DNA from: Desulfurivibrionaceae bacterium
Lineage (GTDB): Bacteria; Desulfobacterota; Desulfobulbia; Desulfobulbales; UBA5123
Length of the DNA: 60,440 bases
Assembly: GCA_030145325.1 (NCBI GenBank)
Contig: JAQYVW010000013.1
Span: 1 to 60,440 of the forward strand
Reading direction: 5' to 3'
Each line of letters begins with the position of its first letter. The first letter of the stretch is position 1. A program made the translations under genes and the position numbers. The notes below the pieces were generated by a model. The model had not been told where the DNA came from. It saw only the letters and a program-made list of their open reading frames with translations, and searched no databases. Positions 1-60,440 of the stretch are shown in pieces.

Positions 1-2
1 CT

Positions 3-878
3 CATGTCTACAAAACAGGGCTTTTAGCCCATGAATTGGGATGCCAGAAGATTTTTGGTACGCGCGTTGTTCCATCCGTTGATTTAACTACTGCCACCGA
101 TAGTGATTTTCGCGTTAGCAAAGAAGATGCGATATCTTCCCTTGATCAGTTGGTACAGGTAAAAAAAGATACCGGGATTATGATTGGCACACTGGTAAGT
201 TATCCACTTTGCTTTCTTGACGACCTTGAGAAATATGTGGATTTGGTTGGTCGAGGGTGTCCTGGTCAATCTGGTCATTTCATGAGCATCAACACCAATG
301 GCGAAACCCATTCTTGCGTTCATCAAGAAAAAAGCTATGGGAATGTTTACGAGCTAGGCATCAAGAAGGCTTACTCAAATATGAGTATGTGGCACAATGG
401 AAGTTATCAATATAGTGGGTGTGACGGATGCGACTACCTTGGCATCTGTAAATCTGGTTGCAGAATGACCTCTCATAGTTATTCTGGAGAAATGAACGGA
501 AAAGATCCGTTTATGAAAAAAAAGAACAATTTTCGTAAACCTTATAAAATCATCACTGATGCGAGAATCTATGAAGAAATTGAGAACGGTCTACTGTTCA
601 CTGTTCCCAAAAGACTTCGCTTTAGGAAAGAAAATGGATTTTATTTGGTCAATATTCGCTGGGCAAATACAATTTCCTGTCCTCAGGAAGTTGGGGATTT
701 CTTGATTAAACACCAGGAAAACCAAAAGAAGTTTTCTCTGCACTCTCAGGATACTATCGACCGGGAATGGTTGGCGAATTTATACCTCAAAGATATTCTA
801 GAATGTGACCAAGATCTCGGCTATGGTGAGAACAAAAGTAAGCTTGGCCTGAACTCAGATATAATGATTGGTGGATAG
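3..878 (+). CDS. Radical SAM/SPASM peptide maturase, 3' part only
   Basis: The frame is open from the window edge, so the real start and the radical SAM CxxxCxxC motif lie outside; an internal TTG at 36 is not a convincing start. The visible 291 residues contain a SPASM domain that would bind auxiliary Fe-S clusters: a GCPG cysteine, then CVHQ, then the cluster CDGCDYLGICKSGC (CX2CX5CX3C spacing). Such proteins modify ribosomally made peptides. After SPASM, a C-terminal stretch around LRFRKENGFYLVNIRW resembles the PqqD-like/winged peptide-recognition modules fused to these enzymes; that part is inference. Base composition is clearly more AT-rich than the region right of 4 kb, which fits an acquired locus. 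No obvious precursor peptide is present downstream; it may lie left of the window. The family call is firm, the substrate unknown. Confidence 0.85.
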   Translation, partial: HVYKTGLLAHELGCQKIFGTRVVPSVDLTTATDSDFRVSKEDAISSLDQLVQVKKDTGIMIGTLVSYPLCFLDDLEKYVDLVGRGCPGQSGHFMSINTNGETHSCVHQEKSYGNVYELGIKKAYSNMSMWHNGSYQYSGCDGCDYLGICKSGCRMTSHSYSGEMNGKDPFMKKKNNFRKPYKIITDARIYEEIENGLLFTVPKRLRFRKENGFYLVNIRWANTISCPQEVGDFLIKHQENQKKFSLHSQDTIDREWLANLYLKDILECDQDLGYGENKSKLGLNSDIMIGG

Positions 879-1154
879 ACGTTGGCTAAGCCTATTTGTC
901 GAGTCCCGAAGTTTAGTAAACCGTTTCGACTTGACACGAGCGACATTCGTTTTAAATCACCAATCAACGTTGAATTGACGGTTGTTTAGATCGGCATTCG
1001 ATTTCGCAACATCATTTATGATTTTTTATATAAAATCTTCTTCGTTTTTTATCGAGAAAGCCCTACCCATGGACACTCCTAAGGTTAGGGGGATTGCCCA
1101 AGCTGGGGATAGATTTTTGGTTGACAGCATTGGGATCGTAAAATAACTTATTGT

Positions 1155-1182
1155 TTGTCAGAATAGATTGCCTAAATATAAT
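1155..1182 (+). promoter_or_regulatory. sigma70-type promoter for the 65-aa membrane protein
   Basis: TTGTCA (1155-1160) and a perfect TATAAT (1177-1182) are separated by 16 bp, 72 bp ahead of the ATG at 1255. It is the best sigma70 match in the 376-bp gap 879-1254. A second weaker pair, TTGACA (1121-1126) with TAACTT (1144-1149), lies just upstream. Apart from these the gap holds no convincing gene. The promoter implies that the small gene is transcribed separately from the radical SAM gene. Confidence 0.6.
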
Positions 1183-1254
1183 CCCTGTTTTTTTCGACAC
1201 AGGCATAAAAACGAATTCTAAAAAACAGTACCTTCTGAAACGAGAGGATTAGAG

Positions 1255-1452
1255 ATGGAAACCACAAAAACACAAACAAAAGTAAGCGACAAAGATGTCT
1301 CCGCAACCGAGGAAATTTCAAAGAGTACCTTGAAAACGGCGGGCTTCTTTGGAATGGGATTCAGTATCTGGGGTCTTTTTTGCTTCGCGGCGGGCCTATT
1401 AGCAGGCGGCTTACTCATCGGGTACATTCGGGCGGTATTTGGAGGCTGGTAA
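1255..1452 (+). CDS. Small membrane protein, 65 aa, unknown function
   Basis: The start ATG follows an AGAGG ribosome-binding site 8 bp upstream and a strong promoter at 1155-1182. Residues 1-27 are polar and charged (many K, T, S, E, D). Residues 28-65 are hydrophobic and glycine-rich, ending in GYIRAVFGGW, so one or two membrane passes are likely. The protein has a single cysteine. I recall small membrane proteins of this general look in deltaproteobacteria, but no function. It lies downstream of a radical SAM/SPASM maturase, yet its own promoter, long hydrophobic segment and lack of a Cys-rich or repetitive core make it a poor candidate for that enzyme's peptide substrate. A strong hairpin follows at 1523-1588. 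That it is a real gene is likely; its role is unknown. Confidence 0.65.
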   Translation: METTKTQTKVSDKDVSATEEISKSTLKTAGFFGMGFSIWGLFCFAAGLLAGGLLIGYIRAVFGGW

Positions 1453-1522
1453 ACAGTATCGACCTGACCGTTATCGGTTTTGCAGAAATAGCTGTCAGCT
1501 CAAATCCATCTAATTAGTATCT

Positions 1523-1588
1523 AAAATGGGGCCTGATTTATTTTTTAGGGATGCTTCTAACTCTAAAAACAAATCAAGGCCCCATTCT
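1523..1588. terminator. Long hairpin, probable bidirectional terminator
   Basis: Arms 1523-1548 and 1563-1588 pair over about 25 bp with few mismatches around a 14-nt loop. The outer part is GC-rich (AATGGGGCC with GGCCCCATT) and the inner part is a T run facing an A run. It sits between two convergent genes, so it can stop transcription from both sides. Its arms are longer than a usual intrinsic terminator, so a small palindromic repeat element is the alternative reading. Confidence 0.6.
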
Positions 1589-1623
1589 TCAACTTCACCA
1601 CCACGGTGAACCTCTCGCCCCCC

Positions 1624-3879
1624 CTACCTCTTTTGCACCCAGAACCGATACATGCTAACAAAGATGTCAGGATTCTCTTGCTCAAAGAGATCCCAATTGG
1701 TCAGATTAATCGCGGCCTGATCCTCGGGAAAGCGCTGGCGGTAACTGTCCAACACCACCTTATCGATCTCAAACCCCAAGAAATCCAAGCACTGTTCTTG
1801 GAGAAAGGGGGCAATATCCGTGAGCGTCAGACAATGTTCCTGGACATGAAAAAGAAGATCCCGGCAGGCACTGGTACTGAAAAAATCAATTACATTGACC
1901 GCCATGCCAAGATTGTCGCTTTTATCTAAATCGATCAAATCCTGACGGCAACGACGAATATCCTCAGAGGTAGAACCATAGCCTTGTTCCGCAATAATGG
2001 CACGAACGCGGGTAACTTCTCGCCGCGCAATTTTGCTGTAAAACCCGAGCTTCATCAACCCTCCAGGGCGTAACAACGACAGCAACACCTTCCACCCCGC
2101 CCACGGATCGGCCAAATGATGAAGCACCCCACCTGACTCAATTAAATCGAACCGCCGATGGATCTCACCTAGCTTAAGAATGTCTGCTTGGGCATATTCG
2201 ATGCCAGAGAAACCCATTTCCAATGATTTCCTCATGGCATAGGCAAGGCTGGCAAGACTCAGATCAATAGCCAACACCCTTGCCCCCTGAAAACGTGCGG
2301 CGACCTGGATTGAATGATGCCCCGTGCCGCATCCAGCAACCAGGATCTCTGTCTCAGCATTGGTTTTCCCCAATGGACGAGGGGAGGCCAATGGAAAAGT
2401 CGAGTGGGTGAACTGATCAAGGCTCAAAGGGGCCGGTAGACTAGCATTTACCCAACGTGGATATGGATTTTCCTCATACATGCTGCGTACCGTTTGCGAC
2501 ACCCCCTCATTTATGGTGGTCAGACAGGGTATGGACTGGCAAAGTCGCCGTTCAGTTAGGGGGTTCCGGACCTGTTGGGCCAGTACGGCATCGACGCAAC
2601 TAAAGCCGTTAATATCTAGTAAAGGCTCAGTTTCAGGCAAAGAATAAAGCGGAAAATACATCGCGACGGCAATAAGTTTGAGCAAGGGAATATCTCTACC
2701 GGTGGCAAGCAAAGCTACCAGTCCGTCTTTCAATGCCGTTGCCTGTTTTTTTTCCTCATCGGTACAGACATAGAGATACTCGTTGACAAAGCACTGCTGC
2801 GCCAAGGCACAGGTGAAGCACAAAACCTGCTCGAGATCAGAGGGGGCGAGGAGGTCACTCTGCAAAGCCACCTCCAGCATAATATACCGCGTCATGGTCA
2901 AGAATCGCTCCAGAGGGACACCATAAATCGGCGCTGCCACCAACAGGGCATGAAGCAACGGATCGCTGATCACGGCAGCAAAACCGTCGGCGCCGAACAA
3001 ATCCTGCCCTGGTAGTCTTGTGGGCCAAGCCTGCAAGGCTCGATCTATGGACTGACTTATGCCGGGAGTGTGTTGCAGAAAATGCGTTGCAGTTGGCAAA
3101 ATCGCTACTCCCCACCATTCAGTCAGTGCCTTGACCATGATCGGGCGCACCCGAGGATCTATCTTTGCAAAGCGCAAGGGGCTAATAATACTAACAAAGT
3201 GTTTTTTGGTGGCTTCACTTTCCTCAATCTGCAAGGAACGCAAAATAAAGTCAAGCGCCAGAAGCCTTTCGCCCTTGGCAACCATGAGGATGGCTAGTTG
3301 ATTGAGAACCCCTGGCAGGAGAGGGTTAAGCGCCAACGCTTGCCGATAACTAATTTCAGCCTCTCTGGTGCGACCTTGCTTATTCTCCAGGTTGCCAAGA
3401 TTGACAAACAACTGCGCATCATTTGCATTAAGTGCAATCGCCTGCCTAAAACAGTTTTCCGCCTCAACCATTTCCCCTTTTCTGAGCAATACACAGCCAA
3501 GGTTGTGAAGGGCTGCAACCAGTTCCGGTTCGATAGCCAATGCTTGCCGAAGGCACTTCTCTGCTCCATCCAGACGATTCAGAGTCATTAACGCCTGACC
3601 AAGATTACACCACACCGGTGACTCTTGAGGAAGTAATCGAGTTGCATTTTCCAGCGGAATTATTGCCGATTCAGACTTTCCCTGCACAATAAGCACCGTG
3701 CCTAGTACTTGCCATCCGAAGCCATGATCGGGATAACGTTGGGTCAACTCCCCAGCGAGTTTTTCTGCTGCAACCAATTGAGACGTCTCATACAATTCAA
3801 GCAGGTCTTGTATTTTCTGAGGACTAGGTGCGGTACTTATCGATGAGGAATGCTGCTCGAGACTTTTTTTCGGCTTCAT
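1624..3879 (-). CDS. TPR-repeat protein with class I SAM methyltransferase domain
   Basis: 751 aa. Residues about 25-200 hold several tetratricopeptide repeats (LGQALMTLNRLDGAEKCLRQ and AEISYRQALALNP are typical). A long helical middle follows. Near residue 466 is the MYEENPYPRW motif seen in a family of TPR-linked methyltransferases, and at about 511-521 is the SAM-binding motif I, ILVAGCGTGHH, followed by the acidic motif VLAIDLS. The TPRs suggest a protein or peptide-bearing partner; the methyl acceptor cannot be read from sequence. The gene is alone on the minus strand, divergent from the NtrC-type regulator at 4314. The start is ATG with only a distant GAGG upstream. The domain call is secure; the function is not. 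Confidence 0.85.
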   Translation of the reverse strand: MKPKKSLEQHSSSISTAPSPQKIQDLLELYETSQLVAAEKLAGELTQRYPDHGFGWQVLGTVLIVQGKSESAIIPLENATRLLPQESPVWCNLGQALMTLNRLDGAEKCLRQALAIEPELVAALHNLGCVLLRKGEMVEAENCFRQAIALNANDAQLFVNLGNLENKQGRTREAEISYRQALALNPLLPGVLNQLAILMVAKGERLLALDFILRSLQIEESEATKKHFVSIISPLRFAKIDPRVRPIMVKALTEWWGVAILPTATHFLQHTPGISQSIDRALQAWPTRLPGQDLFGADGFAAVISDPLLHALLVAAPIYGVPLERFLTMTRYIMLEVALQSDLLAPSDLEQVLCFTCALAQQCFVNEYLYVCTDEEKKQATALKDGLVALLATGRDIPLLKLIAVAMYFPLYSLPETEPLLDINGFSCVDAVLAQQVRNPLTERRLCQSIPCLTTINEGVSQTVRSMYEENPYPRWVNASLPAPLSLDQFTHSTFPLASPRPLGKTNAETEILVAGCGTGHHSIQVAARFQGARVLAIDLSLASLAYAMRKSLEMGFSGIEYAQADILKLGEIHRRFDLIESGGVLHHLADPWAGWKVLLSLLRPGGLMKLGFYSKIARREVTRVRAIIAEQGYGSTSEDIRRCRQDLIDLDKSDNLGMAVNVIDFFSTSACRDLLFHVQEHCLTLTDIAPFLQEQCLDFLGFEIDKVVLDSYRQRFPEDQAAINLTNWDLFEQENPDIFVSMYRFWVQKR

Positions 3880-4313
3880 ATAATTTCCATTGCCTCAGAG
3901 GAAGAACAATTTACTTAAGTAAGAAGTATCACCTTGCTCAATCACAAGGCGGCAGACTGGTTACAAGGTTTTAGCTTGGCAAACCATTAAATTACGGCAG
4001 CACCAAGACCAAGAGAGTAAATTAGCGAAAGAGAAAATGAGGCCAGACCTGCCCTTCTATCCACGTTAACCTGCATCTCCAAACTTCTCGAATTTTTCAC
4101 TTCATCCGCTATCTATCCACCCATCACTTTTACTTTATCTGGTTGGTTTTGTTGAATAGGAATTTATCTGATTTCTTGACAACCGGCCCTTAGCGTACTA
4201 ATCAAAAGGATTGGGTAAAATATGTCCACCATGGTCCTCATTGTCGGACCATTCGTGAGCATACTAAATTGCAATCGATTTACTAACAATAATGTAGCCT
4301 GCGGTCAGAAGTC
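3880..4313. other. 434-bp divergent intergenic region
   Basis: This lies between the minus-strand methyltransferase gene and the plus-strand regulator at 4314 and must carry promoters for both. On the plus strand a TTGACA occurs at 4176-4181, but no good -10 box lies at the right distance (TAAAAT at 4216-4221 is too far). I found no -24/-12 sigma54 box, no small gene and no RNA structure I could name. Confidence 0.4.
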
Positions 4314-5708
4314 ATGGAAGAGAATAGCAATAAACAGCCACAAATAGTTATCCTTGATGATGAGGTGGTCACTGTTCGCCGCCTAGTTCATGCTTTAAAA
4401 CGCGACGGCTATCACACCGAAGGGTTCGTCGATACTGCCGAGGCCATGGGGCGTATTCGCCAGTCTCCGCCCGATGTTCTGATTATGGACGTTCATCTCC
4501 AGGGCGCTGACGGCGTTGATCTCATGCAACGGCTGCATCCCCTTATCCCAGATACCGCTGTGATACTCATCACCGGCTATGCCTCCATTGATAATGCCGT
4601 AGATGCCACCAAGAAAGGGGCATTCCATTATCTGGCCAAGCCTTTTCGTTTGGAAACCTTACGGGCAGTTATTGCCGAAGCCTTGCGGCACGTAACGGAA
4701 TCAGCTTCTGACGACGATGCGACCAAAAGCAAAGGCAAGTCGGATCGTTTTGGCGATATCATTGGTGCATCTCCACCAATGCGGGCCATTTTTAAGACCA
4801 TTGCCCAAGTTGCGCCAGTGGATTGCAATGTCCTGATCAGCGGCGAATCCGGCACCGGCAAGGAGTTGGTAGCCCGCTCTCTACACCAGAACAGTCCTCG
4901 CGCCAACGCTCCGTTTGTCCCTTTTAACTGTGGCGCTTTTGCCGAAGATTTGGTCGCCAATGAACTTTTTGGTCACGAAAAAGGCGCATTCACCGGGGCG
5001 GAAAGTACCCGCTGGGGATTGCTGGAGTCTGCCAATGGCGGTACGGTTTTCCTTGATGAAGTTGGCGAGATGCCACTATCCATGCAGGTTAAGCTGCTCA
5101 GGGTTATCCAAGAACGAACCTTTTTGCGAGTGGGCGGTGTGAAACCGGTGGGACTTGATGTCCGTTTTATTGCCGCTTCCAACCAAGACATGGAGAAGAT
5201 GATCGCCACCAATGCTTTCCGCCAGGATCTCTATTTCCGGCTGAAGGTGGTGATGATCGACATGCCCCCTCTGCGCAAGCGGCAGGAGGATATTCCCGCT
5301 CTGCTGGTTCACTTTGCTGATTATTTTGCCAAACAATTCGGTAAACCGCAGCCCAAAATAGCCGATGAATTTTTGACTGCTTTGATGGATTACTCCTTCC
5401 CCGGTAATGTTCGAGAGTTGCAGCATATTGCCGAGCGAGCGGTGGCGCTTTCTCGGGCCGGAATCCTGCGCATAGCCGATCTGCCACCAGACCTTTCCCT
5501 TGGCGACGCCAAGCCGGTTCCCGCTGACGAAGCGGTACAACCCCTGAAAGCGTTGGAAAAAGACCATATCTATGAAGTGTATCGCCAATCCGGTTTTAAT
5601 CAGAGTGAAACCGCCCGGATGCTGGGGATTTCCCGCACCACCCTTTGGCGCCGTCTACACGAGTTCGACCTCATGCCGCCCAGAAAGAATCGCCTCAACA
5701 AGTCGTAG
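4314..5708 (+). CDS. NtrC-family sigma54-dependent response regulator
   Basis: 464 aa with the full NtrC layout. A receiver domain spans residues 10-125 with phospho-acceptor Asp59 (LIMDVHL), the switch Thr in LITGYA and Lys in LAKPF. An AAA+ domain spans about 150-390 with Walker A GESGTGKE at 177-184 and the sigma54-contacting GAFTGA loop at 224-229. A Fis-type helix-turn-helix lies at about 415-460 (NQSETARMLGISRTTLWRRL). It therefore activates sigma54 promoters when phosphorylated. The next gene downstream has an excellent -24/-12 promoter (6181-6197) preceded by paired 19-bp inverted sites, the likely targets. The kinase at 11819 is the natural partner, by synteny. The start codon lacks a strong Shine-Dalgarno. 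The target assignment is inference; the family is certain. Confidence 0.95.
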   Translation: MEENSNKQPQIVILDDEVVTVRRLVHALKRDGYHTEGFVDTAEAMGRIRQSPPDVLIMDVHLQGADGVDLMQRLHPLIPDTAVILITGYASIDNAVDATKKGAFHYLAKPFRLETLRAVIAEALRHVTESASDDDATKSKGKSDRFGDIIGASPPMRAIFKTIAQVAPVDCNVLISGESGTGKELVARSLHQNSPRANAPFVPFNCGAFAEDLVANELFGHEKGAFTGAESTRWGLLESANGGTVFLDEVGEMPLSMQVKLLRVIQERTFLRVGGVKPVGLDVRFIAASNQDMEKMIATNAFRQDLYFRLKVVMIDMPPLRKRQEDIPALLVHFADYFAKQFGKPQPKIADEFLTALMDYSFPGNVRELQHIAERAVALSRAGILRIADLPPDLSLGDAKPVPADEAVQPLKALEKDHIYEVYRQSGFNQSETARMLGISRTTLWRRLHEFDLMPPRKNRLNKS

Positions 5709-6001
5709 GGATTCTGGCAAAAAACTTTTCTGTTCTGCATATCTATATAAATAGATACCTGCTCATTTGCTCACCCTCGTCTGCATTTTTTCAACTTGTC
5801 ACTCCTTGCCCTCAGCCAGATAAAAGCGCTGGTAAGAAGCCGAAAATTACAAATCGGCAAGCTGTTGCAGTTCCCCTCTCCATATCTTTTTTAATGTGGC
5901 CTTCTGTTCTGTTGCCAGTGGGATGGGGAGCGTGGTGCCTCTACGAATTATTCTCTCTGCAGTATCCCCTTTTTCACGACCTTGCCCATGCCCCCGTCGC
6001 G

Positions 6002-6085
6002 CTGTTTCAGAACGGGACAGTTGTTTCACGGTCAAAAAGTCCACGATTTCAACACTATCAAAAATACTGTGTCGTTCTGAAACAG
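6002..6085. promoter_or_regulatory. Paired inverted 19-bp operators, probable enhancer sites of the sigma54 regulator
   Basis: Site 1 (6002-6020) reads CTGTTTCAGAACGGGACAG. Site 2 (6067-6085), read on the minus strand, is CTGTTTCAGAACGACACAG: 17 of 19 bases are the same in opposite orientation. Each is itself an imperfect palindrome (CTGT...ACAG). A further TGTTTCA half-site lies at 6022-6028. The centres are about 197 and 132 bp before the start predicted from the sigma54 box at 6181-6197, the usual range for enhancer-binding proteins. The gene just upstream encodes such a protein. The rest of the gap 5709-6181 shows nothing else. Confidence 0.65.
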
Positions 6086-6180
6086 TTTCCGCAAAGAATA
6101 AACCTATCTTTCCGATCCTTTTTTTAAAACTTTCCTTGCGAAATCAGCCTTTTACTTGAGCAACCAATTATTATTGTTGC

Positions 6181-6197
6181 CCGGCACAACAATTGCT
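6181..6197 (+). promoter_or_regulatory. sigma54 (-24/-12) promoter
   Basis: The sequence CCGGCACAACAATTGCT matches TGGCAC-N5-TTGCW: the GG (6183-6184) and GC (6195-6196) dinucleotides are exactly 10 bp apart. The predicted transcription start is about 6208, giving a 32-nt leader with AGGAGG (6224-6229) before the GTG at 6240. Paired operators lie upstream at 6002-6085. The box lies inside the longest possible reading frame of the next gene, which rules out the upstream TTG at 6156 as its start. Confidence 0.8.
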
Positions 6198-6239
6198 CAT
6201 AGACAGCCTGAAGTTAACGTATCAGGAGGGACAGGAAGT

Positions 6240-6767
6240 GTGAAGGCTTTGGGGAAACAGTTCGAGGAAGCAGGGATTGCTCTATTGATTAAGGGCAATT
6301 CAGCGGATCTGTGCGCCAGCCTGCATGCTTTTGAGCTTGCCAAGAGAACCGACAAGATCGTTCATGCCTTGATCCTTGGTCGCGACAGGGGAGCTGTCCC
6401 GGCTGGATCGAACGTTAAGGACGTCGGAGATCGTTTTCAAGATCCGATCTTGCTTGCTGCTTGGCTGGGGCAAGCAGAGGGGTTGCGAGTTTGCTGGCAT
6501 ACCTTGCTTGACGCTGCCGATGAGGAGTTGCTTGATTTTTTCAGGGCTCACCGCATCTTTTGTTTGATTGCTGGCGCTCGTTCGAAAAAAGCCATGCAAA
6601 GTAAGACTCGTTGGCTGGAAGGTTTGCGAAGCAAGTTGCTCAATGATGCGCACTGGTATCCTCGTGCTTTCTGGGTGCTGGTAACCGAACCATGGGACAG
6701 CACGATGTTTGATCGGGTTGTACAACAACTGTCTTCCCAGGAAAATGGGACGGCAGAGATGGTTTAA
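6240..6767 (+). CDS. Universal-stress-protein-like alpha/beta protein
   Basis: 175 aa from GTG 6240, chosen because AGGAGG lies 10 bp upstream and the sigma54 box lies before it; an in-frame TTG at 6156 would be upstream of the transcript. The chain alternates predicted strands and helices (KIVHALILGRDRG, GLRVCWHTLLD, IFCLIAGARSKKAM, AFWVLVTEPW), which recalls the Rossmann-like universal stress fold, but I see no clear GX2GX9G ATP motif, so nucleotide binding is doubtful. It is cytoplasmic: no signal peptide or membrane segment. As the first gene of the sigma54-driven operon, 37 bp ahead of the TauE/SafE transporter, it probably belongs to the same response. The family is tentative; the gene itself is well supported. 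Confidence 0.6.
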   Translation: MKALGKQFEEAGIALLIKGNSADLCASLHAFELAKRTDKIVHALILGRDRGAVPAGSNVKDVGDRFQDPILLAAWLGQAEGLRVCWHTLLDAADEELLDFFRAHRIFCLIAGARSKKAMQSKTRWLEGLRSKLLNDAHWYPRAFWVLVTEPWDSTMFDRVVQQLSSQENGTAEMV

Positions 6768-6804
6768 ACACTTATTTTAATTTTTTTTTATGGAGGAAGA
6801 AACA

Positions 6805-7731
6805 ATGTTCATGTATTTACCAATCGCCCTGACCAGCGTAAATTATATGGTGGTCATGGGGCTGGGGCTCTTCGTGGGGCTGCTTTCCGGCCTGTTTGGA
6901 GTTGGTGGCGGCTTCTTGATGACGCCACTACTGATGATGATCGGCATTCCGCCGACCATCGCTGCCGCCACTGATGCCAACCAGATTGTCGCTGCGTCCG
7001 CATCCGGCACCTTGGCCCATTGGCGGCTTGGCAATGTCGATTTCAAGATGGGTCTGTATCTACTGGTTGGTGGTTTCATGGGTGGCGCCGGTGGTGTCCA
7101 AGTTATCAAGATCCTCCGGGCCACAGGTGGCGCGGATTTCCTGATTAAGATGACCTATGTGGTCATGCTGGGACTAGTAGGAGCTTTCATGTTTGTGGAA
7201 AGCCTCAACGCCATGCGCAAGAACAAGGCTACCGCTGGTGGCGCTCCGGAAGCAGCTCCAGTCAAGAAGTCCGGCGGTTTATTGAGCAAGTTGCCCATGC
7301 AGACTGTTTTTGAAAAATCAGGGGTTACCCATTCCGCTATCTTGCCCGTTGCTCTCGGCACCTTTGTTGGTGTTTTGGCGGCGATCATGGGCGTTGGCGG
7401 TGGTTTCCTGATGGTACCGGTGATGATCTACATGCTCCGGATGCCCATGCATGTTGTGGTTGGCACCAGCCTTTTCCAAATCATGTTCACCTGTACCGAG
7501 GTTACTTTCCTCCAGGCGTACAGTAACCATACCGTTGATTTTCTTCTGGCCCTGCTGCTATTGGTTGGGTCGGTTTTTGGCGCCCAGATCGGCACCATCC
7601 TTGGCCGTAAACTGCAAGGCGAACAATTAAAGATACTTCTTTCCATCCTTGTTTTAGCGGTAACCGTAAAAATTATTCTGGAGCTGGTCATGGAACCGAC
7701 GCTCCTGCTCGCATATGCTGGAGGACACTGA
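6805..7731 (+). CDS. TauE/SafE (TSUP) family membrane transporter
   Basis: 308 aa from ATG 6805, which has GGAGGA 7 bp upstream; an ATG at 6790 overlaps that ribosome-binding site and is rejected. It is a polytopic membrane protein of about eight helices in two homologous halves, each opening with the family signature: GLLSGLFGVGGGFLMTP near residue 25 and GVLAAIMGVGGGFLMVP near 189. A polar cytoplasmic loop (NKATAGGAPEAAPVKKSGG) joins the halves. Characterised family members move sulfite, sulfoacetate or related small anions, often outward; the substrate here cannot be read. It ends 2 bp before a TIGR02186 protein, and I know that pairing from other genomes, so the two probably act together. 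Confidence 0.9.
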   Translation: MFMYLPIALTSVNYMVVMGLGLFVGLLSGLFGVGGGFLMTPLLMMIGIPPTIAAATDANQIVAASASGTLAHWRLGNVDFKMGLYLLVGGFMGGAGGVQVIKILRATGGADFLIKMTYVVMLGLVGAFMFVESLNAMRKNKATAGGAPEAAPVKKSGGLLSKLPMQTVFEKSGVTHSAILPVALGTFVGVLAAIMGVGGGFLMVPVMIYMLRMPMHVVVGTSLFQIMFTCTEVTFLQAYSNHTVDFLLALLLLVGSVFGAQIGTILGRKLQGEQLKILLSILVLAVTVKIILELVMEPTLLLAYAGGH

Positions 7732-7733
7732 TC

Positions 7734-8525
7734 ATGGTAGGTACTAAAATTTCAACGAACGGCCTTTTTTCTTTCCTGGCTGGAATTCTTTTTGTCGTCA
7801 TGGCGCTGCCTGCTGCCCAGGCGCAGGCACTTTCCTGCAAGGTTGCCCCCAACGATATTCCTATCAATCTTATGTACAATGGCGCCACCCTTACCATTAC
7901 TGGTGTCAGTGCCCCCGGTGATGACCTTATCGTCAAAGTTAGTTCAGAAACCACTGACGTACATTTGAAGTACAAGGGCAAGGCCAGCGGCTTGTTCTGG
8001 ATGAAGATGGGCGGGATGGAATTCAAGAATGTGCCCAATATCTACATGCTTTACAGCACCGGCTCCATTGACACCCTGCTGAACGCCGACGGTCGCACCG
8101 CGAACATGATCGGCTATGACGCCATCCGGGCCGGAGTGGAAATGGAACGTTCCGACGGCACGGAAGTAGAGGCTAAATGGTTTGAAGAATTCCTGAAGTT
8201 TAAGAAGACGGAAGAGCTCTACCTCTCTAAGGAGGGCTCCATCGTCCGTAAGCAAGGTGCAACAGACAACACCTACTCCCTCACGGTAGACTGGCCTTTT
8301 CAGGCCCCGCCGGCAACGTACACCGTTGATGTTCTGGCGGTGCGTGATGGCAAGGTAGTTGACAAGAGCAGCGCTCCCTTTACGGTTGCTCAAGCCGGAA
8401 TCGTTAAACAGTTGTCCGGGATGGCCTTCAACAATTCCGCCCTGTATGGTTTCGTGGCAGTAGTTATCGCCATGGTTGCTGGTTTTGCAGTGGGTGCGGT
8501 TTTCAAGGGTGGCGGCAGCCATTAA
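7734..8525 (+). CDS. TIGR02186 / Alph_Pro_TM family membrane-anchored periplasmic protein
   Basis: 263 aa with a cleavable-looking signal peptide (residues 1-31, ending ALPAAQAQA), a beta-rich periplasmic region, and one C-terminal membrane helix at about 234-257 followed by FKGGGSH. The pattern (ITGVSAPGDDLIVKVSS, then GLFWMKMG, then VPNIYMLYSTG) is that of the TIGR02186 family of unknown function. Its gene starts 2 bp after the TauE/SafE transporter stop, with GGAGG 10 bp ahead of the ATG inside the upstream gene's end, so the two are translated from one message. A role as extracytoplasmic partner of the transporter is inference from synteny; no enzymatic motif is visible. Confidence 0.85.
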   Translation: MVGTKISTNGLFSFLAGILFVVMALPAAQAQALSCKVAPNDIPINLMYNGATLTITGVSAPGDDLIVKVSSETTDVHLKYKGKASGLFWMKMGGMEFKNVPNIYMLYSTGSIDTLLNADGRTANMIGYDAIRAGVEMERSDGTEVEAKWFEEFLKFKKTEELYLSKEGSIVRKQGATDNTYSLTVDWPFQAPPATYTVDVLAVRDGKVVDKSSAPFTVAQAGIVKQLSGMAFNNSALYGFVAVVIAMVAGFAVGAVFKGGGSH

Positions 8526-8622
8526 GGAGCAGTTATTTTTGTCACCGCAGCAGAGGACATATCCTTCCGATCCTGTTATACTCGTTTCATAGTTAAACAG
8601 AAACTTCGGGAGGATATCTCTT

Positions 8623-11214
8623 TTGCTCAACCGTCTGAAAGAATTATTAAATTTACCTTGGCTGCAATCTGCGGCTGACGCTTCGACCTGTTCCCCGGCG
8701 GAACTCATTTTCAAACGGTTCCGCCGGGTGCTGCAGGTTAATAATCGCGCCCTCACCATTATCGCTGACCTGGGCGAAAAGCTCAGCGGCGATTATATCT
8801 TTGATCAACAATATATTATCCGCAGTACCGAAACCCTCACCGAAACCGTTGCTGAATCCCTTGCGGCCCTAAACATTCTCACCGGCAATAAGTATCAAGA
8901 GCTTGATCCTGTTTTCCAGAAACTCACCTCACGTTTACAAGCGATCATTGCCCGCCGGGAAGATCGGCATGGCCCTCAGCTCATTGCCCTGGACAAGGTA
9001 ACCACCATCGATTGGGCCATTGTCGGCGGCAAGAACGCCCATTTGGCTGAGATGGCTCATGATCCGCAAATTTTGGTGGCGGATGGGTTTGTGATCACCA
9101 CCTGTGCCTATCACGAGTTGATCGATGCCAACAATCTACGCGAGGATCTAGATCGTTTTGAGTTGATGATGGCCGACCCCACGGTGGCGGCGGCAGACCT
9201 TGATGCCCTTCGGCAGCGCTTAGAAAGAGGGGTGCTTGCTGCCGAACCACCTCCCGGTCTCCTTGACGGTCTGACCGCGACCATTGCGGAGATGGGTGGG
9301 GATGGTGACGATGAGCCTTTTTTCCTCGCTGTTCGCAGCAGCGCCCAGGAAGAGGATATGGATTTTTCCTTTGCCGGTCAATTCCACACCGAACTGAATG
9401 TGGCGGCGGTTGCTGATGCTGTTTTTGACGCTTATCGCAAGGTGGCTGCCAGTCTCTTCGGGGCCAAGGCCATTCGCTATCGGCGGCAGATGTTCCCGGA
9501 GGATGGGCAGATGTCCATTGCCGCCGGTTGTCAGCGGATGATTGACTCACGCGCCGCCGGGGTTGTCTACACCGTTGAACCAGACGCCCCGGCGTCTGAT
9601 CATTTGGTTATCGTTGGCGCTTGGGGGCAGGGGGAAGCGGTGGTGGAAGGATCCACCCCCACCGACACCTTTATCGTTGCCAAGCAGGCGCCTTGGGAGG
9701 TGGTGGAGCAAAGCGTTGCCGACAAGGCCAATGGTATCTATCTTGCTGACTCTGCGGGGTTGGTGGAAAAGTCGGTGCCCAGTGCATTGCGTTCAAAGCC
9801 CTGCCTTGAGCAACAACAGTTACAGGAGTTGACCCGGCAGGCAGTTCATCTTGAAAACTACTATAAACGCCCTCAAGATATAGAGTGGGCGGTGGCAGCG
9901 GATGGCACTCTTTTTATCTTGCAGTGTCGTTCCTTGCTGCTCTCGGAGCCGTCCGGCGAACAGCGGGGCTTGCCCAAGCTTCTTGATCAATATCAGGTCT
10001 TAAGTGACGACAGCGGGCGAGTGGCTCAGCAAGGGATTGGTTCCGGGCCAGTGGTGGTGATCAATAGCCCTACTGATCTGGAAAACTTCCCCGATGGCGG
10101 GGTCTTGGTCAGTCGGCGAGATTCGTCACGGTTCATTACCGTAATGCACCGGGCGGTGGCCATTGTTACCGAAGTCGGCACCCCGGTAAGTCATATGGCC
10201 ACCCTCTGTCGGGAGCTGCGAGTTCCCTGTCTGGTCGGGGTCGATAACATTTTGAGCAAGTTGACGCCGGGTGAAGTGATTACCGTTGACGCAGAGGATA
10301 GGCGTATTTATCACGGTCGAGTGACGGAGCTCCTTACCTATCAGGCCACCAACAGCATGAACCTGGCGGTGAGTTATGAGTTCAGGTTGTTGCGGCGGTT
10401 GTTGCAGGCAGTTTCCCGACTCTATCTAGTTGATCCACTGATGCAGGACTTCACCCCGGCAGGGTGTAAAACCTATCATGATATCCTCCGCTTCAGTCAT
10501 GAAATGGCGGTTGCGCAACTGGTTGATGTGGGTCGCGACGAAAAGAGTTTGCGCAAGCATCATCTCGCCCGTCACCTTGACCTACCCATTCCGGCCGGGA
10601 TTATGGTCATTGATCTTGACGACGGCATTGCCCCGGATGCGCCTGTTGACCAAGTTCCTTTTACCGCTATCACCTCGCTTCCCTTTCGGGCTATTTTACA
10701 AGGAATGCTCTTCCCCGAGGTCTGGCATCGAAAAACCATGCCGGTGGGGATGAAGGATCTGATGAGCAGTATGCTCAATGCCCCTTCAGATGCCCTTAGT
10801 GGCCAGTATTCCGGTCATAATATTGCGATTATCAGCAAGGAGTATGTCAACCTCTGCTTCCGCTTCGGCTATCATTTCAATATCATTGATGCCCATTGCA
10901 GTGAGCGGGAACGGGATAATCACATCTACTTCCGCTTCTTGGGCGGCGCCACCGACATGACCAAACGCTCCCGTCGTTCGCGGATGATCGCCGCCATACT
11001 CGATGCTTTTGAGTTCAATGTTTCCACTCGCGGCGATCTGGTTATTGCCAGGGCTGGCAACATGGTGCAAAGTGAAATGGAAAGAACCCTCGATATCATG
11101 GGGCGCTTGGTGGGTTTTACTCGCCAGCTTGATGTCTGCCTCGACAACGATGCGATAGTTGACCAGTATGTGGAAGCCTTTCTCTCTGGGGATTACGGGA
11201 TCGTTAATTTGTAA
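8623..11214 (+). CDS. PEP-synthase-like phosphotransferase lacking the PEP barrel, paralogue 1
   Basis: 863 aa, TTG start with GGGAGGA about 9 bp upstream. Domains in order: a helical N-terminal region (1-115; FKRFRRVLQVNN, GDYIFDQ) shared with the other two paralogues; an ATP-grasp pyruvate-phosphate-dikinase N domain (about 125-440) with VGGKNAHLAEM, AVRSSAQEED, SFAGQFHTELNV and PQDIEWAVAADGTLFILQCR; a swivelling phospho-histidine domain with His524 in VSHMATLCRE; and a C-terminal domain (about 600-863) opening with CKTYHDILRFSHEMAV. The PEP/pyruvate TIM barrel of true PEP synthase (its catalytic C-terminal half) is absent. ATP-dependent autophosphorylation of the histidine is plausible; the acceptor is unknown. 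The gene follows the TIGR02186 gene by 97 bp and is probably in the sigma54 operon. Confidence 0.85.
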   Translation: MLNRLKELLNLPWLQSAADASTCSPAELIFKRFRRVLQVNNRALTIIADLGEKLSGDYIFDQQYIIRSTETLTETVAESLAALNILTGNKYQELDPVFQKLTSRLQAIIARREDRHGPQLIALDKVTTIDWAIVGGKNAHLAEMAHDPQILVADGFVITTCAYHELIDANNLREDLDRFELMMADPTVAAADLDALRQRLERGVLAAEPPPGLLDGLTATIAEMGGDGDDEPFFLAVRSSAQEEDMDFSFAGQFHTELNVAAVADAVFDAYRKVAASLFGAKAIRYRRQMFPEDGQMSIAAGCQRMIDSRAAGVVYTVEPDAPASDHLVIVGAWGQGEAVVEGSTPTDTFIVAKQAPWEVVEQSVADKANGIYLADSAGLVEKSVPSALRSKPCLEQQQLQELTRQAVHLENYYKRPQDIEWAVAADGTLFILQCRSLLLSEPSGEQRGLPKLLDQYQVLSDDSGRVAQQGIGSGPVVVINSPTDLENFPDGGVLVSRRDSSRFITVMHRAVAIVTEVGTPVSHMATLCRELRVPCLVGVDNILSKLTPGEVITVDAEDRRIYHGRVTELLTYQATNSMNLAVSYEFRLLRRLLQAVSRLYLVDPLMQDFTPAGCKTYHDILRFSHEMAVAQLVDVGRDEKSLRKHHLARHLDLPIPAGIMVIDLDDGIAPDAPVDQVPFTAITSLPFRAILQGMLFPEVWHRKTMPVGMKDLMSSMLNAPSDALSGQYSGHNIAIISKEYVNLCFRFGYHFNIIDAHCSERERDNHIYFRFLGGATDMTKRSRRSRMIAAILDAFEFNVSTRGDLVIARAGNMVQSEMERTLDIMGRLVGFTRQLDVCLDNDAIVDQYVEAFLSGDYGIVNL

Positions 11215-11388
11215 CTATCCAGCAGCACGGCATTTGGAATCACACTTTGCATGCTTACCTGCAGCGCTACTGAATAATTAGAAATACGGGGCCAATCGAA
11301 AGTTTTTCGTTCCAAGCTTGAGAGGTACTTTCTTTTAAGACACCTTGGGATGTAGGTATTAGGTAATTTTTTTGTGGGAGAAACGAAG

Positions 11389-11808
11389 ATGACAGAGGCA
11401 ACGGGCAACGACAGAATTTGGCGACTACTGGTGGTTGACGATGAGGCCATCGTCGGCAAGCGCTTACAGCAGGTTTTCGGCAAGATGGGCTTTGTGGTGG
11501 AATCTCACACCAGCCCGGCGGTAGCCCTTGAGGCCATGGCCGCGCAACCTTTTGATATCGTGGTCACCGACCTGAAGATGGAAGACATTGACGGCATTGA
11601 GGTCTTAAGCCGGGCCAAGACCATCAATCCGGCCGCACAGGTAATTATCATCACCGGCTACGCCCATTCGGAAACGGAAAACGAAGCCTTTGCCAAGGGG
11701 GTCTTTGCCTTTATCGCCAAACCCTTTCGCCTTGACGAACTGAAACAGGTTATCAACCGGGCTCTGGACGAATTGCGGCAGCAAGCAGTCGTTCCAAGCG
11801 CAGAATAG
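11389..11808 (+). CDS. Single-domain response regulator (receiver only)
   Basis: 139 aa from ATG 11389, with GGGAG 8 bp upstream; the GTG at 11374 overlaps that site and is rejected. It is a complete receiver domain: acidic pair in LLVVDDEAIV, phospho-acceptor Asp61 (VVTDLKM), Thr in IIITGYA and Lys in IAKPFRL. There is no output domain, so it works as a phosphate shuttle or by binding a partner. It begins 174 bp after the first dikinase-like gene and ends 10 bp before the histidine kinase at 11819, its obvious partner. The gap may hold a second promoter, but no good box was found; a sigma54-like pair there has the wrong spacing. Confidence 0.9.
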   Translation: MTEATGNDRIWRLLVVDDEAIVGKRLQQVFGKMGFVVESHTSPAVALEAMAAQPFDIVVTDLKMEDIDGIEVLSRAKTINPAAQVIIITGYAHSETENEAFAKGVFAFIAKPFRLDELKQVINRALDELRQQAVVPSAE

Positions 11809-11818
11809 GAGTGGAAGC

Positions 11819-13318
11819 ATGCCGGAGCAATCCTTGAATGAGGCAGGGCAAGCCCCCCCGGAGCAGTCGCGACCGTTGGTTGATTTAGGATTTCTTAATC
11901 CTCGATCCATTCGTGGCAAGATTATCATTAGCCTCTTGGCTCTGTATTTCCTTGGTAGCCTAGCCGCCCTCGCCGCCCTTTTTTCCACCTCACGGGTGGA
12001 GAGCAAGATCCAGGTCATCGAATCTTTTTACGAGTTGAACCAAAAGATTCTGGAAACGCGCCGCCATGAAAAGAATTTCCTTCTCTATGGTAACCGCGCC
12101 GACCGGGAGAGCGCTCTCAAGTACCTTGAAGATGTGCGCGAGACCATCAATAAACCCATGGAAGCCTTTTTTGACTCCGACGAGCAGGTTGCCTTAACCC
12201 GTAATGTCGAGCTAGATGATTATGGGCGGATTCTTAAGAAGTTGGGAGAGCCGGATTTGCCGGCGGCAAACGAGGCCGTCCTGAAAGCGAAGTTGCGCCG
12301 ACTAGGGCATGAGTTGACCCAAGTTGTTTTTGAATTGGATACTCGGGCCCGGCGAGGGGTGGAGAAAGAGGCACGGCAATATCGAGAGATGGTTCTCGGC
12401 ATCCTGGGCACAGCCTTGATGTTCGGGGCGTTACTCTGTATCTTTCTGGTGCGCTGGATTGTGCAACCTCTGCAAGCCATCCGCCAGGCCACCCGCCGGA
12501 TCATGCTTGGTGAGATGTCCACCATTCCCATGGGGCGGGCTATCCGTAGCTCCATCGAAGGCATGGAGTTGGTGGAATCCCTTAACAAGATGCTTTCTGC
12601 CTTGGAAGCCAAGCAGAACCAGTTGATTCAGTCCACCAAACTTGCCGCCATCGGCAAGGTGACCGCCGGTATCGCCCACGAAATCAATAATCCCCTCAAC
12701 AACATCTCCCTTACCGCCGAGGTGTTGCTTGAGGATCTGCCCAACCTTGAGTGCTCCGAGCGCATGGAGATGGTTCGTGATGTCCTGGTGCAGGCGGATC
12801 GAGCTCGGGAAGTGGTGCGACATCTCCTTGATTTTTCACGCACTCGGAAGCCCACCGCCTGGGACAAAGTGGATCTACTCAGGTTGCTCTCCGCCTCCAT
12901 GGTGCTGCTTAAAAATCAGTTGCGCATCGGCCAGATCAAGACCGAGGCCTCTTTCCCTGAAGAGCAATTGGTGGTGATGGGCAACCCCAACCAACTCCAG
13001 CAGGTGCTGGTTAATATCATTTTGAACGGTATTCAGGCCATGCAACCGGGGGGAATGTTGCGTTTGACGGCAACTCATGATTTTGAAAACCAACAGGCGT
13101 TGCTGACCATCAGCGATACCGGCTCCGGGATCCCGGCGGCCAGTCAGGCCCAGATCTTCGACCCATTTTTTACCACCAAGAATGACGGCACCGGCCTGGG
13201 GTTGTCGGTGAGTTATGCCATTATCCGTGACCATCAGGGCGATATAACCCTGACCAGCAATCCGGAACAGGGCACAACCTTTCAGATTCACCTGCCGCTG
13301 TTGGCTAACGAGGAGTAA
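11819..13318 (+). CDS. Membrane sensor histidine kinase (NtrB/ZraS type)
   Basis: 499 aa. Membrane helix 1 (about 36-56), an extracytoplasmic helical sensor region (about 60-187; RRHEKNFLLYGNRADRESA suggests a four-helix bundle), membrane helix 2 (about 188-211), HAMP, HisKA with phospho-acceptor His287 in GIAHEINNPLNN, and a HATPase domain with N box QVLVNIILNGIQAM, G1 DTGSGIP and G2 GTGLGLSV. This kinase class usually pairs with NtrC-type regulators, which points to the protein at 4314 as well as the receiver directly upstream. It is followed 4 bp later by the second dikinase-like gene, with GAGGAG inside its own 3' end serving that gene. Signal unknown. Confidence 0.93.
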   Translation: MPEQSLNEAGQAPPEQSRPLVDLGFLNPRSIRGKIIISLLALYFLGSLAALAALFSTSRVESKIQVIESFYELNQKILETRRHEKNFLLYGNRADRESALKYLEDVRETINKPMEAFFDSDEQVALTRNVELDDYGRILKKLGEPDLPAANEAVLKAKLRRLGHELTQVVFELDTRARRGVEKEARQYREMVLGILGTALMFGALLCIFLVRWIVQPLQAIRQATRRIMLGEMSTIPMGRAIRSSIEGMELVESLNKMLSALEAKQNQLIQSTKLAAIGKVTAGIAHEINNPLNNISLTAEVLLEDLPNLECSERMEMVRDVLVQADRAREVVRHLLDFSRTRKPTAWDKVDLLRLLSASMVLLKNQLRIGQIKTEASFPEEQLVVMGNPNQLQQVLVNIILNGIQAMQPGGMLRLTATHDFENQQALLTISDTGSGIPAASQAQIFDPFFTTKNDGTGLGLSVSYAIIRDHQGDITLTSNPEQGTTFQIHLPLLANEE

Positions 13319-13322
13319 CCGG

Positions 13323-15842
13323 ATGGAGCCTCCTGCTGCTAGCCAATTTTCCATCCCATTTAAGAAATTCCGCCGGATACTTGAGTGCAACAACGCGGTG
13401 ATTGAAAAAATTGCCGAGATGGAAAGCGCCTTGGGCGGCGAATATGTTTTTGATCAGGCCTTCTTACGCAGTGCGGTGGCTGAACTTGGCAAACTGGTAC
13501 GCGAGGTCGTTTACAGCCTCAATGATCTGTCTGACAACCGTTTTTTGCCGCTTTATGATCGCTTTGAGGCGATCCATAACCACCTCCAAGATCTGGTTTC
13601 CTCCGGCCCTGGCCCTTATGCCGACCACCTGGCCCTCCCCTACTATTTGCTCAATCGCGATCTCGACCATCTGGTGGGGGCCAAGAATGCCAATCTCGGC
13701 GAAATTCGCAACTATCTCCACTTACCGACCCCTGATGGTTTTGCCATCACCGGCGCGGCCTATAATCTGTTTATGGAGGAAAACGATCTCTTTGTCCAGA
13801 TCGAAGAGATGGCCAAGGCAGTAACGGATAATACTGAACGGGCGGCGCGGATTAGCGAAATGTTCAAGGCGGCGGTGATGCCGACATCTCTTCAGGAAAC
13901 CGTGCGGGAGCAGCTGGCGGTATTGGTTGCGAAGATCGGTTCCAGAAAACAGCTTTCGGTGCGCAGCAGTGGGGTGGGCGAAGATGGTAGCCGCAGTTTT
14001 GCCGGCCAGTTTCTTTCTCTGCTGCCGGTGCAGCCGAAACTGAAAAACCTCCTGGCGGCCTATCAGCAAGTGCTGGCGGCCCGTTTCACCGCCCAAGTCC
14101 TGGATTATCTTGGTGACGAGGTGCAGGTGCGGGCGGTGCCCATGGCAGTGGCCGTTCAGGAGTATATCCCCGTTCGCCAAGCCGGGGTTATCTATACCCT
14201 TGATACCACTGCGGCTCAGGACCGAGAACTACTGACCATAACCGCCACCATTGGCGCAGGCGCAGAACTGGTTTCAGGCCGTACAGATGGTGACCGCTAT
14301 CACCTCTCTCGCCAACACCCATTCGCGCCGGTGCGCAGTACGCTCTGCGGCCAGACCGGCGACGACCCGTTGCAAATTGGCGAGGACGGTTTGCGCCGGG
14401 GCTCGGCCACGCTGGAACGGGGGTTCTTTACCCCGTTGGCCGAAGCCGGGATGTTGCTGGAAAAGGCCTTTGATCGACCCCAGGATATCGAGTGGGGCCG
14501 TGACGATAACGGGCGGTTAGTTATTCTACAGAGTAGGCGGTTAAATTTGCCGCCCCGGCCCCCACCACAACCGGGCAGGGTTGCCGCCGAGTTGCGGCAA
14601 GCCGTCTTGCTCATGCAGGGGACTGGTCAGGTGGCGCAACTGGGGATTGGCTCTGGACCGGTGGTGCATGTGGAAGCGGATGGCGACCCGGCGGATTTTC
14701 CGGTGGGCGGGGTGGCGGTCTGTCGTTATGCCAGTCCGCAGCTGAGTGGGGTTGTCCGCAAGGCGGCAGCAATTATCACCGATGTTGGTAGCGCCACCGG
14801 CCACCTAGCTGCCATTGCCAGAGAGTACCGGACTCCGGCCCTGTTCGGCACCGGCAACGCCACCGAGATCTTGAACGAAGGGGGGAATGTCACCGTCGAC
14901 GCCGAGGAGAAACGCGTTTATGCCGGTTTCATCAAGGGGCTGGTGGCCTTGCAGGCGTCGGCCCAGGATGAACCGTATCTCTCCACCCCGGAGGTGCGAA
15001 CCTTACGGCGGATGTTGCGCTGGACGGCGCCGATCAATCTCACCGATCCCACCGCCACAACCTTTCAGGCCGTGAATTGCCATACCCTCCACGACATTAT
15101 TCGCTTCTCCCATGAAAAAGCAGTGGAGAGTCTAATCCTGCTCCATTCCTCCGAGAAGATTGCTGCCGGGACCAGTAGTCGCGATTTGCAACTACCCTTG
15201 CCGATCAGGATTCGGCTTATCGATCTGGGCGGCGGCCTTGGCGCTGATCTTGCCCCCGAGGGGGAGATTCCACGCCAGCAGGTGCAAAGTCGCCCTTTTA
15301 ATGCCCTGCTGGAGGGCATGCTGGGGGAAGGGGTCTGGGATCGAGAACCAGCCCCCTTCGGTCTCCGGGATCTGCTTAGCAACATGAGCCGCCCCCTGTC
15401 GGCTCTCACCAACGCCCCCGCCTATTCCGGCGACAATTTGGCGATTATCGCGGAAAATTACTGCAACCTCAGCCTTCGCCTGGGCTATCATTTTAATGTC
15501 ATCGACTCCTATCTCTCCGCCGACCCTGACGATAACTACATCTATTTTCGTTTTGTCGGCGGCTTTGCCGACAAGGAAAAGAAAATTCGTCGCGCCGCCT
15601 TGATCGCCTCCATCCTTAACAGTCTCTATTTTAAGGTTGAACAGCAGGGAGACCTGATTGTCGGCAAGGTCAAGATGCTCGACCAAGATCACATGACCGC
15701 CATTCTCACCCGGTTGGGTGAATTGGTCGGCTTCACCCGCCAGCTGGATGTGCGGATGGTTGATGAGCAAGCCGCTGAGAGCTATTTTGCCGAATTTCTT
15801 GAGAGAACCAGGCAACCCTTTCCTGCCGACAACCAAGGGTAG
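13323..15842 (+). CDS. PEP-synthase-like phosphotransferase lacking the PEP barrel, paralogue 2
   Basis: 839 aa with the same four-part layout as the gene at 8623: N-terminal helical region (FKKFRRILECNN, GEYVFDQ); ATP-grasp domain with GAKNANLGEI, SVRSSGVGEDG, SFAGQF and PQDIEWGRDDNGRLVILQ; swivel domain with His494 in ATGHLAAIARE; and the shared C-terminal domain from about Cys586 (CHTLHDIIRFSHEKAV, then LGYHFNVID and YIYFRFVGG). In the lysine-bearing nucleotide loop the usual GGK is GAK, but the lysine is kept. It lies between the kinase (4 bp) and paralogue 3 (5 bp), so it is strictly co-transcribed. Divergence from paralogues 1 and 3 is large, which suggests separate partners or subunits, not recent duplication. 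The acceptor is unknown. Confidence 0.85.
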   Translation: MEPPAASQFSIPFKKFRRILECNNAVIEKIAEMESALGGEYVFDQAFLRSAVAELGKLVREVVYSLNDLSDNRFLPLYDRFEAIHNHLQDLVSSGPGPYADHLALPYYLLNRDLDHLVGAKNANLGEIRNYLHLPTPDGFAITGAAYNLFMEENDLFVQIEEMAKAVTDNTERAARISEMFKAAVMPTSLQETVREQLAVLVAKIGSRKQLSVRSSGVGEDGSRSFAGQFLSLLPVQPKLKNLLAAYQQVLAARFTAQVLDYLGDEVQVRAVPMAVAVQEYIPVRQAGVIYTLDTTAAQDRELLTITATIGAGAELVSGRTDGDRYHLSRQHPFAPVRSTLCGQTGDDPLQIGEDGLRRGSATLERGFFTPLAEAGMLLEKAFDRPQDIEWGRDDNGRLVILQSRRLNLPPRPPPQPGRVAAELRQAVLLMQGTGQVAQLGIGSGPVVHVEADGDPADFPVGGVAVCRYASPQLSGVVRKAAAIITDVGSATGHLAAIAREYRTPALFGTGNATEILNEGGNVTVDAEEKRVYAGFIKGLVALQASAQDEPYLSTPEVRTLRRMLRWTAPINLTDPTATTFQAVNCHTLHDIIRFSHEKAVESLILLHSSEKIAAGTSSRDLQLPLPIRIRLIDLGGGLGADLAPEGEIPRQQVQSRPFNALLEGMLGEGVWDREPAPFGLRDLLSNMSRPLSALTNAPAYSGDNLAIIAENYCNLSLRLGYHFNVIDSYLSADPDDNYIYFRFVGGFADKEKKIRRAALIASILNSLYFKVEQQGDLIVGKVKMLDQDHMTAILTRLGELVGFTRQLDVRMVDEQAAESYFAEFLERTRQPFPADNQG

Positions 15843-15847
15843 AGACC

Positions 15848-18457
15848 ATGCGCAACTGGTTTAAACATATCCTCCAGACCAGACGTGAGAAGAAGCAGGA
15901 GCAGGCGACCCGCTATCTGGAGATCCTCAAGGGACGTTACCACACCTTCCGCTCCCTGCTGGACAGTAACAACCGGGCCGTGGAATTGATCACCGAACTG
16001 GGAATGCGCTTGCGCGCCGCCCCCCAGGCCGACCTGAAACTCACCCAGCGGACAGAAGAACTCCTGGAGGTCACCGGCGAGATGGTGGAGAAGCTGATCC
16101 ATCTCGATAACGGTCGTTCCCACGGGCTGCTCTTACGTCATCATCGCTTGCAAGAAAAGATCAACGCCCTTACCGCCACCTTGCCCACCATTGAGCATCT
16201 CCCTCTCTGCATCACCCTTGACAAAGCTGATAATCCTGCCGCCGTGGGGGGCAAGGCCGCAGCCCTGGGCAAGCTCCGCCGCGCCGGTGTATGCCGGGTG
16301 CCCGATGGCTTTGTGGTGCCAGTGCATGCCTGCCGTCTATTTCTGGAGCAGGGGGATCTTTCCTTTCGCTTGGTGGGTCGATTGCAGCGCTATCTGCGCA
16401 CCGGCAGCAAGGAAATTCCAGATGCAGTTATCGATGAAATCCATGCTGCAATCATGGCCGCGCCCTTGCCTCCCGCCTTGGCGAGAATTTTGGCCTCGGC
16501 CAGCCGTCCCTTTTTCAGCGCCGGACGGGGGCTGGCGGTGCGGAGCAGCGGGATCAGCGAAGATGGTCGCCGGCATTCCTTTGCCGGTCAGTTCGCCACG
16601 GTTTTAAATGTCACCGAACCAGTGGCACTGGCCACTGCTTTTAAAGAGGTGGTGGCCAGCGCCTTTAACACCCGCAGTATTGCCTACCGGGTGAACAGCG
16701 GCCTTGAACCTCTGGCCTTTGAGATGGCGGTGCTCTGTCTGGAGATGGTTCCAGCTCGCGCCGCCGGGATTCTCTTTACCCGTGATCCCAATCAGCCGGA
16801 AACGGATCGGATGCTGGTCACCGGCGTGTTGGGGATGGGGGATGCAGCGGTGAGCGGGGCAGCGGTGAGCGATATCTTTACCGTAACCCGTACCGGCAAG
16901 CTGGTGGATTCAGCCACCAGCATCGCCAGCAAGGAAACCCGGCAGGTTTGCCTTCCCCAAGGCGGGGTGGGCGAGGAGTTGGTTCCCCAAGAAGAACAAC
17001 AGTTGCCATCACTCACCACCGCCCAGCTTGAACTCCTGGTCGTCTGGAGCCTGTTCATTGAGCGGGATGGTGGTTGTCCGCAGGATGTGGAGTGGGCCAT
17101 CAATGGCCAGGGAGAGCCGGTGATCCTTCAGGCCCGGCCATTGCTGCTGGCCCGTCGCTCCAAGGCAGGCCCTGGGCAACGAGTTGATCCCGCCCAGGTT
17201 CTCCTGGCTGACGGGGTGGAGACCTCTCCGGGGCGGGCCACCGGCCAAGCGATGATTATCCGTAACCGTCAAGATCTCCAAAACCTGCCTGAGGGACCCG
17301 TTATTCTGGTTTTGCATCAGAGCATGGTGGATGCGGTCAATGTTCTTGACAAGGTGGGCGGGGTACTGGTGGATCTTGGCAACCCGGCGGATCATCTCTC
17401 CTGTGTGGCCCGCGAATACGGGCTACCAATGCTCACCGGCCTGCGCCGGGCAACAGCAGAGCTCAGCAATGGTCAATGGCTAACCGTGGAGAGCCGGGGC
17501 GGATTAGTAACGAAGGCGGATACCCAGGCCATTGCCGAAGCCGAAGTCATTGCCGCTGACCGTAAGCTCGCGCCACCGGTGACGGTAACCGCACAGAGCG
17601 AGGAGTCCCCAGAGATCAACCAGTTGCGGCAATTAATGGTGCAACTGAATCTCACCGATGCCTACGGCCCCACCTTCTCCATTGCCGAATGCCGTTCCCT
17701 CCATGATATCGTCCGCTATATCCATGAAAAAGCAGTGCTCTCGATGTTCAACGCCAACGACGCAACCCTTGAGGATACCTCCGGGGTTGTCGTCCACCTA
17801 CAGTCAGAGGTGCCGTTCATGGTCAGCATCATCGATTTGGGCGGGGGGCTGATACCTAAGCGCAAACATAAACGACGGGTATCACCGGAGGAGGTGGTGG
17901 CACCACCGTTCAAGGCGCTATGGCGCGGGGTTGCCACACCTGGGTTGAACTGGGGGCCAGCGTCCGGCGGCAGCATCAACGGCGTGATGTCCAACTATCT
18001 CACCGACCATCGTTCTGCCCGGCCAGTGGGGATGCCCAACTATCTCATCGTCAGCCGCGACTACTTGAATCTCAACGCCCGCATGGATTTCCATTTCACC
18101 ATGGTGGACGCGGTCTGCGGCTTCGACCCTTACCAGAACTACGTCAAGTTCCGCTTCAAGGGCGGCGGCACCACCCCGGAGCGCCGCCAACGCCGAGCCA
18201 ACTGCATTGCCAGAATCCTTGAAGCCCACGATTTTTTCACCGATGCCCGTGACGATCTGGTCAACGCCAACCTGCATGGGGTGCCCCAAGAGGTAATCGA
18301 GGAAAAACTCGTTGTCTTGGGCCAGTTATTGGGTTTTACGAGGTTACTGGACGCAGTGATGGCCGATGACGAGATGGTGGAGCGGATTGCCGAGGCATTC
18401 TTGGCGGGCAATTTTTCCTTGGCAGGAATCAGGCCGGAAGCAGGTGGACAGGAGTGA
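15848..18457 (+). CDS. PEP-synthase-like phosphotransferase lacking the PEP barrel, paralogue 3
   Basis: 869 aa. N-terminal helical region (YHTFRSLLDSNN); ATP-grasp domain with VGGKAAALGKL, AVRSSGISEDGRRHSFAGQF and PQDVEWAINGQGEPVILQAR; swivel domain with His516 in PADHLSCVARE; shared C-terminal domain from about Cys615 (CRSLHDIVRYIHEKAV, IIDLGGGL, FHFTMVDA, YVKFRFKGGG, GFTRLLDAVM). The residue before the histidine differs in each paralogue (Ser, Gly, Asp), while His and the following ARE or CRE are kept, so phosphotransfer chemistry seems retained. It is the last gene of the operon; a strong terminator follows at 18603-18640. The PEP-binding barrel is absent, as in the other two, so annotation as PEP synthase would be wrong. 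Confidence 0.85.
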   Translation: MRNWFKHILQTRREKKQEQATRYLEILKGRYHTFRSLLDSNNRAVELITELGMRLRAAPQADLKLTQRTEELLEVTGEMVEKLIHLDNGRSHGLLLRHHRLQEKINALTATLPTIEHLPLCITLDKADNPAAVGGKAAALGKLRRAGVCRVPDGFVVPVHACRLFLEQGDLSFRLVGRLQRYLRTGSKEIPDAVIDEIHAAIMAAPLPPALARILASASRPFFSAGRGLAVRSSGISEDGRRHSFAGQFATVLNVTEPVALATAFKEVVASAFNTRSIAYRVNSGLEPLAFEMAVLCLEMVPARAAGILFTRDPNQPETDRMLVTGVLGMGDAAVSGAAVSDIFTVTRTGKLVDSATSIASKETRQVCLPQGGVGEELVPQEEQQLPSLTTAQLELLVVWSLFIERDGGCPQDVEWAINGQGEPVILQARPLLLARRSKAGPGQRVDPAQVLLADGVETSPGRATGQAMIIRNRQDLQNLPEGPVILVLHQSMVDAVNVLDKVGGVLVDLGNPADHLSCVAREYGLPMLTGLRRATAELSNGQWLTVESRGGLVTKADTQAIAEAEVIAADRKLAPPVTVTAQSEESPEINQLRQLMVQLNLTDAYGPTFSIAECRSLHDIVRYIHEKAVLSMFNANDATLEDTSGVVVHLQSEVPFMVSIIDLGGGLIPKRKHKRRVSPEEVVAPPFKALWRGVATPGLNWGPASGGSINGVMSNYLTDHRSARPVGMPNYLIVSRDYLNLNARMDFHFTMVDAVCGFDPYQNYVKFRFKGGGTTPERRQRRANCIARILEAHDFFTDARDDLVNANLHGVPQEVIEEKLVVLGQLLGFTRLLDAVMADDEMVERIAEAFLAGNFSLAGIRPEAGGQE

Positions 18458-18602
18458 TTCGGCATCGATAATTTCTAGTAAATTACGCTGTGCAACTCCA
18501 AAAATTGTGACCAAAGACGACGTATTTACTGGTTGCAAGTTCCTACCTGTGCCACATCCTCACCCCGCCAACCGAGGTTCGGCTAAAGACGCGGGTCAAA
18601 TA

Positions 18603-18640
18603 AAAAATGCTCACATATCCAAGGACATGTGAGCATTTTT
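18603..18640. terminator. Bidirectional intrinsic terminator
   Basis: Arms 18603-18620 and 18623-18640 form a nearly perfect stem (AAAAATGCTCACAT with ATGTGAGCATTTTT) flanked by A and T runs. It closes the 6.2-18.5 kb operon on the plus strand and the convergent rubredoxin gene on the minus strand. Confidence 0.85.
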
Positions 18641-18693
18641 CAAGATAGCCTAAAAAACAGCCAAAACAGCCTGGATTAGCTCTCCGCCCCTCC

Positions 18694-19320
18694 CTACAAC
18701 CGGGTATCAAACACCAGTTTGCCACCCAAATGGCCAGCAAGCCCAGCGGTGGCAAGCATAACCACATTCACCAGCAGAAATAACCAACGTGATGACGAAG
18801 GAACATCCATAATCGTCGGATCATTATACCGCCAAGCCACCACCACCACTGCCGCCACCGTGCAGACAACGGCACAAACAATTTTGGTCACGAATATTTG
18901 CGTCATCGCCCCCTTATACCGCTTGTGCCAAGAGACATATCCGGAGAAGAGAACCACCGGCAGGGTAAGAACCACAAAGATCAAGTTGTAGTAGGCGGCC
19001 TCTTGCAAACCGGGGTGACCAAAGAATATGGCCAGCCCAACAAAGATCACCGCTGCCGGCAACACCCCGTTGGGGAAATGCACCGAAATGGGATGGAGAT
19101 GATTCTTATAGATATGGTCGGTCAGCATCTCGTAGCCCTTGGCAAGCAACGAGCCTTGCCCGGTGGACGATGAAGATCCAGCCACCATGGAGGCCAATTC
19201 TTCCCCCTCGGGGCCAACCTCAAAAAACTCACTGGCATCAGCATTACAGACGGGACATTTTGCCGGTGGCTCGTTACCGGCATGAATATAGCCACAAACC
19301 CTACATTTCCATTTTTTCAC
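18694..19320 (-). CDS. Rubredoxin-like domain fused to a DUF2231-type membrane protein
   Basis: 208 aa. Residues 1-34 form a rubredoxin-like iron centre of the rubrerythrin type (CRVCGYIHAG, then CPVCNA: two CxxC pairs). A Ser/Gly linker follows, then a membrane domain of four helices that starts with HPISVHFPNG, the histidine signature of DUF2231 proteins; these histidines may bind haem or metal. The soluble iron centre would face the cytoplasm, so electron transfer between a cytoplasmic donor and the membrane is a reasonable inference. The start ATG has AAGGAGG upstream (19327-19333), immediately beside a long hairpin (19332-19399) that could restrict expression. The gene lies downstream of tatBC on the same strand. 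Confidence 0.8.
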   Translation of the reverse strand: MKKWKCRVCGYIHAGNEPPAKCPVCNADASEFFEVGPEGEELASMVAGSSSSTGQGSLLAKGYEMLTDHIYKNHLHPISVHFPNGVLPAAVIFVGLAIFFGHPGLQEAAYYNLIFVVLTLPVVLFSGYVSWHKRYKGAMTQIFVTKIVCAVVCTVAAVVVVAWRYNDPTIMDVPSSSRWLFLLVNVVMLATAGLAGHLGGKLVFDTRL

Positions 19321-19331
19321 TTCCGTCCTCC

Positions 19332-19399
19332 TTAGGGTCTGTCAAAAAAGAACATGGCTAAAGATGAAAGAGGCCATGTTCTTTTTTAACAGACCCTTA
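19332..19399. terminator. Long hairpin between tatC and the rubredoxin gene (terminator, attenuator or small repeat)
   Basis: Arms 19332-19357 and 19373-19399 pair over about 26 bp (GGGTCTGTCAAAAAAGAAC facing its complement, two mismatches) around a 15-nt loop. Read on the minus strand, the GC-containing core GAACATGGC/GCCATGTTC is followed by a T run, as in an intrinsic terminator. The base of the stem touches the Shine-Dalgarno of the rubredoxin gene (19327-19333). Confidence 0.65.
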
Positions 19400-19595
19400 G
19401 CTTTTACGGGCATCTTGCCGCCCCACTTCCGTAACCATATTACATAAAAAACAACCGTTACGGCCACACCCAACCCACAGTAGCAGCTACCCCAGACATG
19501 AGTCAAGAACTCACTATTTTCTACCCCGACACCTCAGGATAACAAAATAAAGATCCAGTACTAAATTAAAGGGGAAAAGTCAGGGATCAAAACAA

Positions 19596-20315
19596 TCACG
19601 AGTCGCGCAGAAAAAGACGCATGACCAACACTCCAGATTCGTAGAGGCCAATGAGCGGAGCAGTAAGAAGAACAGTGGCGAAAGGATCGCCAACGGTGAG
19701 CAAAAAAGAAAAAATCAGAATACCCAGATAAGCAAATTTACGATTCTCAACAAAATAGCTGCGACTAACCAGGCCAACCTTGGCCGCAGCCACCATCAGG
19801 AAGGGAATCTCAAAGGCAAGACCGAAGGAAAGGGCGAGGCGGGCGACAAAGGTCAGGTAACCATCAAGCTTGGGCATCGGCTTGAGACCAGGCCCGGCGA
19901 AACTCATCAAGAAATGGAGCATCCGGGGCAGCACCGCAAAATAAGAAAAAAGAATACCGCCGACAAACAGCCCGGTTCCCCAAAAAACCACCTTCCCAGC
20001 CAACCATTTTTCAGGGCCATGCAGACCTGGGGCCACAAACATCCAGGTTTCGTACACCAAGACCGGGAAACTACAGATCACCCCCACCAACAGCGCGACC
20101 TTAATATAGGTAACAAACGCCTCGGTGAGATTGGTATAAACAAGCTTGGTGAGGGCCGGATGGGCCGAGAACAAAGGCGCCATGAAGTAACGAGCGATGG
20201 GCTCAGAAAAATAATAGGCAATGCCACTGAAGACCATGACCACCGCAAAGGAAACGATCAAACGCTGCCGCAATTCCTTGAGATGGGTACCGAGGTGACC
20301 GGAAAGCAAATCCAT
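19596..20315 (-). CDS. tatC: Twin-arginine translocase subunit TatC
   Basis: 239 aa, the usual TatC length, with six predicted membrane helices. Family features visible: HLKELRQRL at the N terminus, which forms the signal-peptide binding site; the acidic residue in NLTEAFVTYIKVA; and FPVLVYETWMFVAPGL. TatC binds twin-arginine signal peptides and, with TatA/TatB, carries folded proteins across the inner membrane. Its start overlaps the tatB stop in a TAATG arrangement, so the two are translationally coupled. No tatA lies beside it in this window. Confidence 0.95.
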   Translation of the reverse strand: MDLLSGHLGTHLKELRQRLIVSFAVVMVFSGIAYYFSEPIARYFMAPLFSAHPALTKLVYTNLTEAFVTYIKVALLVGVICSFPVLVYETWMFVAPGLHGPEKWLAGKVVFWGTGLFVGGILFSYFAVLPRMLHFLMSFAGPGLKPMPKLDGYLTFVARLALSFGLAFEIPFLMVAAAKVGLVSRSYFVENRKFAYLGILIFSFLLTVGDPFATVLLTAPLIGLYESGVLVMRLFLRDS

Positions 20316-20818
20316 TACGCGGCTGGCTCTTCCGGTTTGTTCACCGTTTCCACCGTGACAGATTCGGCCACGGCCGGAGAGATAGGCTCAGACACGGGTT
20401 CCGTAACCTTCACCTGCTCAGCCGCACCATTTTCTTCAGACCCGACTTCACCTTCGGCAGCAGGGATAGCATCTGCGGGATCATTAACCCCAACGAAATC
20501 TTCACCGGGCGAAGAGGTATTGATAACGCCAAACTCGTCAAAGCCATCGGGCAACTTATCGGAAGGTGGCGCCCCCTTACCATCCAACCCGTACCAAGGC
20601 TGACCAGCGTTTTCACGCAAATCGTCAACAACTGGCAGGTTGCCGTTCTCGTCTTCTAATTCTTCTTGCAAACTTTGTTTTAGGGAATTGGCGGTTCTCT
20701 TTAACTCCACCATCCCCTTGGCCAACTGCTTGGCAAGATCGGGCAGTTTGTCGGGTCCAAGCACAACCAATCCCAACCCCATGATGAGCAACAACTCCGG
20801 CAGACCTATCCCAAACAT
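20315..20818 (-). CDS. tatB: Sec-independent translocase subunit TatB
   Basis: 167 aa from ATG 20818, preceded by AGGGA; the frame runs open further upstream to 21022, but that extension lacks a ribosome site and would displace the membrane anchor. The protein starts with the TatA/B hallmark MFGIGLPELLLIMGLGLVVL, then GPDKLP and an amphipathic helix (LAKQLAKGMVELKRTANSLK). The initial FGIG and glutamate at position 8 favour TatB over TatA. The C-terminal tail is long, acidic and low-complexity, as is common in TatB. The stop codon overlaps the tatC start. Confidence 0.88.
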   Translation of the reverse strand: MFGIGLPELLLIMGLGLVVLGPDKLPDLAKQLAKGMVELKRTANSLKQSLQEELEDENGNLPVVDDLRENAGQPWYGLDGKGAPPSDKLPDGFDEFGVINTSSPGEDFVGVNDPADAIPAAEGEVGSEENGAAEQVKVTEPVSEPISPAVAESVTVETVNKPEEPAA

Positions 20819-20945
20819 ACGGAATTCCCTAAAAAATAGACAAGATAAATTTGGCTGACTCGCCACACAGGTCGACAGATCAGTCGCAACATTGTTTGCG
20901 GAAAATTTACGGCATTTACTATATGGTGTCAAGGCGCTTGACCGT

Positions 20946-20974
20946 TTGACTTTTTGCAGACCATTGGCTATTGT
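20946..20974 (+). promoter_or_regulatory. sigma70-type promoter, probably for purA
   Basis: TTGACT (20946-20951) and TATTGT (20969-20974) are spaced by exactly 17 bp, giving a leader of about 180 nt to the purA ATG at 21164. The surrounding divergent gap 20819-21163 contains no gene; no purine-type riboswitch was recognised in the leader. Confidence 0.6.
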
Positions 20975-21109
20975 TGCTCTGTTTTGCGTTGTGTCAATGT
21001 TGTGTCCATGGAGACACCGCAAAAAAACATGCTGCCGCTAACCCGCATGGGGTGACGGTAACAGATTAACCAGCAGAGACAACATCCACAGGCCCCAGAC
21101 CTTAAATAG

Positions 21110-22462
<1,353 letters not shown>

Positions 22463-22509
22463 GTTCTCACCCCGCATTCAGCCCTGACGTTTACAAACGC
22501 GGGGGCGCC

Positions 22510-22556
22510 AACAGCGTCAGTACCGGTCAAGCATTTGCCGATACTGACGCTGTTTT
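22510..22556. terminator. Intrinsic terminator of purA
   Basis: A perfect 13-bp stem (22510-22522 with 22542-22554, AACAGCGTCAGTA) with a 19-nt loop is followed by a T-rich tail on the plus strand. It covers the last codons of the convergent glycosyltransferase gene, whose stop codon is at 22517-22519. Confidence 0.8.
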
Positions 22557-23347
22557 TGTTTATACTCGCCATACAGATGCTCCTTGCCGCGCTTTTTGGC
22601 GCCCATGGCCACCACCCCGCATTTTTTCTCCAGTTCAGCCAGTACTGCAGCCCGCCCCGGATGATCATCAAGATGTTTCTCCATGGCCAAGATCCGAAAA
22701 CGATCCATCCCCCAATAGCGCCGGGATAGCTGATCATCATGACCACCAGTCTTAACGATCAACGGCTCATCCACCAACCCCACCGCGTATTGGCGCGCTA
22801 TCCGCAGCCAGAGATCATAATCTTCACAGGCCGGCAAATCTTCATCAAAGAACCCTACCTCAGCAAGAACAGACCGATGAATCAACACCGCCGACGGACT
22901 GACATGACACATCAGCAGTGACGGCACAAAGATCCACCCCTCCTCCTTGTGACGAAACCGTTTAGCCTTCTTAACCAAACGGTCATTACGCAGCCAATGC
23001 TCGTCGGTCTGACTGATCAAGATGTCCGGGTTAGCGGCATGAAAGGCAAGTTGGCGAGCAAGTTTTTCAGGCAGCCAATGGTCGTCAGAATCAAGCAGAG
23101 CCAACCACTCCCCCTTGGCATCTTTAATGCCAAGATTTCTGGCGCTACTAACTCCACGATTTTCCTGGCGCAACACCCGAATCTGCTCCCCATAAGGGGC
23201 CAGGACAGCGGCAGTGTTATCAACAGAGCCATCGTCAACAACGAGCACTTCATCCACCACCACCGTCTGCGCCAACACCGAATCAACAGCCTTGACCACC
23301 TGTCCTGCGCGGTTATGGGTAGGAATAATGACGGAAACGGACATCAA
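22517..23347 (-). CDS. Family 2 glycosyltransferase
   Basis: 276 aa. The N-terminal GT-A fold shows VSVIIPTHNRA, then VVDDGSVDNT, NRGVSSARNLGI and the metal-binding LLDSDDHW, followed by an acceptor-side segment (FFDEDLPACEDYDLWLR) typical of GT2 enzymes that add sugars to polysaccharide or lipid-linked acceptors. The basic C-terminal tail (KKRGKEHLYGEYKQKQRQYR) suggests peripheral membrane contact; there is no transmembrane segment. No other polysaccharide gene is adjacent, so donor and acceptor cannot be assigned. Its 3' end overlaps the purA terminator. Confidence 0.9.
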   Translation of the reverse strand: MMSVSVIIPTHNRAGQVVKAVDSVLAQTVVVDEVLVVDDGSVDNTAAVLAPYGEQIRVLRQENRGVSSARNLGIKDAKGEWLALLDSDDHWLPEKLARQLAFHAANPDILISQTDEHWLRNDRLVKKAKRFRHKEEGWIFVPSLLMCHVSPSAVLIHRSVLAEVGFFDEDLPACEDYDLWLRIARQYAVGLVDEPLIVKTGGHDDQLSRRYWGMDRFRILAMEKHLDDHPGRAAVLAELEKKCGVVAMGAKKRGKEHLYGEYKQKQRQYRQMLDRY

Positions 23348-23542
23348 GCCACCAGAGGTTTTTTATTTACACCAAGCCAGTCAACCAACTGGCGCAAAGA
23401 TAATCGATCAAGGCCGGAACACCAAGGACAACTGCCCCCCAAATCCCACGCCGCCCACACAAAACCAAAAAAGGGCGGCCAGCCGCAAAAACCACAACGA
23501 CCAACAACCCTTAACCCACTTTTTAGCCAGAAGAATCTTTCG

Positions 23543-24004
23543 TTATGGCCGCACTGCCCGCACCACCCCGCTTTTCTGTTTCATATACTTATAATCAACC
23601 CCACCACAGAGGGGATAAGTTTCCCAAAACCCAACCTGCCCCCAACGTTCACTCTCGCCGGTCCAAAAAGACAAGCCCTTATCCTTAATCACACAATCAC
23701 CGGTGAGCTTGCCCTCAATGAGATCATGAAGAGTGTACAGCTCATCACTGGTGGGGAGCCGCCAATCATCATGGCCGCCAAGCTTAACCTGACTGGCCTG
23801 CCCAACAGCCTGATCCCAACCTACAACATTTGCACTGACCCCAACCTGCCACATCAGGCCGGTGGCGACATCCTGGCAAATTCCGTTCCCCAGCGCTTTT
23901 AAGCGCGCATCACCACCCCGGTCAGCCAAATGGCCTCCCGACAAGGCGCATCCTTGCAGCAACAACACTGCGCCAACAATGGTCAACAAAGAATATATAC
24001 GCAT
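23543..24004 (-). CDS. Lipoprotein with Lcl C-terminal (DUF1566) domain
   Basis: 153 aa from ATG 24004, with GGAGGG 6 bp upstream; an upstream in-frame start at 24043 would put a cysteine- and proline-containing tail before the signal peptide and is rejected. The signal peptide ends in a lipobox (LLLQGC, Cys19). The mature part carries the DUF1566/Lcl pattern: DVATGLMWQ, GHDDWRLPTSDEL, FWTGE, and a terminal VRAVRP. Such domains are common in exported proteins of this phylum, and in Legionella a relative is a glycosaminoglycan-binding adhesin, but the role here is unknown. It is a single gene, separated from the lipoprotein operon to its right by that operon's terminator. Confidence 0.8.
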   Translation of the reverse strand: MRIYSLLTIVGAVLLLQGCALSGGHLADRGGDARLKALGNGICQDVATGLMWQVGVSANVVGWDQAVGQASQVKLGGHDDWRLPTSDELYTLHDLIEGKLTGDCVIKDKGLSFWTGESERWGQVGFWETYPLCGGVDYKYMKQKSGVVRAVRP

Positions 24005-24110
24005 CAGCAACCCTCCGCAGTCTTCCATGGGTAGAGGGGGCAACCCCCAACAAAGAACTATCCTTTAATATCACTATAGGCACCCGATCTCAATCTGTAC
24101 AGGCCGCAAC

Positions 24111-24142
24111 AAAAAAACGGCGCCTCAAGAGATGAGGCACCG
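24111..24142 (-). terminator. Intrinsic terminator of the lipoprotein operon
   Basis: The hairpin 24118-24142 (GCCTC with GAGGC plus flanking CGG/CCG pairs and one mismatch, 7-nt loop) is followed on the minus strand by seven T residues (24117-24111). It closes the operon that begins at 26545. Confidence 0.8.
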
Positions 24143-24171
24143 CTAAATTACTCAACGAAGGAAAGGTTATT

Positions 24172-24804
24172 CTAACGATCAGTCACATATCGGGCGCCGA
24201 CAAATACCTCGGCCATATCCACCGCTATCCTGGTCAGCATATTGGTCACCGCAGGAGCTCCATTGGAGCTACGATAGGCAGGCATGGAAAAGGAATCCGC
24301 AACCCGATTAAACATCCCGGTATCAGGATAATCCATGGGCTGATCCATTCCTTGACTAACATACCAAACGGTATTACCGGTTCTTACGTTAAGCAGCCGC
24401 ACCGACACCCCAACCCTGGCCCCACCCAGATCACCGCCGCTCAGGGCATAATCAAGGGTGCCGACCATAACCAGATCACAGTCGTTGGCCTTGCCAATCT
24501 CCACGGCCTGAGCATAATCCCCATAGGGAGAAGACAACTGGCGCACCACCGGGAAGGTCCGCTTGCCCAGCAACACATCCTTAAACAAAGCAGCCACGCC
24601 AATGCCCTGCGCCTCACTCATCCTGGCCGGAACATGAAACGGCAAAACCCCAAGTTTGGCTTGACGATAGGTATCGGTGAGCGGACGAATATAAACCACC
24701 GGCGCACCTTTTTGCGCTTGCACCGGTGGCCGTAGATTCTTGGCGCAGCCACTGACAACCACCCCCAACAACAGCAGCACCACCATCGTTATTTTTATTT
24801 TCAT
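24172..24804 (-). CDS. CsgG/GNA1162-like outer-membrane lipoprotein
   Basis: 210 aa. Lipoprotein signal with lipobox VVSGC (Cys20). The mature domain has the KLGVLPFHVPA opening, GVAALFKDVLLGKRTFPVVRQL and CDLVMVGTLDYALSGG, the alternating pattern shared by TolB-N/CsgG/GNA1162-type periplasmic domains that assemble at the outer membrane. GAGGGG is 6 bp upstream of the ATG. It is the last gene of a minus-strand operon of four exported proteins (26545 to 24172). The assignment rests on fold-like sequence patterns; a flagellar or envelope-complex role is possible because its neighbours resemble FlgO. Confidence 0.65.
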   Translation of the reverse strand: MKIKITMVVLLLLGVVVSGCAKNLRPPVQAQKGAPVVYIRPLTDTYRQAKLGVLPFHVPARMSEAQGIGVAALFKDVLLGKRTFPVVRQLSSPYGDYAQAVEIGKANDCDLVMVGTLDYALSGGDLGGARVGVSVRLLNVRTGNTVWYVSQGMDQPMDYPDTGMFNRVADSFSMPAYRSSNGAPAVTNMLTRIAVDMAEVFVGARYVTDR

Positions 24805-24831
24805 CAGTTACCCCTCTTTCCCACCATCACC

Positions 24832-25431
24832 TTAGCGTTCATAAGCAGACAACTGCCCCTCACCCATGGTGCCATTACTGAAGAGCAGATGATTGATATT
24901 ATTACTGCGTTGAATCTCCATATCAGCCACCGACAGAACTTCCTGAGTATCGGGCTCAATCATCCTCACACTGATAATCACCGAATTCGGAGTCAACGAA
25001 TAGGTGCCCACCACCACCGCCTCAACGTTTTGCTCACCAGTCATCAAGGCCGTGTCACGGGTAAGCATCAATTCACCACTGCCCTTTTTCACCATCAAGT
25101 GCGACGCCTTCCGAACTTCAACGATCCCGAAACCGTTCCTAAACAAGCGCCCAGCCAGGGCATCGGTCAAAGTCCGGCCAAACCGGGAGGTCCGATAGAA
25201 ATCATCGATATCCACCATCGTGGTCATTAACAAACGCCGATTACTGGATAAGGTGTATTTACTGTTGAGCTTCAACTGCACGGCCAAATCGTCGGCAAGA
25301 CCGAAAAAATCCGGGGTTTTAATGGAGACCGTACCGCCGCTCTTTACCGCCCCACAACCGGAAAGCGCCACCAGAGCAAGAGCAAGAACCGCCAAGCGCA
25401 CCATCATGCCGATCCTGTTTATATTTCGCAT
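24832..25431 (-). CDS. FlgO-domain lipoprotein
   Basis: 199 aa from ATG 25431 (AAGGAG 8 bp upstream; a GTG one codon earlier is possible). Lipobox ALSGC puts the lipidated Cys at residue 26. The mature domain resembles FlgO: LLMTTMVDIDDFYRTSRFGR, then LAGRLFRNGFGIVEVRKASH, then AVVVGTYSLTPNSVIISVRM. In Vibrio, FlgO with FlgP and FlgT builds outer-membrane rings around the flagellar motor. No flagellar structural gene is in the window, so a general envelope function is equally possible. It starts 12 bp after the stop of the larger FlgO-like gene. Confidence 0.75.
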   Translation of the reverse strand: MRNINRIGMMVRLAVLALALVALSGCGAVKSGGTVSIKTPDFFGLADDLAVQLKLNSKYTLSSNRRLLMTTMVDIDDFYRTSRFGRTLTDALAGRLFRNGFGIVEVRKASHLMVKKGSGELMLTRDTALMTGEQNVEAVVVGTYSLTPNSVIISVRMIEPDTQEVLSVADMEIQRSNNINHLLFSNGTMGEGQLSAYER

Positions 25432-25443
25432 CACCCAGGCTCC

Positions 25444-26211
25444 TTATTGTTTTTTGCCACGACTATTTTCGGCAAAGGCGCGAATGGCCACGGGCTTGCC
25501 GGTTCTCACCGGCATCCCCTCGTCGGCAAGCAAGGCCCGCCCCATATTATCCAATGGAAAAGACAAACTGCCGGAGGCAAGGACCATATTATCACTATTC
25601 CGCAGCAAACGGGCATTAATGAAAACCTCGCCGCCCACCGCCGAATAAGTTCCCACAACCATGGCCTGAGCATTATGAACTGCAGAAAGCTGATCCATAT
25701 CGGTGGACAGACCAAAAACCCCATCGTTTGAACTCATCATGATACTGGGGGTTTTTCGCACCTCAACCACCTCAACACCTGCCTTCTGCAACTCGGTAAT
25801 CATCTGTTCACTAACAAAACGGCCCAGGGAAGAAGTGGCATACAAATTACTCATATTGACGAAGGTTCCCACCGTCAGCACATAATTATCTTGAATCTCC
25901 TCGGCAGGATTTGCCAACAACTGCCGGACCAGATCCCTCACCCGCGCCTGCATGCTAATACCATCGGCAGCAACACCTTGCCCCGACGCCCCCACCTTCC
26001 CTGGAAAGAGCCAAGACTGTAGGGATTTCTTGACCGGAGGCGCAAAAACCCTTTGCGTCCGATACACATAATCAGACGGCACCTGATGAGGATAGTTATG
26101 GGTGTAACTACCATAGGCAGGAGGATTTTGCTCTGCCCACACCTGACCGATGCTGCCCCATAGCCCCGCCAGAAGAACCGCTGTCATTATTAATAAACCG
26201 TTTCTGATCAT
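25444..26211 (-). CDS. FlgO-domain exported protein
   Basis: 255 aa. N-terminal signal peptide (about residues 1-26, ending GQVWA), a Pro/Tyr-rich spacer (AYGSYTHNYPHQVPSDYVYR), then a FlgO domain in the C-terminal half: LTVGTFVNMSNLYATSSLGR, EQMITELQKAGVEVVEVRKT and AMVVGTYSAVGGEVFINARL. The repeated 'function-in-name, Ser-x-hydrophobic-Gly-Arg, E-V-R-K' pattern matches the shorter lipoprotein downstream, so the two are paralogues. AGGAGG precedes the ATG by 9 bp. Unlike the neighbour, no lipobox is evident, so it is probably soluble periplasmic. Second gene of the four-gene operon. Confidence 0.75.
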   Translation of the reverse strand: MIRNGLLIMTAVLLAGLWGSIGQVWAEQNPPAYGSYTHNYPHQVPSDYVYRTQRVFAPPVKKSLQSWLFPGKVGASGQGVAADGISMQARVRDLVRQLLANPAEEIQDNYVLTVGTFVNMSNLYATSSLGRFVSEQMITELQKAGVEVVEVRKTPSIMMSSNDGVFGLSTDMDQLSAVHNAQAMVVGTYSAVGGEVFINARLLRNSDNMVLASGSLSFPLDNMGRALLADEGMPVRTGKPVAIRAFAENSRGKKQ

Positions 26212-26308
26212 ACCATCTTCCTCCTTGACCTCTAGGGGTCATTGCCTACCGGGCTCGGCCCGGCAACTACTAACCTTTTCAACATGACGAGCAACTGCCC
26301 GTGCACAA

Positions 26309-26545
26309 TCAGGGGTTAAAACGGTATTGAGGATAATCACCCTCAACACTTCGCCACTCGGCGCCATTTGCTTGCACCATGGAATCACCATCAATCCTTG
26401 CGGGCTGGTCGGGATAGACGACAAGCTGCCTGCCATCATCAAGAAACGGCAAAGAAACATTCATATTCATATCCAACAACGACGAATTAAGCCCACCGGA
26501 GCAACCCCCGAGCAGAAACACCAAAGCCAAAAGAACCTTTTTCAT
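26309..26545 (-). CDS. Small lipoprotein, 78 aa
   Basis: The start ATG follows a GAGGGGGAG ribosome site. The signal peptide is short, with a clear lipobox FLLGGC (Cys15). The mature 63 residues (SLPFLDDGRQLVVYPDQPAR in the middle) are polar with aromatic residues at the end (WRSVEGDYPQYRFNP). I do not recognise the family. It is the first gene of the minus-strand operon with two FlgO-like proteins and a CsgG-like lipoprotein, so it likely belongs to the same outer-membrane assembly. Confidence 0.65.
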   Translation of the reverse strand: MKKVLLALVFLLGGCSGGLNSSLLDMNMNVSLPFLDDGRQLVVYPDQPARIDGDSMVQANGAEWRSVEGDYPQYRFNP

Positions 26546-27213
26546 AACTCCCCCTCACCACCAATTAATCTTACCGACTAATCGTCTCCGTCAAATTATT
26601 GGCTAACTTACAAAAAACAGACACCCTGAGCCCACCTTATCGTCCCACCGGCGGCAAAATATGCCGCTTTAATGACCTGCCCTGCCCCCCCCGCAGACAG
26701 CAACAAACATTGACCACCGCAAGGAATGCTGGCGACGGCAACAAAAAACCGGCAACCAGTCAACAAGAGCTTTCCCCATAATATAAGCATTATCTATGCC
26801 ACCCCACGGCAACCGTCCCCGAGAAATAAAATGATCCACCCAAAATAAAATTTTTTCGTCGCAGCCGATGGCAGACCTATTTATAGGAATCTTAAAAAAA
26901 AGTCTTTTGCCCCGACCTCTGCGTTACCAATAAAATGTTATCCTCGGAGGCAGGTGAAACAAAATTGAGACTACGATATCAAATAGGCAGCCAAGGGCAC
27001 TTCCTGCTGCTGCCGGAAGTAAAATTTTGCTCATGCTTGGGAGTCTCTTGATCTCGCTGACCTGGTCTCGAACAAAAATCTTTATTTTTCAAGATAGCCA
27101 TGAGTGAGCAAAAGAAAAAAACATTGCCAAAAAGACCAAAACGATTATATTTTCCGAGTTTCAGTTTAACATATGCATCGGAAACAATTCCGACGGAGGC
27201 ACCTGACCACACC
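26546..27213. other. 668-bp divergent intergenic region
   Basis: It separates the lipoprotein operon (minus) from rpoZ (plus). A possible plus-strand promoter is TTGCCC (26907-26912) with TAAAAT (26931-26936), spacing 18. A small hairpin GCGGCAAAATATGCCGC occurs near 26650-26666 and a palindrome CCTATTTATAGG near 26875. The stretch is A/T-run rich with no codon-like signal; the open frame from 27100 into rpoZ lacks a ribosome site and is not a gene start. No regulatory RNA was recognised. Confidence 0.4.
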
Positions 27214-27480
27214 ATGGCACGAATAACAGTTGAAGATTGTTTACAACGCATCGGCAATCAGAATCGTTTCTCTCTGATCCACTTGGCGATTAACCGCGTC
27301 AAACAACATCGCCACGGACAACCTGTTCTGGTCAAGGGTAAAAACAAGGAAATCGTCATGTCCCTACGTGAGATAGCCTCCGGCGAGGTATCCTTCGACA
27401 ATATCCGGGAACTCCGTGCTCCTGAGGCGACTAAAGAACCAGCAAAAGAAGAAACAGTCGCGGAAGAAACCGAAAAGTAA
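27214..27480 (+). CDS. rpoZ: RNA polymerase omega subunit
   Basis: 88 aa from ATG 27214, where the family sequence begins (MARITVEDCLQRIGNQNRFS); the longer frame from 27100 adds a basic, non-conserved leader without a ribosome site. GGAGG lies 14 bp upstream, rather far. Conserved omega features: the FSLIHLAINRVKQ helix and the VMSLREIASGEV motif. The C-terminal tail is acidic and Glu/Thr-rich. Omega helps fold beta-prime into RNA polymerase and takes part in ppGpp binding in proteobacteria, which is fitting with dksA 2 kb downstream. Followed by dnaJ after 96 bp. Confidence 0.93.
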   Translation: MARITVEDCLQRIGNQNRFSLIHLAINRVKQHRHGQPVLVKGKNKEIVMSLREIASGEVSFDNIRELRAPEATKEPAKEETVAEETEK

Positions 27481-27576
27481 CCCTCTCCACAACAGTTTGG
27501 GCCCCATCAGCACTTTTGCGGCCAGAACTAACCCCAGCGGAAATTAAGCTCCGAGCCTGACACATACACAAAAACC

Positions 27577-28683
27577 ATGAAAACCTGCTACTACAAAACA
27601 CTCGCAGTTGAGCGTACAGCCTCAGCCGACGAAATAAAAAAATCTTACCGCAAACTGGCGATGAAATACCATCCGGATCGCAATCCGGATAACAAGGAAG
27701 CCGAAGACAAATTCAAAGATGCCGCCGAAGCCTATGAAGTCTTGGGCGACACGGAAAAACGTCAGGTCTACGACCAGTACGGCTTTGAAGGGTTGCAAAA
27801 CACCGGCTACAGCGGCCCCGGTGATTTCAACGACATCTTTTCACATTTCGGCGATGTTTTTGGAGACCTGTTTGGAATGGGCGGTGGCGGCGGCACAAGA
27901 CGCCAAGGACCAAGCCAGGGCGCCGACCTTCGCTACGACTTGCAGATTTCCTTCTTGGAAGCCGTGCATGGCGTCGAAAAAGAACTGGAAATAACCAAAC
28001 GCGACACCTGCTGGACCTGTGAAGGATCTGGATTACGCCCAGGGCATCAACCACAGACCTGCCCCACCTGCCAAGGCCGTGGTCAGGTCATTCAGTCCCA
28101 GGGTTTTTTCCGGCTCAGCACCACTTGCCCCCATTGCCATGGTCAGGGCCAGATCGTCACCGACCCCTGCGCCGACTGCGGCGGCGATGGGCTGGTTCGC
28201 AAAACCAAGAAGGTTTCCTTAAAAATCCCGGCCGGAGTTGATACCGGCTCAAGGATGCGCCTCCAGAACGAAGGCGAAGGCGGCCGCAAAGGTGGCCCGG
28301 CAGGAGACCTGTACGTAATTATCCATGTGGAAGCGCATGAATTCTTCAACCGCCACAACAACGACATTCACTGCCGCATTGAACTACCAATGGTTCAAGC
28401 AGCGCTGGGTTGCGAGATTAACATCCCCACTATCCATGACACCGCCAAACTAAAAATACCTGCTGGCAGCCAAGGTGGCGACACCTTCCGCCTCAAGGAA
28501 GAAGGGGTACCAAGCTTACGCACTCGCGGTCGCGGCGACATGATTGTCGAGGTGAGGGTGCAAACCCCAACCAAGCTGAACAAACGCCAGAAAGAACTGC
28601 TCAAAGAATTTGGCGCCATCGAGAAAAAGAACAAAAAAAACGACGACGGCTTTTTCAAGAAACTTTTCCAGAAATCGGCCTAA
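27577..28683 (+). CDS. dnaJ: Chaperone protein DnaJ
   Basis: 368 aa with complete type I architecture: J domain at about 4-69 with the HPD motif in KYHPDRN, a Gly/Phe-rich linker ([16 protein letters not shown]), a zinc-finger region with four CxxCxGxG-type repeats ([32 protein letters not shown]) and the two C-terminal substrate-binding barrels. DnaJ delivers unfolded proteins to DnaK and stimulates its ATPase. No dnaK or grpE is nearby, so this copy is separated from the usual cluster. No clear Shine-Dalgarno precedes the ATG. The 3' end is 25 bp before moaC. Confidence 0.95.
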
Positions 28684-28708
28684 GGGGCTACCGGGAGCGG
28701 CGAACGCC

Positions 28709-29200
28709 ATGAGCCATCAGCCAGGTTTTACCCATTTCGATGCCGCTGGCAATGCGCGCATGGTTGATGTCGGCAGCAAAGAAAAAACCACCCGCCAGGC
28801 AACAGCAGCAGGTGAAATCACCATGTCGGCACAATGCTACCAGATGGTTCGCGAAGGCTCAATCAGCAAAGGAGACGTTCTCGGCGTCGCCAGGGTCGCC
28901 GGGATCATGGCCGCGAAAAAAGTTGACGACCTAATCCCCATGGCCCACCCCCTGGCCATTGACAAAGCCACGGTGGATTTCACCTTCAACGATGCGGCCC
29001 TAAGCATAGAAATCGCCGCCACCGTGGGCATCACCGGCAAGACCGGGGTAGAAATGGAAGCGCTCACCGCCGTATCAATCACCGCCCTGACCATTTACGA
29101 CATGTGCAAGGCCGTGGACAAGGCAATGATCATCAGCAACATTCGCCTGCTCAGCAAAAGCGGCGGCAAAAGCGGTAGCTACCAACGGCACCAAGAATAA
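28709..29200 (+). CDS. moaC: Cyclic pyranopterin monophosphate synthase MoaC
   Basis: 163 aa from ATG 28709 with GGGAG upstream; the longer frame starting inside dnaJ is rejected. MoaC converts the MoaA product to cPMP in molybdenum cofactor synthesis. Family motifs: the N-terminal FDAAGNARMVDVGSK, PMAHPLAI, and GKTGVEMEALTAVS followed by DMCKAVDK with the catalytic lysine. It lies close behind dnaJ, probably on one transcript. No other moa gene is in the window. Confidence 0.95.
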   Translation: MSHQPGFTHFDAAGNARMVDVGSKEKTTRQATAAGEITMSAQCYQMVREGSISKGDVLGVARVAGIMAAKKVDDLIPMAHPLAIDKATVDFTFNDAALSIEIAATVGITGKTGVEMEALTAVSITALTIYDMCKAVDKAMIISNIRLLSKSGGKSGSYQRHQE

Positions 29201-29399
29201 CAAATTTGCGAGATACACTGAAATAAGGTTATTCAACGAAGAAAAAACGATAACAAGACCTCTTTTTTCAATATATCCTCTAGCTTTCAACAACGGTTTT
29301 TGATACACCGGAAAGACGATTGGGATATTGGGAAGGCTAAATCGATCTCGACACTCTTGTCTTATTGCCCCAACGGGCAACTATCACTGGGAGAACATC

Positions 29400-29762
29400 A
29401 TGGACAAAGAAAAACAAGCTTATTTCGAACAGAAGCTTGAGGACATGACCAATAACCTGCTCAGCGAAGCGGAAAAAACCATCCACGAGATGACCGACAG
29501 CAGCGACAACTACCCCGACCCCACGGACCGGGCAACAGCGGAGTCAGATCGTAACTTTGAGTTGCGAATCCGTGACCGCGAAAGAAAACTGATTGCCAAA
29601 ATCAAAGCGGCCATGGAGAGAATCAAGGATGGCACCTATGGCTTCTGCGATGAATGCGGCGAAGAAATCACCCACAAACGCCTTGAAGCACGCCCGGTGA
29701 CCACCCTCTGCATCGACTGCAAGACCAAGCAGGAAAACTACGAAAAAGCCCAAGGGAAATAG
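29400..29762 (+). CDS. dksA: RNA polymerase-binding transcription factor DksA
   Basis: 120 aa from ATG 29400, with GGGAG 6 bp upstream; the frame extends to 29328 but without a ribosome site. The coiled-coil tip has the DxxDxA motif (DPTDRA), and the C-terminal zinc finger is CDECGEEI...CIDC (four cysteines). DksA enters the RNA polymerase secondary channel and, with ppGpp, reprogrammes transcription. It is the short DksA form of this phylum. The upstream 200 bp contains a possible TTGATA/GATATT promoter. Next gene galT starts 12 bp after the stop. Confidence 0.92.
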   Translation: MDKEKQAYFEQKLEDMTNNLLSEAEKTIHEMTDSSDNYPDPTDRATAESDRNFELRIRDRERKLIAKIKAAMERIKDGTYGFCDECGEEITHKRLEARPVTTLCIDCKTKQENYEKAQGK

Positions 29763-29774
29763 GCCGAGGACAAT

Positions 29775-30773
29775 ATGCCGGAACTGCGTAAGGACCCCAT
29801 TCTCGGGCGCTGGATCATTATCTCCACCGAGCGCGGCAAGCGTCCCACGGACTTTATTGTCGAGACTAACCACGTCAAAAGTGGCTTTTGCCCACTTTGC
29901 CCCGGCAACGAGAACACCACCCCGCCAGAGGTACTTAGTTACGGTCGTACCACCAAAGCCCCTAACACTCCGGGCTGGTCACTGCGAGTGGTTCCCAACA
30001 AGTACCCCGCCTTAGTCATTGAAGGGGAACTGGGCAAGGCCGGCGAAGGCTTATACGATAAGATGAACGGCATCGGCGCGCACGAGGTGCTGATCGACAC
30101 CCCCAGCCACAGTGAAACATTCACCGAATTACCCATTGATCGGATGGTTCAGGTTTTCTGGGCCTATAGAGATCGCCTTCTCGACTTGGCCCGCGACCCC
30201 CGTTTCCGCTATGTGATGATCTTCAAAAACTATGGCCGGGCAGCGGGCGCTTCCTTGGAGCACTCCCATTCGCAACTGGTGGCGTTGCCAATCCTTCCAA
30301 GAATGATCGTCTCCGAACTAGAGGGAAGCCTTTCTTACTACAAATATAAAGAAAGATGCATCTTTTGCGACATCATCAGCCAAGAGCTAGCCCAAGATTT
30401 GCGCGTAGTCTGCAAAAACGACCACTTCATCACCATTACCCCCTGGGCGCCGCGCTCGCCATTCGAGATGTGGATTCTACCCATCAAGCACTCGTCGTCC
30501 TATGTCGACCTTAATGATGAACAATTCAAGGCGCTGGCCGAGATCTTTTCCGAAACCATGCGCCGCCTGAACGTCTGCATCCCCAACGTCCCATACAATT
30601 TTGTTCTCCACGGGGCGCCACTGCGCTCACAGCCGCTGGAACATTTTCACTGGCACTTCGAAATCATGCCGAAACTAACAACCATGGCCGGTTTCGAATG
30701 GGGCTCCGGATTCTACATCAATCCCACCCCACCAGAGGAAGCCGCTAAATTCCTGAAGAAAGTCACGCTATAA
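29775..30773 (+). CDS. galT: Galactose-1-phosphate uridylyltransferase family protein
   Basis: 332 aa. The N-terminal part has DPILGRWIIISTERGKRP and a CPLC zinc pair; the nucleotidyl-transfer site is the HSHSQ motif preceded by GASLEH, with the second histidine triad-like motif HFHWHFE in the C-terminal half. GalT swaps UMP between UDP-glucose and galactose-1-phosphate; related enzymes with this same profile act as ADP-glucose or UTP-hexose phosphorylases, and sequence alone does not decide. No other Leloir gene is nearby. It is 12 bp behind dksA, so likely co-transcribed, and is followed by a small hairpin (30782-30802) before a receiver gene. Confidence 0.88.
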   Translation: MPELRKDPILGRWIIISTERGKRPTDFIVETNHVKSGFCPLCPGNENTTPPEVLSYGRTTKAPNTPGWSLRVVPNKYPALVIEGELGKAGEGLYDKMNGIGAHEVLIDTPSHSETFTELPIDRMVQVFWAYRDRLLDLARDPRFRYVMIFKNYGRAAGASLEHSHSQLVALPILPRMIVSELEGSLSYYKYKERCIFCDIISQELAQDLRVVCKNDHFITITPWAPRSPFEMWILPIKHSSSYVDLNDEQFKALAEIFSETMRRLNVCIPNVPYNFVLHGAPLRSQPLEHFHWHFEIMPKLTTMAGFEWGSGFYINPTPPEEAAKFLKKVTL

Positions 30774-30819
30774 GCCAAGCAGCAACCTTACCGAGAGGTT
30801 GCAGGAAAAGGGGACTCGC

Positions 30820-31173
30820 ATGAAAAAAATACTACTGGTTGACGACGAAGAGAGCATCCATCTGCTTTATCGGGAAGAACTAGAAGAGGAGGGCTACGAA
30901 GTCCACTCTGCACTGTCCGGAGAAGAAGCGCTGGACAAACTAAAAATCATTCACCCAGATCTGGTTATTCTCGACATCAACATGCCGGGAATGAACGGTA
31001 TCGATGCCCTGCGCCGGATCAAGGAAGATCGTCCTGACCTGCCGGTAATCCTTAGTTCCGCCTATCAAGAATTCAAGCAGGACCTGGCATCTTGGGCATC
31101 TGACGACTACATTGTTAAGTCATCCAACTTGGACGAATTAAAAGAAGCGGTTCGTCGTCACCTCGCTCCCTAA
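30820..31173 (+). CDS. Single-domain response regulator (receiver only)
   Basis: 117 aa from ATG 30820 with GGGGA upstream. It consists only of a receiver: ILLVDDEES, phospho-acceptor in LVILDINMPGMNG, a Ser in ILSSAYQ and Lys in YIVKSSN. A hairpin (30782-30802, GCAACCT with AGGTTGC) lies just upstream. No kinase is adjacent, so the partner is encoded elsewhere. It sits between galT and a FolE2-like gene on one strand. Confidence 0.88.
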   Translation: MKKILLVDDEESIHLLYREELEEEGYEVHSALSGEEALDKLKIIHPDLVILDINMPGMNGIDALRRIKEDRPDLPVILSSAYQEFKQDLASWASDDYIVKSSNLDELKEAVRRHLAP

Positions 31174-31223
31174 AACACCTTAGCCAGAACCTTTTCACCG
31201 CACCAATTCGCCCCGAGACCCCC

Positions 31224-32000
31224 ATGAAGGACATCCAAAGCCAACCAGACTCCCGCCGCATCAACATCAAGAAGGTGGGCGTTAAGGACATCTCCTACCC
31301 CATCACCGTCCTCGACAAAGCCAAGACTGTGCAGCGAACCGTGGCTCGGGTCAACATGTATGTCAACCTGCCCCATCAGTTCAAGGGCACCCACATGAGT
31401 CGGTTCGTCGAGATCCTCAATCGCTTTCACGGCAACATCAACCTGAAGAGTTTTCATTCCATCCTCGACGCCATGAAAAATAGGCTTCAGGCCGAAGAAG
31501 CGCACATGGAGATTGAATTCCCCTTCTTCCTTAAACACCGCGACTGCGGTGCGGCCATGGCGGCGATCAGCGAATACAGTTGTAAAATGCACGGTTCACT
31601 GGACAAAGTCGATGACCTGATCCTTACCGTGCAGGTGCCCATCTCGGCCCCTTCGCCCATCCAAAGTAATGAGGGACTACCTAAATCCTTGGGCCGATGG
31701 GGCATAGCCGATGTCTCCCTACGCTTCAGCCACTTTATCTGGATTGAAGATCTAATCGAGATGGTTGAGAATATCACCTGCCATGACTTGAGCTGGCATG
31801 ATGAAATGGACACCAGTGGAGATTCCCTGTCGGTGGAGGATATGACCAAGCGGTTAAGCAAAAAGATTGCCGACCACCCCCACATTAGCTGGTTTTCCGT
31901 TACCGTAGAGAACTTTTCTAAAAATTACAGTACTTTCGCAACTCTGGAATGGCCCGCAGAAGGCGACACTTTTCGCCACTGGCCAACAGAAAGACAATAA
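31224..32000 (+). CDS. FolE2-type GTP cyclohydrolase homologue without the metal-binding motif
   Basis: 258 aa. The overall sequence is clearly FolE2 (GTP cyclohydrolase IB): INIKKVGVKDISYPITV, HQFKGTHMSRFVEIL, MEIEFPFFLKH, and HPHISWFSVTVENF near the end. Active FolE2 enzymes carry a CPCSKEIS segment with the catalytic metal-binding cysteine and a following HNQRSH. Here the aligned positions (about 142-160) read APSPIQSNEGLPKSLGRW, with no Cys and no His, and the late IHNHSA histidines are replaced by NYSTFA. The frame is intact with no sign of a frameshift. It is therefore either a divergent enzyme with different ligands or a non-catalytic relative. It lies just upstream of glyS. Confidence 0.8.
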   Translation: MKDIQSQPDSRRINIKKVGVKDISYPITVLDKAKTVQRTVARVNMYVNLPHQFKGTHMSRFVEILNRFHGNINLKSFHSILDAMKNRLQAEEAHMEIEFPFFLKHRDCGAAMAAISEYSCKMHGSLDKVDDLILTVQVPISAPSPIQSNEGLPKSLGRWGIADVSLRFSHFIWIEDLIEMVENITCHDLSWHDEMDTSGDSLSVEDMTKRLSKKIADHPHISWFSVTVENFSKNYSTFATLEWPAEGDTFRHWPTERQ

Positions 32001-32026
32001 CCCTCCCAACCGACAAGAGAATGACA

Positions 32027-34099
32027 ATGGCTCACGAACTTTTATTTGAGATCGGCACCGAAGAGATCCCGGCCGGTTTTCTCATCCCCGCCCTGGCTGA
32101 GATGAAAAATATCATGACCCGTAAGCTCACCGAGCTTGCCCTGCCCCATGGCCCCATTACCACCGTGGGCACCCCACGCCGCTTGACCATCTGTGTCGCC
32201 GACTTAGCCGCGCAACAGCCGGATCGAGATGAAGAAGTACTCGGCCCCCCGAAGAAGGCGGCCTTTGACAAGGACGGCAACCCCACCAAGGCGGCAACTG
32301 GTTTTGCCAAGTCACGGGGCGCAACGGTAGACGACATCAAGGTCGTAACCACCGACAAGGGCGAATACCTGATGCTGGCCTGCCACTACCAGGGTGAGGC
32401 AACAACCAAACTCCTCAGCGAGCTCCTGCCGGAACTGATCAGTGAACTACCTTTCCCTAAATCCATGCGCTGGGGTAACGGACGCACCTCCTTTGTACGC
32501 CCCATCCAGTGGCTGCTAGCCCTTTACAACGGAGCAGTAATCCCCTGTAACGTTGAGGCGATCAACAGCGGCAACACCACCCGCGGCCACCGCTTCATGG
32601 CTCCAGAGTCTTTTGTGGTCACCGATTTCAAGCAATACCAAGAAGGACTGCGCAAGGCCCACGTCTTGGTGGATCCAGAAGAACGGCGGCAAGCGGTTCG
32701 TGCCACGGTGACCGCAGCAGCCAAGGAAACCGGCGGCACCGTCATCACCGATGAAGAACTTATCGAAACTGTTTCCCATCTGGTGGAGAAACCACATGGC
32801 GTCTGCGGCACCTTTGCCGATCGTTTTCTGACCTTACCCAAGGAGGCGCTGATCACCTCCATGCGCGAACACCAAAAATACTTCGCCATTGCCGACGCCA
32901 ACGGCCTGTTGCGGCCCCACTTTATCGCTGTCAACAACACCGAGGTCAAGGATCACAGTCTGGCCGTGGACGGCCACCAACGCGTACTGCGAGCGCGCCT
33001 TGAAGACGCCATCTTTTTCTTTAAAGAAGACCAGCAGCAGTCATTGGCAGATCGAGTCGAGGCTCTGGACGGAGTCATCTTTCAGGCCAAACTCGGCACC
33101 CTCAAAGACAAGACGGCGCGAATCACCAAGCTGGCAGGTTTCCTGGCAGCCCAACTGGCCCCGGAACAACAGCAACTATGCGAAAGAAGCGCCCATTTGG
33201 CCAAGGCCGACCTCCTCACCTCCATGGTCACCGAATTCACCTCGTTACAAGGGGTAATCGGTCGTCACTACGCCCTTCTCAACAACGAAGAGCCGGTGGT
33301 GGCCCAAGCCATTGTTGAACATTACATGCCAGTGCGGGCTGGCAGCGAACTACCGGAGTCCACGGTGGGTGCCATCGTCGGCCTGGCTGACCGCATCGAC
33401 ACCCTTGCCGGTTGCTTCGGCATCGGCCAAAACCCCAGCGGCACCGCCGATCCCTTCGGGCTCAGACGGCAAGCCTTGGGACTACTGCACATTATTGAGA
33501 AAAAGGGCTTTGTCATCAGCCTGACCGCCATCACCGACCAGGCCATTGATCTCTACAATGACCGTCTCACCGTGGATCGTGAAACCACCAGAGCAAAAGT
33601 CGTGGACTTCATCAAAGGCCGCTTCAGCAACGATCTGGTTGGCCGGGGCATCAGTGGAGCAGCGGTGGAGGCGGCAACTTCGGTGCGTTTTGACGACCCA
33701 ACGGACAGCCGCGCCCGCATTGACGCCTTGCTGGCAATAAGCGGCCAGGAGTCATTTTCCCTGCTGGCTGGCTCCTTCAAGCGGGTCAAAAACATCATCA
33801 AGAAAAACCGCGACCGTGAGGTCCGCGAGGAACTGCTTACCGAAAGCGCCGAAAAGGAGTTGCAAGCCACCCTGGTTGCGATTCGCGCTACCGTCACCCC
33901 ACTCCTTGCCGACAAACGCTACGAAAAAGCCCTTAGCGAAATCTTAAAAATGAAGGAACCGGTGGATCGCTTTTTTGACGATGTCATGGTCATGGCCGAA
34001 GAGGAGGATATTCGCCGCAACCGCCTGGCCCTGCTCACTGCCATTGCCGAGTTATTCCTCTCGGTGGGAGATTTTTCAAAGATGTCCGGCAGCGCCTGA
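32027..34099 (+). CDS. glyS: Glycyl-tRNA synthetase beta subunit
   Basis: 690 aa from ATG 32027 (MAHELLFEIGTEEIPA, the family start); an ATG two codons earlier is possible, and the longer frame overlapping the previous gene is rejected. The beta subunit of the alpha2beta2 bacterial enzyme binds tRNA and supports aminoacylation. Conserved stretches include FPKSMRWG, REHQKYFA, RVLRARLEDAIFFF and DPFGLRRQALG. The alpha subunit gene glyQ, usually directly upstream, is absent from this window; a FolE2-like gene occupies its place. The hairpin 34121-34152 follows. Confidence 0.95.
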   Translation: MAHELLFEIGTEEIPAGFLIPALAEMKNIMTRKLTELALPHGPITTVGTPRRLTICVADLAAQQPDRDEEVLGPPKKAAFDKDGNPTKAATGFAKSRGATVDDIKVVTTDKGEYLMLACHYQGEATTKLLSELLPELISELPFPKSMRWGNGRTSFVRPIQWLLALYNGAVIPCNVEAINSGNTTRGHRFMAPESFVVTDFKQYQEGLRKAHVLVDPEERRQAVRATVTAAAKETGGTVITDEELIETVSHLVEKPHGVCGTFADRFLTLPKEALITSMREHQKYFAIADANGLLRPHFIAVNNTEVKDHSLAVDGHQRVLRARLEDAIFFFKEDQQQSLADRVEALDGVIFQAKLGTLKDKTARITKLAGFLAAQLAPEQQQLCERSAHLAKADLLTSMVTEFTSLQGVIGRHYALLNNEEPVVAQAIVEHYMPVRAGSELPESTVGAIVGLADRIDTLAGCFGIGQNPSGTADPFGLRRQALGLLHIIEKKGFVISLTAITDQAIDLYNDRLTVDRETTRAKVVDFIKGRFSNDLVGRGISGAAVEAATSVRFDDPTDSRARIDALLAISGQESFSLLAGSFKRVKNIIKKNRDREVREELLTESAEKELQATLVAIRATVTPLLADKRYEKALSEILKMKEPVDRFFDDVMVMAEEEDIRRNRLALLTAIAELFLSVGDFSKMSGSA

Positions 34100-34120
34100 T
34101 CCCACCGGCAACGTTTCCAT

Positions 34121-34152
34121 GGTCAAGGGGCGACTCTGCTCGCCCCTTGACC
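34121..34152. terminator. GC-rich perfect hairpin downstream of glyS
   Basis: A 12-bp perfect stem (34121-34132 GGTCAAGGGGCG with 34141-34152) with an 8-nt loop lies 21 bp after the glyS stop. It lacks a T tail on the plus strand, so termination by itself is uncertain; it may protect the 3' end or be a small repeat. Confidence 0.5.
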
Positions 34153-34260
34153 CCCCCACTCCCCCCCAGAGAAGAATCATCCGAAATTATTCAAGTTTCC
34201 CTGCCCGTAAGACGAGAAGATAAGTAAGGAGCCCCAAGTTTCTCGCCCACGGAGGACAAC

Positions 34261-34674
34261 ATGAATTACTCGGAACTCAAGGTCTTGATTGTTGACGACG
34301 CAAGCTTCATGCGAACCATCCTGAAAACGCTACTCAACAATATGGGCATTAAAGACGTCCTCGAAGCCGACGACGGAGAAAAGGCCCTGCGAATCTTACA
34401 AGAAAACAAGGTTGACCTAATCCTTTCCGACTGGAACATGCCAAAGGTCACCGGCATTGAACTGCTCCGCAAAGTCCGAGAAGACATGCTGCTTCAACAC
34501 ACCCCTTTCGTGATGATTTCAGCAGAGGCAACCCAAGAAAATATTGCCCGGGCAATCCAGTTACAGGTCAGTCAATATTTGATCAAACCGGTATGTGCCG
34601 AACAACTGGAGCAAAAGATATACCCACTCCTCGCCAGAATCGCCGGGGTAGCTCCAAGCCATGCCACCGCATAG
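34261..34674 (+). CDS. CheY-like response regulator
   Basis: 137 aa; the ATG follows GGAGG by 7 bp. It is a receiver-only protein closest in look to chemotaxis CheY: VLIVDDASFMRTILKTLL, phospho-acceptor in LILSDWNMPKVTG, TPFVMISAEA and YLIKPV. The DDASFMR and DWNMP signatures favour a motility or chemotaxis type, but no che gene is nearby. It is preceded by the hairpin after glyS and so is probably transcribed on its own. Confidence 0.88.
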   Translation: MNYSELKVLIVDDASFMRTILKTLLNNMGIKDVLEADDGEKALRILQENKVDLILSDWNMPKVTGIELLRKVREDMLLQHTPFVMISAEATQENIARAIQLQVSQYLIKPVCAEQLEQKIYPLLARIAGVAPSHATA

Positions 34675-34751
34675 ACCAAGGCCACCAGCCCAAAGACCGC
34701 CCCAGCTTTTATCGACACCCACCGGCACCCCGCCCTTTCCCATTCCCCACG

Positions 34752-34780
34752 GTGACATGGGCGCACTTCTCCTGTATATT
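34752..34780 (+). promoter_or_regulatory. umuD promoter with partial LexA-like half-site
   Basis: GTGACA (34752-34757) and TATATT (34775-34780) are 17 bp apart. The E. coli-type half-site CTGTATAT (34772-34779) overlaps the -10 box, but the matching ACAG half is missing, so LexA control is only suggested by the umuDC context. The predicted start (about 34787) falls at the ATG at 34788, with no Shine-Dalgarno upstream. Confidence 0.45.
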
Positions 34781-34787
34781 GATGGCC

Positions 34788-35228
34788 ATGAACTCAGCCC
34801 CCCCAACCATCTCGGCAATCTACCCCTTCAGTCGCACCGGCGAATTACATCGCCCCCTCTTTGCCTGTAGCGTCTCGGCCGGGTTTCCCAGCCCAGCCGA
34901 CGATTATATTGAAGGCAAGCTGGATCTCAATGAACTGATGGTGGCCAACCCTGCCGCCACCTTCTTTGTCCGCGTGGCTGGAGACTCCATGGTCGGCGCC
35001 GGTATCCACCACCACGATATCCTCGTGGTGGATCGTTCCCTTGAACCCATCAACGGCAAGATAGTGATCGCAGTGGTCGACGGCGAGCTAACCGTGAAAC
35101 GGCTGCGCAAAAAAGGCACTGAAATCTATCTTCACGCTGAAAACCCTGATTACCCCGACATCCTGATTAGCGAAGAAACCACCTGCGAGATATGGGGAGT
35201 GGCTGCCTTCGCGGTTCACTCCCTGTAG
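34788..35228 (+). CDS. umuD: UmuD-type SOS protein, LexA/S24 peptidase family
   Basis: 146 aa from ATG 34788 (an ATG at 34782 is two codons earlier). It carries the self-cleavage site SAGFPSP with the break expected at Ala31-Gly32, nucleophile Ser67 in AGDSMVG and general base Lys104 in LTVKRL; the 37-residue Ser-Lys spacing equals that of E. coli UmuD (60 and 97). The processed form is a subunit of translesion DNA polymerase V. The -10 box ends just before the start codon and no ribosome-binding site is visible, so a leaderless message is possible. umuC follows after 10 bp. Confidence 0.93.
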   Translation: MNSAPPTISAIYPFSRTGELHRPLFACSVSAGFPSPADDYIEGKLDLNELMVANPAATFFVRVAGDSMVGAGIHHHDILVVDRSLEPINGKIVIAVVDGELTVKRLRKKGTEIYLHAENPDYPDILISEETTCEIWGVAAFAVHSL

Positions 35229-35238
35229 GACAGCTCCC

Positions 35239-36525
35239 ATGCCCACCACCTTTGCCCTGCTCGACTGCAACAACTTCTATGTCTCCTGCGAACGGGTCTT
35301 CAACCCGAAGCTGATCGGGAAACCAGTGGTGGTGCTCTCCAACAACGACGGCTGCATCATTGCTCGCTCCAACGAAGCCAAGGAGTTGGGGATCAAGATG
35401 GGGGAACCGTACTTTCGCTGCCAACCCCTGCTGGAGCATCACCAAGTTCATGTCTTTTCCTCCAACTACGCTCTCTATGGCGACATGTCACAGCGGGTTA
35501 TGGAGGTTTTAAGCCGTCTTGAACCCCAGGTGGAGGTTTATTCCATCGACGAGGCCTTTCTCCGGCTGCCCGCAGGTGATGAAAAGACCTTACGCCTTAT
35601 TGGCAAGAATATCTGCCGAACCATCCGCCAGCACACCGGCATCCCGGTTTCCATAGGCTTCGGCCCCACCAAAACCCTGGCCAAGATCGCCAACCGAATA
35701 GCCAAAAAGAACCCCGCCCAGCGTGGGGGATGCATAATCTCGGCGGGTGACGACTTACCCCCCATCCTCAAGTCCATGCCGGTAAGCGAGGTGTGGGGAA
35801 TCGGTGGCCGCGCAACGAAGAAACTAGCCGGGCAAGGCATCCGTACCGCCTACGATCTAAGCCGGGCCGACGCAAATTGGCTCAAGAAGAACCTTAGCAT
35901 CACCGGGGTTCGAACCATGCGGGAGTTACAGGGCGTTTCCTGTTTTCCCCTCACCGAGATTCCGCCGCCCAAACACTCCATGGCCTGCTCCCGCTCCTTC
36001 GGCACGCCGGTTAGCGAACTCAAGGATATGCATGAGGCCACCGTCACCTATGTGGCCCGCGCCGCCGAAAAGATCCGCGCCCAACAACTCAAAGCTGGTT
36101 GCCTCACCCTCTATCTCAACACCAACCGTTTCAGCAGCAGCCAGCCCCAATACGCCAACAATCGAACCATCACCCTGCCCTATCCCACCGCTGACACCGC
36201 AACCCTCATCGCCCAGGCGGTGGCAACCCTTAAGGATCTCTTCCGACCGGGCTACGCCTACCAAAAGGTGGGGGTAATCCTCACCGCTCTGACCCCGGAA
36301 CATATCCAGCAGGGCAACCTCTTCCTCACCCCGCGCCCCAATACCGACAACCTTCTCCTCGCCCTGGATCGGATCAACCACCGCTGGGGCCAAGACACCC
36401 TTCAGTACGGTTCCGCCGGGCTGGACAAACCCTGGCATCATAAACAGAACATGAAGTCCCCCTCCTACACCACCAGTTGGCATGAGCTTCCCGTTGCCCT
36501 GGCCGCCGAGACCATAACGCGCTAG
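35239..36525 (+). CDS. umuC: Translesion DNA polymerase V catalytic subunit UmuC
   Basis: 428 aa, Y-family polymerase. Palm and finger motifs: FALLDCNNFYVSCERVF with the first catalytic Asp, VVVLSNNDGCIIARSNEAK, and YSIDEAF with the second catalytic acidic pair. Thumb region SIGFGPTKTLAKIANR, then WGIGGRATKKL, and the UmuC-type little-finger and C-terminal region ending near the tail. Together with UmuD it copies across damaged bases during the SOS response. It is the second gene of umuDC; the next gene (minus strand) is convergent, with a 173-bp gap in which I see no clear terminator. Confidence 0.95.
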   Translation: MPTTFALLDCNNFYVSCERVFNPKLIGKPVVVLSNNDGCIIARSNEAKELGIKMGEPYFRCQPLLEHHQVHVFSSNYALYGDMSQRVMEVLSRLEPQVEVYSIDEAFLRLPAGDEKTLRLIGKNICRTIRQHTGIPVSIGFGPTKTLAKIANRIAKKNPAQRGGCIISAGDDLPPILKSMPVSEVWGIGGRATKKLAGQGIRTAYDLSRADANWLKKNLSITGVRTMRELQGVSCFPLTEIPPPKHSMACSRSFGTPVSELKDMHEATVTYVARAAEKIRAQQLKAGCLTLYLNTNRFSSSQPQYANNRTITLPYPTADTATLIAQAVATLKDLFRPGYAYQKVGVILTALTPEHIQQGNLFLTPRPNTDNLLLALDRINHRWGQDTLQYGSAGLDKPWHHKQNMKSPSYTTSWHELPVALAAETITR

Positions 36526-36698
36526 CCACAAGCTGGCCGACCTGAGGAGAGAGCATCTATTCATGACCACGCAAAACTCGTGGACTACCTATGTTTGCCT
36601 TGGGGAAAAGGAGAATCGATCTGTTGTCGGTTGGTGGGGCCAGGCAGGATAACTACCCCCCCAAAAAAGCCAACAGAACCACGCCGGTGTTGATTGCA

Positions 36699-38900
36699 CT
36701 ACTCATTGAGCGGCGACACAACCAGAGAGTGGATTTTCATCCTATCCAACTTATCGATGGTGTAAACCTTCCCGACGGTTAGATCAAGATGTTGCACCTC
36801 GACCACGATCCCGGTGTCGGCAAGGCAGGCAAAATCGTTGAGCTCCTGACGATCAATGTCCAGATGCTCTTTGGCGATGGCGGCAAAATCATTGCCATAA
36901 GCCCTGAAGAACAGGGCATCGGGCAAGGCTGTCTGTAGTTCGGCGGCAAAGTCCTTAAAGAGCAGATCCCCCTTATCCCATCCCCGGCGCTTATTATACT
37001 CCGGCACATTTTGCAGGTGCAGCATGTGCAGGCATTTATATTGATTAATATCCCGGTTGTTGAGGATGATCTTCAGGTAATCCTCGTTGTAAAGGCCGGT
37101 GAGCTTATCGTTAAAGAAATAGGAAAATCTCTTTTTCTCCAGCTTGGTCACCGGCAGTTGACTGACGGTGGATGAGATTTTGACATCGGCCAGCACCGTC
37201 AGGGCAGCCTTCACCACTTGCGGATCAAATTGACTACCGCTACAAGCGCGAAGCTCATCCAGGGCGACGGGAATATCCTTCTTTGACTTATAGATTCGGT
37301 TGGTGGTCATGGCATCAAAGGCATCACCCACGGTCATGATGCGGGAGAGCAAGGGGATATCCTCTCCCTTCAAACCATCGGGGTAGCCCTTACCATCATA
37401 GCGCTCGTGATGATGCTGGATGATCACCGCCAGATCCTGGTACATCTGGATCTGCGAAAGCATCTCATAACCGGCAAAGGCATGCACCTTGATCAGGTCA
37501 TAATCCAGCTTCGAGAGCTTGCCGGGCTTGAGCAACACTGAATCAGGGGTCGCCACCTTGCCAATATCATGAAGAATAGCGGCCTTATAGAGGTTTTTTT
37601 TCTCTGCCAAGCCGATCCCCATGGCCCGGGCAATGAGCAGGCAATAATGGGCGACACGCTCGGTGTGGCCAGCGGTATAGGTATCCCGTTGCTCAATCAT
37701 GTCGGCAAAGGAAAAAATCGTCTCTTCGTAATTGGCAGTCCGTTCAGCAGTGAGTTTGCCCACCGCCTCCTTTTGCCGGAATGAATCAATGGCAAAACCA
37801 ATGTCACCCGCCAGCTCATCCAACATATCTTTTTCTTCCAACTCAAAACCGTCCGCACGCCAGGTGTAGATGGTCAGAACGCCAAGGGGCAGACCATTCT
37901 GCCGGGCTCGCAGGGGCAGGCTGATCACCCCTTGAAAACCACGCACCTCCTCCCCTTGGCGCCACGGGGTAGCATCCGGCGTCTGCACATCGTTTGCCTG
38001 GATCACGGTTCGATTCTCCCGTAGACATTGGGCCGCCGGAGTGCGATAAAAAGGTGCCTCCTGGTCGTACGGGTCGTAAGGAGGAGCAAGGAGCGGGTTG
38101 ACCGCAGCATCTGGGGTATAGATGGTTTCGATGCGATCCTCAGCCAGCAACCCGATCCAACAAAAATCATAATGCCCGTGCTGCGCGAAGCGAGCGCAGG
38201 AAGCTTCCAGCAGGCTGATCAGATTGGGGGAAGTAATCAGCAATTTATTGATATGAGCCACGGTATGCAGGATATTGCGGAGATAGCGCTCTTGGTCGAA
38301 AAGGGTGCCGATCTTCTTGGTCCGTTGGGCAACCATGGCCTCAAGGGTGCGGTTGAAATATTCAATCTTCTTTTTGTCACGCTTCACCTTTTCGGTTAAC
38401 AGCCCCACCGGCACAGTGATAAAGAAGAAAAAAGATATGCGGATGGCAAGATCGGTCCACTGGAGATGGGGTAACATGGGGAGGATGCTGACCACATAAC
38501 AGAGGGCTGAAAAAACCGCGACCAGCAGACCGAAGCGAAGTCCGAAATAGACGGTATGCAGGCAGATGAGCAGGTAGTAGCCAAGAAAGAAGCTGTTTTC
38601 AAAGCTGCTTTCGGCATGCACCAGAACCGAGAGAAAAAGCAGGTCGAGAAAAAGAGAGGCCAGATACACCTTTTTCAACCGGGACGGCCAAAAAAAGATA
38701 ACCACGTAGCCAATAAGGCTGTAGATAAAAAAAGAACCGAGGGCTTGAACCAAAACCCCCTTCTCCCCAAACGAAAGGTGGCCGATCAACAACCAACCCA
38801 AACCACCGAGAAGACTAAAAATCCGCAACAACAAAAAGGTGAGATCCACCTCGCTGGTGCAACCACGAACCTTCCCCCACTGTTTTTGCAAAAAAACCAT
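36699..38900 (-). CDS. Membrane GAF/HD-GYP protein with degenerate C-terminal GGDEF
   Basis: 733 aa. The N-terminal third has about six membrane helices, then a coiled linker (EYFNRTLEAMVAQRTKK), a GAF domain (about 220-380) and an HD-GYP domain with HDIGK at 444-448 and HHHERYDGKGYPDG near 495-508, the intact signature of c-di-GMP phosphodiesterases. The last 150 residues look like a GGDEF fold (DKLTGLYNEDYL), but the active motif is AYGNDF (about 666-671), so cyclase activity is unlikely; it may be a regulatory GTP-binding module. This order, with GGDEF after HD-GYP, is uncommon. Single gene, with no kinase or receiver nearby. Confidence 0.88.
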   Translation of the reverse strand: MVFLQKQWGKVRGCTSEVDLTFLLLRIFSLLGGLGWLLIGHLSFGEKGVLVQALGSFFIYSLIGYVVIFFWPSRLKKVYLASLFLDLLFLSVLVHAESSFENSFFLGYYLLICLHTVYFGLRFGLLVAVFSALCYVVSILPMLPHLQWTDLAIRISFFFFITVPVGLLTEKVKRDKKKIEYFNRTLEAMVAQRTKKIGTLFDQERYLRNILHTVAHINKLLITSPNLISLLEASCARFAQHGHYDFCWIGLLAEDRIETIYTPDAAVNPLLAPPYDPYDQEAPFYRTPAAQCLRENRTVIQANDVQTPDATPWRQGEEVRGFQGVISLPLRARQNGLPLGVLTIYTWRADGFELEEKDMLDELAGDIGFAIDSFRQKEAVGKLTAERTANYEETIFSFADMIEQRDTYTAGHTERVAHYCLLIARAMGIGLAEKKNLYKAAILHDIGKVATPDSVLLKPGKLSKLDYDLIKVHAFAGYEMLSQIQMYQDLAVIIQHHHERYDGKGYPDGLKGEDIPLLSRIMTVGDAFDAMTTNRIYKSKKDIPVALDELRACSGSQFDPQVVKAALTVLADVKISSTVSQLPVTKLEKKRFSYFFNDKLTGLYNEDYLKIILNNRDINQYKCLHMLHLQNVPEYNKRRGWDKGDLLFKDFAAELQTALPDALFFRAYGNDFAAIAKEHLDIDRQELNDFACLADTGIVVEVQHLDLTVGKVYTIDKLDRMKIHSLVVSPLNE

Positions 38901-39025
38901 TCAAACTCACAGTGATAAATGGCCGCCTACTTTTGGCGCAGTAAGCAAGGCTAAGATGCCTTACCATGCTGCGAATGATACTGCCATGACCAGCAAGTCG
39001 TCAACCGTTGTTGCAATGACTAGCA

Positions 39026-39054
39026 AGTGTCTGTCCACAAATGAGGATTTCTGT
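39026..39054 (+). repeat. 29-bp repeat, copy 1, likely element terminus
   Basis: The block AGTGTCTGTCCACAAATGAG and the nine bases after it recur at 60301-60329 with 27 of 29 identities. Here it lies 27 bp ahead of a transposase fragment, so it is probably the terminal inverted repeat of the same family. On the far side of the fragment, AAAAATCCTCA near 39354-39364 resembles the complementary end in a decayed form. Confidence 0.6.
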
Positions 39055-39080
39055 CGGAGAGCCAGGAGAAGAACTTTATT

Positions 39081-39368
39081 ATGATCCACACGGGAAAAAA
39101 GGAGAATCGAGAGGCGGCACAATTCCATCACCAACTTCACCGCCCAACGCAAATTGAGGTGAAAAACTATCCTAAAACCTTAACCATTCTCACCAGGGCA
39201 CACAGGAGAAGGTATATTGAAAACTTCTGGGACTTTGCTAAAACTAGACTTTCTCGATTCCGGGGTATGAGCAAAAAGACCTTTCTGTTACATTTGCCAG
39301 AGAGTGAATGTAGGTTTAACCACAGAGGGGAGGATTTGTATATTTTGCTACTTAAAAATCCTCAGTAA
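39081..39368 (+). pseudogene. IS1595/ISXO2-type transposase remnant (C-terminal piece)
   Basis: Only the end of the transposase is left. From about residue 45 the frame reads IENFWDFAKTRLSRFRGMSK, TFLLHLPESECRFNHR and EDLYILLLK, the conserved C-terminal block of ISXO2-like DDE transposases. The first half of the frame is not recognisable and the catalytic DDE region is missing, so the element is dead. Together with the repeat at 39026-39054 it looks like an internally deleted copy of about 350 bp. It sits at the left edge of the AT-rich segment with the WcbI-like and beta-helix genes. Confidence 0.8.
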
Positions 39369-39575
39369 ATTACCTCTGTTCTAGTCATGCCCCTCGAAGG
39401 GTAAACAGCCCCTCCCTTGGAGCCAGAAAGACGGGCAGCAAAGCGGAGCCGTGGGGAAAACAAAGGTTAAACCTTGAAAGATTAGGATGATTTCCATGCC
39501 ACAATCTTACCGTGGTCGGTCTTTATCCCAATTTCCATTTCTTTCAGCAATGGAACAGTTAGGTGGATTTACGAA

Positions 39576-40499
39576 GTGGACATCAATACGTTGCCAGCAC
39601 AGAAAACCGACAAGGAGAAAAAACTTTGTCTAATTTATGCCAACTGTCAAGGAAGAGCCTTTGATACTTTTCTGCGAATGAGTGCAGAGTTCCAGGAAAA
39701 ATACCGGATTGAAATAGTAAATAATTATATTTTCATTCAGAACAAGCATAATCTTCCCCTTGATACCTTTAAAAAGGCTGATTTGTTTATTTATCAGCCA
39801 ATTGCAGCGAAGCATGGTGTCTATGCAACTGACAACCTGTTTGAATATTTGCCGCCTCAATGTGTAAAGATATCCTTCCCTTATATATATAATGATGCCT
39901 TGTGGCCATTGTTCGAAGTTCTAGGTGAAATTAAAGGGCAAGAGGTGGTGGTTTCATTAATCGAGAGCGGGTTATCATTAAAAGAAATTGTGGATAGGTT
40001 CTGTGCAGGAAAAATAGATTTTCAATTTGAACGCCGATTTAGTGACTCCATGGCAATTCTACGTTCCAAGGAGGAAAAAACAGATGTGAAGGTGGCGGAC
40101 TTCATCGTGAGCAATTTTAGAACAAAAAAATTGTTTTTGACCCACAATCATCACACCAACGCTATTTATATCCATTGCGCTAATCAAATATTAAACATTC
40201 TGCATTTACCATTGTTGCATTTTGTCGACAAGATGCCCGCTGAAACCTGTTTAGGCGATTGCTGGCCGCAGTCTCCTTATGAAACTAATTTTTACGGCCT
40301 AACCTATCAATATGCGTGGCAAGAATACCATCCGGAAAAAATAGACAGCAATTGGCATCGCTTCTATTTAAAGCTAATTGGCAAGATTTATTTTTCTTTC
40401 CCCCTGCCTTGGCTTAAGAGGGTTAGCTTAAAAAGCTACCTGTACCTGCGTATCAAACGGGACCTCGTTTGGGGGGCAGGATACATGAACAAGTTGTAA
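39576..40499 (+). CDS. WcbI-domain polysaccharide biosynthesis protein
   Basis: 307 aa, GTG start with AGGTGG 9 bp upstream. The N-terminal half shows the WcbI pattern: LCLIYANCQGRAFDTFLR, then a mid-domain KADLFIYQPI and SFPYIYNDALWP. WcbI-type proteins are linked to capsule assembly, where the founding member is from Burkholderia capsule loci; the exact reaction is not settled. The C-terminal 100 residues are rich in Trp, Tyr and basic residues. The gene is clearly AT-rich compared with the flanks and stands alone beside an IS remnant, so it was probably acquired. No other capsule gene is present. Confidence 0.75.
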   Translation: MDINTLPAQKTDKEKKLCLIYANCQGRAFDTFLRMSAEFQEKYRIEIVNNYIFIQNKHNLPLDTFKKADLFIYQPIAAKHGVYATDNLFEYLPPQCVKISFPYIYNDALWPLFEVLGEIKGQEVVVSLIESGLSLKEIVDRFCAGKIDFQFERRFSDSMAILRSKEEKTDVKVADFIVSNFRTKKLFLTHNHHTNAIYIHCANQILNILHLPLLHFVDKMPAETCLGDCWPQSPYETNFYGLTYQYAWQEYHPEKIDSNWHRFYLKLIGKIYFSFPLPWLKRVSLKSYLYLRIKRDLVWGAGYMNKL

Positions 40500-40696
40500 C
40501 TTATGGGGGCTCCTTTTTACTGTTTGTTGCCCCAATTTTCATTTGCCACATGCCGCACATTGGCTCAAAAACAATCCAAGAGATTGGTTGCGGTCTAAAG
40601 TAACAAGATATCCAGTCGAACCAACCGAGGCTTGCTTAACCCCCCACCCGTTTGGGGATTACAGCTCCCCCAAAACAATAACAACAGGAGAAAACA

Positions 40697-40987
40697 ATGA
40701 GTGATACCGACAAAGATAAAGAATTTTACGAGATGGCGGACGCTTTCATTGCCTTAGCCAATAAGCAAAGTAAAAGTTGTGATCCAGGCAAGGTCAGCGC
40801 CACATTCCTGTATGCTGCCGCCCGCTTTAACACCTTCATCATCGCTTCACACGCAGCTTCGGCAAGTGAATTTGCGGAAGGCAAAGAAAAAACATATGAA
40901 TACTTCATGGCAGAATACAAAAAGATGCTTGTGGAGCATGTCGCGGATTATGCGAATAATTTTGACAAGTATATCGTCCGCAACTGA
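40697..40987 (+). CDS. DUF3144 family protein
   Basis: 96 aa with AGGAG 7 bp before the ATG. The sequence follows the DUF3144 pattern: EFYEMADAFIALANKQ near the start, VSATFLYAAARFNTFI in the middle and helical Lys/Glu-rich end. It is a small, soluble, all-helical protein of unknown function. It stands alone between the WcbI-like gene and the convergent beta-helix gene. Confidence 0.8.
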   Translation: MSDTDKDKEFYEMADAFIALANKQSKSCDPGKVSATFLYAAARFNTFIIASHAASASEFAEGKEKTYEYFMAEYKKMLVEHVADYANNFDKYIVRN

Positions 40988-41148
40988 GTCTAGGATAAAA
41001 AAACAGAGGGTCATGACTACAGTAGAAGCAAAGGGACAAGTCCGCTTTCGCGATTTCTTGTCAATTCCTCACCCGCCGGTGGCCGCATCGACTTTAACAC
41101 GGTTCTGACGAATAATGGAGGGGGGGGAGGAACCTCCACGGTACTCCC

Positions 41149-43776
41149 CTATTTTTTTTCAATGATGTTTCCCATGCCTCCAGAATGAATCCAGAGTGTA
41201 CCGGAAGATCCTCCCCCTTTGAGGGTATTATTTAGCAGTTGGGGGTTTCCTGCTTTCCGGATCTCTACTCCCGCGACCTTATTACCTCTAATCTTATTCT
41301 CTTCAAGAAGCCCCGCTCCCGAGGTATGTACCAAGACCCCACTGCCTTTATTATCATAAATTTCATTACTGAGAAGGTAAGGGGAGGATTCATTTTTTAT
41401 TTCGACCCCATTCAAAATATTCTCATATATTTGGTTACTTTTAATTGCTCCTCTCCCATGCTCGTAGCAAAACACCCCATTCCCATGGTTGGCAAATATG
41501 CTGTTGTTCTCAAGCATCGGGGTAGCCCCTTGGCTTATTTCCACACCGGAAAATTTGTTAGCATAAATCCTGTTGAGCTTGATGCTACCTGCGCCTTGAG
41601 CCTGAATAAGTATCCCCGCTTTTGCACTATCGTGGATTTCATTATTCACAATCACCGGGGCCGCATGGTCTTTAATAATGATTTCAGAACACGACGAGGT
41701 GGGGATCATAAAATCAAGAAAGCCACTGTCATCATCATGGTTAGAGATACAATTTGCGTGGATGTTGTTACCGGAAAAGGTTCCACCAGACTGACCGCTA
41801 ACAACAACGCCACCATTCTTATTATTTCGAATTATGTTTTCCGTAACAGAAAATACCGTCGCCCCATGCACCATAATTCCTGTTTTATTATCAATAATTT
41901 CGTTACTTGTGAATTCACCCCTGCCTTCGTCCATGATGGAAATCCCTATTTGCGGGGAGGAATTTATTGAATTTTTAAGAACAACTGGATCACCACCTGA
42001 CGAGACGATGAGGTTGGCTTCCAGGTTACGAGATATGGTGTTTTGGGTAATCTTACCTCTGCCATTATTACGAACTAAAATTCCAGTCTTTTGGTTGGCA
42101 TAGATTTGATTTTTCTCAATGAGCGGGGCAGCATTATCTTCAACAACAACCCCCGCAAACTTATTTTGAAAGATATCGTTATGACGAATAGTTGCTGCCG
42201 CCCCGTTAAAAACATAGATGCCGGCATCATGGGTGTCGTGGATGGTATTGTGCTGAATCAGCGGCACTTCAGAAGTGCTAATTGCTATGCCGGATAACAT
42301 GCTGCCAAAAATATCATTTGAGCTATAAACACCTTGAGCATGCCCCTTAATGAATATTCCACTTCCACGGCAGTCGTGAATTGTATTGCGACTCATAGTG
42401 GGAGATGCAGTACTTTGGACCAGAACTCCTCCCCCCTTCGAGTTCACGATGAAATTATTTTCAAAGACCGAATGGCTTTTAGCGGCCACCTGGACACAAA
42501 AATCCTTGGTGCTGTTACCCTTCACAGCCAAGCCTTTAATCAACGCTTGAGTGGCCGTTACCTGTAAACAGGTAATATCTTGTTCACAATTGACCACTAC
42601 CGCAGCCGGGTTTCCCCCTGTACCGGTGAGCATAATGTCTTTGTCGACCAACAACGGCCCTTGGTAGGTGCCAGGAGAGAGTTTTACAACATCGCCTGGT
42701 TTGGCTAACAGAAGCGTAGTTTGCAGTTGCCCAGGAACATCATGCTGGGGGCTGTTCACTTGCCAGACCTTGCCGGTAAACGTTTTTGCCAGCGCATCTG
42801 TATCTAAGACGAAAGGCTGCGAGACCTTGTTATTGATTGTCTTGCTGCCAACAGCAGACACCAGCGATGCGATTGGATTCGGTGTTGCTTGAGCAGTTGG
42901 GGAGGCACCTTTCAGAGGGGCGGGATCTTCTTTTAAACGGCCCAGAAGGATACTTCTGACGCTTTGTGGCAGCTGCCCACGCACCGTTGCTTCAATATCG
43001 TAAAAATAGGTGCTCTGGCCGATCCAACCCTGATCGATGGTTTTATATGATTCAATAATCGCTTCGAAATCACTAGTGATTTCATCTTGCACCAACAAGC
43101 CATTATTGACTTTCGTTAATGATGACAGGAAGATAAGCGACCCAGCCTGAGCCGCATTCCTCTGCGCTTCTTGAAGAGCGTTTTGTTGGCATACTTTTAC
43201 TGTCACATTGTCACAACCAACCTCTCCGTGCTCTTTTACGGTTGTTAATTTCTCTAATGTTTCCTTGAGTTGGCTGTATTGCTGCTCTACCAGTTCACTG
43301 GCAAGCGAATGCAACTCTTGTTCGAGATCTTGGTTGACTCCAGAAAAAACATTCAATTGATGTTGGTATGTTTCTGTTTCTTTGGAAAAAGTGCGCCACA
43401 CGGTATAGGCGTCTTTATAATTCTTAATAGCCGAGGCATAATCTGCCCTTTCTCGTTCAATGGAATGATCAGGAGCTTCAGCTTGGAGCTGTTGAGCGGC
43501 AAGAAAGGTCTCCTTAGCCTTGAGCATGATTTTTTTCTTGAAAGCGACCTGAGAATTAAGGCTCTCTTCTTCTTGCTGCCTGGAGACAATGGCGGTAGAG
43601 AGTTTGGTCAGTCCTGCGGAATGAGCAAAGTACTGCTGCTTTTTAGCTTGATACCGTTCGCCGACCGCAAAGCCATCTTGGGCAAGAAGTGGTGCGCCTT
43701 GAAAAAACAGTGGCAACAGTACAAAAACAAGAAATGTCGGGAGAAGGGATTTATGCATTTTAGATATCGAGACCAT
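41149..43776 (-). CDS. Exported right-handed beta-helix (NosD-like) protein with coiled-coil N-terminal part
   Basis: 875 aa; an alternative ATG at 43758 would trim six residues, and neither start has a clear ribosome site. Signal peptide (LLPTFLVFVLLPLFFQGAPLLAQ). Residues about 30-290 are helical and Gln/Glu/Lys-rich. A transition SPGTYQGPLLVDKDIMLTG near 375 opens a long parallel beta-helix of about 20 rungs with units such as NTIHDTHDAGIYVFNGA, NDIFQNKFAGVVVEDNA and NEIYDNKGSGVLVHTSGAG. Such helices bind or cleave polysaccharides or act as surface adhesins; no catalytic residues can be assigned. The AT-rich composition suggests acquisition with the neighbouring WcbI-like gene. Confidence 0.88.
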   Translation of the reverse strand: MVSISKMHKSLLPTFLVFVLLPLFFQGAPLLAQDGFAVGERYQAKKQQYFAHSAGLTKLSTAIVSRQQEEESLNSQVAFKKKIMLKAKETFLAAQQLQAEAPDHSIERERADYASAIKNYKDAYTVWRTFSKETETYQHQLNVFSGVNQDLEQELHSLASELVEQQYSQLKETLEKLTTVKEHGEVGCDNVTVKVCQQNALQEAQRNAAQAGSLIFLSSLTKVNNGLLVQDEITSDFEAIIESYKTIDQGWIGQSTYFYDIEATVRGQLPQSVRSILLGRLKEDPAPLKGASPTAQATPNPIASLVSAVGSKTINNKVSQPFVLDTDALAKTFTGKVWQVNSPQHDVPGQLQTTLLLAKPGDVVKLSPGTYQGPLLVDKDIMLTGTGGNPAAVVVNCEQDITCLQVTATQALIKGLAVKGNSTKDFCVQVAAKSHSVFENNFIVNSKGGGVLVQSTASPTMSRNTIHDCRGSGIFIKGHAQGVYSSNDIFGSMLSGIAISTSEVPLIQHNTIHDTHDAGIYVFNGAAATIRHNDIFQNKFAGVVVEDNAAPLIEKNQIYANQKTGILVRNNGRGKITQNTISRNLEANLIVSSGGDPVVLKNSINSSPQIGISIMDEGRGEFTSNEIIDNKTGIMVHGATVFSVTENIIRNNKNGGVVVSGQSGGTFSGNNIHANCISNHDDDSGFLDFMIPTSSCSEIIIKDHAAPVIVNNEIHDSAKAGILIQAQGAGSIKLNRIYANKFSGVEISQGATPMLENNSIFANHGNGVFCYEHGRGAIKSNQIYENILNGVEIKNESSPYLLSNEIYDNKGSGVLVHTSGAGLLEENKIRGNKVAGVEIRKAGNPQLLNNTLKGGGSSGTLWIHSGGMGNIIEKK

Positions 43777-43917
43777 TAAACAAAATTATTGAGTTAGGAA
43801 TAAACGAGTCTTCACTGACTACCCCCAATCCTCCTACTTTTCAATAGGACACTTATAATGAGTGAGGGGAAACCGCTGCCACCCCGGCTTCCCCTTGCTC
43901 ATTTTTCCCGTTGCCCG

Positions 43918-43946
43918 TTTACAACCTGAGCTGAGTCTGGTAAATT
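43918..43946 (+). promoter_or_regulatory. sigma70-type promoter for the SlyD-like gene
   Basis: TTTACA (43918-43923) and TAAATT (43941-43946) are 17 bp apart, 54 bp before the ATG at 44000, which has AAGGAG upstream. A GC-rich hairpin (about 43865-43892) just before it may end transcripts from the left. Confidence 0.45.
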
Positions 43947-43999
43947 GGCTCGCTTATCGTCGATTTTGGCGTAAATTCACTATTTAAGGAGCAAAAATA

Positions 44000-44428
44000 A
44001 TGGCACAGGCAAAAGCAGGCGACACCGTCCAGGTTCATTACACCGGCCGACTTAACGATGGTACCGTCTTCGATACCTCCGATGGCCGCGACCCCCTCAA
44101 ATTTACCGTTGGCGAAGGCCAGGTGATCCCCGGCTTTGACAACGCTATTCTTGAGATGGCCGTTGGCGACAAGAAGACCGTTGATATCCCAGTTGACCAG
44201 GCCTATGGCCCCAGCCAGGACGAACTGGTCATGCCGGTTCCCCGTGATCAATTCCCCCCGGATATCACCCCGGAAGTTGGTCAGCAACTGCAGGTGGGCA
44301 GCCCCTCCGGCGAGATGATGGTGGTGACCATTACCAACGTCAAGGAAGACATCGTTACCCTGGATGCCAATCCGCCCCTGGCCGGTGAGGATCTTACCTT
44401 TGATCTCGAACTGGTTGCCATCGGCTAA
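44000..44428 (+). CDS. SlyD-like FKBP-type peptidyl-prolyl isomerase
   Basis: 142 aa. FKBP core with VQVHYTGRLNDGTVFDTS and PLKFTVGEGQVIPGFDNAI, interrupted by an insert-in-flap chaperone domain (AYGPSQDELVMPVPRDQFPP onward), then returning to the FKBP strand VTLDANPPLAGEDLTFDLEL. This is the SlyD layout without the His-rich metal tail, so nickel handling is not expected. It speeds prolyl isomerisation and holds unfolded chains in the cytoplasm. AAGGAG precedes the ATG by 10 bp. The next small gene starts 8 bp after the stop, so they form an operon. Confidence 0.92.
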   Translation: MAQAKAGDTVQVHYTGRLNDGTVFDTSDGRDPLKFTVGEGQVIPGFDNAILEMAVGDKKTVDIPVDQAYGPSQDELVMPVPRDQFPPDITPEVGQQLQVGSPSGEMMVVTITNVKEDIVTLDANPPLAGEDLTFDLELVAIG

Positions 44429-44436
44429 GCAAAATC

Positions 44437-44718
44437 ATGTCCGTAAACAATAAACTTCCAGCTGACATCGCCGCACGACTACAACTAGCCGTTACAGAAG
44501 TGATCGGCAACCAGCTGCGCGACAATAATCCTCCGATCACCGGCGAGACCCTTACTCGCCTGGTGACCGAGGGGTTTTCCGAAACCGAGGCAATGCGATT
44601 GATCGGCCAGGTGGTGGTCACCGAGGTCATCGCGGTCATCCAAGAGGGGAGAACCTATGATGAGGCGAGTTATACCGCCGCCCTCCAGGCCTTGCCAAAA
44701 CGACTGGTCACCGACTGA
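44437..44718 (+). CDS. Small conserved helical protein, unknown function
   Basis: 93 aa, starting 8 bp after the SlyD-like gene stop, with no separate promoter. The central part (TRLVTEGFSETEAMRLIGQV followed by YDEASYTAALQALPKRL) matches a pattern I know from short uncharacterised helical proteins and the ends of SEC-C/DUF1841-like proteins: a Glu-Gly-[FY]-[ST]-x2-EA-x2-LI helix, then E-x-Y-x3-L-x2-LP. No enzymatic motif. It is probably co-expressed with the isomerase. Confidence 0.6.
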   Translation: MSVNNKLPADIAARLQLAVTEVIGNQLRDNNPPITGETLTRLVTEGFSETEAMRLIGQVVVTEVIAVIQEGRTYDEASYTAALQALPKRLVTD

Positions 44719-44731
44719 ACTCCATCCGACC

Positions 44732-45439
44732 TTACCCCTTCGCCACCTTGATCGTCTCCACCCTTACCCTGGCTGTACCCTTCTGATAAAATCCGAGTTT
44801 TTTGGCCGCCCCCATACTGAGATCGATAATCCGATCGCCGGAGCGGGCATTATGAATACTGGGGAAAGGGCCACGATCATTTACCCGAACAATGATGGAA
44901 CGACCATTAGCCAGATTGGTCACCTTGACGTAGGTGGGCAACGGCAAATACTTGTGAGCAGCGGAGTATCCGGTGGGGATAAAACGCTCGCCATTAGCAG
45001 TCATGGTGCCGTCTTTCTGGCGACTGGTCTCATACCCGTACCAGGATGCAGCCCCCTCTTCACGATATGATTCGGACTGGGCCACCGTCATCGGCACATA
45101 CCGTTTCCCCTTCACGGTATAGGGGGAATTTTTCACCTTCCCCTTGCGGATAGCGTCCTTGGGCGGCATCCCGTTGATGGTGTCAATCTCTTCATGGGCG
45201 AACTGCCAATCCATGGGCGCCATGGCAATCTCGAAGGTATAGGCACCAACCTTCTGCACCATCCAACGGGTGCCGTTGGCCACCTTATAGGAGGTTACCG
45301 CCGTCCAGATAACGCTTTTGACCAACCTTTTGGTGAGCCGATACGGGGTTGTCACTGCCGCCGTGCAACCGACCACCATCAGCAACAGAGCAAGAGTCGC
45401 GATCCGCATGATATTGGAGTGCTGTTTTCTTTTTTCCAT
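44732..45439 (-). CDS. rlpA: RlpA family lipoprotein (septal lytic transglycosylase type)
   Basis: 235 aa. Lipobox MVVGC (Cys25), then about 100 residues of linker, then the double-psi beta-barrel with EGAASWYGYETSRQKDGT, TANGERF, YVKVTNLANGRSIIVRVNDRGPF and IIDLSMGAAKKLGF. RlpA proteins cleave glycan strands stripped of peptides at the septum. No SPOR domain follows the barrel, which stops close to the C terminus. It is convergent with the small gene at 44437 and divergent from the binding protein at 45512, with a 72-bp shared upstream region. Confidence 0.85.
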   Translation of the reverse strand: MEKRKQHSNIMRIATLALLLMVVGCTAAVTTPYRLTKRLVKSVIWTAVTSYKVANGTRWMVQKVGAYTFEIAMAPMDWQFAHEEIDTINGMPPKDAIRKGKVKNSPYTVKGKRYVPMTVAQSESYREEGAASWYGYETSRQKDGTMTANGERFIPTGYSAAHKYLPLPTYVKVTNLANGRSIIVRVNDRGPFPSIHNARSGDRIIDLSMGAAKKLGFYQKGTARVRVETIKVAKG

Positions 45440-45511
45440 AGCCAGGTATTATAAAGGCAGTGACTAATTTACACACCCCATTTTCACCAAGCCATCAGGA
45501 ATACGAAAAAC

Positions 45512-46345
45512 ATGACAAACCTCCGTCTCCCCAATCTCTTCCTGGCGCTGTTTAGCCTTGCCCTGTTGCCGCTCTTTTTCTGCGTCAATCGGGCCGTTGC
45601 CGACCCGGGGCTGACCATAGGCGTAGGCCCTGACAGCCGCCAACAAATTATCAGCGAACTTATCATTCTGCTCCTTGAACAAGAAGGAGTGCCGGTAACC
45701 AGCAAGCGGGGGATGACTGGAGCCCAGCTACGCCCTTTGCTGATTCGGGGTGAAATAGATCTCTATTTCCCGCCCTTGCCTGCCAAGCCCCTTCCCGAGC
45801 AGGGTGAGATAAAACTCCTCCGTCTCCCTCCCCTCTCCGTGACCAGCGGACCTGCCCTAATCATGCGCGGCAAAGAAGCCCGAGATCTTAAAATCGAAAC
45901 CATCAGCCAACTGGCCGAACTGGTCAAGGCCAATCCGCAAAAATTCCATTTCGACAACATCGCTGAAGCTCACCGTAAACGGTTGCTCACCACCTATGGT
46001 TTGCCCATCAGCATTGGCCAACCCTTGCCAGCATCGTTGCTGTATCGATCCCTAAAGATCGGGCGCGTGGATGTTGCTCTAGGGCGGGGTGACGACGGCC
46101 GCATCACCGCCTTTCGCCTGATCGCCCTCACCGATGATCGCCTGGCCCTACCCAACCTGCAGCCAACCCCACTGATGCGCAAGGGCACCCTGGACAAATT
46201 TCCTGCCATCGCCACAACCATCAAGCGCCTGGGTGAACATCTCGACACCAAGGCCATGCGTCGTTTACACGGGGGAGTGATTATTGCTCATCGCCAACCA
46301 CGGGCAGTGGCCAGGGAATGGCTACGGAAAAGAAATCTGCTGTAA
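45512..46345 (+). CDS. Orphan OpuAC-like periplasmic solute-binding protein
   Basis: 277 aa with a signal peptide (about 1-31, FSLALLPLFFCVNRAVADPG). The mature part has the type II binding-protein pattern of the glycine-betaine/choline (OpuAC) group: LTIGVGPDSRQQIISELI, then MTGAQLRPLLIRGEIDLYFP, FHFDNIAEAHRKRLLTTYG and VDVALGRGDDGRITAFRL. Usual aromatic cage residues are not obvious, so the ligand is open. No permease or ATPase gene accompanies it, so it may feed a distant transporter or sense. Its stop codon lies 3 bp from the stop of the convergent antiporter gene. Confidence 0.7.
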   Translation: MTNLRLPNLFLALFSLALLPLFFCVNRAVADPGLTIGVGPDSRQQIISELIILLLEQEGVPVTSKRGMTGAQLRPLLIRGEIDLYFPPLPAKPLPEQGEIKLLRLPPLSVTSGPALIMRGKEARDLKIETISQLAELVKANPQKFHFDNIAEAHRKRLLTTYGLPISIGQPLPASLLYRSLKIGRVDVALGRGDDGRITAFRLIALTDDRLALPNLQPTPLMRKGTLDKFPAIATTIKRLGEHLDTKAMRRLHGGVIIAHRQPRAVAREWLRKRNLL

Positions 46346-46348
46346 GAA

Positions 46349-48475
46349 TCAAGGACGATCCGTCTTGGGGGCCGGGTTCTGGACGATTAGCAAAGGCTTT
46401 ACCGAGCGTTGCGCAACATCCTCGGCCAAGGAGCCAAGAATCAGGCGCGAAAGACCCACCGAGCGCGACGCCGCCATCACCAAAAGATCATGTGAATTGG
46501 ACAATTTAACCACAGCAAGAACCCGCGCATCGGTGGTCACCACCTGATAATGCGCATCTTCCGCAATCTGCGCGGTACTGGCCCACGCCTTCAACTTATC
46601 GCGCGCCTTTATTTTCTGGGCAGCCACAGTTTCTGCCGGTAGCAAGCGCAGAAAGGTAAGCCGATGCTGGCCCACCGCGTTCAGAGCGAGGATGGTATCC
46701 CGCATCACCTCAAGCTCTTCCATATTGACGAACGGCACCAGAATCCGTTCCGTGTGCAAGAGACCGGCAAAGCGCACCACCACCACCGGACAGGTCGCCT
46801 TGGCAGCCACCACATCAACAACCCGTTGAAAAGCTTGAGCCGTGCCCCGCAATGGGTGGCCCAAAACAATAGCCGCCGCCTTGGCCTGTTTCGCCACGGC
46901 AAGAAGCCCCTCCGCCACGGTCTCCGCTCGCACCACCGAGGTGGCAAGATCATAACCAAGGCTTCTCGTTTCCGTCTTGGCCTTGGCAAAAACAGCCCGC
47001 TCCCGAGCCACTTCCTCCTCGTCAGCACCACCCGAAACAACAATCCGCACCGCCAGGGGACTACTCTGGTAATGATGGGCAAAGATTGTCGTCACCCGCG
47101 CTAAACTGGCAACGGTGGCCTGATGGGAAGCGCCGAACAACACCACCCCAGCGGGATTTGCCACCGGGGTCAATGGCTGCCAGATCCACGGCACCAACTG
47201 CACGCTCTCGGCATCAAAAACAGGTTTATCACTGCTTATTGCCTGCCCGTTGCCGCCAGCCGCCATGGCCTCACCACTTCTTTCCAACGCCTGCTTGGTG
47301 CAAAAAGGGCCAATCAATTCGGCCATCACCACCGCCGCCAGCACCACTTGGGTTATAAGCGAACCATACCGCTCTAAGGCAACATCGCCATTAACCAAAA
47401 TGATCAAGCCGATGGCCACCCCGGCCTGCGGCACCAACGAAACCCCAAGGTAGCGCCGCACCACCGGCGCGGTTTCCACCAACCGCGCAGCTAGCGCCAC
47501 CCCAATCATCTTCCCACCCACCCGCATGACAAAATAGGCCGCCCCCAACCAACCGGCCACCGCCAATACCGACAGTTCCAAGTGAGCGCCAGCCAGGGTG
47601 AAGAAAAGAACATAAATCGGCGTTTCAAAGGAATTCAAAACCCGAAAGAGACGCACATCCCGATAATCACGGTTAACAATGGTGAAACCAGCCGCCATCC
47701 CGGCCAACAACGGCGAAAAACCCATCACCCGCGCTAATTCACCACAGAGCAGCAATAATGCCAACCCCACGGTGAGCATCTCGCCGCGCTGCCTGAGCCT
47801 GCGAACAATGCCATCGATGAGCAGGCCGGTGACAACCCCCATCAGCAGCGAAAACAAGATCTCACCAACACTGAGCGCCAACGCCACCAAGAAGGTACTG
47901 GAAGCGGTGCCGGTGAGGTTATGAACTGCGGCCACGGCCAACCCGAACAGCATAATCGCCAAGCCATTATCCACCGCCACCACCGACAACAGGGTCGCGG
48001 TCAGTGGCCCAGAGGCCTTAACCTCACGAGTGACATGGAGGGTGGAAGCCGGAGCCGTGGCCACGGCAATGGCCCCCAACAGCAGGGCCAAGGCGATGAA
48101 ATCACGTTCACCCCACCCCGCCGCTGTCGGCACCACCAACGGCGCCACCAGCGCCACCCCCAGCACCACGGCAAAAAAAGCGCCGATACTTTCAGCCACC
48201 CCGAGAAAACTGACACTCTTGGCATGTTGGCGCAGCTTGCCCACCTCAAGATGTTCACCAATCCCGAAGGCGATCAACATCAAAGCAATCTGGGTAAAAT
48301 GATTAAGTTTGGCGCCGATGGCCTCGGTGGTAACCAGATGCAACCCGGAAGGCCCCAACAATAGGCCAGCCAGGATATAGCCGGTAACCGACGGCAACCG
48401 CAGCAACTGCACCAGCTTGGCAAACAGAAAACCAACCCCCAGAAGAATGGCTAGAAACAAGGTGACATCCTGCAT
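46349..48475 (-). CDS. CPA2-type cation/proton antiporter with universal-stress domains
   Basis: 708 aa. About residues 1-390 form the twelve-helix antiporter (LPSVTGYILAGLLLGPSG opening, GFSPLLAGMAAGF), of the KefB/KefC sort; a positively charged linker leads to two C-terminal cytoplasmic universal-stress-like domains (about 430-700; VVLFGASHQATVASLARVTT, ILVPFVNMEELEVMRDTILA, HDLLVMAASRSVGLSRLILG). No RCK/KTN nucleotide domain is present, unlike Kef channels. It probably exchanges K+ or Na+ for protons under nucleotide control. GAGGAA lies 8 bp before the ATG; a small hairpin (48508-48533) lies in the leader. Confidence 0.88.
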   Translation of the reverse strand: MQDVTLFLAILLGVGFLFAKLVQLLRLPSVTGYILAGLLLGPSGLHLVTTEAIGAKLNHFTQIALMLIAFGIGEHLEVGKLRQHAKSVSFLGVAESIGAFFAVVLGVALVAPLVVPTAAGWGERDFIALALLLGAIAVATAPASTLHVTREVKASGPLTATLLSVVAVDNGLAIMLFGLAVAAVHNLTGTASSTFLVALALSVGEILFSLLMGVVTGLLIDGIVRRLRQRGEMLTVGLALLLLCGELARVMGFSPLLAGMAAGFTIVNRDYRDVRLFRVLNSFETPIYVLFFTLAGAHLELSVLAVAGWLGAAYFVMRVGGKMIGVALAARLVETAPVVRRYLGVSLVPQAGVAIGLIILVNGDVALERYGSLITQVVLAAVVMAELIGPFCTKQALERSGEAMAAGGNGQAISSDKPVFDAESVQLVPWIWQPLTPVANPAGVVLFGASHQATVASLARVTTIFAHHYQSSPLAVRIVVSGGADEEEVARERAVFAKAKTETRSLGYDLATSVVRAETVAEGLLAVAKQAKAAAIVLGHPLRGTAQAFQRVVDVVAAKATCPVVVVRFAGLLHTERILVPFVNMEELEVMRDTILALNAVGQHRLTFLRLLPAETVAAQKIKARDKLKAWASTAQIAEDAHYQVVTTDARVLAVVKLSNSHDLLVMAASRSVGLSRLILGSLAEDVAQRSVKPLLIVQNPAPKTDRP

Positions 48476-48881
48476 CGACTAGATTCCTCAATAGTTCTGT
48501 AGGCTCCCTTGAAAAATTGCTCTCTTTTCAAAGCAGCCATTTCTTAATGGACTCAGCAAAGCACTCCCAACCAACACTTCGCCATTGCCTGCCAATGCTC
48601 CGGCACCTACTATAACCCAGGAAGACAACTTGACCATAACAACTATACCCAGCATGGACAACCGTCAGACAGCGGCGCCGCTGCCAAAACAACAACAACA
48701 ACCCCCAATCGCCATGGGGTGGCGTCAAGGATGAAAGGGTATAAAATTGTGCCGCGATTTTTTTGCCTGCCAGAAACAACTTGGCGAGCATAGTTATGCG
48801 ATATGATGCAAGTTGTAACGCCACAGGCGAAAAAAATGGCCAGCTAAATACGCTGTTTCAGAGTTGACGTGACCCTAGAGC
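48476..48881. other. 406-bp intergenic region upstream of the antiporter
   Basis: It lies between two minus-strand genes (the antiporter and the diguanylate cyclase). It holds the antiporter leader with a hairpin CTTGAAAA/TTTTCAAAG (48508-48533), and near 48701-48718 a small CCCCA/TGGGG stem-loop. I found no open frame with a ribosome site and no recognisable RNA. Confidence 0.4.
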
Positions 48882-49973
48882 TTAAGAATCGCCATCATCA
48901 GCCAAGGCATCCCAAAGGTAGTGCCGAACCTGTTCGTCGTGGGACATTCTTCGGGAGGTTTTACGACTCTTCTTTACCCGGTAGAGGTTGGAATCGGCAG
49001 CGGCCAACAGAGAATCCACCTCATCCGGGCCACCGGCCTGCACACCGATACTTAAGCCCAGGCGCACCTTACCCAGGGGCGCAGCAAGATTCCACCGCGC
49101 AATGGCATCTTCAATGCGCAAGGACAATTTCCCCCCCGCTTCCGCGTCAGTCTGCGGCATAATAATGACAAACTCATCTCCACCCAACCTGGCAATGGTA
49201 TCCGAGGTTCGAATCTCTCCGCGCAACAATTCCGCCAGGGCCACCAAGGCCTGGTCACCCACCAGATGCCCATGCCGGTCATTAATCGCCTTCATGTTGT
49301 CCATATCCATCATCAACAGACAGAGGGGATGACCATACCTGGCAACCAATCCCGCCTCACGGGAGAAGGTGTCATTAAAATAGAGCCGATTACCCAGCCC
49401 GGTCAAGGGATCGGTCATCGCCAACTCTTTGACCCGCTGATGTAAAAAAGCCTTCTCGGCACCAATCCCGGCAAAAACGCCAATGGCCGACAGGATTGCC
49501 ATATCCTCCGGGGTGAAGAGATCATCCCCAGCACCGACCTTATTGATAAGCTCAATGACGCCGATCACCTGCTGATCGCCATTGAGTAGCGGCACACTAA
49601 CCACCGACCGGGTGACAAAACCAAGAATTTCATCGATCCTGGCGCTGAAGCGGGGGTCGTCGCGAACATCCGCCACCAACGCTGGCTGCCCGTGACGGCT
49701 TACCCAACCGGCGATCCCCTCCTCTTCCTCCACCCACACCTTCTTCAGCCGCGCCGCTTCAACGCCCATGACAATTTCAAACCGGAGGCGTCTTCCATCC
49801 TTTTCCCGCAACAATAAAGACCAGTTTCGGGGAGAAAAATAATCACCAATCACCACCATGACCCGTTGAAAAACCTCCATGGGATCAAGGGAAGAGGTCA
49901 AGGCCCGGCCAATCTCGCAAAAAACCACCGCTAATTCGGGCGGCGATGAAATGTTGTTATCATTATCAGTCAT
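48882..49973 (-). CDS. GAF-GGDEF diguanylate cyclase
   Basis: 363 aa, soluble. A GAF domain (about 15-170; WGWVSRHGQPALVADVRDDP-type core reading GIAGWVSRHGQPALVADVRD, then VPLLNGDQQVIGVIELINK) precedes a complete GGDEF domain with DPLTGLGNRLYF, DMDNMKAINDRHGH and the catalytic GGDEF at 264-268. An RxxD product-inhibition site (RTSD) lies five residues before GGDEF, so feedback control by c-di-GMP is expected. It makes c-di-GMP from two GTP on a GAF signal, opposite in action to the HD-GYP protein at 36.7 kb. It is separate from its neighbours. Confidence 0.92.
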   Translation of the reverse strand: MTDNDNNISSPPELAVVFCEIGRALTSSLDPMEVFQRVMVVIGDYFSPRNWSLLLREKDGRRLRFEIVMGVEAARLKKVWVEEEEGIAGWVSRHGQPALVADVRDDPRFSARIDEILGFVTRSVVSVPLLNGDQQVIGVIELINKVGAGDDLFTPEDMAILSAIGVFAGIGAEKAFLHQRVKELAMTDPLTGLGNRLYFNDTFSREAGLVARYGHPLCLLMMDMDNMKAINDRHGHLVGDQALVALAELLRGEIRTSDTIARLGGDEFVIIMPQTDAEAGGKLSLRIEDAIARWNLAAPLGKVRLGLSIGVQAGGPDEVDSLLAAADSNLYRVKKSRKTSRRMSHDEQVRHYLWDALADDGDS

Positions 49974-50096
49974 TCTTATTCTCCGTGACCCTCTTTATTT
50001 CCAAGAATACCTCCCCGAAACATTAAACCAATCCACCTAAACAGCGCAAGGATTGATCAACTGATCGCCACCGGGAAAACCGGGCGCGATTTTCCG

Positions 50097-50125
50097 TTGC
50101 CTCTCGCCACCGAGCCGACTATAAC
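50097..50125 (+). promoter_or_regulatory. sigma70-type promoter for yqeY
   Basis: TTGCCT (50097-50102) and TATAAC (50120-50125) are separated by 17 bp, about 50 bp before the ATG at 50175. AAGGAG at 50158-50163 is the likely ribosome site. Confidence 0.5.
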
Positions 50126-50174
50126 AGGTGGGGATCATCCCTTTTCAGCATAACCTTAAGGAGTACACGTACCA

Positions 50175-50669
50175 ATGACCGCAACCACACCCTACGGATG
50201 GAACAAGGATATGGGCACGCCGCTACTGGTGAAGCTCAAGGAAGATATGAAAAACGCCATGCGCAACAAGGATACCATCGTCCGCGATGCCATTCGCCAG
50301 GTGATAAGCGAGTTTCCCAAACTCACCATGCCCCTTATCCTGGAGTCCGGCAAGAAATCTACGCGTCTTAAACGCGACGAAGAGATAACCGACGACGATA
50401 TCGTCGGCATCATTCAAGGACTGGTTAAATCAGAAAAAACGGTCATGGAGTTGAAGAAAGAAACCAGTTCCGACTACCTCACCGCCATTGAAGCATACCT
50501 GCCGCAAATGGCCTCCCGCGAAGAGATTATCGCCTGGGTTGAGGCCAATATTGACCTTAGCAAGTTCAAAAGTCCCATCCAAGCCATGGGGCCGATCATG
50601 AAACAATTCGGCAAACAGGCTGACGGCAATCTGGTCAAAGAAATCCTGCAAGGGTTGGCTGGCAAATAA
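50175..50669 (+). CDS. yqeY: YqeY/GatB-like domain protein
   Basis: 164 aa. The sequence is the typical YqeY stand-alone GatB tail: LLVKLKEDMKNAMRNKDTIVRDAIRQVISEF, ITDDDIVGIIQGLVKSEKTV, YLTAIEAYLPQMAS and the ending MGPIMKQFGKQADGNLVKEIL. The domain binds tRNA in GatCAB; the free protein's role is not established. An upstream ATG at 50175 is used because of AAGGAG 11 bp before it; an internal ATG at 50214 would remove the first 13 residues. It is followed 25 bp later by the rhomboid gene. Confidence 0.9.
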   Translation: MTATTPYGWNKDMGTPLLVKLKEDMKNAMRNKDTIVRDAIRQVISEFPKLTMPLILESGKKSTRLKRDEEITDDDIVGIIQGLVKSEKTVMELKKETSSDYLTAIEAYLPQMASREEIIAWVEANIDLSKFKSPIQAMGPIMKQFGKQADGNLVKEILQGLAGK

Positions 50670-50694
50670 TCATCTTCTCTTTCGTGATCCACCC

Positions 50695-51540
50695 ATGAGT
50701 GAACATCAACAACGCGCCATTCTCTGCCCCATCTGTCGCCGCCTGACCAACGCCAACGCTGAACGTTGCCCGTACTGCAACACTGCCCATCCCGGCGCTT
50801 GGTGGAAGGACAACAAATTGGTTCGCAACTTCGGCACTCCGGCGAGTTTCATCAAGGCGATCATCACCGTTAACGTGGTGATGTTCGCCCTCTCCCTTCT
50901 CCTCAGCCAGCGGGGGCCGGGGCTGTCGTTCAATCCCTTGAATTTTCTATCCCCGGATAACCGAGCCTTGATCCTGCTGGGTGGCACCGGCACCATCCCC
51001 ATCGCCCAAATCGGGCGCTGGTGGTCGTTGGTCACCGCCAATTACCTGCACGGCAGCATTCTCCATATCCTTTTCAACATGATGGCCCTGTCCCAGATCG
51101 GACCGCTGATCATCAGTGAATACGGCGGCTACCGGATGCTGGTGATCTATACCGGCGGCGGCATCATCGGTTTCCTGATCTCCTATCTGGCGGGGGTACA
51201 ACTCACCATCGGCGCCTCGGCGGCGGTTTGCGGGTTGATCGGAGCTGCTCTCTTCTTCGGCAAGCACCGGGGCGGCGCGTACGGCGACGCGGTTTACAAA
51301 CAGGTCAGCGGCTGGGTGATCGGACTCTTCATCTTCGGCATCATGGTGCCGGGGATCAACAACTGGGGCCATGGCGGCGGACTAATCGGCGGCGCTCTGC
51401 TGGGTTATCTGCTGGGCTACCAGGATCGCGGCTCGGAAAAATCTATCCATAAATTCCTGGCGGCAAGCTGCGTGGTAATCACCTTGCTTACCTTGGGGTG
51501 GGCGGTTTCCACCGCCTTCTTTTACCGCCTGCTGGGTTAA
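50695..51540 (+). CDS. Rhomboid intramembrane serine protease with N-terminal zinc ribbon
   Basis: 281 aa. Residues 8-30 form a zinc ribbon (CPICRRLTNANAERCPYC). A six- or seven-helix rhomboid core follows with WWSLVTANYLHGSILHILFN, catalytic Ser175 in GASAAVCGLIG and catalytic His226 in NNWGHGGGLIGG. It cleaves single-pass membrane proteins within the bilayer. A zinc ribbon in front is a known variant that may recruit a substrate. Co-transcription with yqeY is likely (25-bp gap). The stop codon abuts a 170-bp palindromic element. Confidence 0.92.
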   Translation: MSEHQQRAILCPICRRLTNANAERCPYCNTAHPGAWWKDNKLVRNFGTPASFIKAIITVNVVMFALSLLLSQRGPGLSFNPLNFLSPDNRALILLGGTGTIPIAQIGRWWSLVTANYLHGSILHILFNMMALSQIGPLIISEYGGYRMLVIYTGGGIIGFLISYLAGVQLTIGASAAVCGLIGAALFFGKHRGGAYGDAVYKQVSGWVIGLFIFGIMVPGINNWGHGGGLIGGALLGYLLGYQDRGSEKSIHKFLAASCVVITLLTLGWAVSTAFFYRLLG

Positions 51541-51710
51541 GTTAATCGTAACTGCTCACAGGGTACCGAATCTGCTGCGTTATCGCCCTGCTCACATACC
51601 AATGTATAGTTCGCAGGACGATGCCTTTCATCTCCGGCACCCTGCAAACAGCTAAAATTACGCTCATATTGGGGGAATTAGCCACGACCCCGTGAGTAGT
51701 TACAGTTAAT
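51541..51710. repeat. 170-bp palindromic (MITE-like) element
   Basis: Inverted ends 51541-51564 and 51687-51710 agree at 19 of 24 positions (core GTAACTGCTCAC facing GTGAGTAGTTAC). The interior has no reading frame. It begins immediately after the rhomboid stop codon and ends about 110 bp before polA. The GTAACT-CTCAC end motif is one I associate with intergenic repeats in related genomes, from memory. Confidence 0.55.
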
Positions 51711-51821
51711 CAAGACCTCGCCGTAAACCCACCCAGGCCTGAACCACCGCCAAAGGGGTGGTGATTTAAGCCTACGCGGAAAAATTGCCAAAACCTGCTC
51801 CAGCTGGTACAATCGGCGCCC

Positions 51822-54503
51822 ATGTCAACCAGCCCTGAACCAGTCTACGTTATTGATGGTAGCGCCTATATCTACCGCGCCTATCATGCCATCGCCCCCC
51901 TGTCCAACAAAGACGGTCTACCTACCCACGCCATTCTTGGTTTTACCAATATCCTTCTCCGCCTATTTAAGGAAAAGAATCCGCAATATGTGACGGTGGC
52001 CTTTGATGTCAAGGGTGGCAACTTTCGCCATGAAATGTATGCGGAATATAAGGCCAATCGCCCTCCCATGCCCGAGGATCTAGTCGTGCAGATCCCGTTC
52101 ATCAAGGAGGTTGTTGCTGCCTACAATATCCCCAGCCTTGCGCAGCAGGGCGTGGAAGCCGACGACCTCATCGCCGCCGCCGTCCACGCTCTGAGCAAAA
52201 AAGGGGTGCCGGTGGTGATCGTCTCCGGCGATAAGGATCTGTTGCAACTGGTCTCCGAGACCGTCTCCTTCTGGGATCCCATGAACAACCGGTTTTTCGA
52301 TCCGGAGGCAGTGCATAAGAAATACAATGTCACCCCCGCGCAGCTCCTTGATTTCTTTGCCCTGGTTGGCGACTCTGCCGACAATGTTCCCGGCGTGCCT
52401 GGAGTTGGCCCCAAGACTGCCGAAAAACTGATCAACCAGTTCGGCAGCCTGGAAGGGCTATACGAAAACGTTGCGACCCTGACCCAGAAGAAACTTAAAG
52501 AAAACCTGATCAATAACCGGGAACAAGCCTTTATTTCCCGCCGCTTGATCCGACTAAAAACCGACCTTGAGGTGCCGCCGGACGTTGCCGACTACCTCCT
52601 GCCCGCCCCGAATAGCGATAAACTTCGCGAGCTATTCACCCAGCTCAACTTCACCCGGTTGCTCAAAAACGAACTCCCTTCTGAAAGCATGGATCGCCAG
52701 GGCTTTCAACTGGTGCGCAATACAGAAGAACTGGCAACCTGCCTTAAAGAGATCGCCCAGGCGCCCCTGCTGGTGGTGGACACCGAAACCAGTTCCCTTG
52801 ACACCCTCACCGCCCAGTTTGTGGGGATCTCCCTCTGCGTTACGGCTGAGCACGCCTACTATCTTCCCTTGGGCCACCGTAACGAAGATGGGGAATTACT
52901 GGCCGGGCAACTGGATAAAGATGCAACCCTGCACGCCCTCCGCCCCTACCTGGAGAACCAGGAAATCGCTAAACTAGGTCACAACCTGAAATTCGATTAC
53001 GGCATCCTTTTGAATCACGGGGTCACCCTGCGCGGCCCACTTTACGACAGCATGATCGCCTCCTACCTCCTTGACCCGTCGCGACGCACCCATAAGCTGG
53101 ACGATCTCTGCGAGATGATCCTAAGCCGCCGCTTGACCAGTTTTGCCGAGGTCACCGATAAGGACAAACGGACGGACAGCTTTGTCTATGTTGATCCGGC
53201 CATGGCCAGCGATTACGCCTGCGAGGATGTCATCGGCTCCCTGCTCCTCTGGGAGACCTTTGCGCCGCAGCTCAAGGAACTTGGCCTCTGGGAACTATAC
53301 ACCACCCTTGAGAGCCAGCTGGTGCCGATTTTGGCCGCCATGGAGCGCACCGGGATCACGGTGGATTTACACCTCCTCAACGAGATGTCCAAAGAGTTTG
53401 AGGAAAAGATCGCGGCCATGGAAGCGCAGATCTACCTCCTGGCCGGACATGAGTTTAATATCAACTCTCCGCGCCAACTGGGGGTAATCCTCTTTGATGA
53501 ACTGGGCTTGCCCCATGGCCGCAAAACCAAGACCGGCTACTCCACCGATGCCAAGGTGCTGGAGAAGCTGGCGGCCCAGCACGAACTACCGGCCACAGTG
53601 ATCGGCCACCGCAACCTCAGCAAACTTAAATCCACCTATGTGGACAAGCTGGCCACCCTGATCCACCCCCAAACCGGACGCATCCATACCTCTTTCAACC
53701 AGACGGTCACGGCCACCGGGCGCTTGAGCAGCAGCAACCCAAATCTCCAGAACATCCCCATCCGCACCGAGGAAGGACAACGCATCAGACAGGCCTTTAT
53801 CGCCACTCCCGGCCATAAATTCCTCGCCGCCGACTATTCGCAGATCGATCTTCGGGTTCTGGCCCACTATTCACAAGACCCCGCTTTGCTGGCCGCCTTT
53901 CGCAACCACGAGGATGTGCATCGGCGCACCGCCGCCGAAATCTTCCGGGTCAACGACGCCTTCATCACCCCCCAGATGCGACGGGTGGCAAAAACCATCA
54001 ACTTCGGCATCGTCTACGGAATGAGCGCCTTCGGTCTCGCCAGCCAGCTCAACATCGGTCGCAAGGAGGCCGCCACCTTCATTGAGCGCTATTTTGAACT
54101 GTATGGAGGAGTGAAACAGTTCATGGAAGATATCGTCGCCTCCGCCCAAGAAGACGGCTTCGTCACCACCCTCCTCCATCGCCGCCGCCCGTTACCGGAA
54201 ATCAAAAGCAGCAACAAGACCCGGCGGGAATTTGCCGAACGAACCGCCATCAACACCCCCATCCAGGGCACGGCCGCCGACATCATCAAGCTGGCGATGC
54301 TCAAAACCGCCCGCGCCTTGGATAACACAGACCTCAGTGCCCGGATGCTCCTGCAAATCCATGACGAACTGGTGTTGGAGGTTCGAGACGATGAACTGCC
54401 GGAAACCGAAGCGCTGGTCAAGGAGTCCATGGAATCCGTGCTGGCCCTCGATGTGCCACTGCTGGTGAACATTTCCATCGGCGACAATCTGGGCAAGACC
54501 TGA
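51822..54503 (+). CDS. polA: DNA polymerase I
   Basis: 893 aa, three domains. The 5'-3' flap nuclease (1-290; VIDGSAYIYRAYHA, VTVAFDVKGGNFRHEMY, VSGDKDLLQLV, DNVPGVPGVGPKTA); the 3'-5' proofreading exonuclease (about 310-500), with VVDTETSSLD retaining its Asp-x-Glu and KLGHNLKFDYGIL; and the family A polymerase with DYSQIDLRVLAHYS, RRVAKTINFGIVYGMSAFG (the O helix) and QIHDELVLEV carrying the last catalytic acidic residues. It processes Okazaki fragments and fills repair gaps. There is no clear ribosome site before the ATG. Confidence 0.97.
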   Translation: MSTSPEPVYVIDGSAYIYRAYHAIAPLSNKDGLPTHAILGFTNILLRLFKEKNPQYVTVAFDVKGGNFRHEMYAEYKANRPPMPEDLVVQIPFIKEVVAAYNIPSLAQQGVEADDLIAAAVHALSKKGVPVVIVSGDKDLLQLVSETVSFWDPMNNRFFDPEAVHKKYNVTPAQLLDFFALVGDSADNVPGVPGVGPKTAEKLINQFGSLEGLYENVATLTQKKLKENLINNREQAFISRRLIRLKTDLEVPPDVADYLLPAPNSDKLRELFTQLNFTRLLKNELPSESMDRQGFQLVRNTEELATCLKEIAQAPLLVVDTETSSLDTLTAQFVGISLCVTAEHAYYLPLGHRNEDGELLAGQLDKDATLHALRPYLENQEIAKLGHNLKFDYGILLNHGVTLRGPLYDSMIASYLLDPSRRTHKLDDLCEMILSRRLTSFAEVTDKDKRTDSFVYVDPAMASDYACEDVIGSLLLWETFAPQLKELGLWELYTTLESQLVPILAAMERTGITVDLHLLNEMSKEFEEKIAAMEAQIYLLAGHEFNINSPRQLGVILFDELGLPHGRKTKTGYSTDAKVLEKLAAQHELPATVIGHRNLSKLKSTYVDKLATLIHPQTGRIHTSFNQTVTATGRLSSSNPNLQNIPIRTEEGQRIRQAFIATPGHKFLAADYSQIDLRVLAHYSQDPALLAAFRNHEDVHRRTAAEIFRVNDAFITPQMRRVAKTINFGIVYGMSAFGLASQLNIGRKEAATFIERYFELYGGVKQFMEDIVASAQEDGFVTTLLHRRRPLPEIKSSNKTRREFAERTAINTPIQGTAADIIKLAMLKTARALDNTDLSARMLLQIHDELVLEVRDDELPETEALVKESMESVLALDVPLLVNISIGDNLGKT

Positions 54504-54585
54504 TCCCACCGAGAAAATTTGCTATTTCCACCCCGACCTCAAACCTGGGCAATCATTACCGCCGTCAGAGCAGCAGACAAAGATA

Positions 54586-54614
54586 TTGACGCAGGCTGCG
54601 AAACTGCGTAGGAT
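54586..54614 (+). promoter_or_regulatory. sigma70-type promoter for ppiD
   Basis: TTGACG (54586-54591) and TAGGAT (54609-54614) are 17 bp apart, giving a leader of about 80 nt to the ATG at 54702. AAGGAG precedes the start by about 13 bp. Confidence 0.5.
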
Positions 54615-54701
54615 GACTCCCTGAATTTCTTCACAATAACGATACCTTCCGGGCGGCACAACCGCCCGTAGCCGAATAACACGCAAGGAGAACACCCCAT
54701 C

Positions 54702-56588
54702 ATGCTGGATCTGATGCGCCGCAAGGCCCAATCAACGTATATTCAGGCCACCATTGTTATCATCATTCTGGTTTTTGTTTTCTGGGGCGTCGGCTCCAAC
54801 CAGGGACCAGGACGCAACAATGCCGCCACCGTCAACGGCCAGGCCATCACCTACCGCGACTTCCAACAGGCCTACGAACGCACCACCAATCAATACCGGA
54901 AACAGTTCGGCGGTTCCCTGCCAGAATCTTTAATGAAGGCGCTCAACCTCCGACAACAGGTGGTTAGCCAACTGGTGGAACGTAGCCTGCTGCTCCAGGG
55001 CGCACAACAGATGGGGATCAGGGTTAGCGACGAAGAAATTCGCAACACCATCCAGACCATGGGCTCTTTCCAAAACAACGGCACCTTTGACGTCAAACGC
55101 TACAAAGAAATATTGGCCGGATCACGAATGACCCCCGCCAACTTTGAAACCAGCATCCGCACCGACCTGCTCACCGACAAGGTGGTCAATGCCCTGAGTC
55201 GTTTTACACAAGTGATGCCCGATGAACTGCAAGATCGCTTCACCTATGACTACGAGACAACCACCCTCGCCTATCTTGATTTCACCGCCAAGGATTTCAC
55301 CACCAAGGTGGAGGTGCAGGACGATGCCCTGGCCACCTTTTATGATGCCCACAAAGATAACTACAAAACTGATCCGCAGAGAAAACTCAACTACCTGTTC
55401 TTCTCCACAAAAGATGGCGACGCCCAACCCACCGCTGCTGAGGTAAAAACGTACTACGACCAAAACCTGGATAAATATCAATTACCTGAACAACGCCAGG
55501 CCCGCCACATCCTTCTGCGCACACCACCAAAGGCCGACGACGAAACCAAGAACAAAACCCGCAAAGAGCTGGAAGATATCCTTGCCAAAGCTAACAACGG
55601 TGCGGACTTCGCCAAACTGGCCAAAGAGTTCTCTCAAGACGGCTCGGCGGCCAAGGGCGGAGATTTGGGCTTCTTTGGTCGGGGACGGATGGTTCCCGCC
55701 TTTGACCAGGCTGTTTTCTCCCTCAAGGAAGGTGAGATTAGCAAGATCGTCGAAACCCAATTTGGCTTCCACATCATCAAGCTTGAAAAAATCAACCCGG
55801 CCCGACAACAGAAATTGGCCGAGGTGACCAATGAAATTACCACCATGCTTGCCAGCAAAAACGGCAGCGCGAAGGCCTTTAAAGATGCCGGGGACGCTTA
55901 TGAGCAGATCATCCTCGCCGGTAGTCTGCAAAATTACGCACAAAAAAATAATATCACGGTGCGCAGCACGGAATTTTTTACCCGCCGCAACGCCCCGAAA
56001 ACCCTTGCCGACAAGCCCTCTCTCCTCACCGCCGCCTTTTCGCTTAAAAAAGGCGAACTCAGCTCCCTGGTGGAGGACCACAACGGCTATTCCATCCTCT
56101 ATATTGAAGATGGTAAAGAGCCGGAGGTTCCTGCCCTTGACTCGGTGCGAGCACGGGTAGAGAAGGATTTCATTACCGCCGAGGCAACAAAATTGGCCGA
56201 AAAAGCCGCCCAAGACCTTTTGGCAGCGGTGAAAGATGGCGCTTCTCTGCAGGATGCAGCCCAAAAACAAGCTCGCACCGCCAAAGAAGTGACCTATTCT
56301 CGATCAGATCGCAGCAAAGCCACCCTGCCCGCTAAAGCGCAGGATAAAGGACTGGAGCTGTCAGTAAACGGCCCCACCCCCAACAAGGTCATTGCCGACG
56401 GCTCATCCTTCTATGTTCTACAGCTGCAGGAAAGAAAGAAACCCGAGGCAAACCTGTTGGCGGGCAAGGAAACGGAACTGCGGGAAAAACTGCTGAAGGA
56501 AAACCGGATTGCGTTGCTCACCGCCTGGATCGAAACCTTGAAAGGGAAAGCGGAAATATCCGTAAACCCACAGGTCTTGGAACAATAA
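54702..56588 (+). CDS. ppiD: Periplasmic folding chaperone PpiD (SurA-type N domain, parvulin isomerase domain)
   Basis: 628 aa. The opening MLDLMRRKAQSTYIQATIVI is an N-terminal anchor: a short cytoplasmic end and one membrane helix (IVIIILVFVFWGVG). A SurA N-like chaperone domain follows, and a parvulin isomerase domain at about 264-360 (QARHILLRTPP, FAKLAKEFSQDGSAAKGGDL, FGFHIIKLEKI). A second half (360-628) resembles another chaperone and parvulin-like repeat without the core motif. PpiD sits at the Sec exit and helps outer-membrane and periplasmic proteins fold. It has its own promoter and stands alone. Confidence 0.93.
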   Translation: MLDLMRRKAQSTYIQATIVIIILVFVFWGVGSNQGPGRNNAATVNGQAITYRDFQQAYERTTNQYRKQFGGSLPESLMKALNLRQQVVSQLVERSLLLQGAQQMGIRVSDEEIRNTIQTMGSFQNNGTFDVKRYKEILAGSRMTPANFETSIRTDLLTDKVVNALSRFTQVMPDELQDRFTYDYETTTLAYLDFTAKDFTTKVEVQDDALATFYDAHKDNYKTDPQRKLNYLFFSTKDGDAQPTAAEVKTYYDQNLDKYQLPEQRQARHILLRTPPKADDETKNKTRKELEDILAKANNGADFAKLAKEFSQDGSAAKGGDLGFFGRGRMVPAFDQAVFSLKEGEISKIVETQFGFHIIKLEKINPARQQKLAEVTNEITTMLASKNGSAKAFKDAGDAYEQIILAGSLQNYAQKNNITVRSTEFFTRRNAPKTLADKPSLLTAAFSLKKGELSSLVEDHNGYSILYIEDGKEPEVPALDSVRARVEKDFITAEATKLAEKAAQDLLAAVKDGASLQDAAQKQARTAKEVTYSRSDRSKATLPAKAQDKGLELSVNGPTPNKVIADGSSFYVLQLQERKKPEANLLAGKETELREKLLKENRIALLTAWIETLKGKAEISVNPQVLEQ

Positions 56589-56595
56589 GAACAGC

Positions 56596-56898
56596 CTACC
56601 CCTTGCCCCACAAGGGGTCGTTGCCAAAGCGCTCCATCCACCAATCCTCGTCGCTCTGCGGCTCTAATTCCGCAGGCGGCAGCGGCACCGGGTAATTTTC
56701 GCATAAATCCAGCAACAACCGGTAAGCATCGGTTAGATCATGCATGGGCAAATCCGCCTCGCCAGGATCGGCAAGGTCAGGGTGATGTTGCTTGCAAAGC
56801 AAGCGATAAGCCTTCTTGATCTCGCCCAAGCTGGCTTTTTCACCCAAGCCCAGCAAATCGCGAGCCGCGACAATGCGTTGACGATATTTCCCCATCAC
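56596..56898 (-). CDS. Small J-domain protein
   Basis: 100 aa. A J-domain of about 60 residues (YRQRIVAARDLLGLGEKASL, EIKKAYRLLCKQHHPDLAD) with the HPD motif intact, followed by a short acidic tail (ELEPQSDEDWWMERFGNDPL). It would stimulate a DnaK ATPase but lacks Gly/Phe and zinc-finger parts, so it is a dedicated co-chaperone, not a general one. The start codon overlaps the end of plsY (ATGATGG across the plsY stop), so the two are translationally coupled. It is convergent with ppiD, 7 bp apart. Confidence 0.8.
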   Translation of the reverse strand: MMGKYRQRIVAARDLLGLGEKASLGEIKKAYRLLCKQHHPDLADPGEADLPMHDLTDAYRLLLDLCENYPVPLPPAELEPQSDEDWWMERFGNDPLWGKG

Positions 56899-57533
56899 TT
56901 GCCACTCCCATTCTTCCGCCAGCTTTTCTCCTCACCCCGCTTGAGCCGACCAATATTTTCGTGGTGCTTAAACCAGATCAGGATGCCGATGGCAGAAGCC
57001 AAGCCCGTATAAGGCAGAGAACCGGTCAGCAACCAAATCAACCCCGGCATCATCAGCGCGGCGGTGAGCGAGCCCAACGAGACAAAACCCCAGTTATAGA
57101 CCACGCCGACAAAGATCAAGACGTCAATAAGCGCCGCCAACGGGTTGAGATAGAAAAAGACCCCCAAGGCGGTGGCCACCCCCTTGCCGCCCTTGAAGCC
57201 CAGATAGAGCGGATAAAGGTGGCCGAGGAAAGCCGCGCCGCCACTGAACACCACCCAAAGATCCACATCACCGCGCCCCCGCAACAGGGCCGCCACCGCC
57301 AACATGGGCAGCACCCCCTTGCCAGCATCCCCCAACAGGGTCAGGATGCCAAGCCCCTTGCCCAGTTGCCGGGTGACGTTGGTGGCGCCGATATTCTTAC
57401 TCCCAGCCCGCCGGACATCAACCCCCTTCATTTTACCCAGCACCAGCCCAAAGGGGATGGATCCGATCAAATAAGAAAGAAGAACCAGGCCGTAACGGCC
57501 AAGATCACTGTTCGCCAAAGAAACCATCTCCAT
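56895..57533 (-). CDS. plsY: Glycerol-3-phosphate acyltransferase PlsY
   Basis: 212 aa with five membrane helices. Conserved PlsY motifs: the N-terminal YLIGSIPFGLVLGK, GSKNIGATNVTRQLGK, GHLYPLYLGFKGGKGVATALG, and the C-terminal region with WFKHHENIGRLKRGEE. It transfers the acyl group of acyl-phosphate to glycerol-3-phosphate, the first step of phospholipid synthesis. It is followed by an overlapping small J-domain gene. Confidence 0.96.
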   Translation of the reverse strand: MEMVSLANSDLGRYGLVLLSYLIGSIPFGLVLGKMKGVDVRRAGSKNIGATNVTRQLGKGLGILTLLGDAGKGVLPMLAVAALLRGRGDVDLWVVFSGGAAFLGHLYPLYLGFKGGKGVATALGVFFYLNPLAALIDVLIFVGVVYNWGFVSLGSLTAALMMPGLIWLLTGSLPYTGLASAIGILIWFKHHENIGRLKRGEEKSWRKNGSGK

Positions 57534-57724
57534 ATACCTGCACTCTCTTCAAAATAAGGGATTATGCCCACGAAAAGGGACCATACTAGCAATTTTTTAC
57601 TGTCTCTGCCTCCCCTTTTTCCCTTTTACCACCCCTCCCGGCCACGGGAGATCAATGGTGACAATGGGGCAACAACAAAAAAAGAAAGATGACAAGCCTG
57701 CAGCCAATGCGCTAGCATGAGCAG

Positions 57725-58195
57725 ATGGATACCAACACCTTCATGCAGCAAGCCATTGACCTGGCCCTGGAAAAGATGAATGACCACCAAGGCGGCCCTT
57801 TCGGCGCCTTAATCGTTAAAGACGGTGCGGTTATCGGTCGAGGCTGGAACCGGGTCACTTCCAGTAACGATCCCACCGCCCACGCCGAGATCACCGCCAT
57901 CCGCAATGCCTGCAAAAACATCCAAGACTTCAGCCTCCAAGGCTGCGAGCTATTCGTCAACTGCGAACCTTGCCCCATGTGTCTGGCCGCCGCTTACTGG
58001 GCCGGGATCAAAACCATCTACTACGCCGCCACCCGCAAAGACGCCGCCGGGATCGGCTTTGCCGACGACCATATCTACGACGAGTTTGCACGGCCGCTCC
58101 ACGAACGCGCCATCCCCATGGTGCAGATGATGCGAGATAAAAACCTCCCCGTTTTCACCGCCTGGAACCATCTGGAAGGCAAGATCAACTATTAA
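57725..58195 (+). CDS. Cytidine/deoxycytidylate-type nucleoside deaminase (guanine deaminase-like)
   Basis: 156 aa. Zinc-dependent deaminase motifs: PTAHAEITAIRNAC, with the zinc-binding His and catalytic Glu, and EPCPMCLAAAYWAGI, with both zinc cysteines. The N-terminal GGPFGALIVKDGAVIGRGWN and the C-terminal DDHIYDEFARPLHERAIP are characteristic of the bacterial guanine deaminase/tRNA-adenosine-like group, and guanine is the most probable substrate. The ATG has no strong ribosome site. It stands alone, followed by a 400-bp gap that leads to hcp. Confidence 0.85.
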   Translation: MDTNTFMQQAIDLALEKMNDHQGGPFGALIVKDGAVIGRGWNRVTSSNDPTAHAEITAIRNACKNIQDFSLQGCELFVNCEPCPMCLAAAYWAGIKTIYYAATRKDAAGIGFADDHIYDEFARPLHERAIPMVQMMRDKNLPVFTAWNHLEGKINY

Positions 58196-58493
58196 TCAGT
58201 GGGGCCGCGCCGCACCGAAGGGCCGATCTTTTTTCACATGCCCCACCCTGACAACCTTTAACAGCCAGCCAGGAACGCATCCCAACAATATTCACAATAG
58301 AAACGCTCCAAAGTAGGCACAACCCCGGCATCAATACCGGCCCGTAACTCTTCAGCTGTGGCACAGATTCGAACAAGCAAGCCTGCGAAGATAGCCAGGC
58401 GATGTGAGCAGGATTGATCGTCTGAGGTAAGCGAAGACTCCGAGATGGAGGGCAGCTGGAGAGTTACAAAAAACAGGATTTTTTTAGTCCCAC
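58196..58493. other. Intergenic region between deaminase and hcp
   Basis: No supported gene. On the minus strand a frame from a TTG at 58380 to a stop at 58258 reads in a protein-like way (AEELRAGIDAGVVPTLERFY, then CEYCWDAFLAGC), but it has no ribosome site and no ATG; it could be the remnant of a gene. The stretch also contains a T-loop-like GTTCGAATC on the minus strand that does not extend to a tRNA. The hcp control region begins at 58494. Confidence 0.35.
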
Positions 58494-58535
58494 TTGACTC
58501 AAGTCAAAGTCTTTGCAGCTGTCGTCCGCTATTCT
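58494..58535 (+). promoter_or_regulatory. HcpR/FNR-type operator and hcp promoter
   Basis: TTGACTCAAGTCAA (58494-58507) is a palindrome of six bases on each side of a two-base centre, the CRP/FNR-superfamily type. A -10 box TATTCT (58530-58535) predicts a start near 58542, which places the operator centre at -41.5, the usual class II activator position. hcp begins at 58602. From published work on sulfate-reducing bacteria I recall HcpR, a CRP/FNR regulator of hcp with TTGAC-type sites, so control by HcpR is likely. Confidence 0.7.
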
Positions 58536-58601
58536 GGACTCAACAAACCAATGCTGATTTCATTATAGCCAACCAAATAAACTTTTTGATAGGAGCGTAA
58601 A

Positions 58602-60302
58602 ATGTTTTGTAACCAGTGCGAACAAACAGCCAAAGGAAAAGCATGCACCACTGTCGGCGTCTGCGGCAAGCAGTCTGATGTTGCCGCCCTCCAGGATCTT
58701 CTCACCCACGCGGTGCAAGGGCTTTCTCTCTTTGCCGTGGAAGGCCGCAAGGCTGGCATCGTGGACAGCGAGACCAATCTCTTCAGTTGCGAGGCGATCT
58801 TCTCCTGCCTGACCAACGTTGACTTCGACCCCGCTCGCTTTGAGCAGATGACCAGGAAGGCTGTGGAATTGCGTGAAGCGATGAAGACCAAGGTCGCCGC
58901 TGCCGGTGGCAACACCGATTTCCCCTTTGCCGCCGCCACTTTCAGCCCGGCTGGCTCCATGGCCGAACTGGTTACCCAGGGCGAGGCGGTTTCCCTTGCT
59001 CCCAAGGAAGGTGCCAACGTTGACATCGAATCCCTGAAAGCGATCCTGATGTACGGTCTGCGCGGAGTTGCCGCCTACACCGATCATGCCAAGATCCTTG
59101 ACCAAGAAGATGATGCCATCTACGCTTTCATCCATGAAGCCATGGCTACCTTGCTTCGCGATGACCTCTCGGTGGAAGATTGCATCGGCGCGGCGATGAA
59201 ATGCGGCGAGATCAACATCCGCGCCATGGAGATTTTGGACGCTGGCAACACCGGTACTTACGGCCACCCGGTTCCCACCGAGGTGCCACGAGGCGCCAAG
59301 GCAGGCAAGGCGTTGTTGGTAAGCGGCCACGATCTCAAAGATCTGGAAGCGATCCTCAAGCAGACAGAGGGCAAAGGAATCAATGTTTACACCCATGGCG
59401 AGATGCTGCCCTGCCACGGTTACCCGGAGCTGAAAAAATATGACCACCTGCACGGTCATTACGGCACCGCTTGGCAGAACCAGCAGAAAGAATTTGCTGA
59501 GTTCCCCGGCGCCATTGTCATGACCACCAACTGTATCCAACAGCCCAAGAGCTACCAGGAGAACATCTTCACCACCGGCCTGGTGGGTTGGCCAGGCGTC
59601 ACCCATATCGGCGACAACAAGGACTTCGCTCCCGCCATCAACCGCGCCCTAGCCATGGACGGCTTTGCTGCTGACACCGACCTTGATTCCGTAATGGTAG
59701 GATTTGCTCGCAACACGGTCTTAGGCGTAGCCGACAAGGTTATTGCAGCGGTAAAGAACAAGGACATCCGTCATTTCTTCCTGGTCGCCGGGTGCGACGG
59801 CGCCAAGCCCGGTCGTAACTATTACACCGAGTTTGTTGAGAAGGTACCTGCCGACTGTATGGTTTTAACCCTGGCCTGCGGCAAATTCCGCTTCTTCGAC
59901 CAGAAACTTGGCGACATCGGCGGCATCCCGCGCTTGCTGGATATCGGCCAGTGTAACGATGCCTACTCGGCAATCCAAATCGCCTCCGCTCTGGCCGGGG
60001 CCTTTGAATGCGGGGTCAACGATCTACCCCTCTCCATGGTTCTTTCCTGGTACGAGCAGAAAGCAGTGGCGATTCTCCTCTCCCTGCTGCACTTAGGGAT
60101 CACCGATATCCGCCTCGGACCCAGTTTGCCAGCCTTCATCACCCCAGGCGTGCTGGACGTCCTGGTTAAAACCTTTGACATCAAGCCGATTTCCACCCCG
60201 GATGCTGACCTTAACACCATCCTCGGCGTCACCACTGGCGGCGGATGCGGTGGCGGTTGCGCATGCGGCTCCGGTGCAGTAAAAGAAAACCGGATCAACT
60301 AG
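58602..60302 (+). CDS. hcp: Hybrid cluster protein (hydroxylamine reductase, prismane protein)
   Basis: 566 aa. N-terminal cluster motif CNQCEQTAKGKACTTVGVCG (cysteines at 3, 6, 15, 21), the spacing of strict anaerobes that holds a [4Fe-4S] cluster. The hybrid-cluster ligands recur in HGEMLPCHGY, TTNCIQQP, LVAGCDGAKPGRNYY, ALACGKFRFFDQ (reading TLACGKFRFF) and DIGQCNDAYSA. Hcp reduces NO and hydroxylamine and guards against nitrosative stress. GGAG precedes the ATG; an HcpR-type operator sits upstream. The end is odd: a short Cys/Gly tail (GGGCGGGCACGSG), and the stop codon overlaps the first two bases of the 29-bp repeat at 60301. Confidence 0.97.
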   Translation: MFCNQCEQTAKGKACTTVGVCGKQSDVAALQDLLTHAVQGLSLFAVEGRKAGIVDSETNLFSCEAIFSCLTNVDFDPARFEQMTRKAVELREAMKTKVAAAGGNTDFPFAAATFSPAGSMAELVTQGEAVSLAPKEGANVDIESLKAILMYGLRGVAAYTDHAKILDQEDDAIYAFIHEAMATLLRDDLSVEDCIGAAMKCGEINIRAMEILDAGNTGTYGHPVPTEVPRGAKAGKALLVSGHDLKDLEAILKQTEGKGINVYTHGEMLPCHGYPELKKYDHLHGHYGTAWQNQQKEFAEFPGAIVMTTNCIQQPKSYQENIFTTGLVGWPGVTHIGDNKDFAPAINRALAMDGFAADTDLDSVMVGFARNTVLGVADKVIAAVKNKDIRHFFLVAGCDGAKPGRNYYTEFVEKVPADCMVLTLACGKFRFFDQKLGDIGGIPRLLDIGQCNDAYSAIQIASALAGAFECGVNDLPLSMVLSWYEQKAVAILLSLLHLGITDIRLGPSLPAFITPGVLDVLVKTFDIKPISTPDADLNTILGVTTGGGCGGGCACGSGAVKENRIN

Positions 60303-60329
60303 TGTCTGTCCATAAATGAGGATTTTTGT
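60301..60329 (+). repeat. 29-bp repeat, copy 2, likely element terminus
   Basis: The block AGTGTCTGTCCATAAATGAG and the nine bases after it match 39026-39054 at 27 of 29 positions and in the same orientation. It starts inside the hcp stop codon and runs towards the window end, where the rest of the element would lie. As copy 1 flanks an IS1595-type transposase piece, this is probably the end of a related insertion. Confidence 0.6.
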
Positions 60330-60440
60330 TCGAGATCAAGGCATGCGAAAAAAATAAGCGCAGGCATATGTTTGATATTCCGAGCATTATTTTTTGAACA
60401 TAACGCAGAGATCGGGCAGGTAGCGAACCTGTGAGACTCC

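Follow-up and report, generated by a model that had tools for sequence, protein, structure and literature searches.

A stretch of 60,440 nucleotides from a Desulfurivibrionaceae bacterium (assembly GCA_030145325.1, contig JAQYVW010000013.1), hereafter the window, contains three paralogous genes whose products begin like PEP synthase and end in a domain unlike it. The locus raises the question of what these proteins are and to what acceptor they may pass a phosphate. The genes and their domains are as follows.

8623..11214, + strand: PEP1, an ORF of 863 aa, in the TauE/receiver-linked clade of the family tree; helical N-terminal region at about 1–120, ATP-grasp domain at 133–437, phospho-His domain at 489–558 (His524), C-terminal domain (CTD) at about 572–863
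10336..11211, + strand: CTD of PEP1, 292 aa; listed residues C615, H619, D620, R623, H626, E627, D664, H751, D756, N766, F772, GG774-775, R785, D805, R834, and D837
13323..15842, + strand: PEP2, 839 aa, layout as in PEP1, His494, CTD from 14946; in a clade of its own
15848..18457, + strand: PEP3, 869 aa, layout as in PEP1, His516, CTD from 17537

The PPDK_N domain of Pfam was detected in PEP1 (E 1e-74), PEP2 (E 6e-52), and PEP3 (E 3e-64), and the PEP-utilizers mobile domain was present in all three. The original prediction had stated that the ATP-grasp motifs and the swivel-domain histidine are kept, and both statements proved correct. Thus, the K, R, E, D, E, Q, and R residues of all three proteins aligned with those of the genome's own PEP synthase (in PEP1, the core residues are K137, R238, E244, D245, E421, Q434, R436, and H524, with counterparts in PEP2 and PEP3). 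The histidine positions His524, His494, and His516 were exact: they aligned with His438 of the same PEP synthase, which is the phospho-transfer position, and also corresponded to the TSHAA histidine of PDB 8a8e. Among 153 non-redundant family members, the core catalytic residues were 97–100% conserved. To judge from these alignments, it is nearly certain that the dikinase core of PEP1–3 is intact; with this half intact, ATP should therefore be split to AMP and a phosphate placed on His524/494/516, following the established chemistry of PEP synthase and PPDK. Another PPDK_N protein of the same genome (contig C71:63758-64669, L158), about 1440 aa long, lies outside the PEP1–3 family and combines a long unrelated N-terminal region with a phospho-His domain.

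The domain search showed that the PEP-utilizers_C barrel (PF02896) was absent from PEP1, PEP2, and PEP3, and the last ~290 aa of the three proteins had no Pfam or NCBIfam match. The true PEP synthase of the same genome (contig C58, L153) contained all three domains, with PF02896 at E 2e-55; since its barrel was detected, the missing barrel of PEP1–3 is a genuine absence, not a search artefact. As had been predicted, the PEP/pyruvate barrel is replaced in all three paralogues by a common CTD of ~290 residues. With the PEP1 CTD as the query, PEP2 was matched at E 1e-65 and PEP3 at E 7e-41, a sequence likeness far beyond chance, and contig C84 (L152) yielded a fourth paralogue at E 1e-73. The fourth paralogue has a histidine kinase and a receiver of 122 aa as neighbours and lies outside any TauE cluster.

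Four motifs had been written for the shared CTD, of which two stand (C-x3-HDI-x-R-x2-HE-x-AV and IDL-x2-G) and two need correction. The pattern H-F-x3-[ID]-D-[AS] matched none of the three paralogues, its correct form being H-F-x2-[IV]-D-[AS], and Y-[IV]-x-FRF-x-GG failed in PEP1, which has NHIYFRFLGG. Alignments were made of 27 CTDs and then of 66 non-redundant ones. Across these 66 divergent sequences, 15 columns were invariant and mostly polar, including H619, D620, H626, D664, H751, N766, F772, G774, G775, R785, D805, and D837 in PEP1 numbering. Their spacing and the AlphaFold model suggest that H619, R623, H626, and E627 would all point to the same side of a predicted helix.

The domain could not be assigned to any known structure. 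Its AlphaFold model, built with 66 sequences, was confident and compact (pLDDT 87.2, pTM 0.78), and Foldseek found nothing significant for it in the PDB (best E 0.017) or in the BFVD library of viral structures (best E 0.0038 at TM 0.2). A divergent PEP barrel was rejected, because hhalign against the barrel of the genome's own PEP synthase gave a probability of 0.1, the predicted secondary structure was different, and no barrel was found by Foldseek. A known acceptor domain was rejected as well, since none of the 66 members had a significant Pfam match in the CTD and no relative of it was found among PDB sequences. The CTD is therefore neither a known barrel nor a named acceptor domain by Pfam, PDB sequence, hhalign, and Foldseek searches, in agreement with the original prediction. 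In structure prediction, the last ~130 residues folded on their own; their top Foldseek matches were YbjN-type proteins (2plg, 4h5b) and type-III chaperones, all weak and none significant (best 2plg, E 0.014, prob 0.89, TM 0.31). This modelled resemblance weakly suggests a topological lead only.

Comparison with known dikinases placed PEP1–3 apart from each of them. The ATP-grasp and phospho-His order is shared with PEP synthase (PpsA, TIGR01418; PDB 8a8e, 2ols), with all catalytic residues aligned, whereas the PEP-utilizers_C barrel is replaced by an unrelated domain and an extra N-terminus of ~120 residues is present. The scores of PEP1–3 against the NCBIfam PpsA equivalog (278, 203, and 225 bits) did not reach its cut-off of 739.75 bits. 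The CTD had also been likened to the swapped acceptor domain of rifampicin phosphotransferase (Rph; PDB 5hv1, 5fbs), in which a dikinase core serves a non-PEP acceptor. That comparison holds loosely: the core is shared, with an ATP-grasp match of ~320 residues, but the Rph drug domain was not detected in PEP1–3, and the scores of 182, 147, and 201 bits, derived from the shared core, fell below the 999-bit cut-off of NF041857. In Rph, the His domain is at the C-terminus, after the drug domain; the domain order of PEP1–3 follows PEP synthase and differs from this. In plants, glucan, water dikinase and SEX4-type phosphatase show that a dikinase and a dual-specificity phosphatase can act as a reversible pair. 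That dikinase has a polysaccharide substrate and a domain order other than that of the PEP1–3 family, and no carbohydrate genes were noted among the recurrent neighbours of the family.

PEP1–3 are members of a large family, unnamed in the open-licence papers covered, with a fixed architecture: a helical N-terminus, ATP-grasp, the swivelling phospho-His domain, and a CTD without a relative in Pfam or among PDB sequences. Of 297 genomes sampled from the phylum, 107 were positive for the CTD in a profile search, single genomes encoding as many as 8 copies; apart from a few truncated or split genes, the domain was joined to the dikinase core. A free-standing CTD protein was considered and rejected: among the eight ORFs shorter than 780 aa, five were cut at locus ends, one was split (L075), one was a remnant of a gene that sister genomes have at full length (L161), and another was an internal ORF of 404 aa (L133). 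In L075:953-4894, the family gene is apparently split into two adjoining ORFs of 545 and 767 aa. A tblastn search of plasmids for the family gave no match. On the tree of 153 sequences, PEP1, PEP2, and PEP3 each fell into a different, well-supported clade, and related genomes again contain these clades together; therefore, the operon of three paralogues is old and has been maintained.

The neighbouring genes of the window provide further evidence on function.

4314..5708, + strand: sigma-54-dependent response regulator, conserved in the neighbourhood of relatives
6156..6767, + strand: 203-aa protein upstream of TauE, no Pfam match
6790..7731, + strand: TauE/SafE-type permease (PF01925, E 3e-49), a conserved neighbour
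7734..8525, + strand: Alph_Pro_TM/TIGR02186-like membrane protein between the permease and PEP1 (PF09608, E 2e-47)
11374..11808, + strand: stand-alone CheY-like receiver (REC) with no output domain (Response_reg, E 2e-25; D22, D23, D66, T94, K116)
11819..13318, + strand: membrane sensor histidine kinase (HK; HAMP, HisKA, HATPase_c) with the H-box AHEINNPL

The receiver and the histidine kinase are located between PEP1 and PEP2. The order Usp-like slot, TauE, Alph_Pro_TM, PEP1, REC, HK, PEP2, and PEP3 is found again, slightly varied, in Desulfobulbales and relatives; the slot of the 203-aa protein is occupied by a 32% identical gene in L074 and by a gene with a Usp match in L087. A stand-alone REC was found within 300 bp of 44% of the 137 family genes, compared with 5% of the 983 remaining genes of these loci, and TauE within 3 kb of 38% of family genes, compared with 15% of the others; because the loci were picked for their family genes, the control is an internal one, and some come from related genomes, so the counts are not independent. 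Family genes were also linked to histidine kinases and Usp. In the 79 RECs adjoining family genes, the residues of phosphorylation were all kept, the acidic and Asp residues being conserved in 100% and the Lys in 99%. Other family members adjoin HAMP- or Cache-containing sigma-54 regulators, MFS or CitMHS transporters, Usp, and CBS proteins. In four loci of one bacterial family (L086, L092, L119, and L149), a subfamily lies between a ~900-aa sigma-54 activator, with a weak Cache-domain match in L086, and a ~420-aa transporter of MFS type, confirmed as MFS for L086 and L092, which suggests a separate transport-linked system. The sigma-54-dependent response regulator of the window is likely to exert transcriptional control of the cluster; a scan for sigma-54 promoters gave 8 matches against 12 expected by chance, and therefore no promoter is claimed.

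Phosphatase-like genes adjoined 15 of 25 members of the PEP3 clade and its sister clade, against 1 of 128 others, although several PEP3 loci end before the neighbouring region; the link is confined to this part of the tree. It comprises two unrelated folds: a convergent PPP-type metallophosphatase gene adjoined 10 of 18 PEP3-clade members (1 of 135 others), and a DSP-type gene was downstream of 5 of 7 sister-clade members (1 of 146 others). A specific link to PPP is weakened, because the gene occurs widely in the rest of the phylum, as a single copy in 125 of 297 genomes, and is on another contig, C88, in the window's own genome; thus, this link is suggestive only. In the window, the slot that holds the phosphatase in relatives is occupied by a gene at 18694-19320, convergent with PEP3, that encodes a rubredoxin-like domain fused to a DUF2231 membrane domain.

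A similar gene cluster has been studied genetically in Desulfovibrio. DVU0246 and Dde_0604 resemble the family in having PPDK_N and the mobile domain, with TauE, a histidine kinase, a receiver, and DSP as neighbours in matching order. Locus L159, in which the family member is on a long branch and has no TauE next door, has the order PtxB, HK, REC, family gene, DSP, which is that of DVU0249-DVU0245. Gene order and domain names thus indicate that DVU0246 probably belongs to the PEP1–3 family, although it is annotated at 745 codons, compared with 839–869 for PEP1–3, and its CTD is not described in PMC4001038. Isolated D. vulgaris mutants with transposon insertions in DVU0246 (PPDK-like), DVU0247 (receiver), DVU0250, and DVU0251 (TauE) grew equally with or without 100 mM nitrate, and mutants of the DvH PPDK-like gene grew on lactate and sulfate with the same kinetics in both cases (Korte et al., 2014, PMC4001038). 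In the same study, mutants of the DSP phosphatase DVU0245 stayed nitrate sensitive, the pooled result for DVU0250 disagreed with the isolated mutant, and D. alaskensis cluster mutants were mildly sick on thiosulfate. The authors suggested a leaky thiosulfate transporter (PMC4001038), and a later paper repeated the term "putative thiosulfate transporters" (PMC9723548). The shared nitrate resistance places the PPDK-like gene, the receiver, and DVU0250 in the same pathway as the TauE permease. Provided that DVU0246 belongs to the family, its loss copies the loss of the permease, and the protein therefore acts upstream of or inside the transport function.

The genomic context points more to a role in signalling or transport control than to a small-molecule dikinase. 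We tentatively propose, from the sequences and their context, that the proteins may be receiver-controlled ATP/His phosphotransferases in which the CTD would phosphorylate a regulatory target or bind to it, so that the anion permease is switched on; we give this reading a chance that approaches an even one without reaching it. Phosphate would pass from ATP onto His524/494/516, the His domain would swing to the CTD, and the CTD would bind a target protein or phosphorylatable regulator and hand the phosphate on. The adjoining histidine kinase and the output-less receiver would gate the transfer, with the receiver as a binding switch on the enzyme, and the PPP or DSP phosphatases of relatives would reverse the phosphorylation. 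As the outcome, the co-encoded TauE-type permease would be activated and would import a sulfur oxyanion, nitrate entering by accident, and the sigma-54 regulator would set the expression of the cluster. Several observations count against the proposal: roughly one in two family genes lacks a receiver within 300 bp, the phosphatase link is limited to one part of the tree, the PPP gene is convergent, common elsewhere, and on another contig in the window's genome, the DVU0245 mutants stay nitrate sensitive, the pooled and isolated DVU0250 results disagree, and the presence of three paralogues in one operon is not accounted for.

The CTD could instead bind and phosphorylate a small molecule imported by the permease, such as a sulfonate or a carboxylate, as Rph does rifampicin. 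Such a metabolic dikinase agrees with the intact core and with the different anion permeases near different subfamilies (TauE, MFS, CitMHS/DASS); however, it appears rather unlikely in view of the three paralogues in one operon and up to 8 per genome, the linkage to receivers and phosphatases, the lack of catabolic genes among recurrent family neighbours, and the identical kinetics of the DvH mutants on lactate and sulfate with or without nitrate (PMC4001038). Three paralogues and a canonical receiver in one operon, as well as a His domain shared with enzyme I of the PTS, would also fit an ATP-fed relay from phospho-His to a downstream protein (the REC Asp or the next paralogue), with the CTD as a docking module. 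We consider this improbable, since receivers are normally phosphorylated by histidine kinases, one of which is encoded between PEP1 and PEP2, numerous members lack a nearby receiver or paralogue, and no HPr or EII-like partner was noted among recurrent neighbours. Finally, the CTD might be purely regulatory or structural, as a sensor or a permease-binding module, with the core serving as a slow ATP/AMP switch that has no external acceptor. No catalytic domain was recognised in the CTD and its end weakly resembles the YbjN/type-III-chaperone fold, a protein-binding fold, but this resemblance is not significant (TM about 0.3), and the large number of invariant polar residues, those of the H-D-x2-R-x2-H-E helix face among them, is more reminiscent of an active site, which makes such a switch quite improbable.

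The family is present in more than one third of the genomes sampled from the phylum, frequently as several copies, and its members are annotated from their front half only. In its broadest form, which we regard as doubtful, the receiver-controlled phosphotransferase would represent a bacterial protein-phosphorylation system not recognised before, in which a dikinase exchanged its barrel for a protein-substrate domain of a new fold, is switched by a stand-alone receiver, has its action undone by phosphatases of the PPP or DSP type, and gates anion permeases in sulfate-reducer lineages. With the finding, the dikinase scaffold would gain an acceptor domain that may resemble a protein kinase. Together with the receiver and phosphatase partners, the tail domain makes the nitrate-resistance cluster of Desulfovibrio a testable pathway, which is relevant to the control of souring with nitrate.
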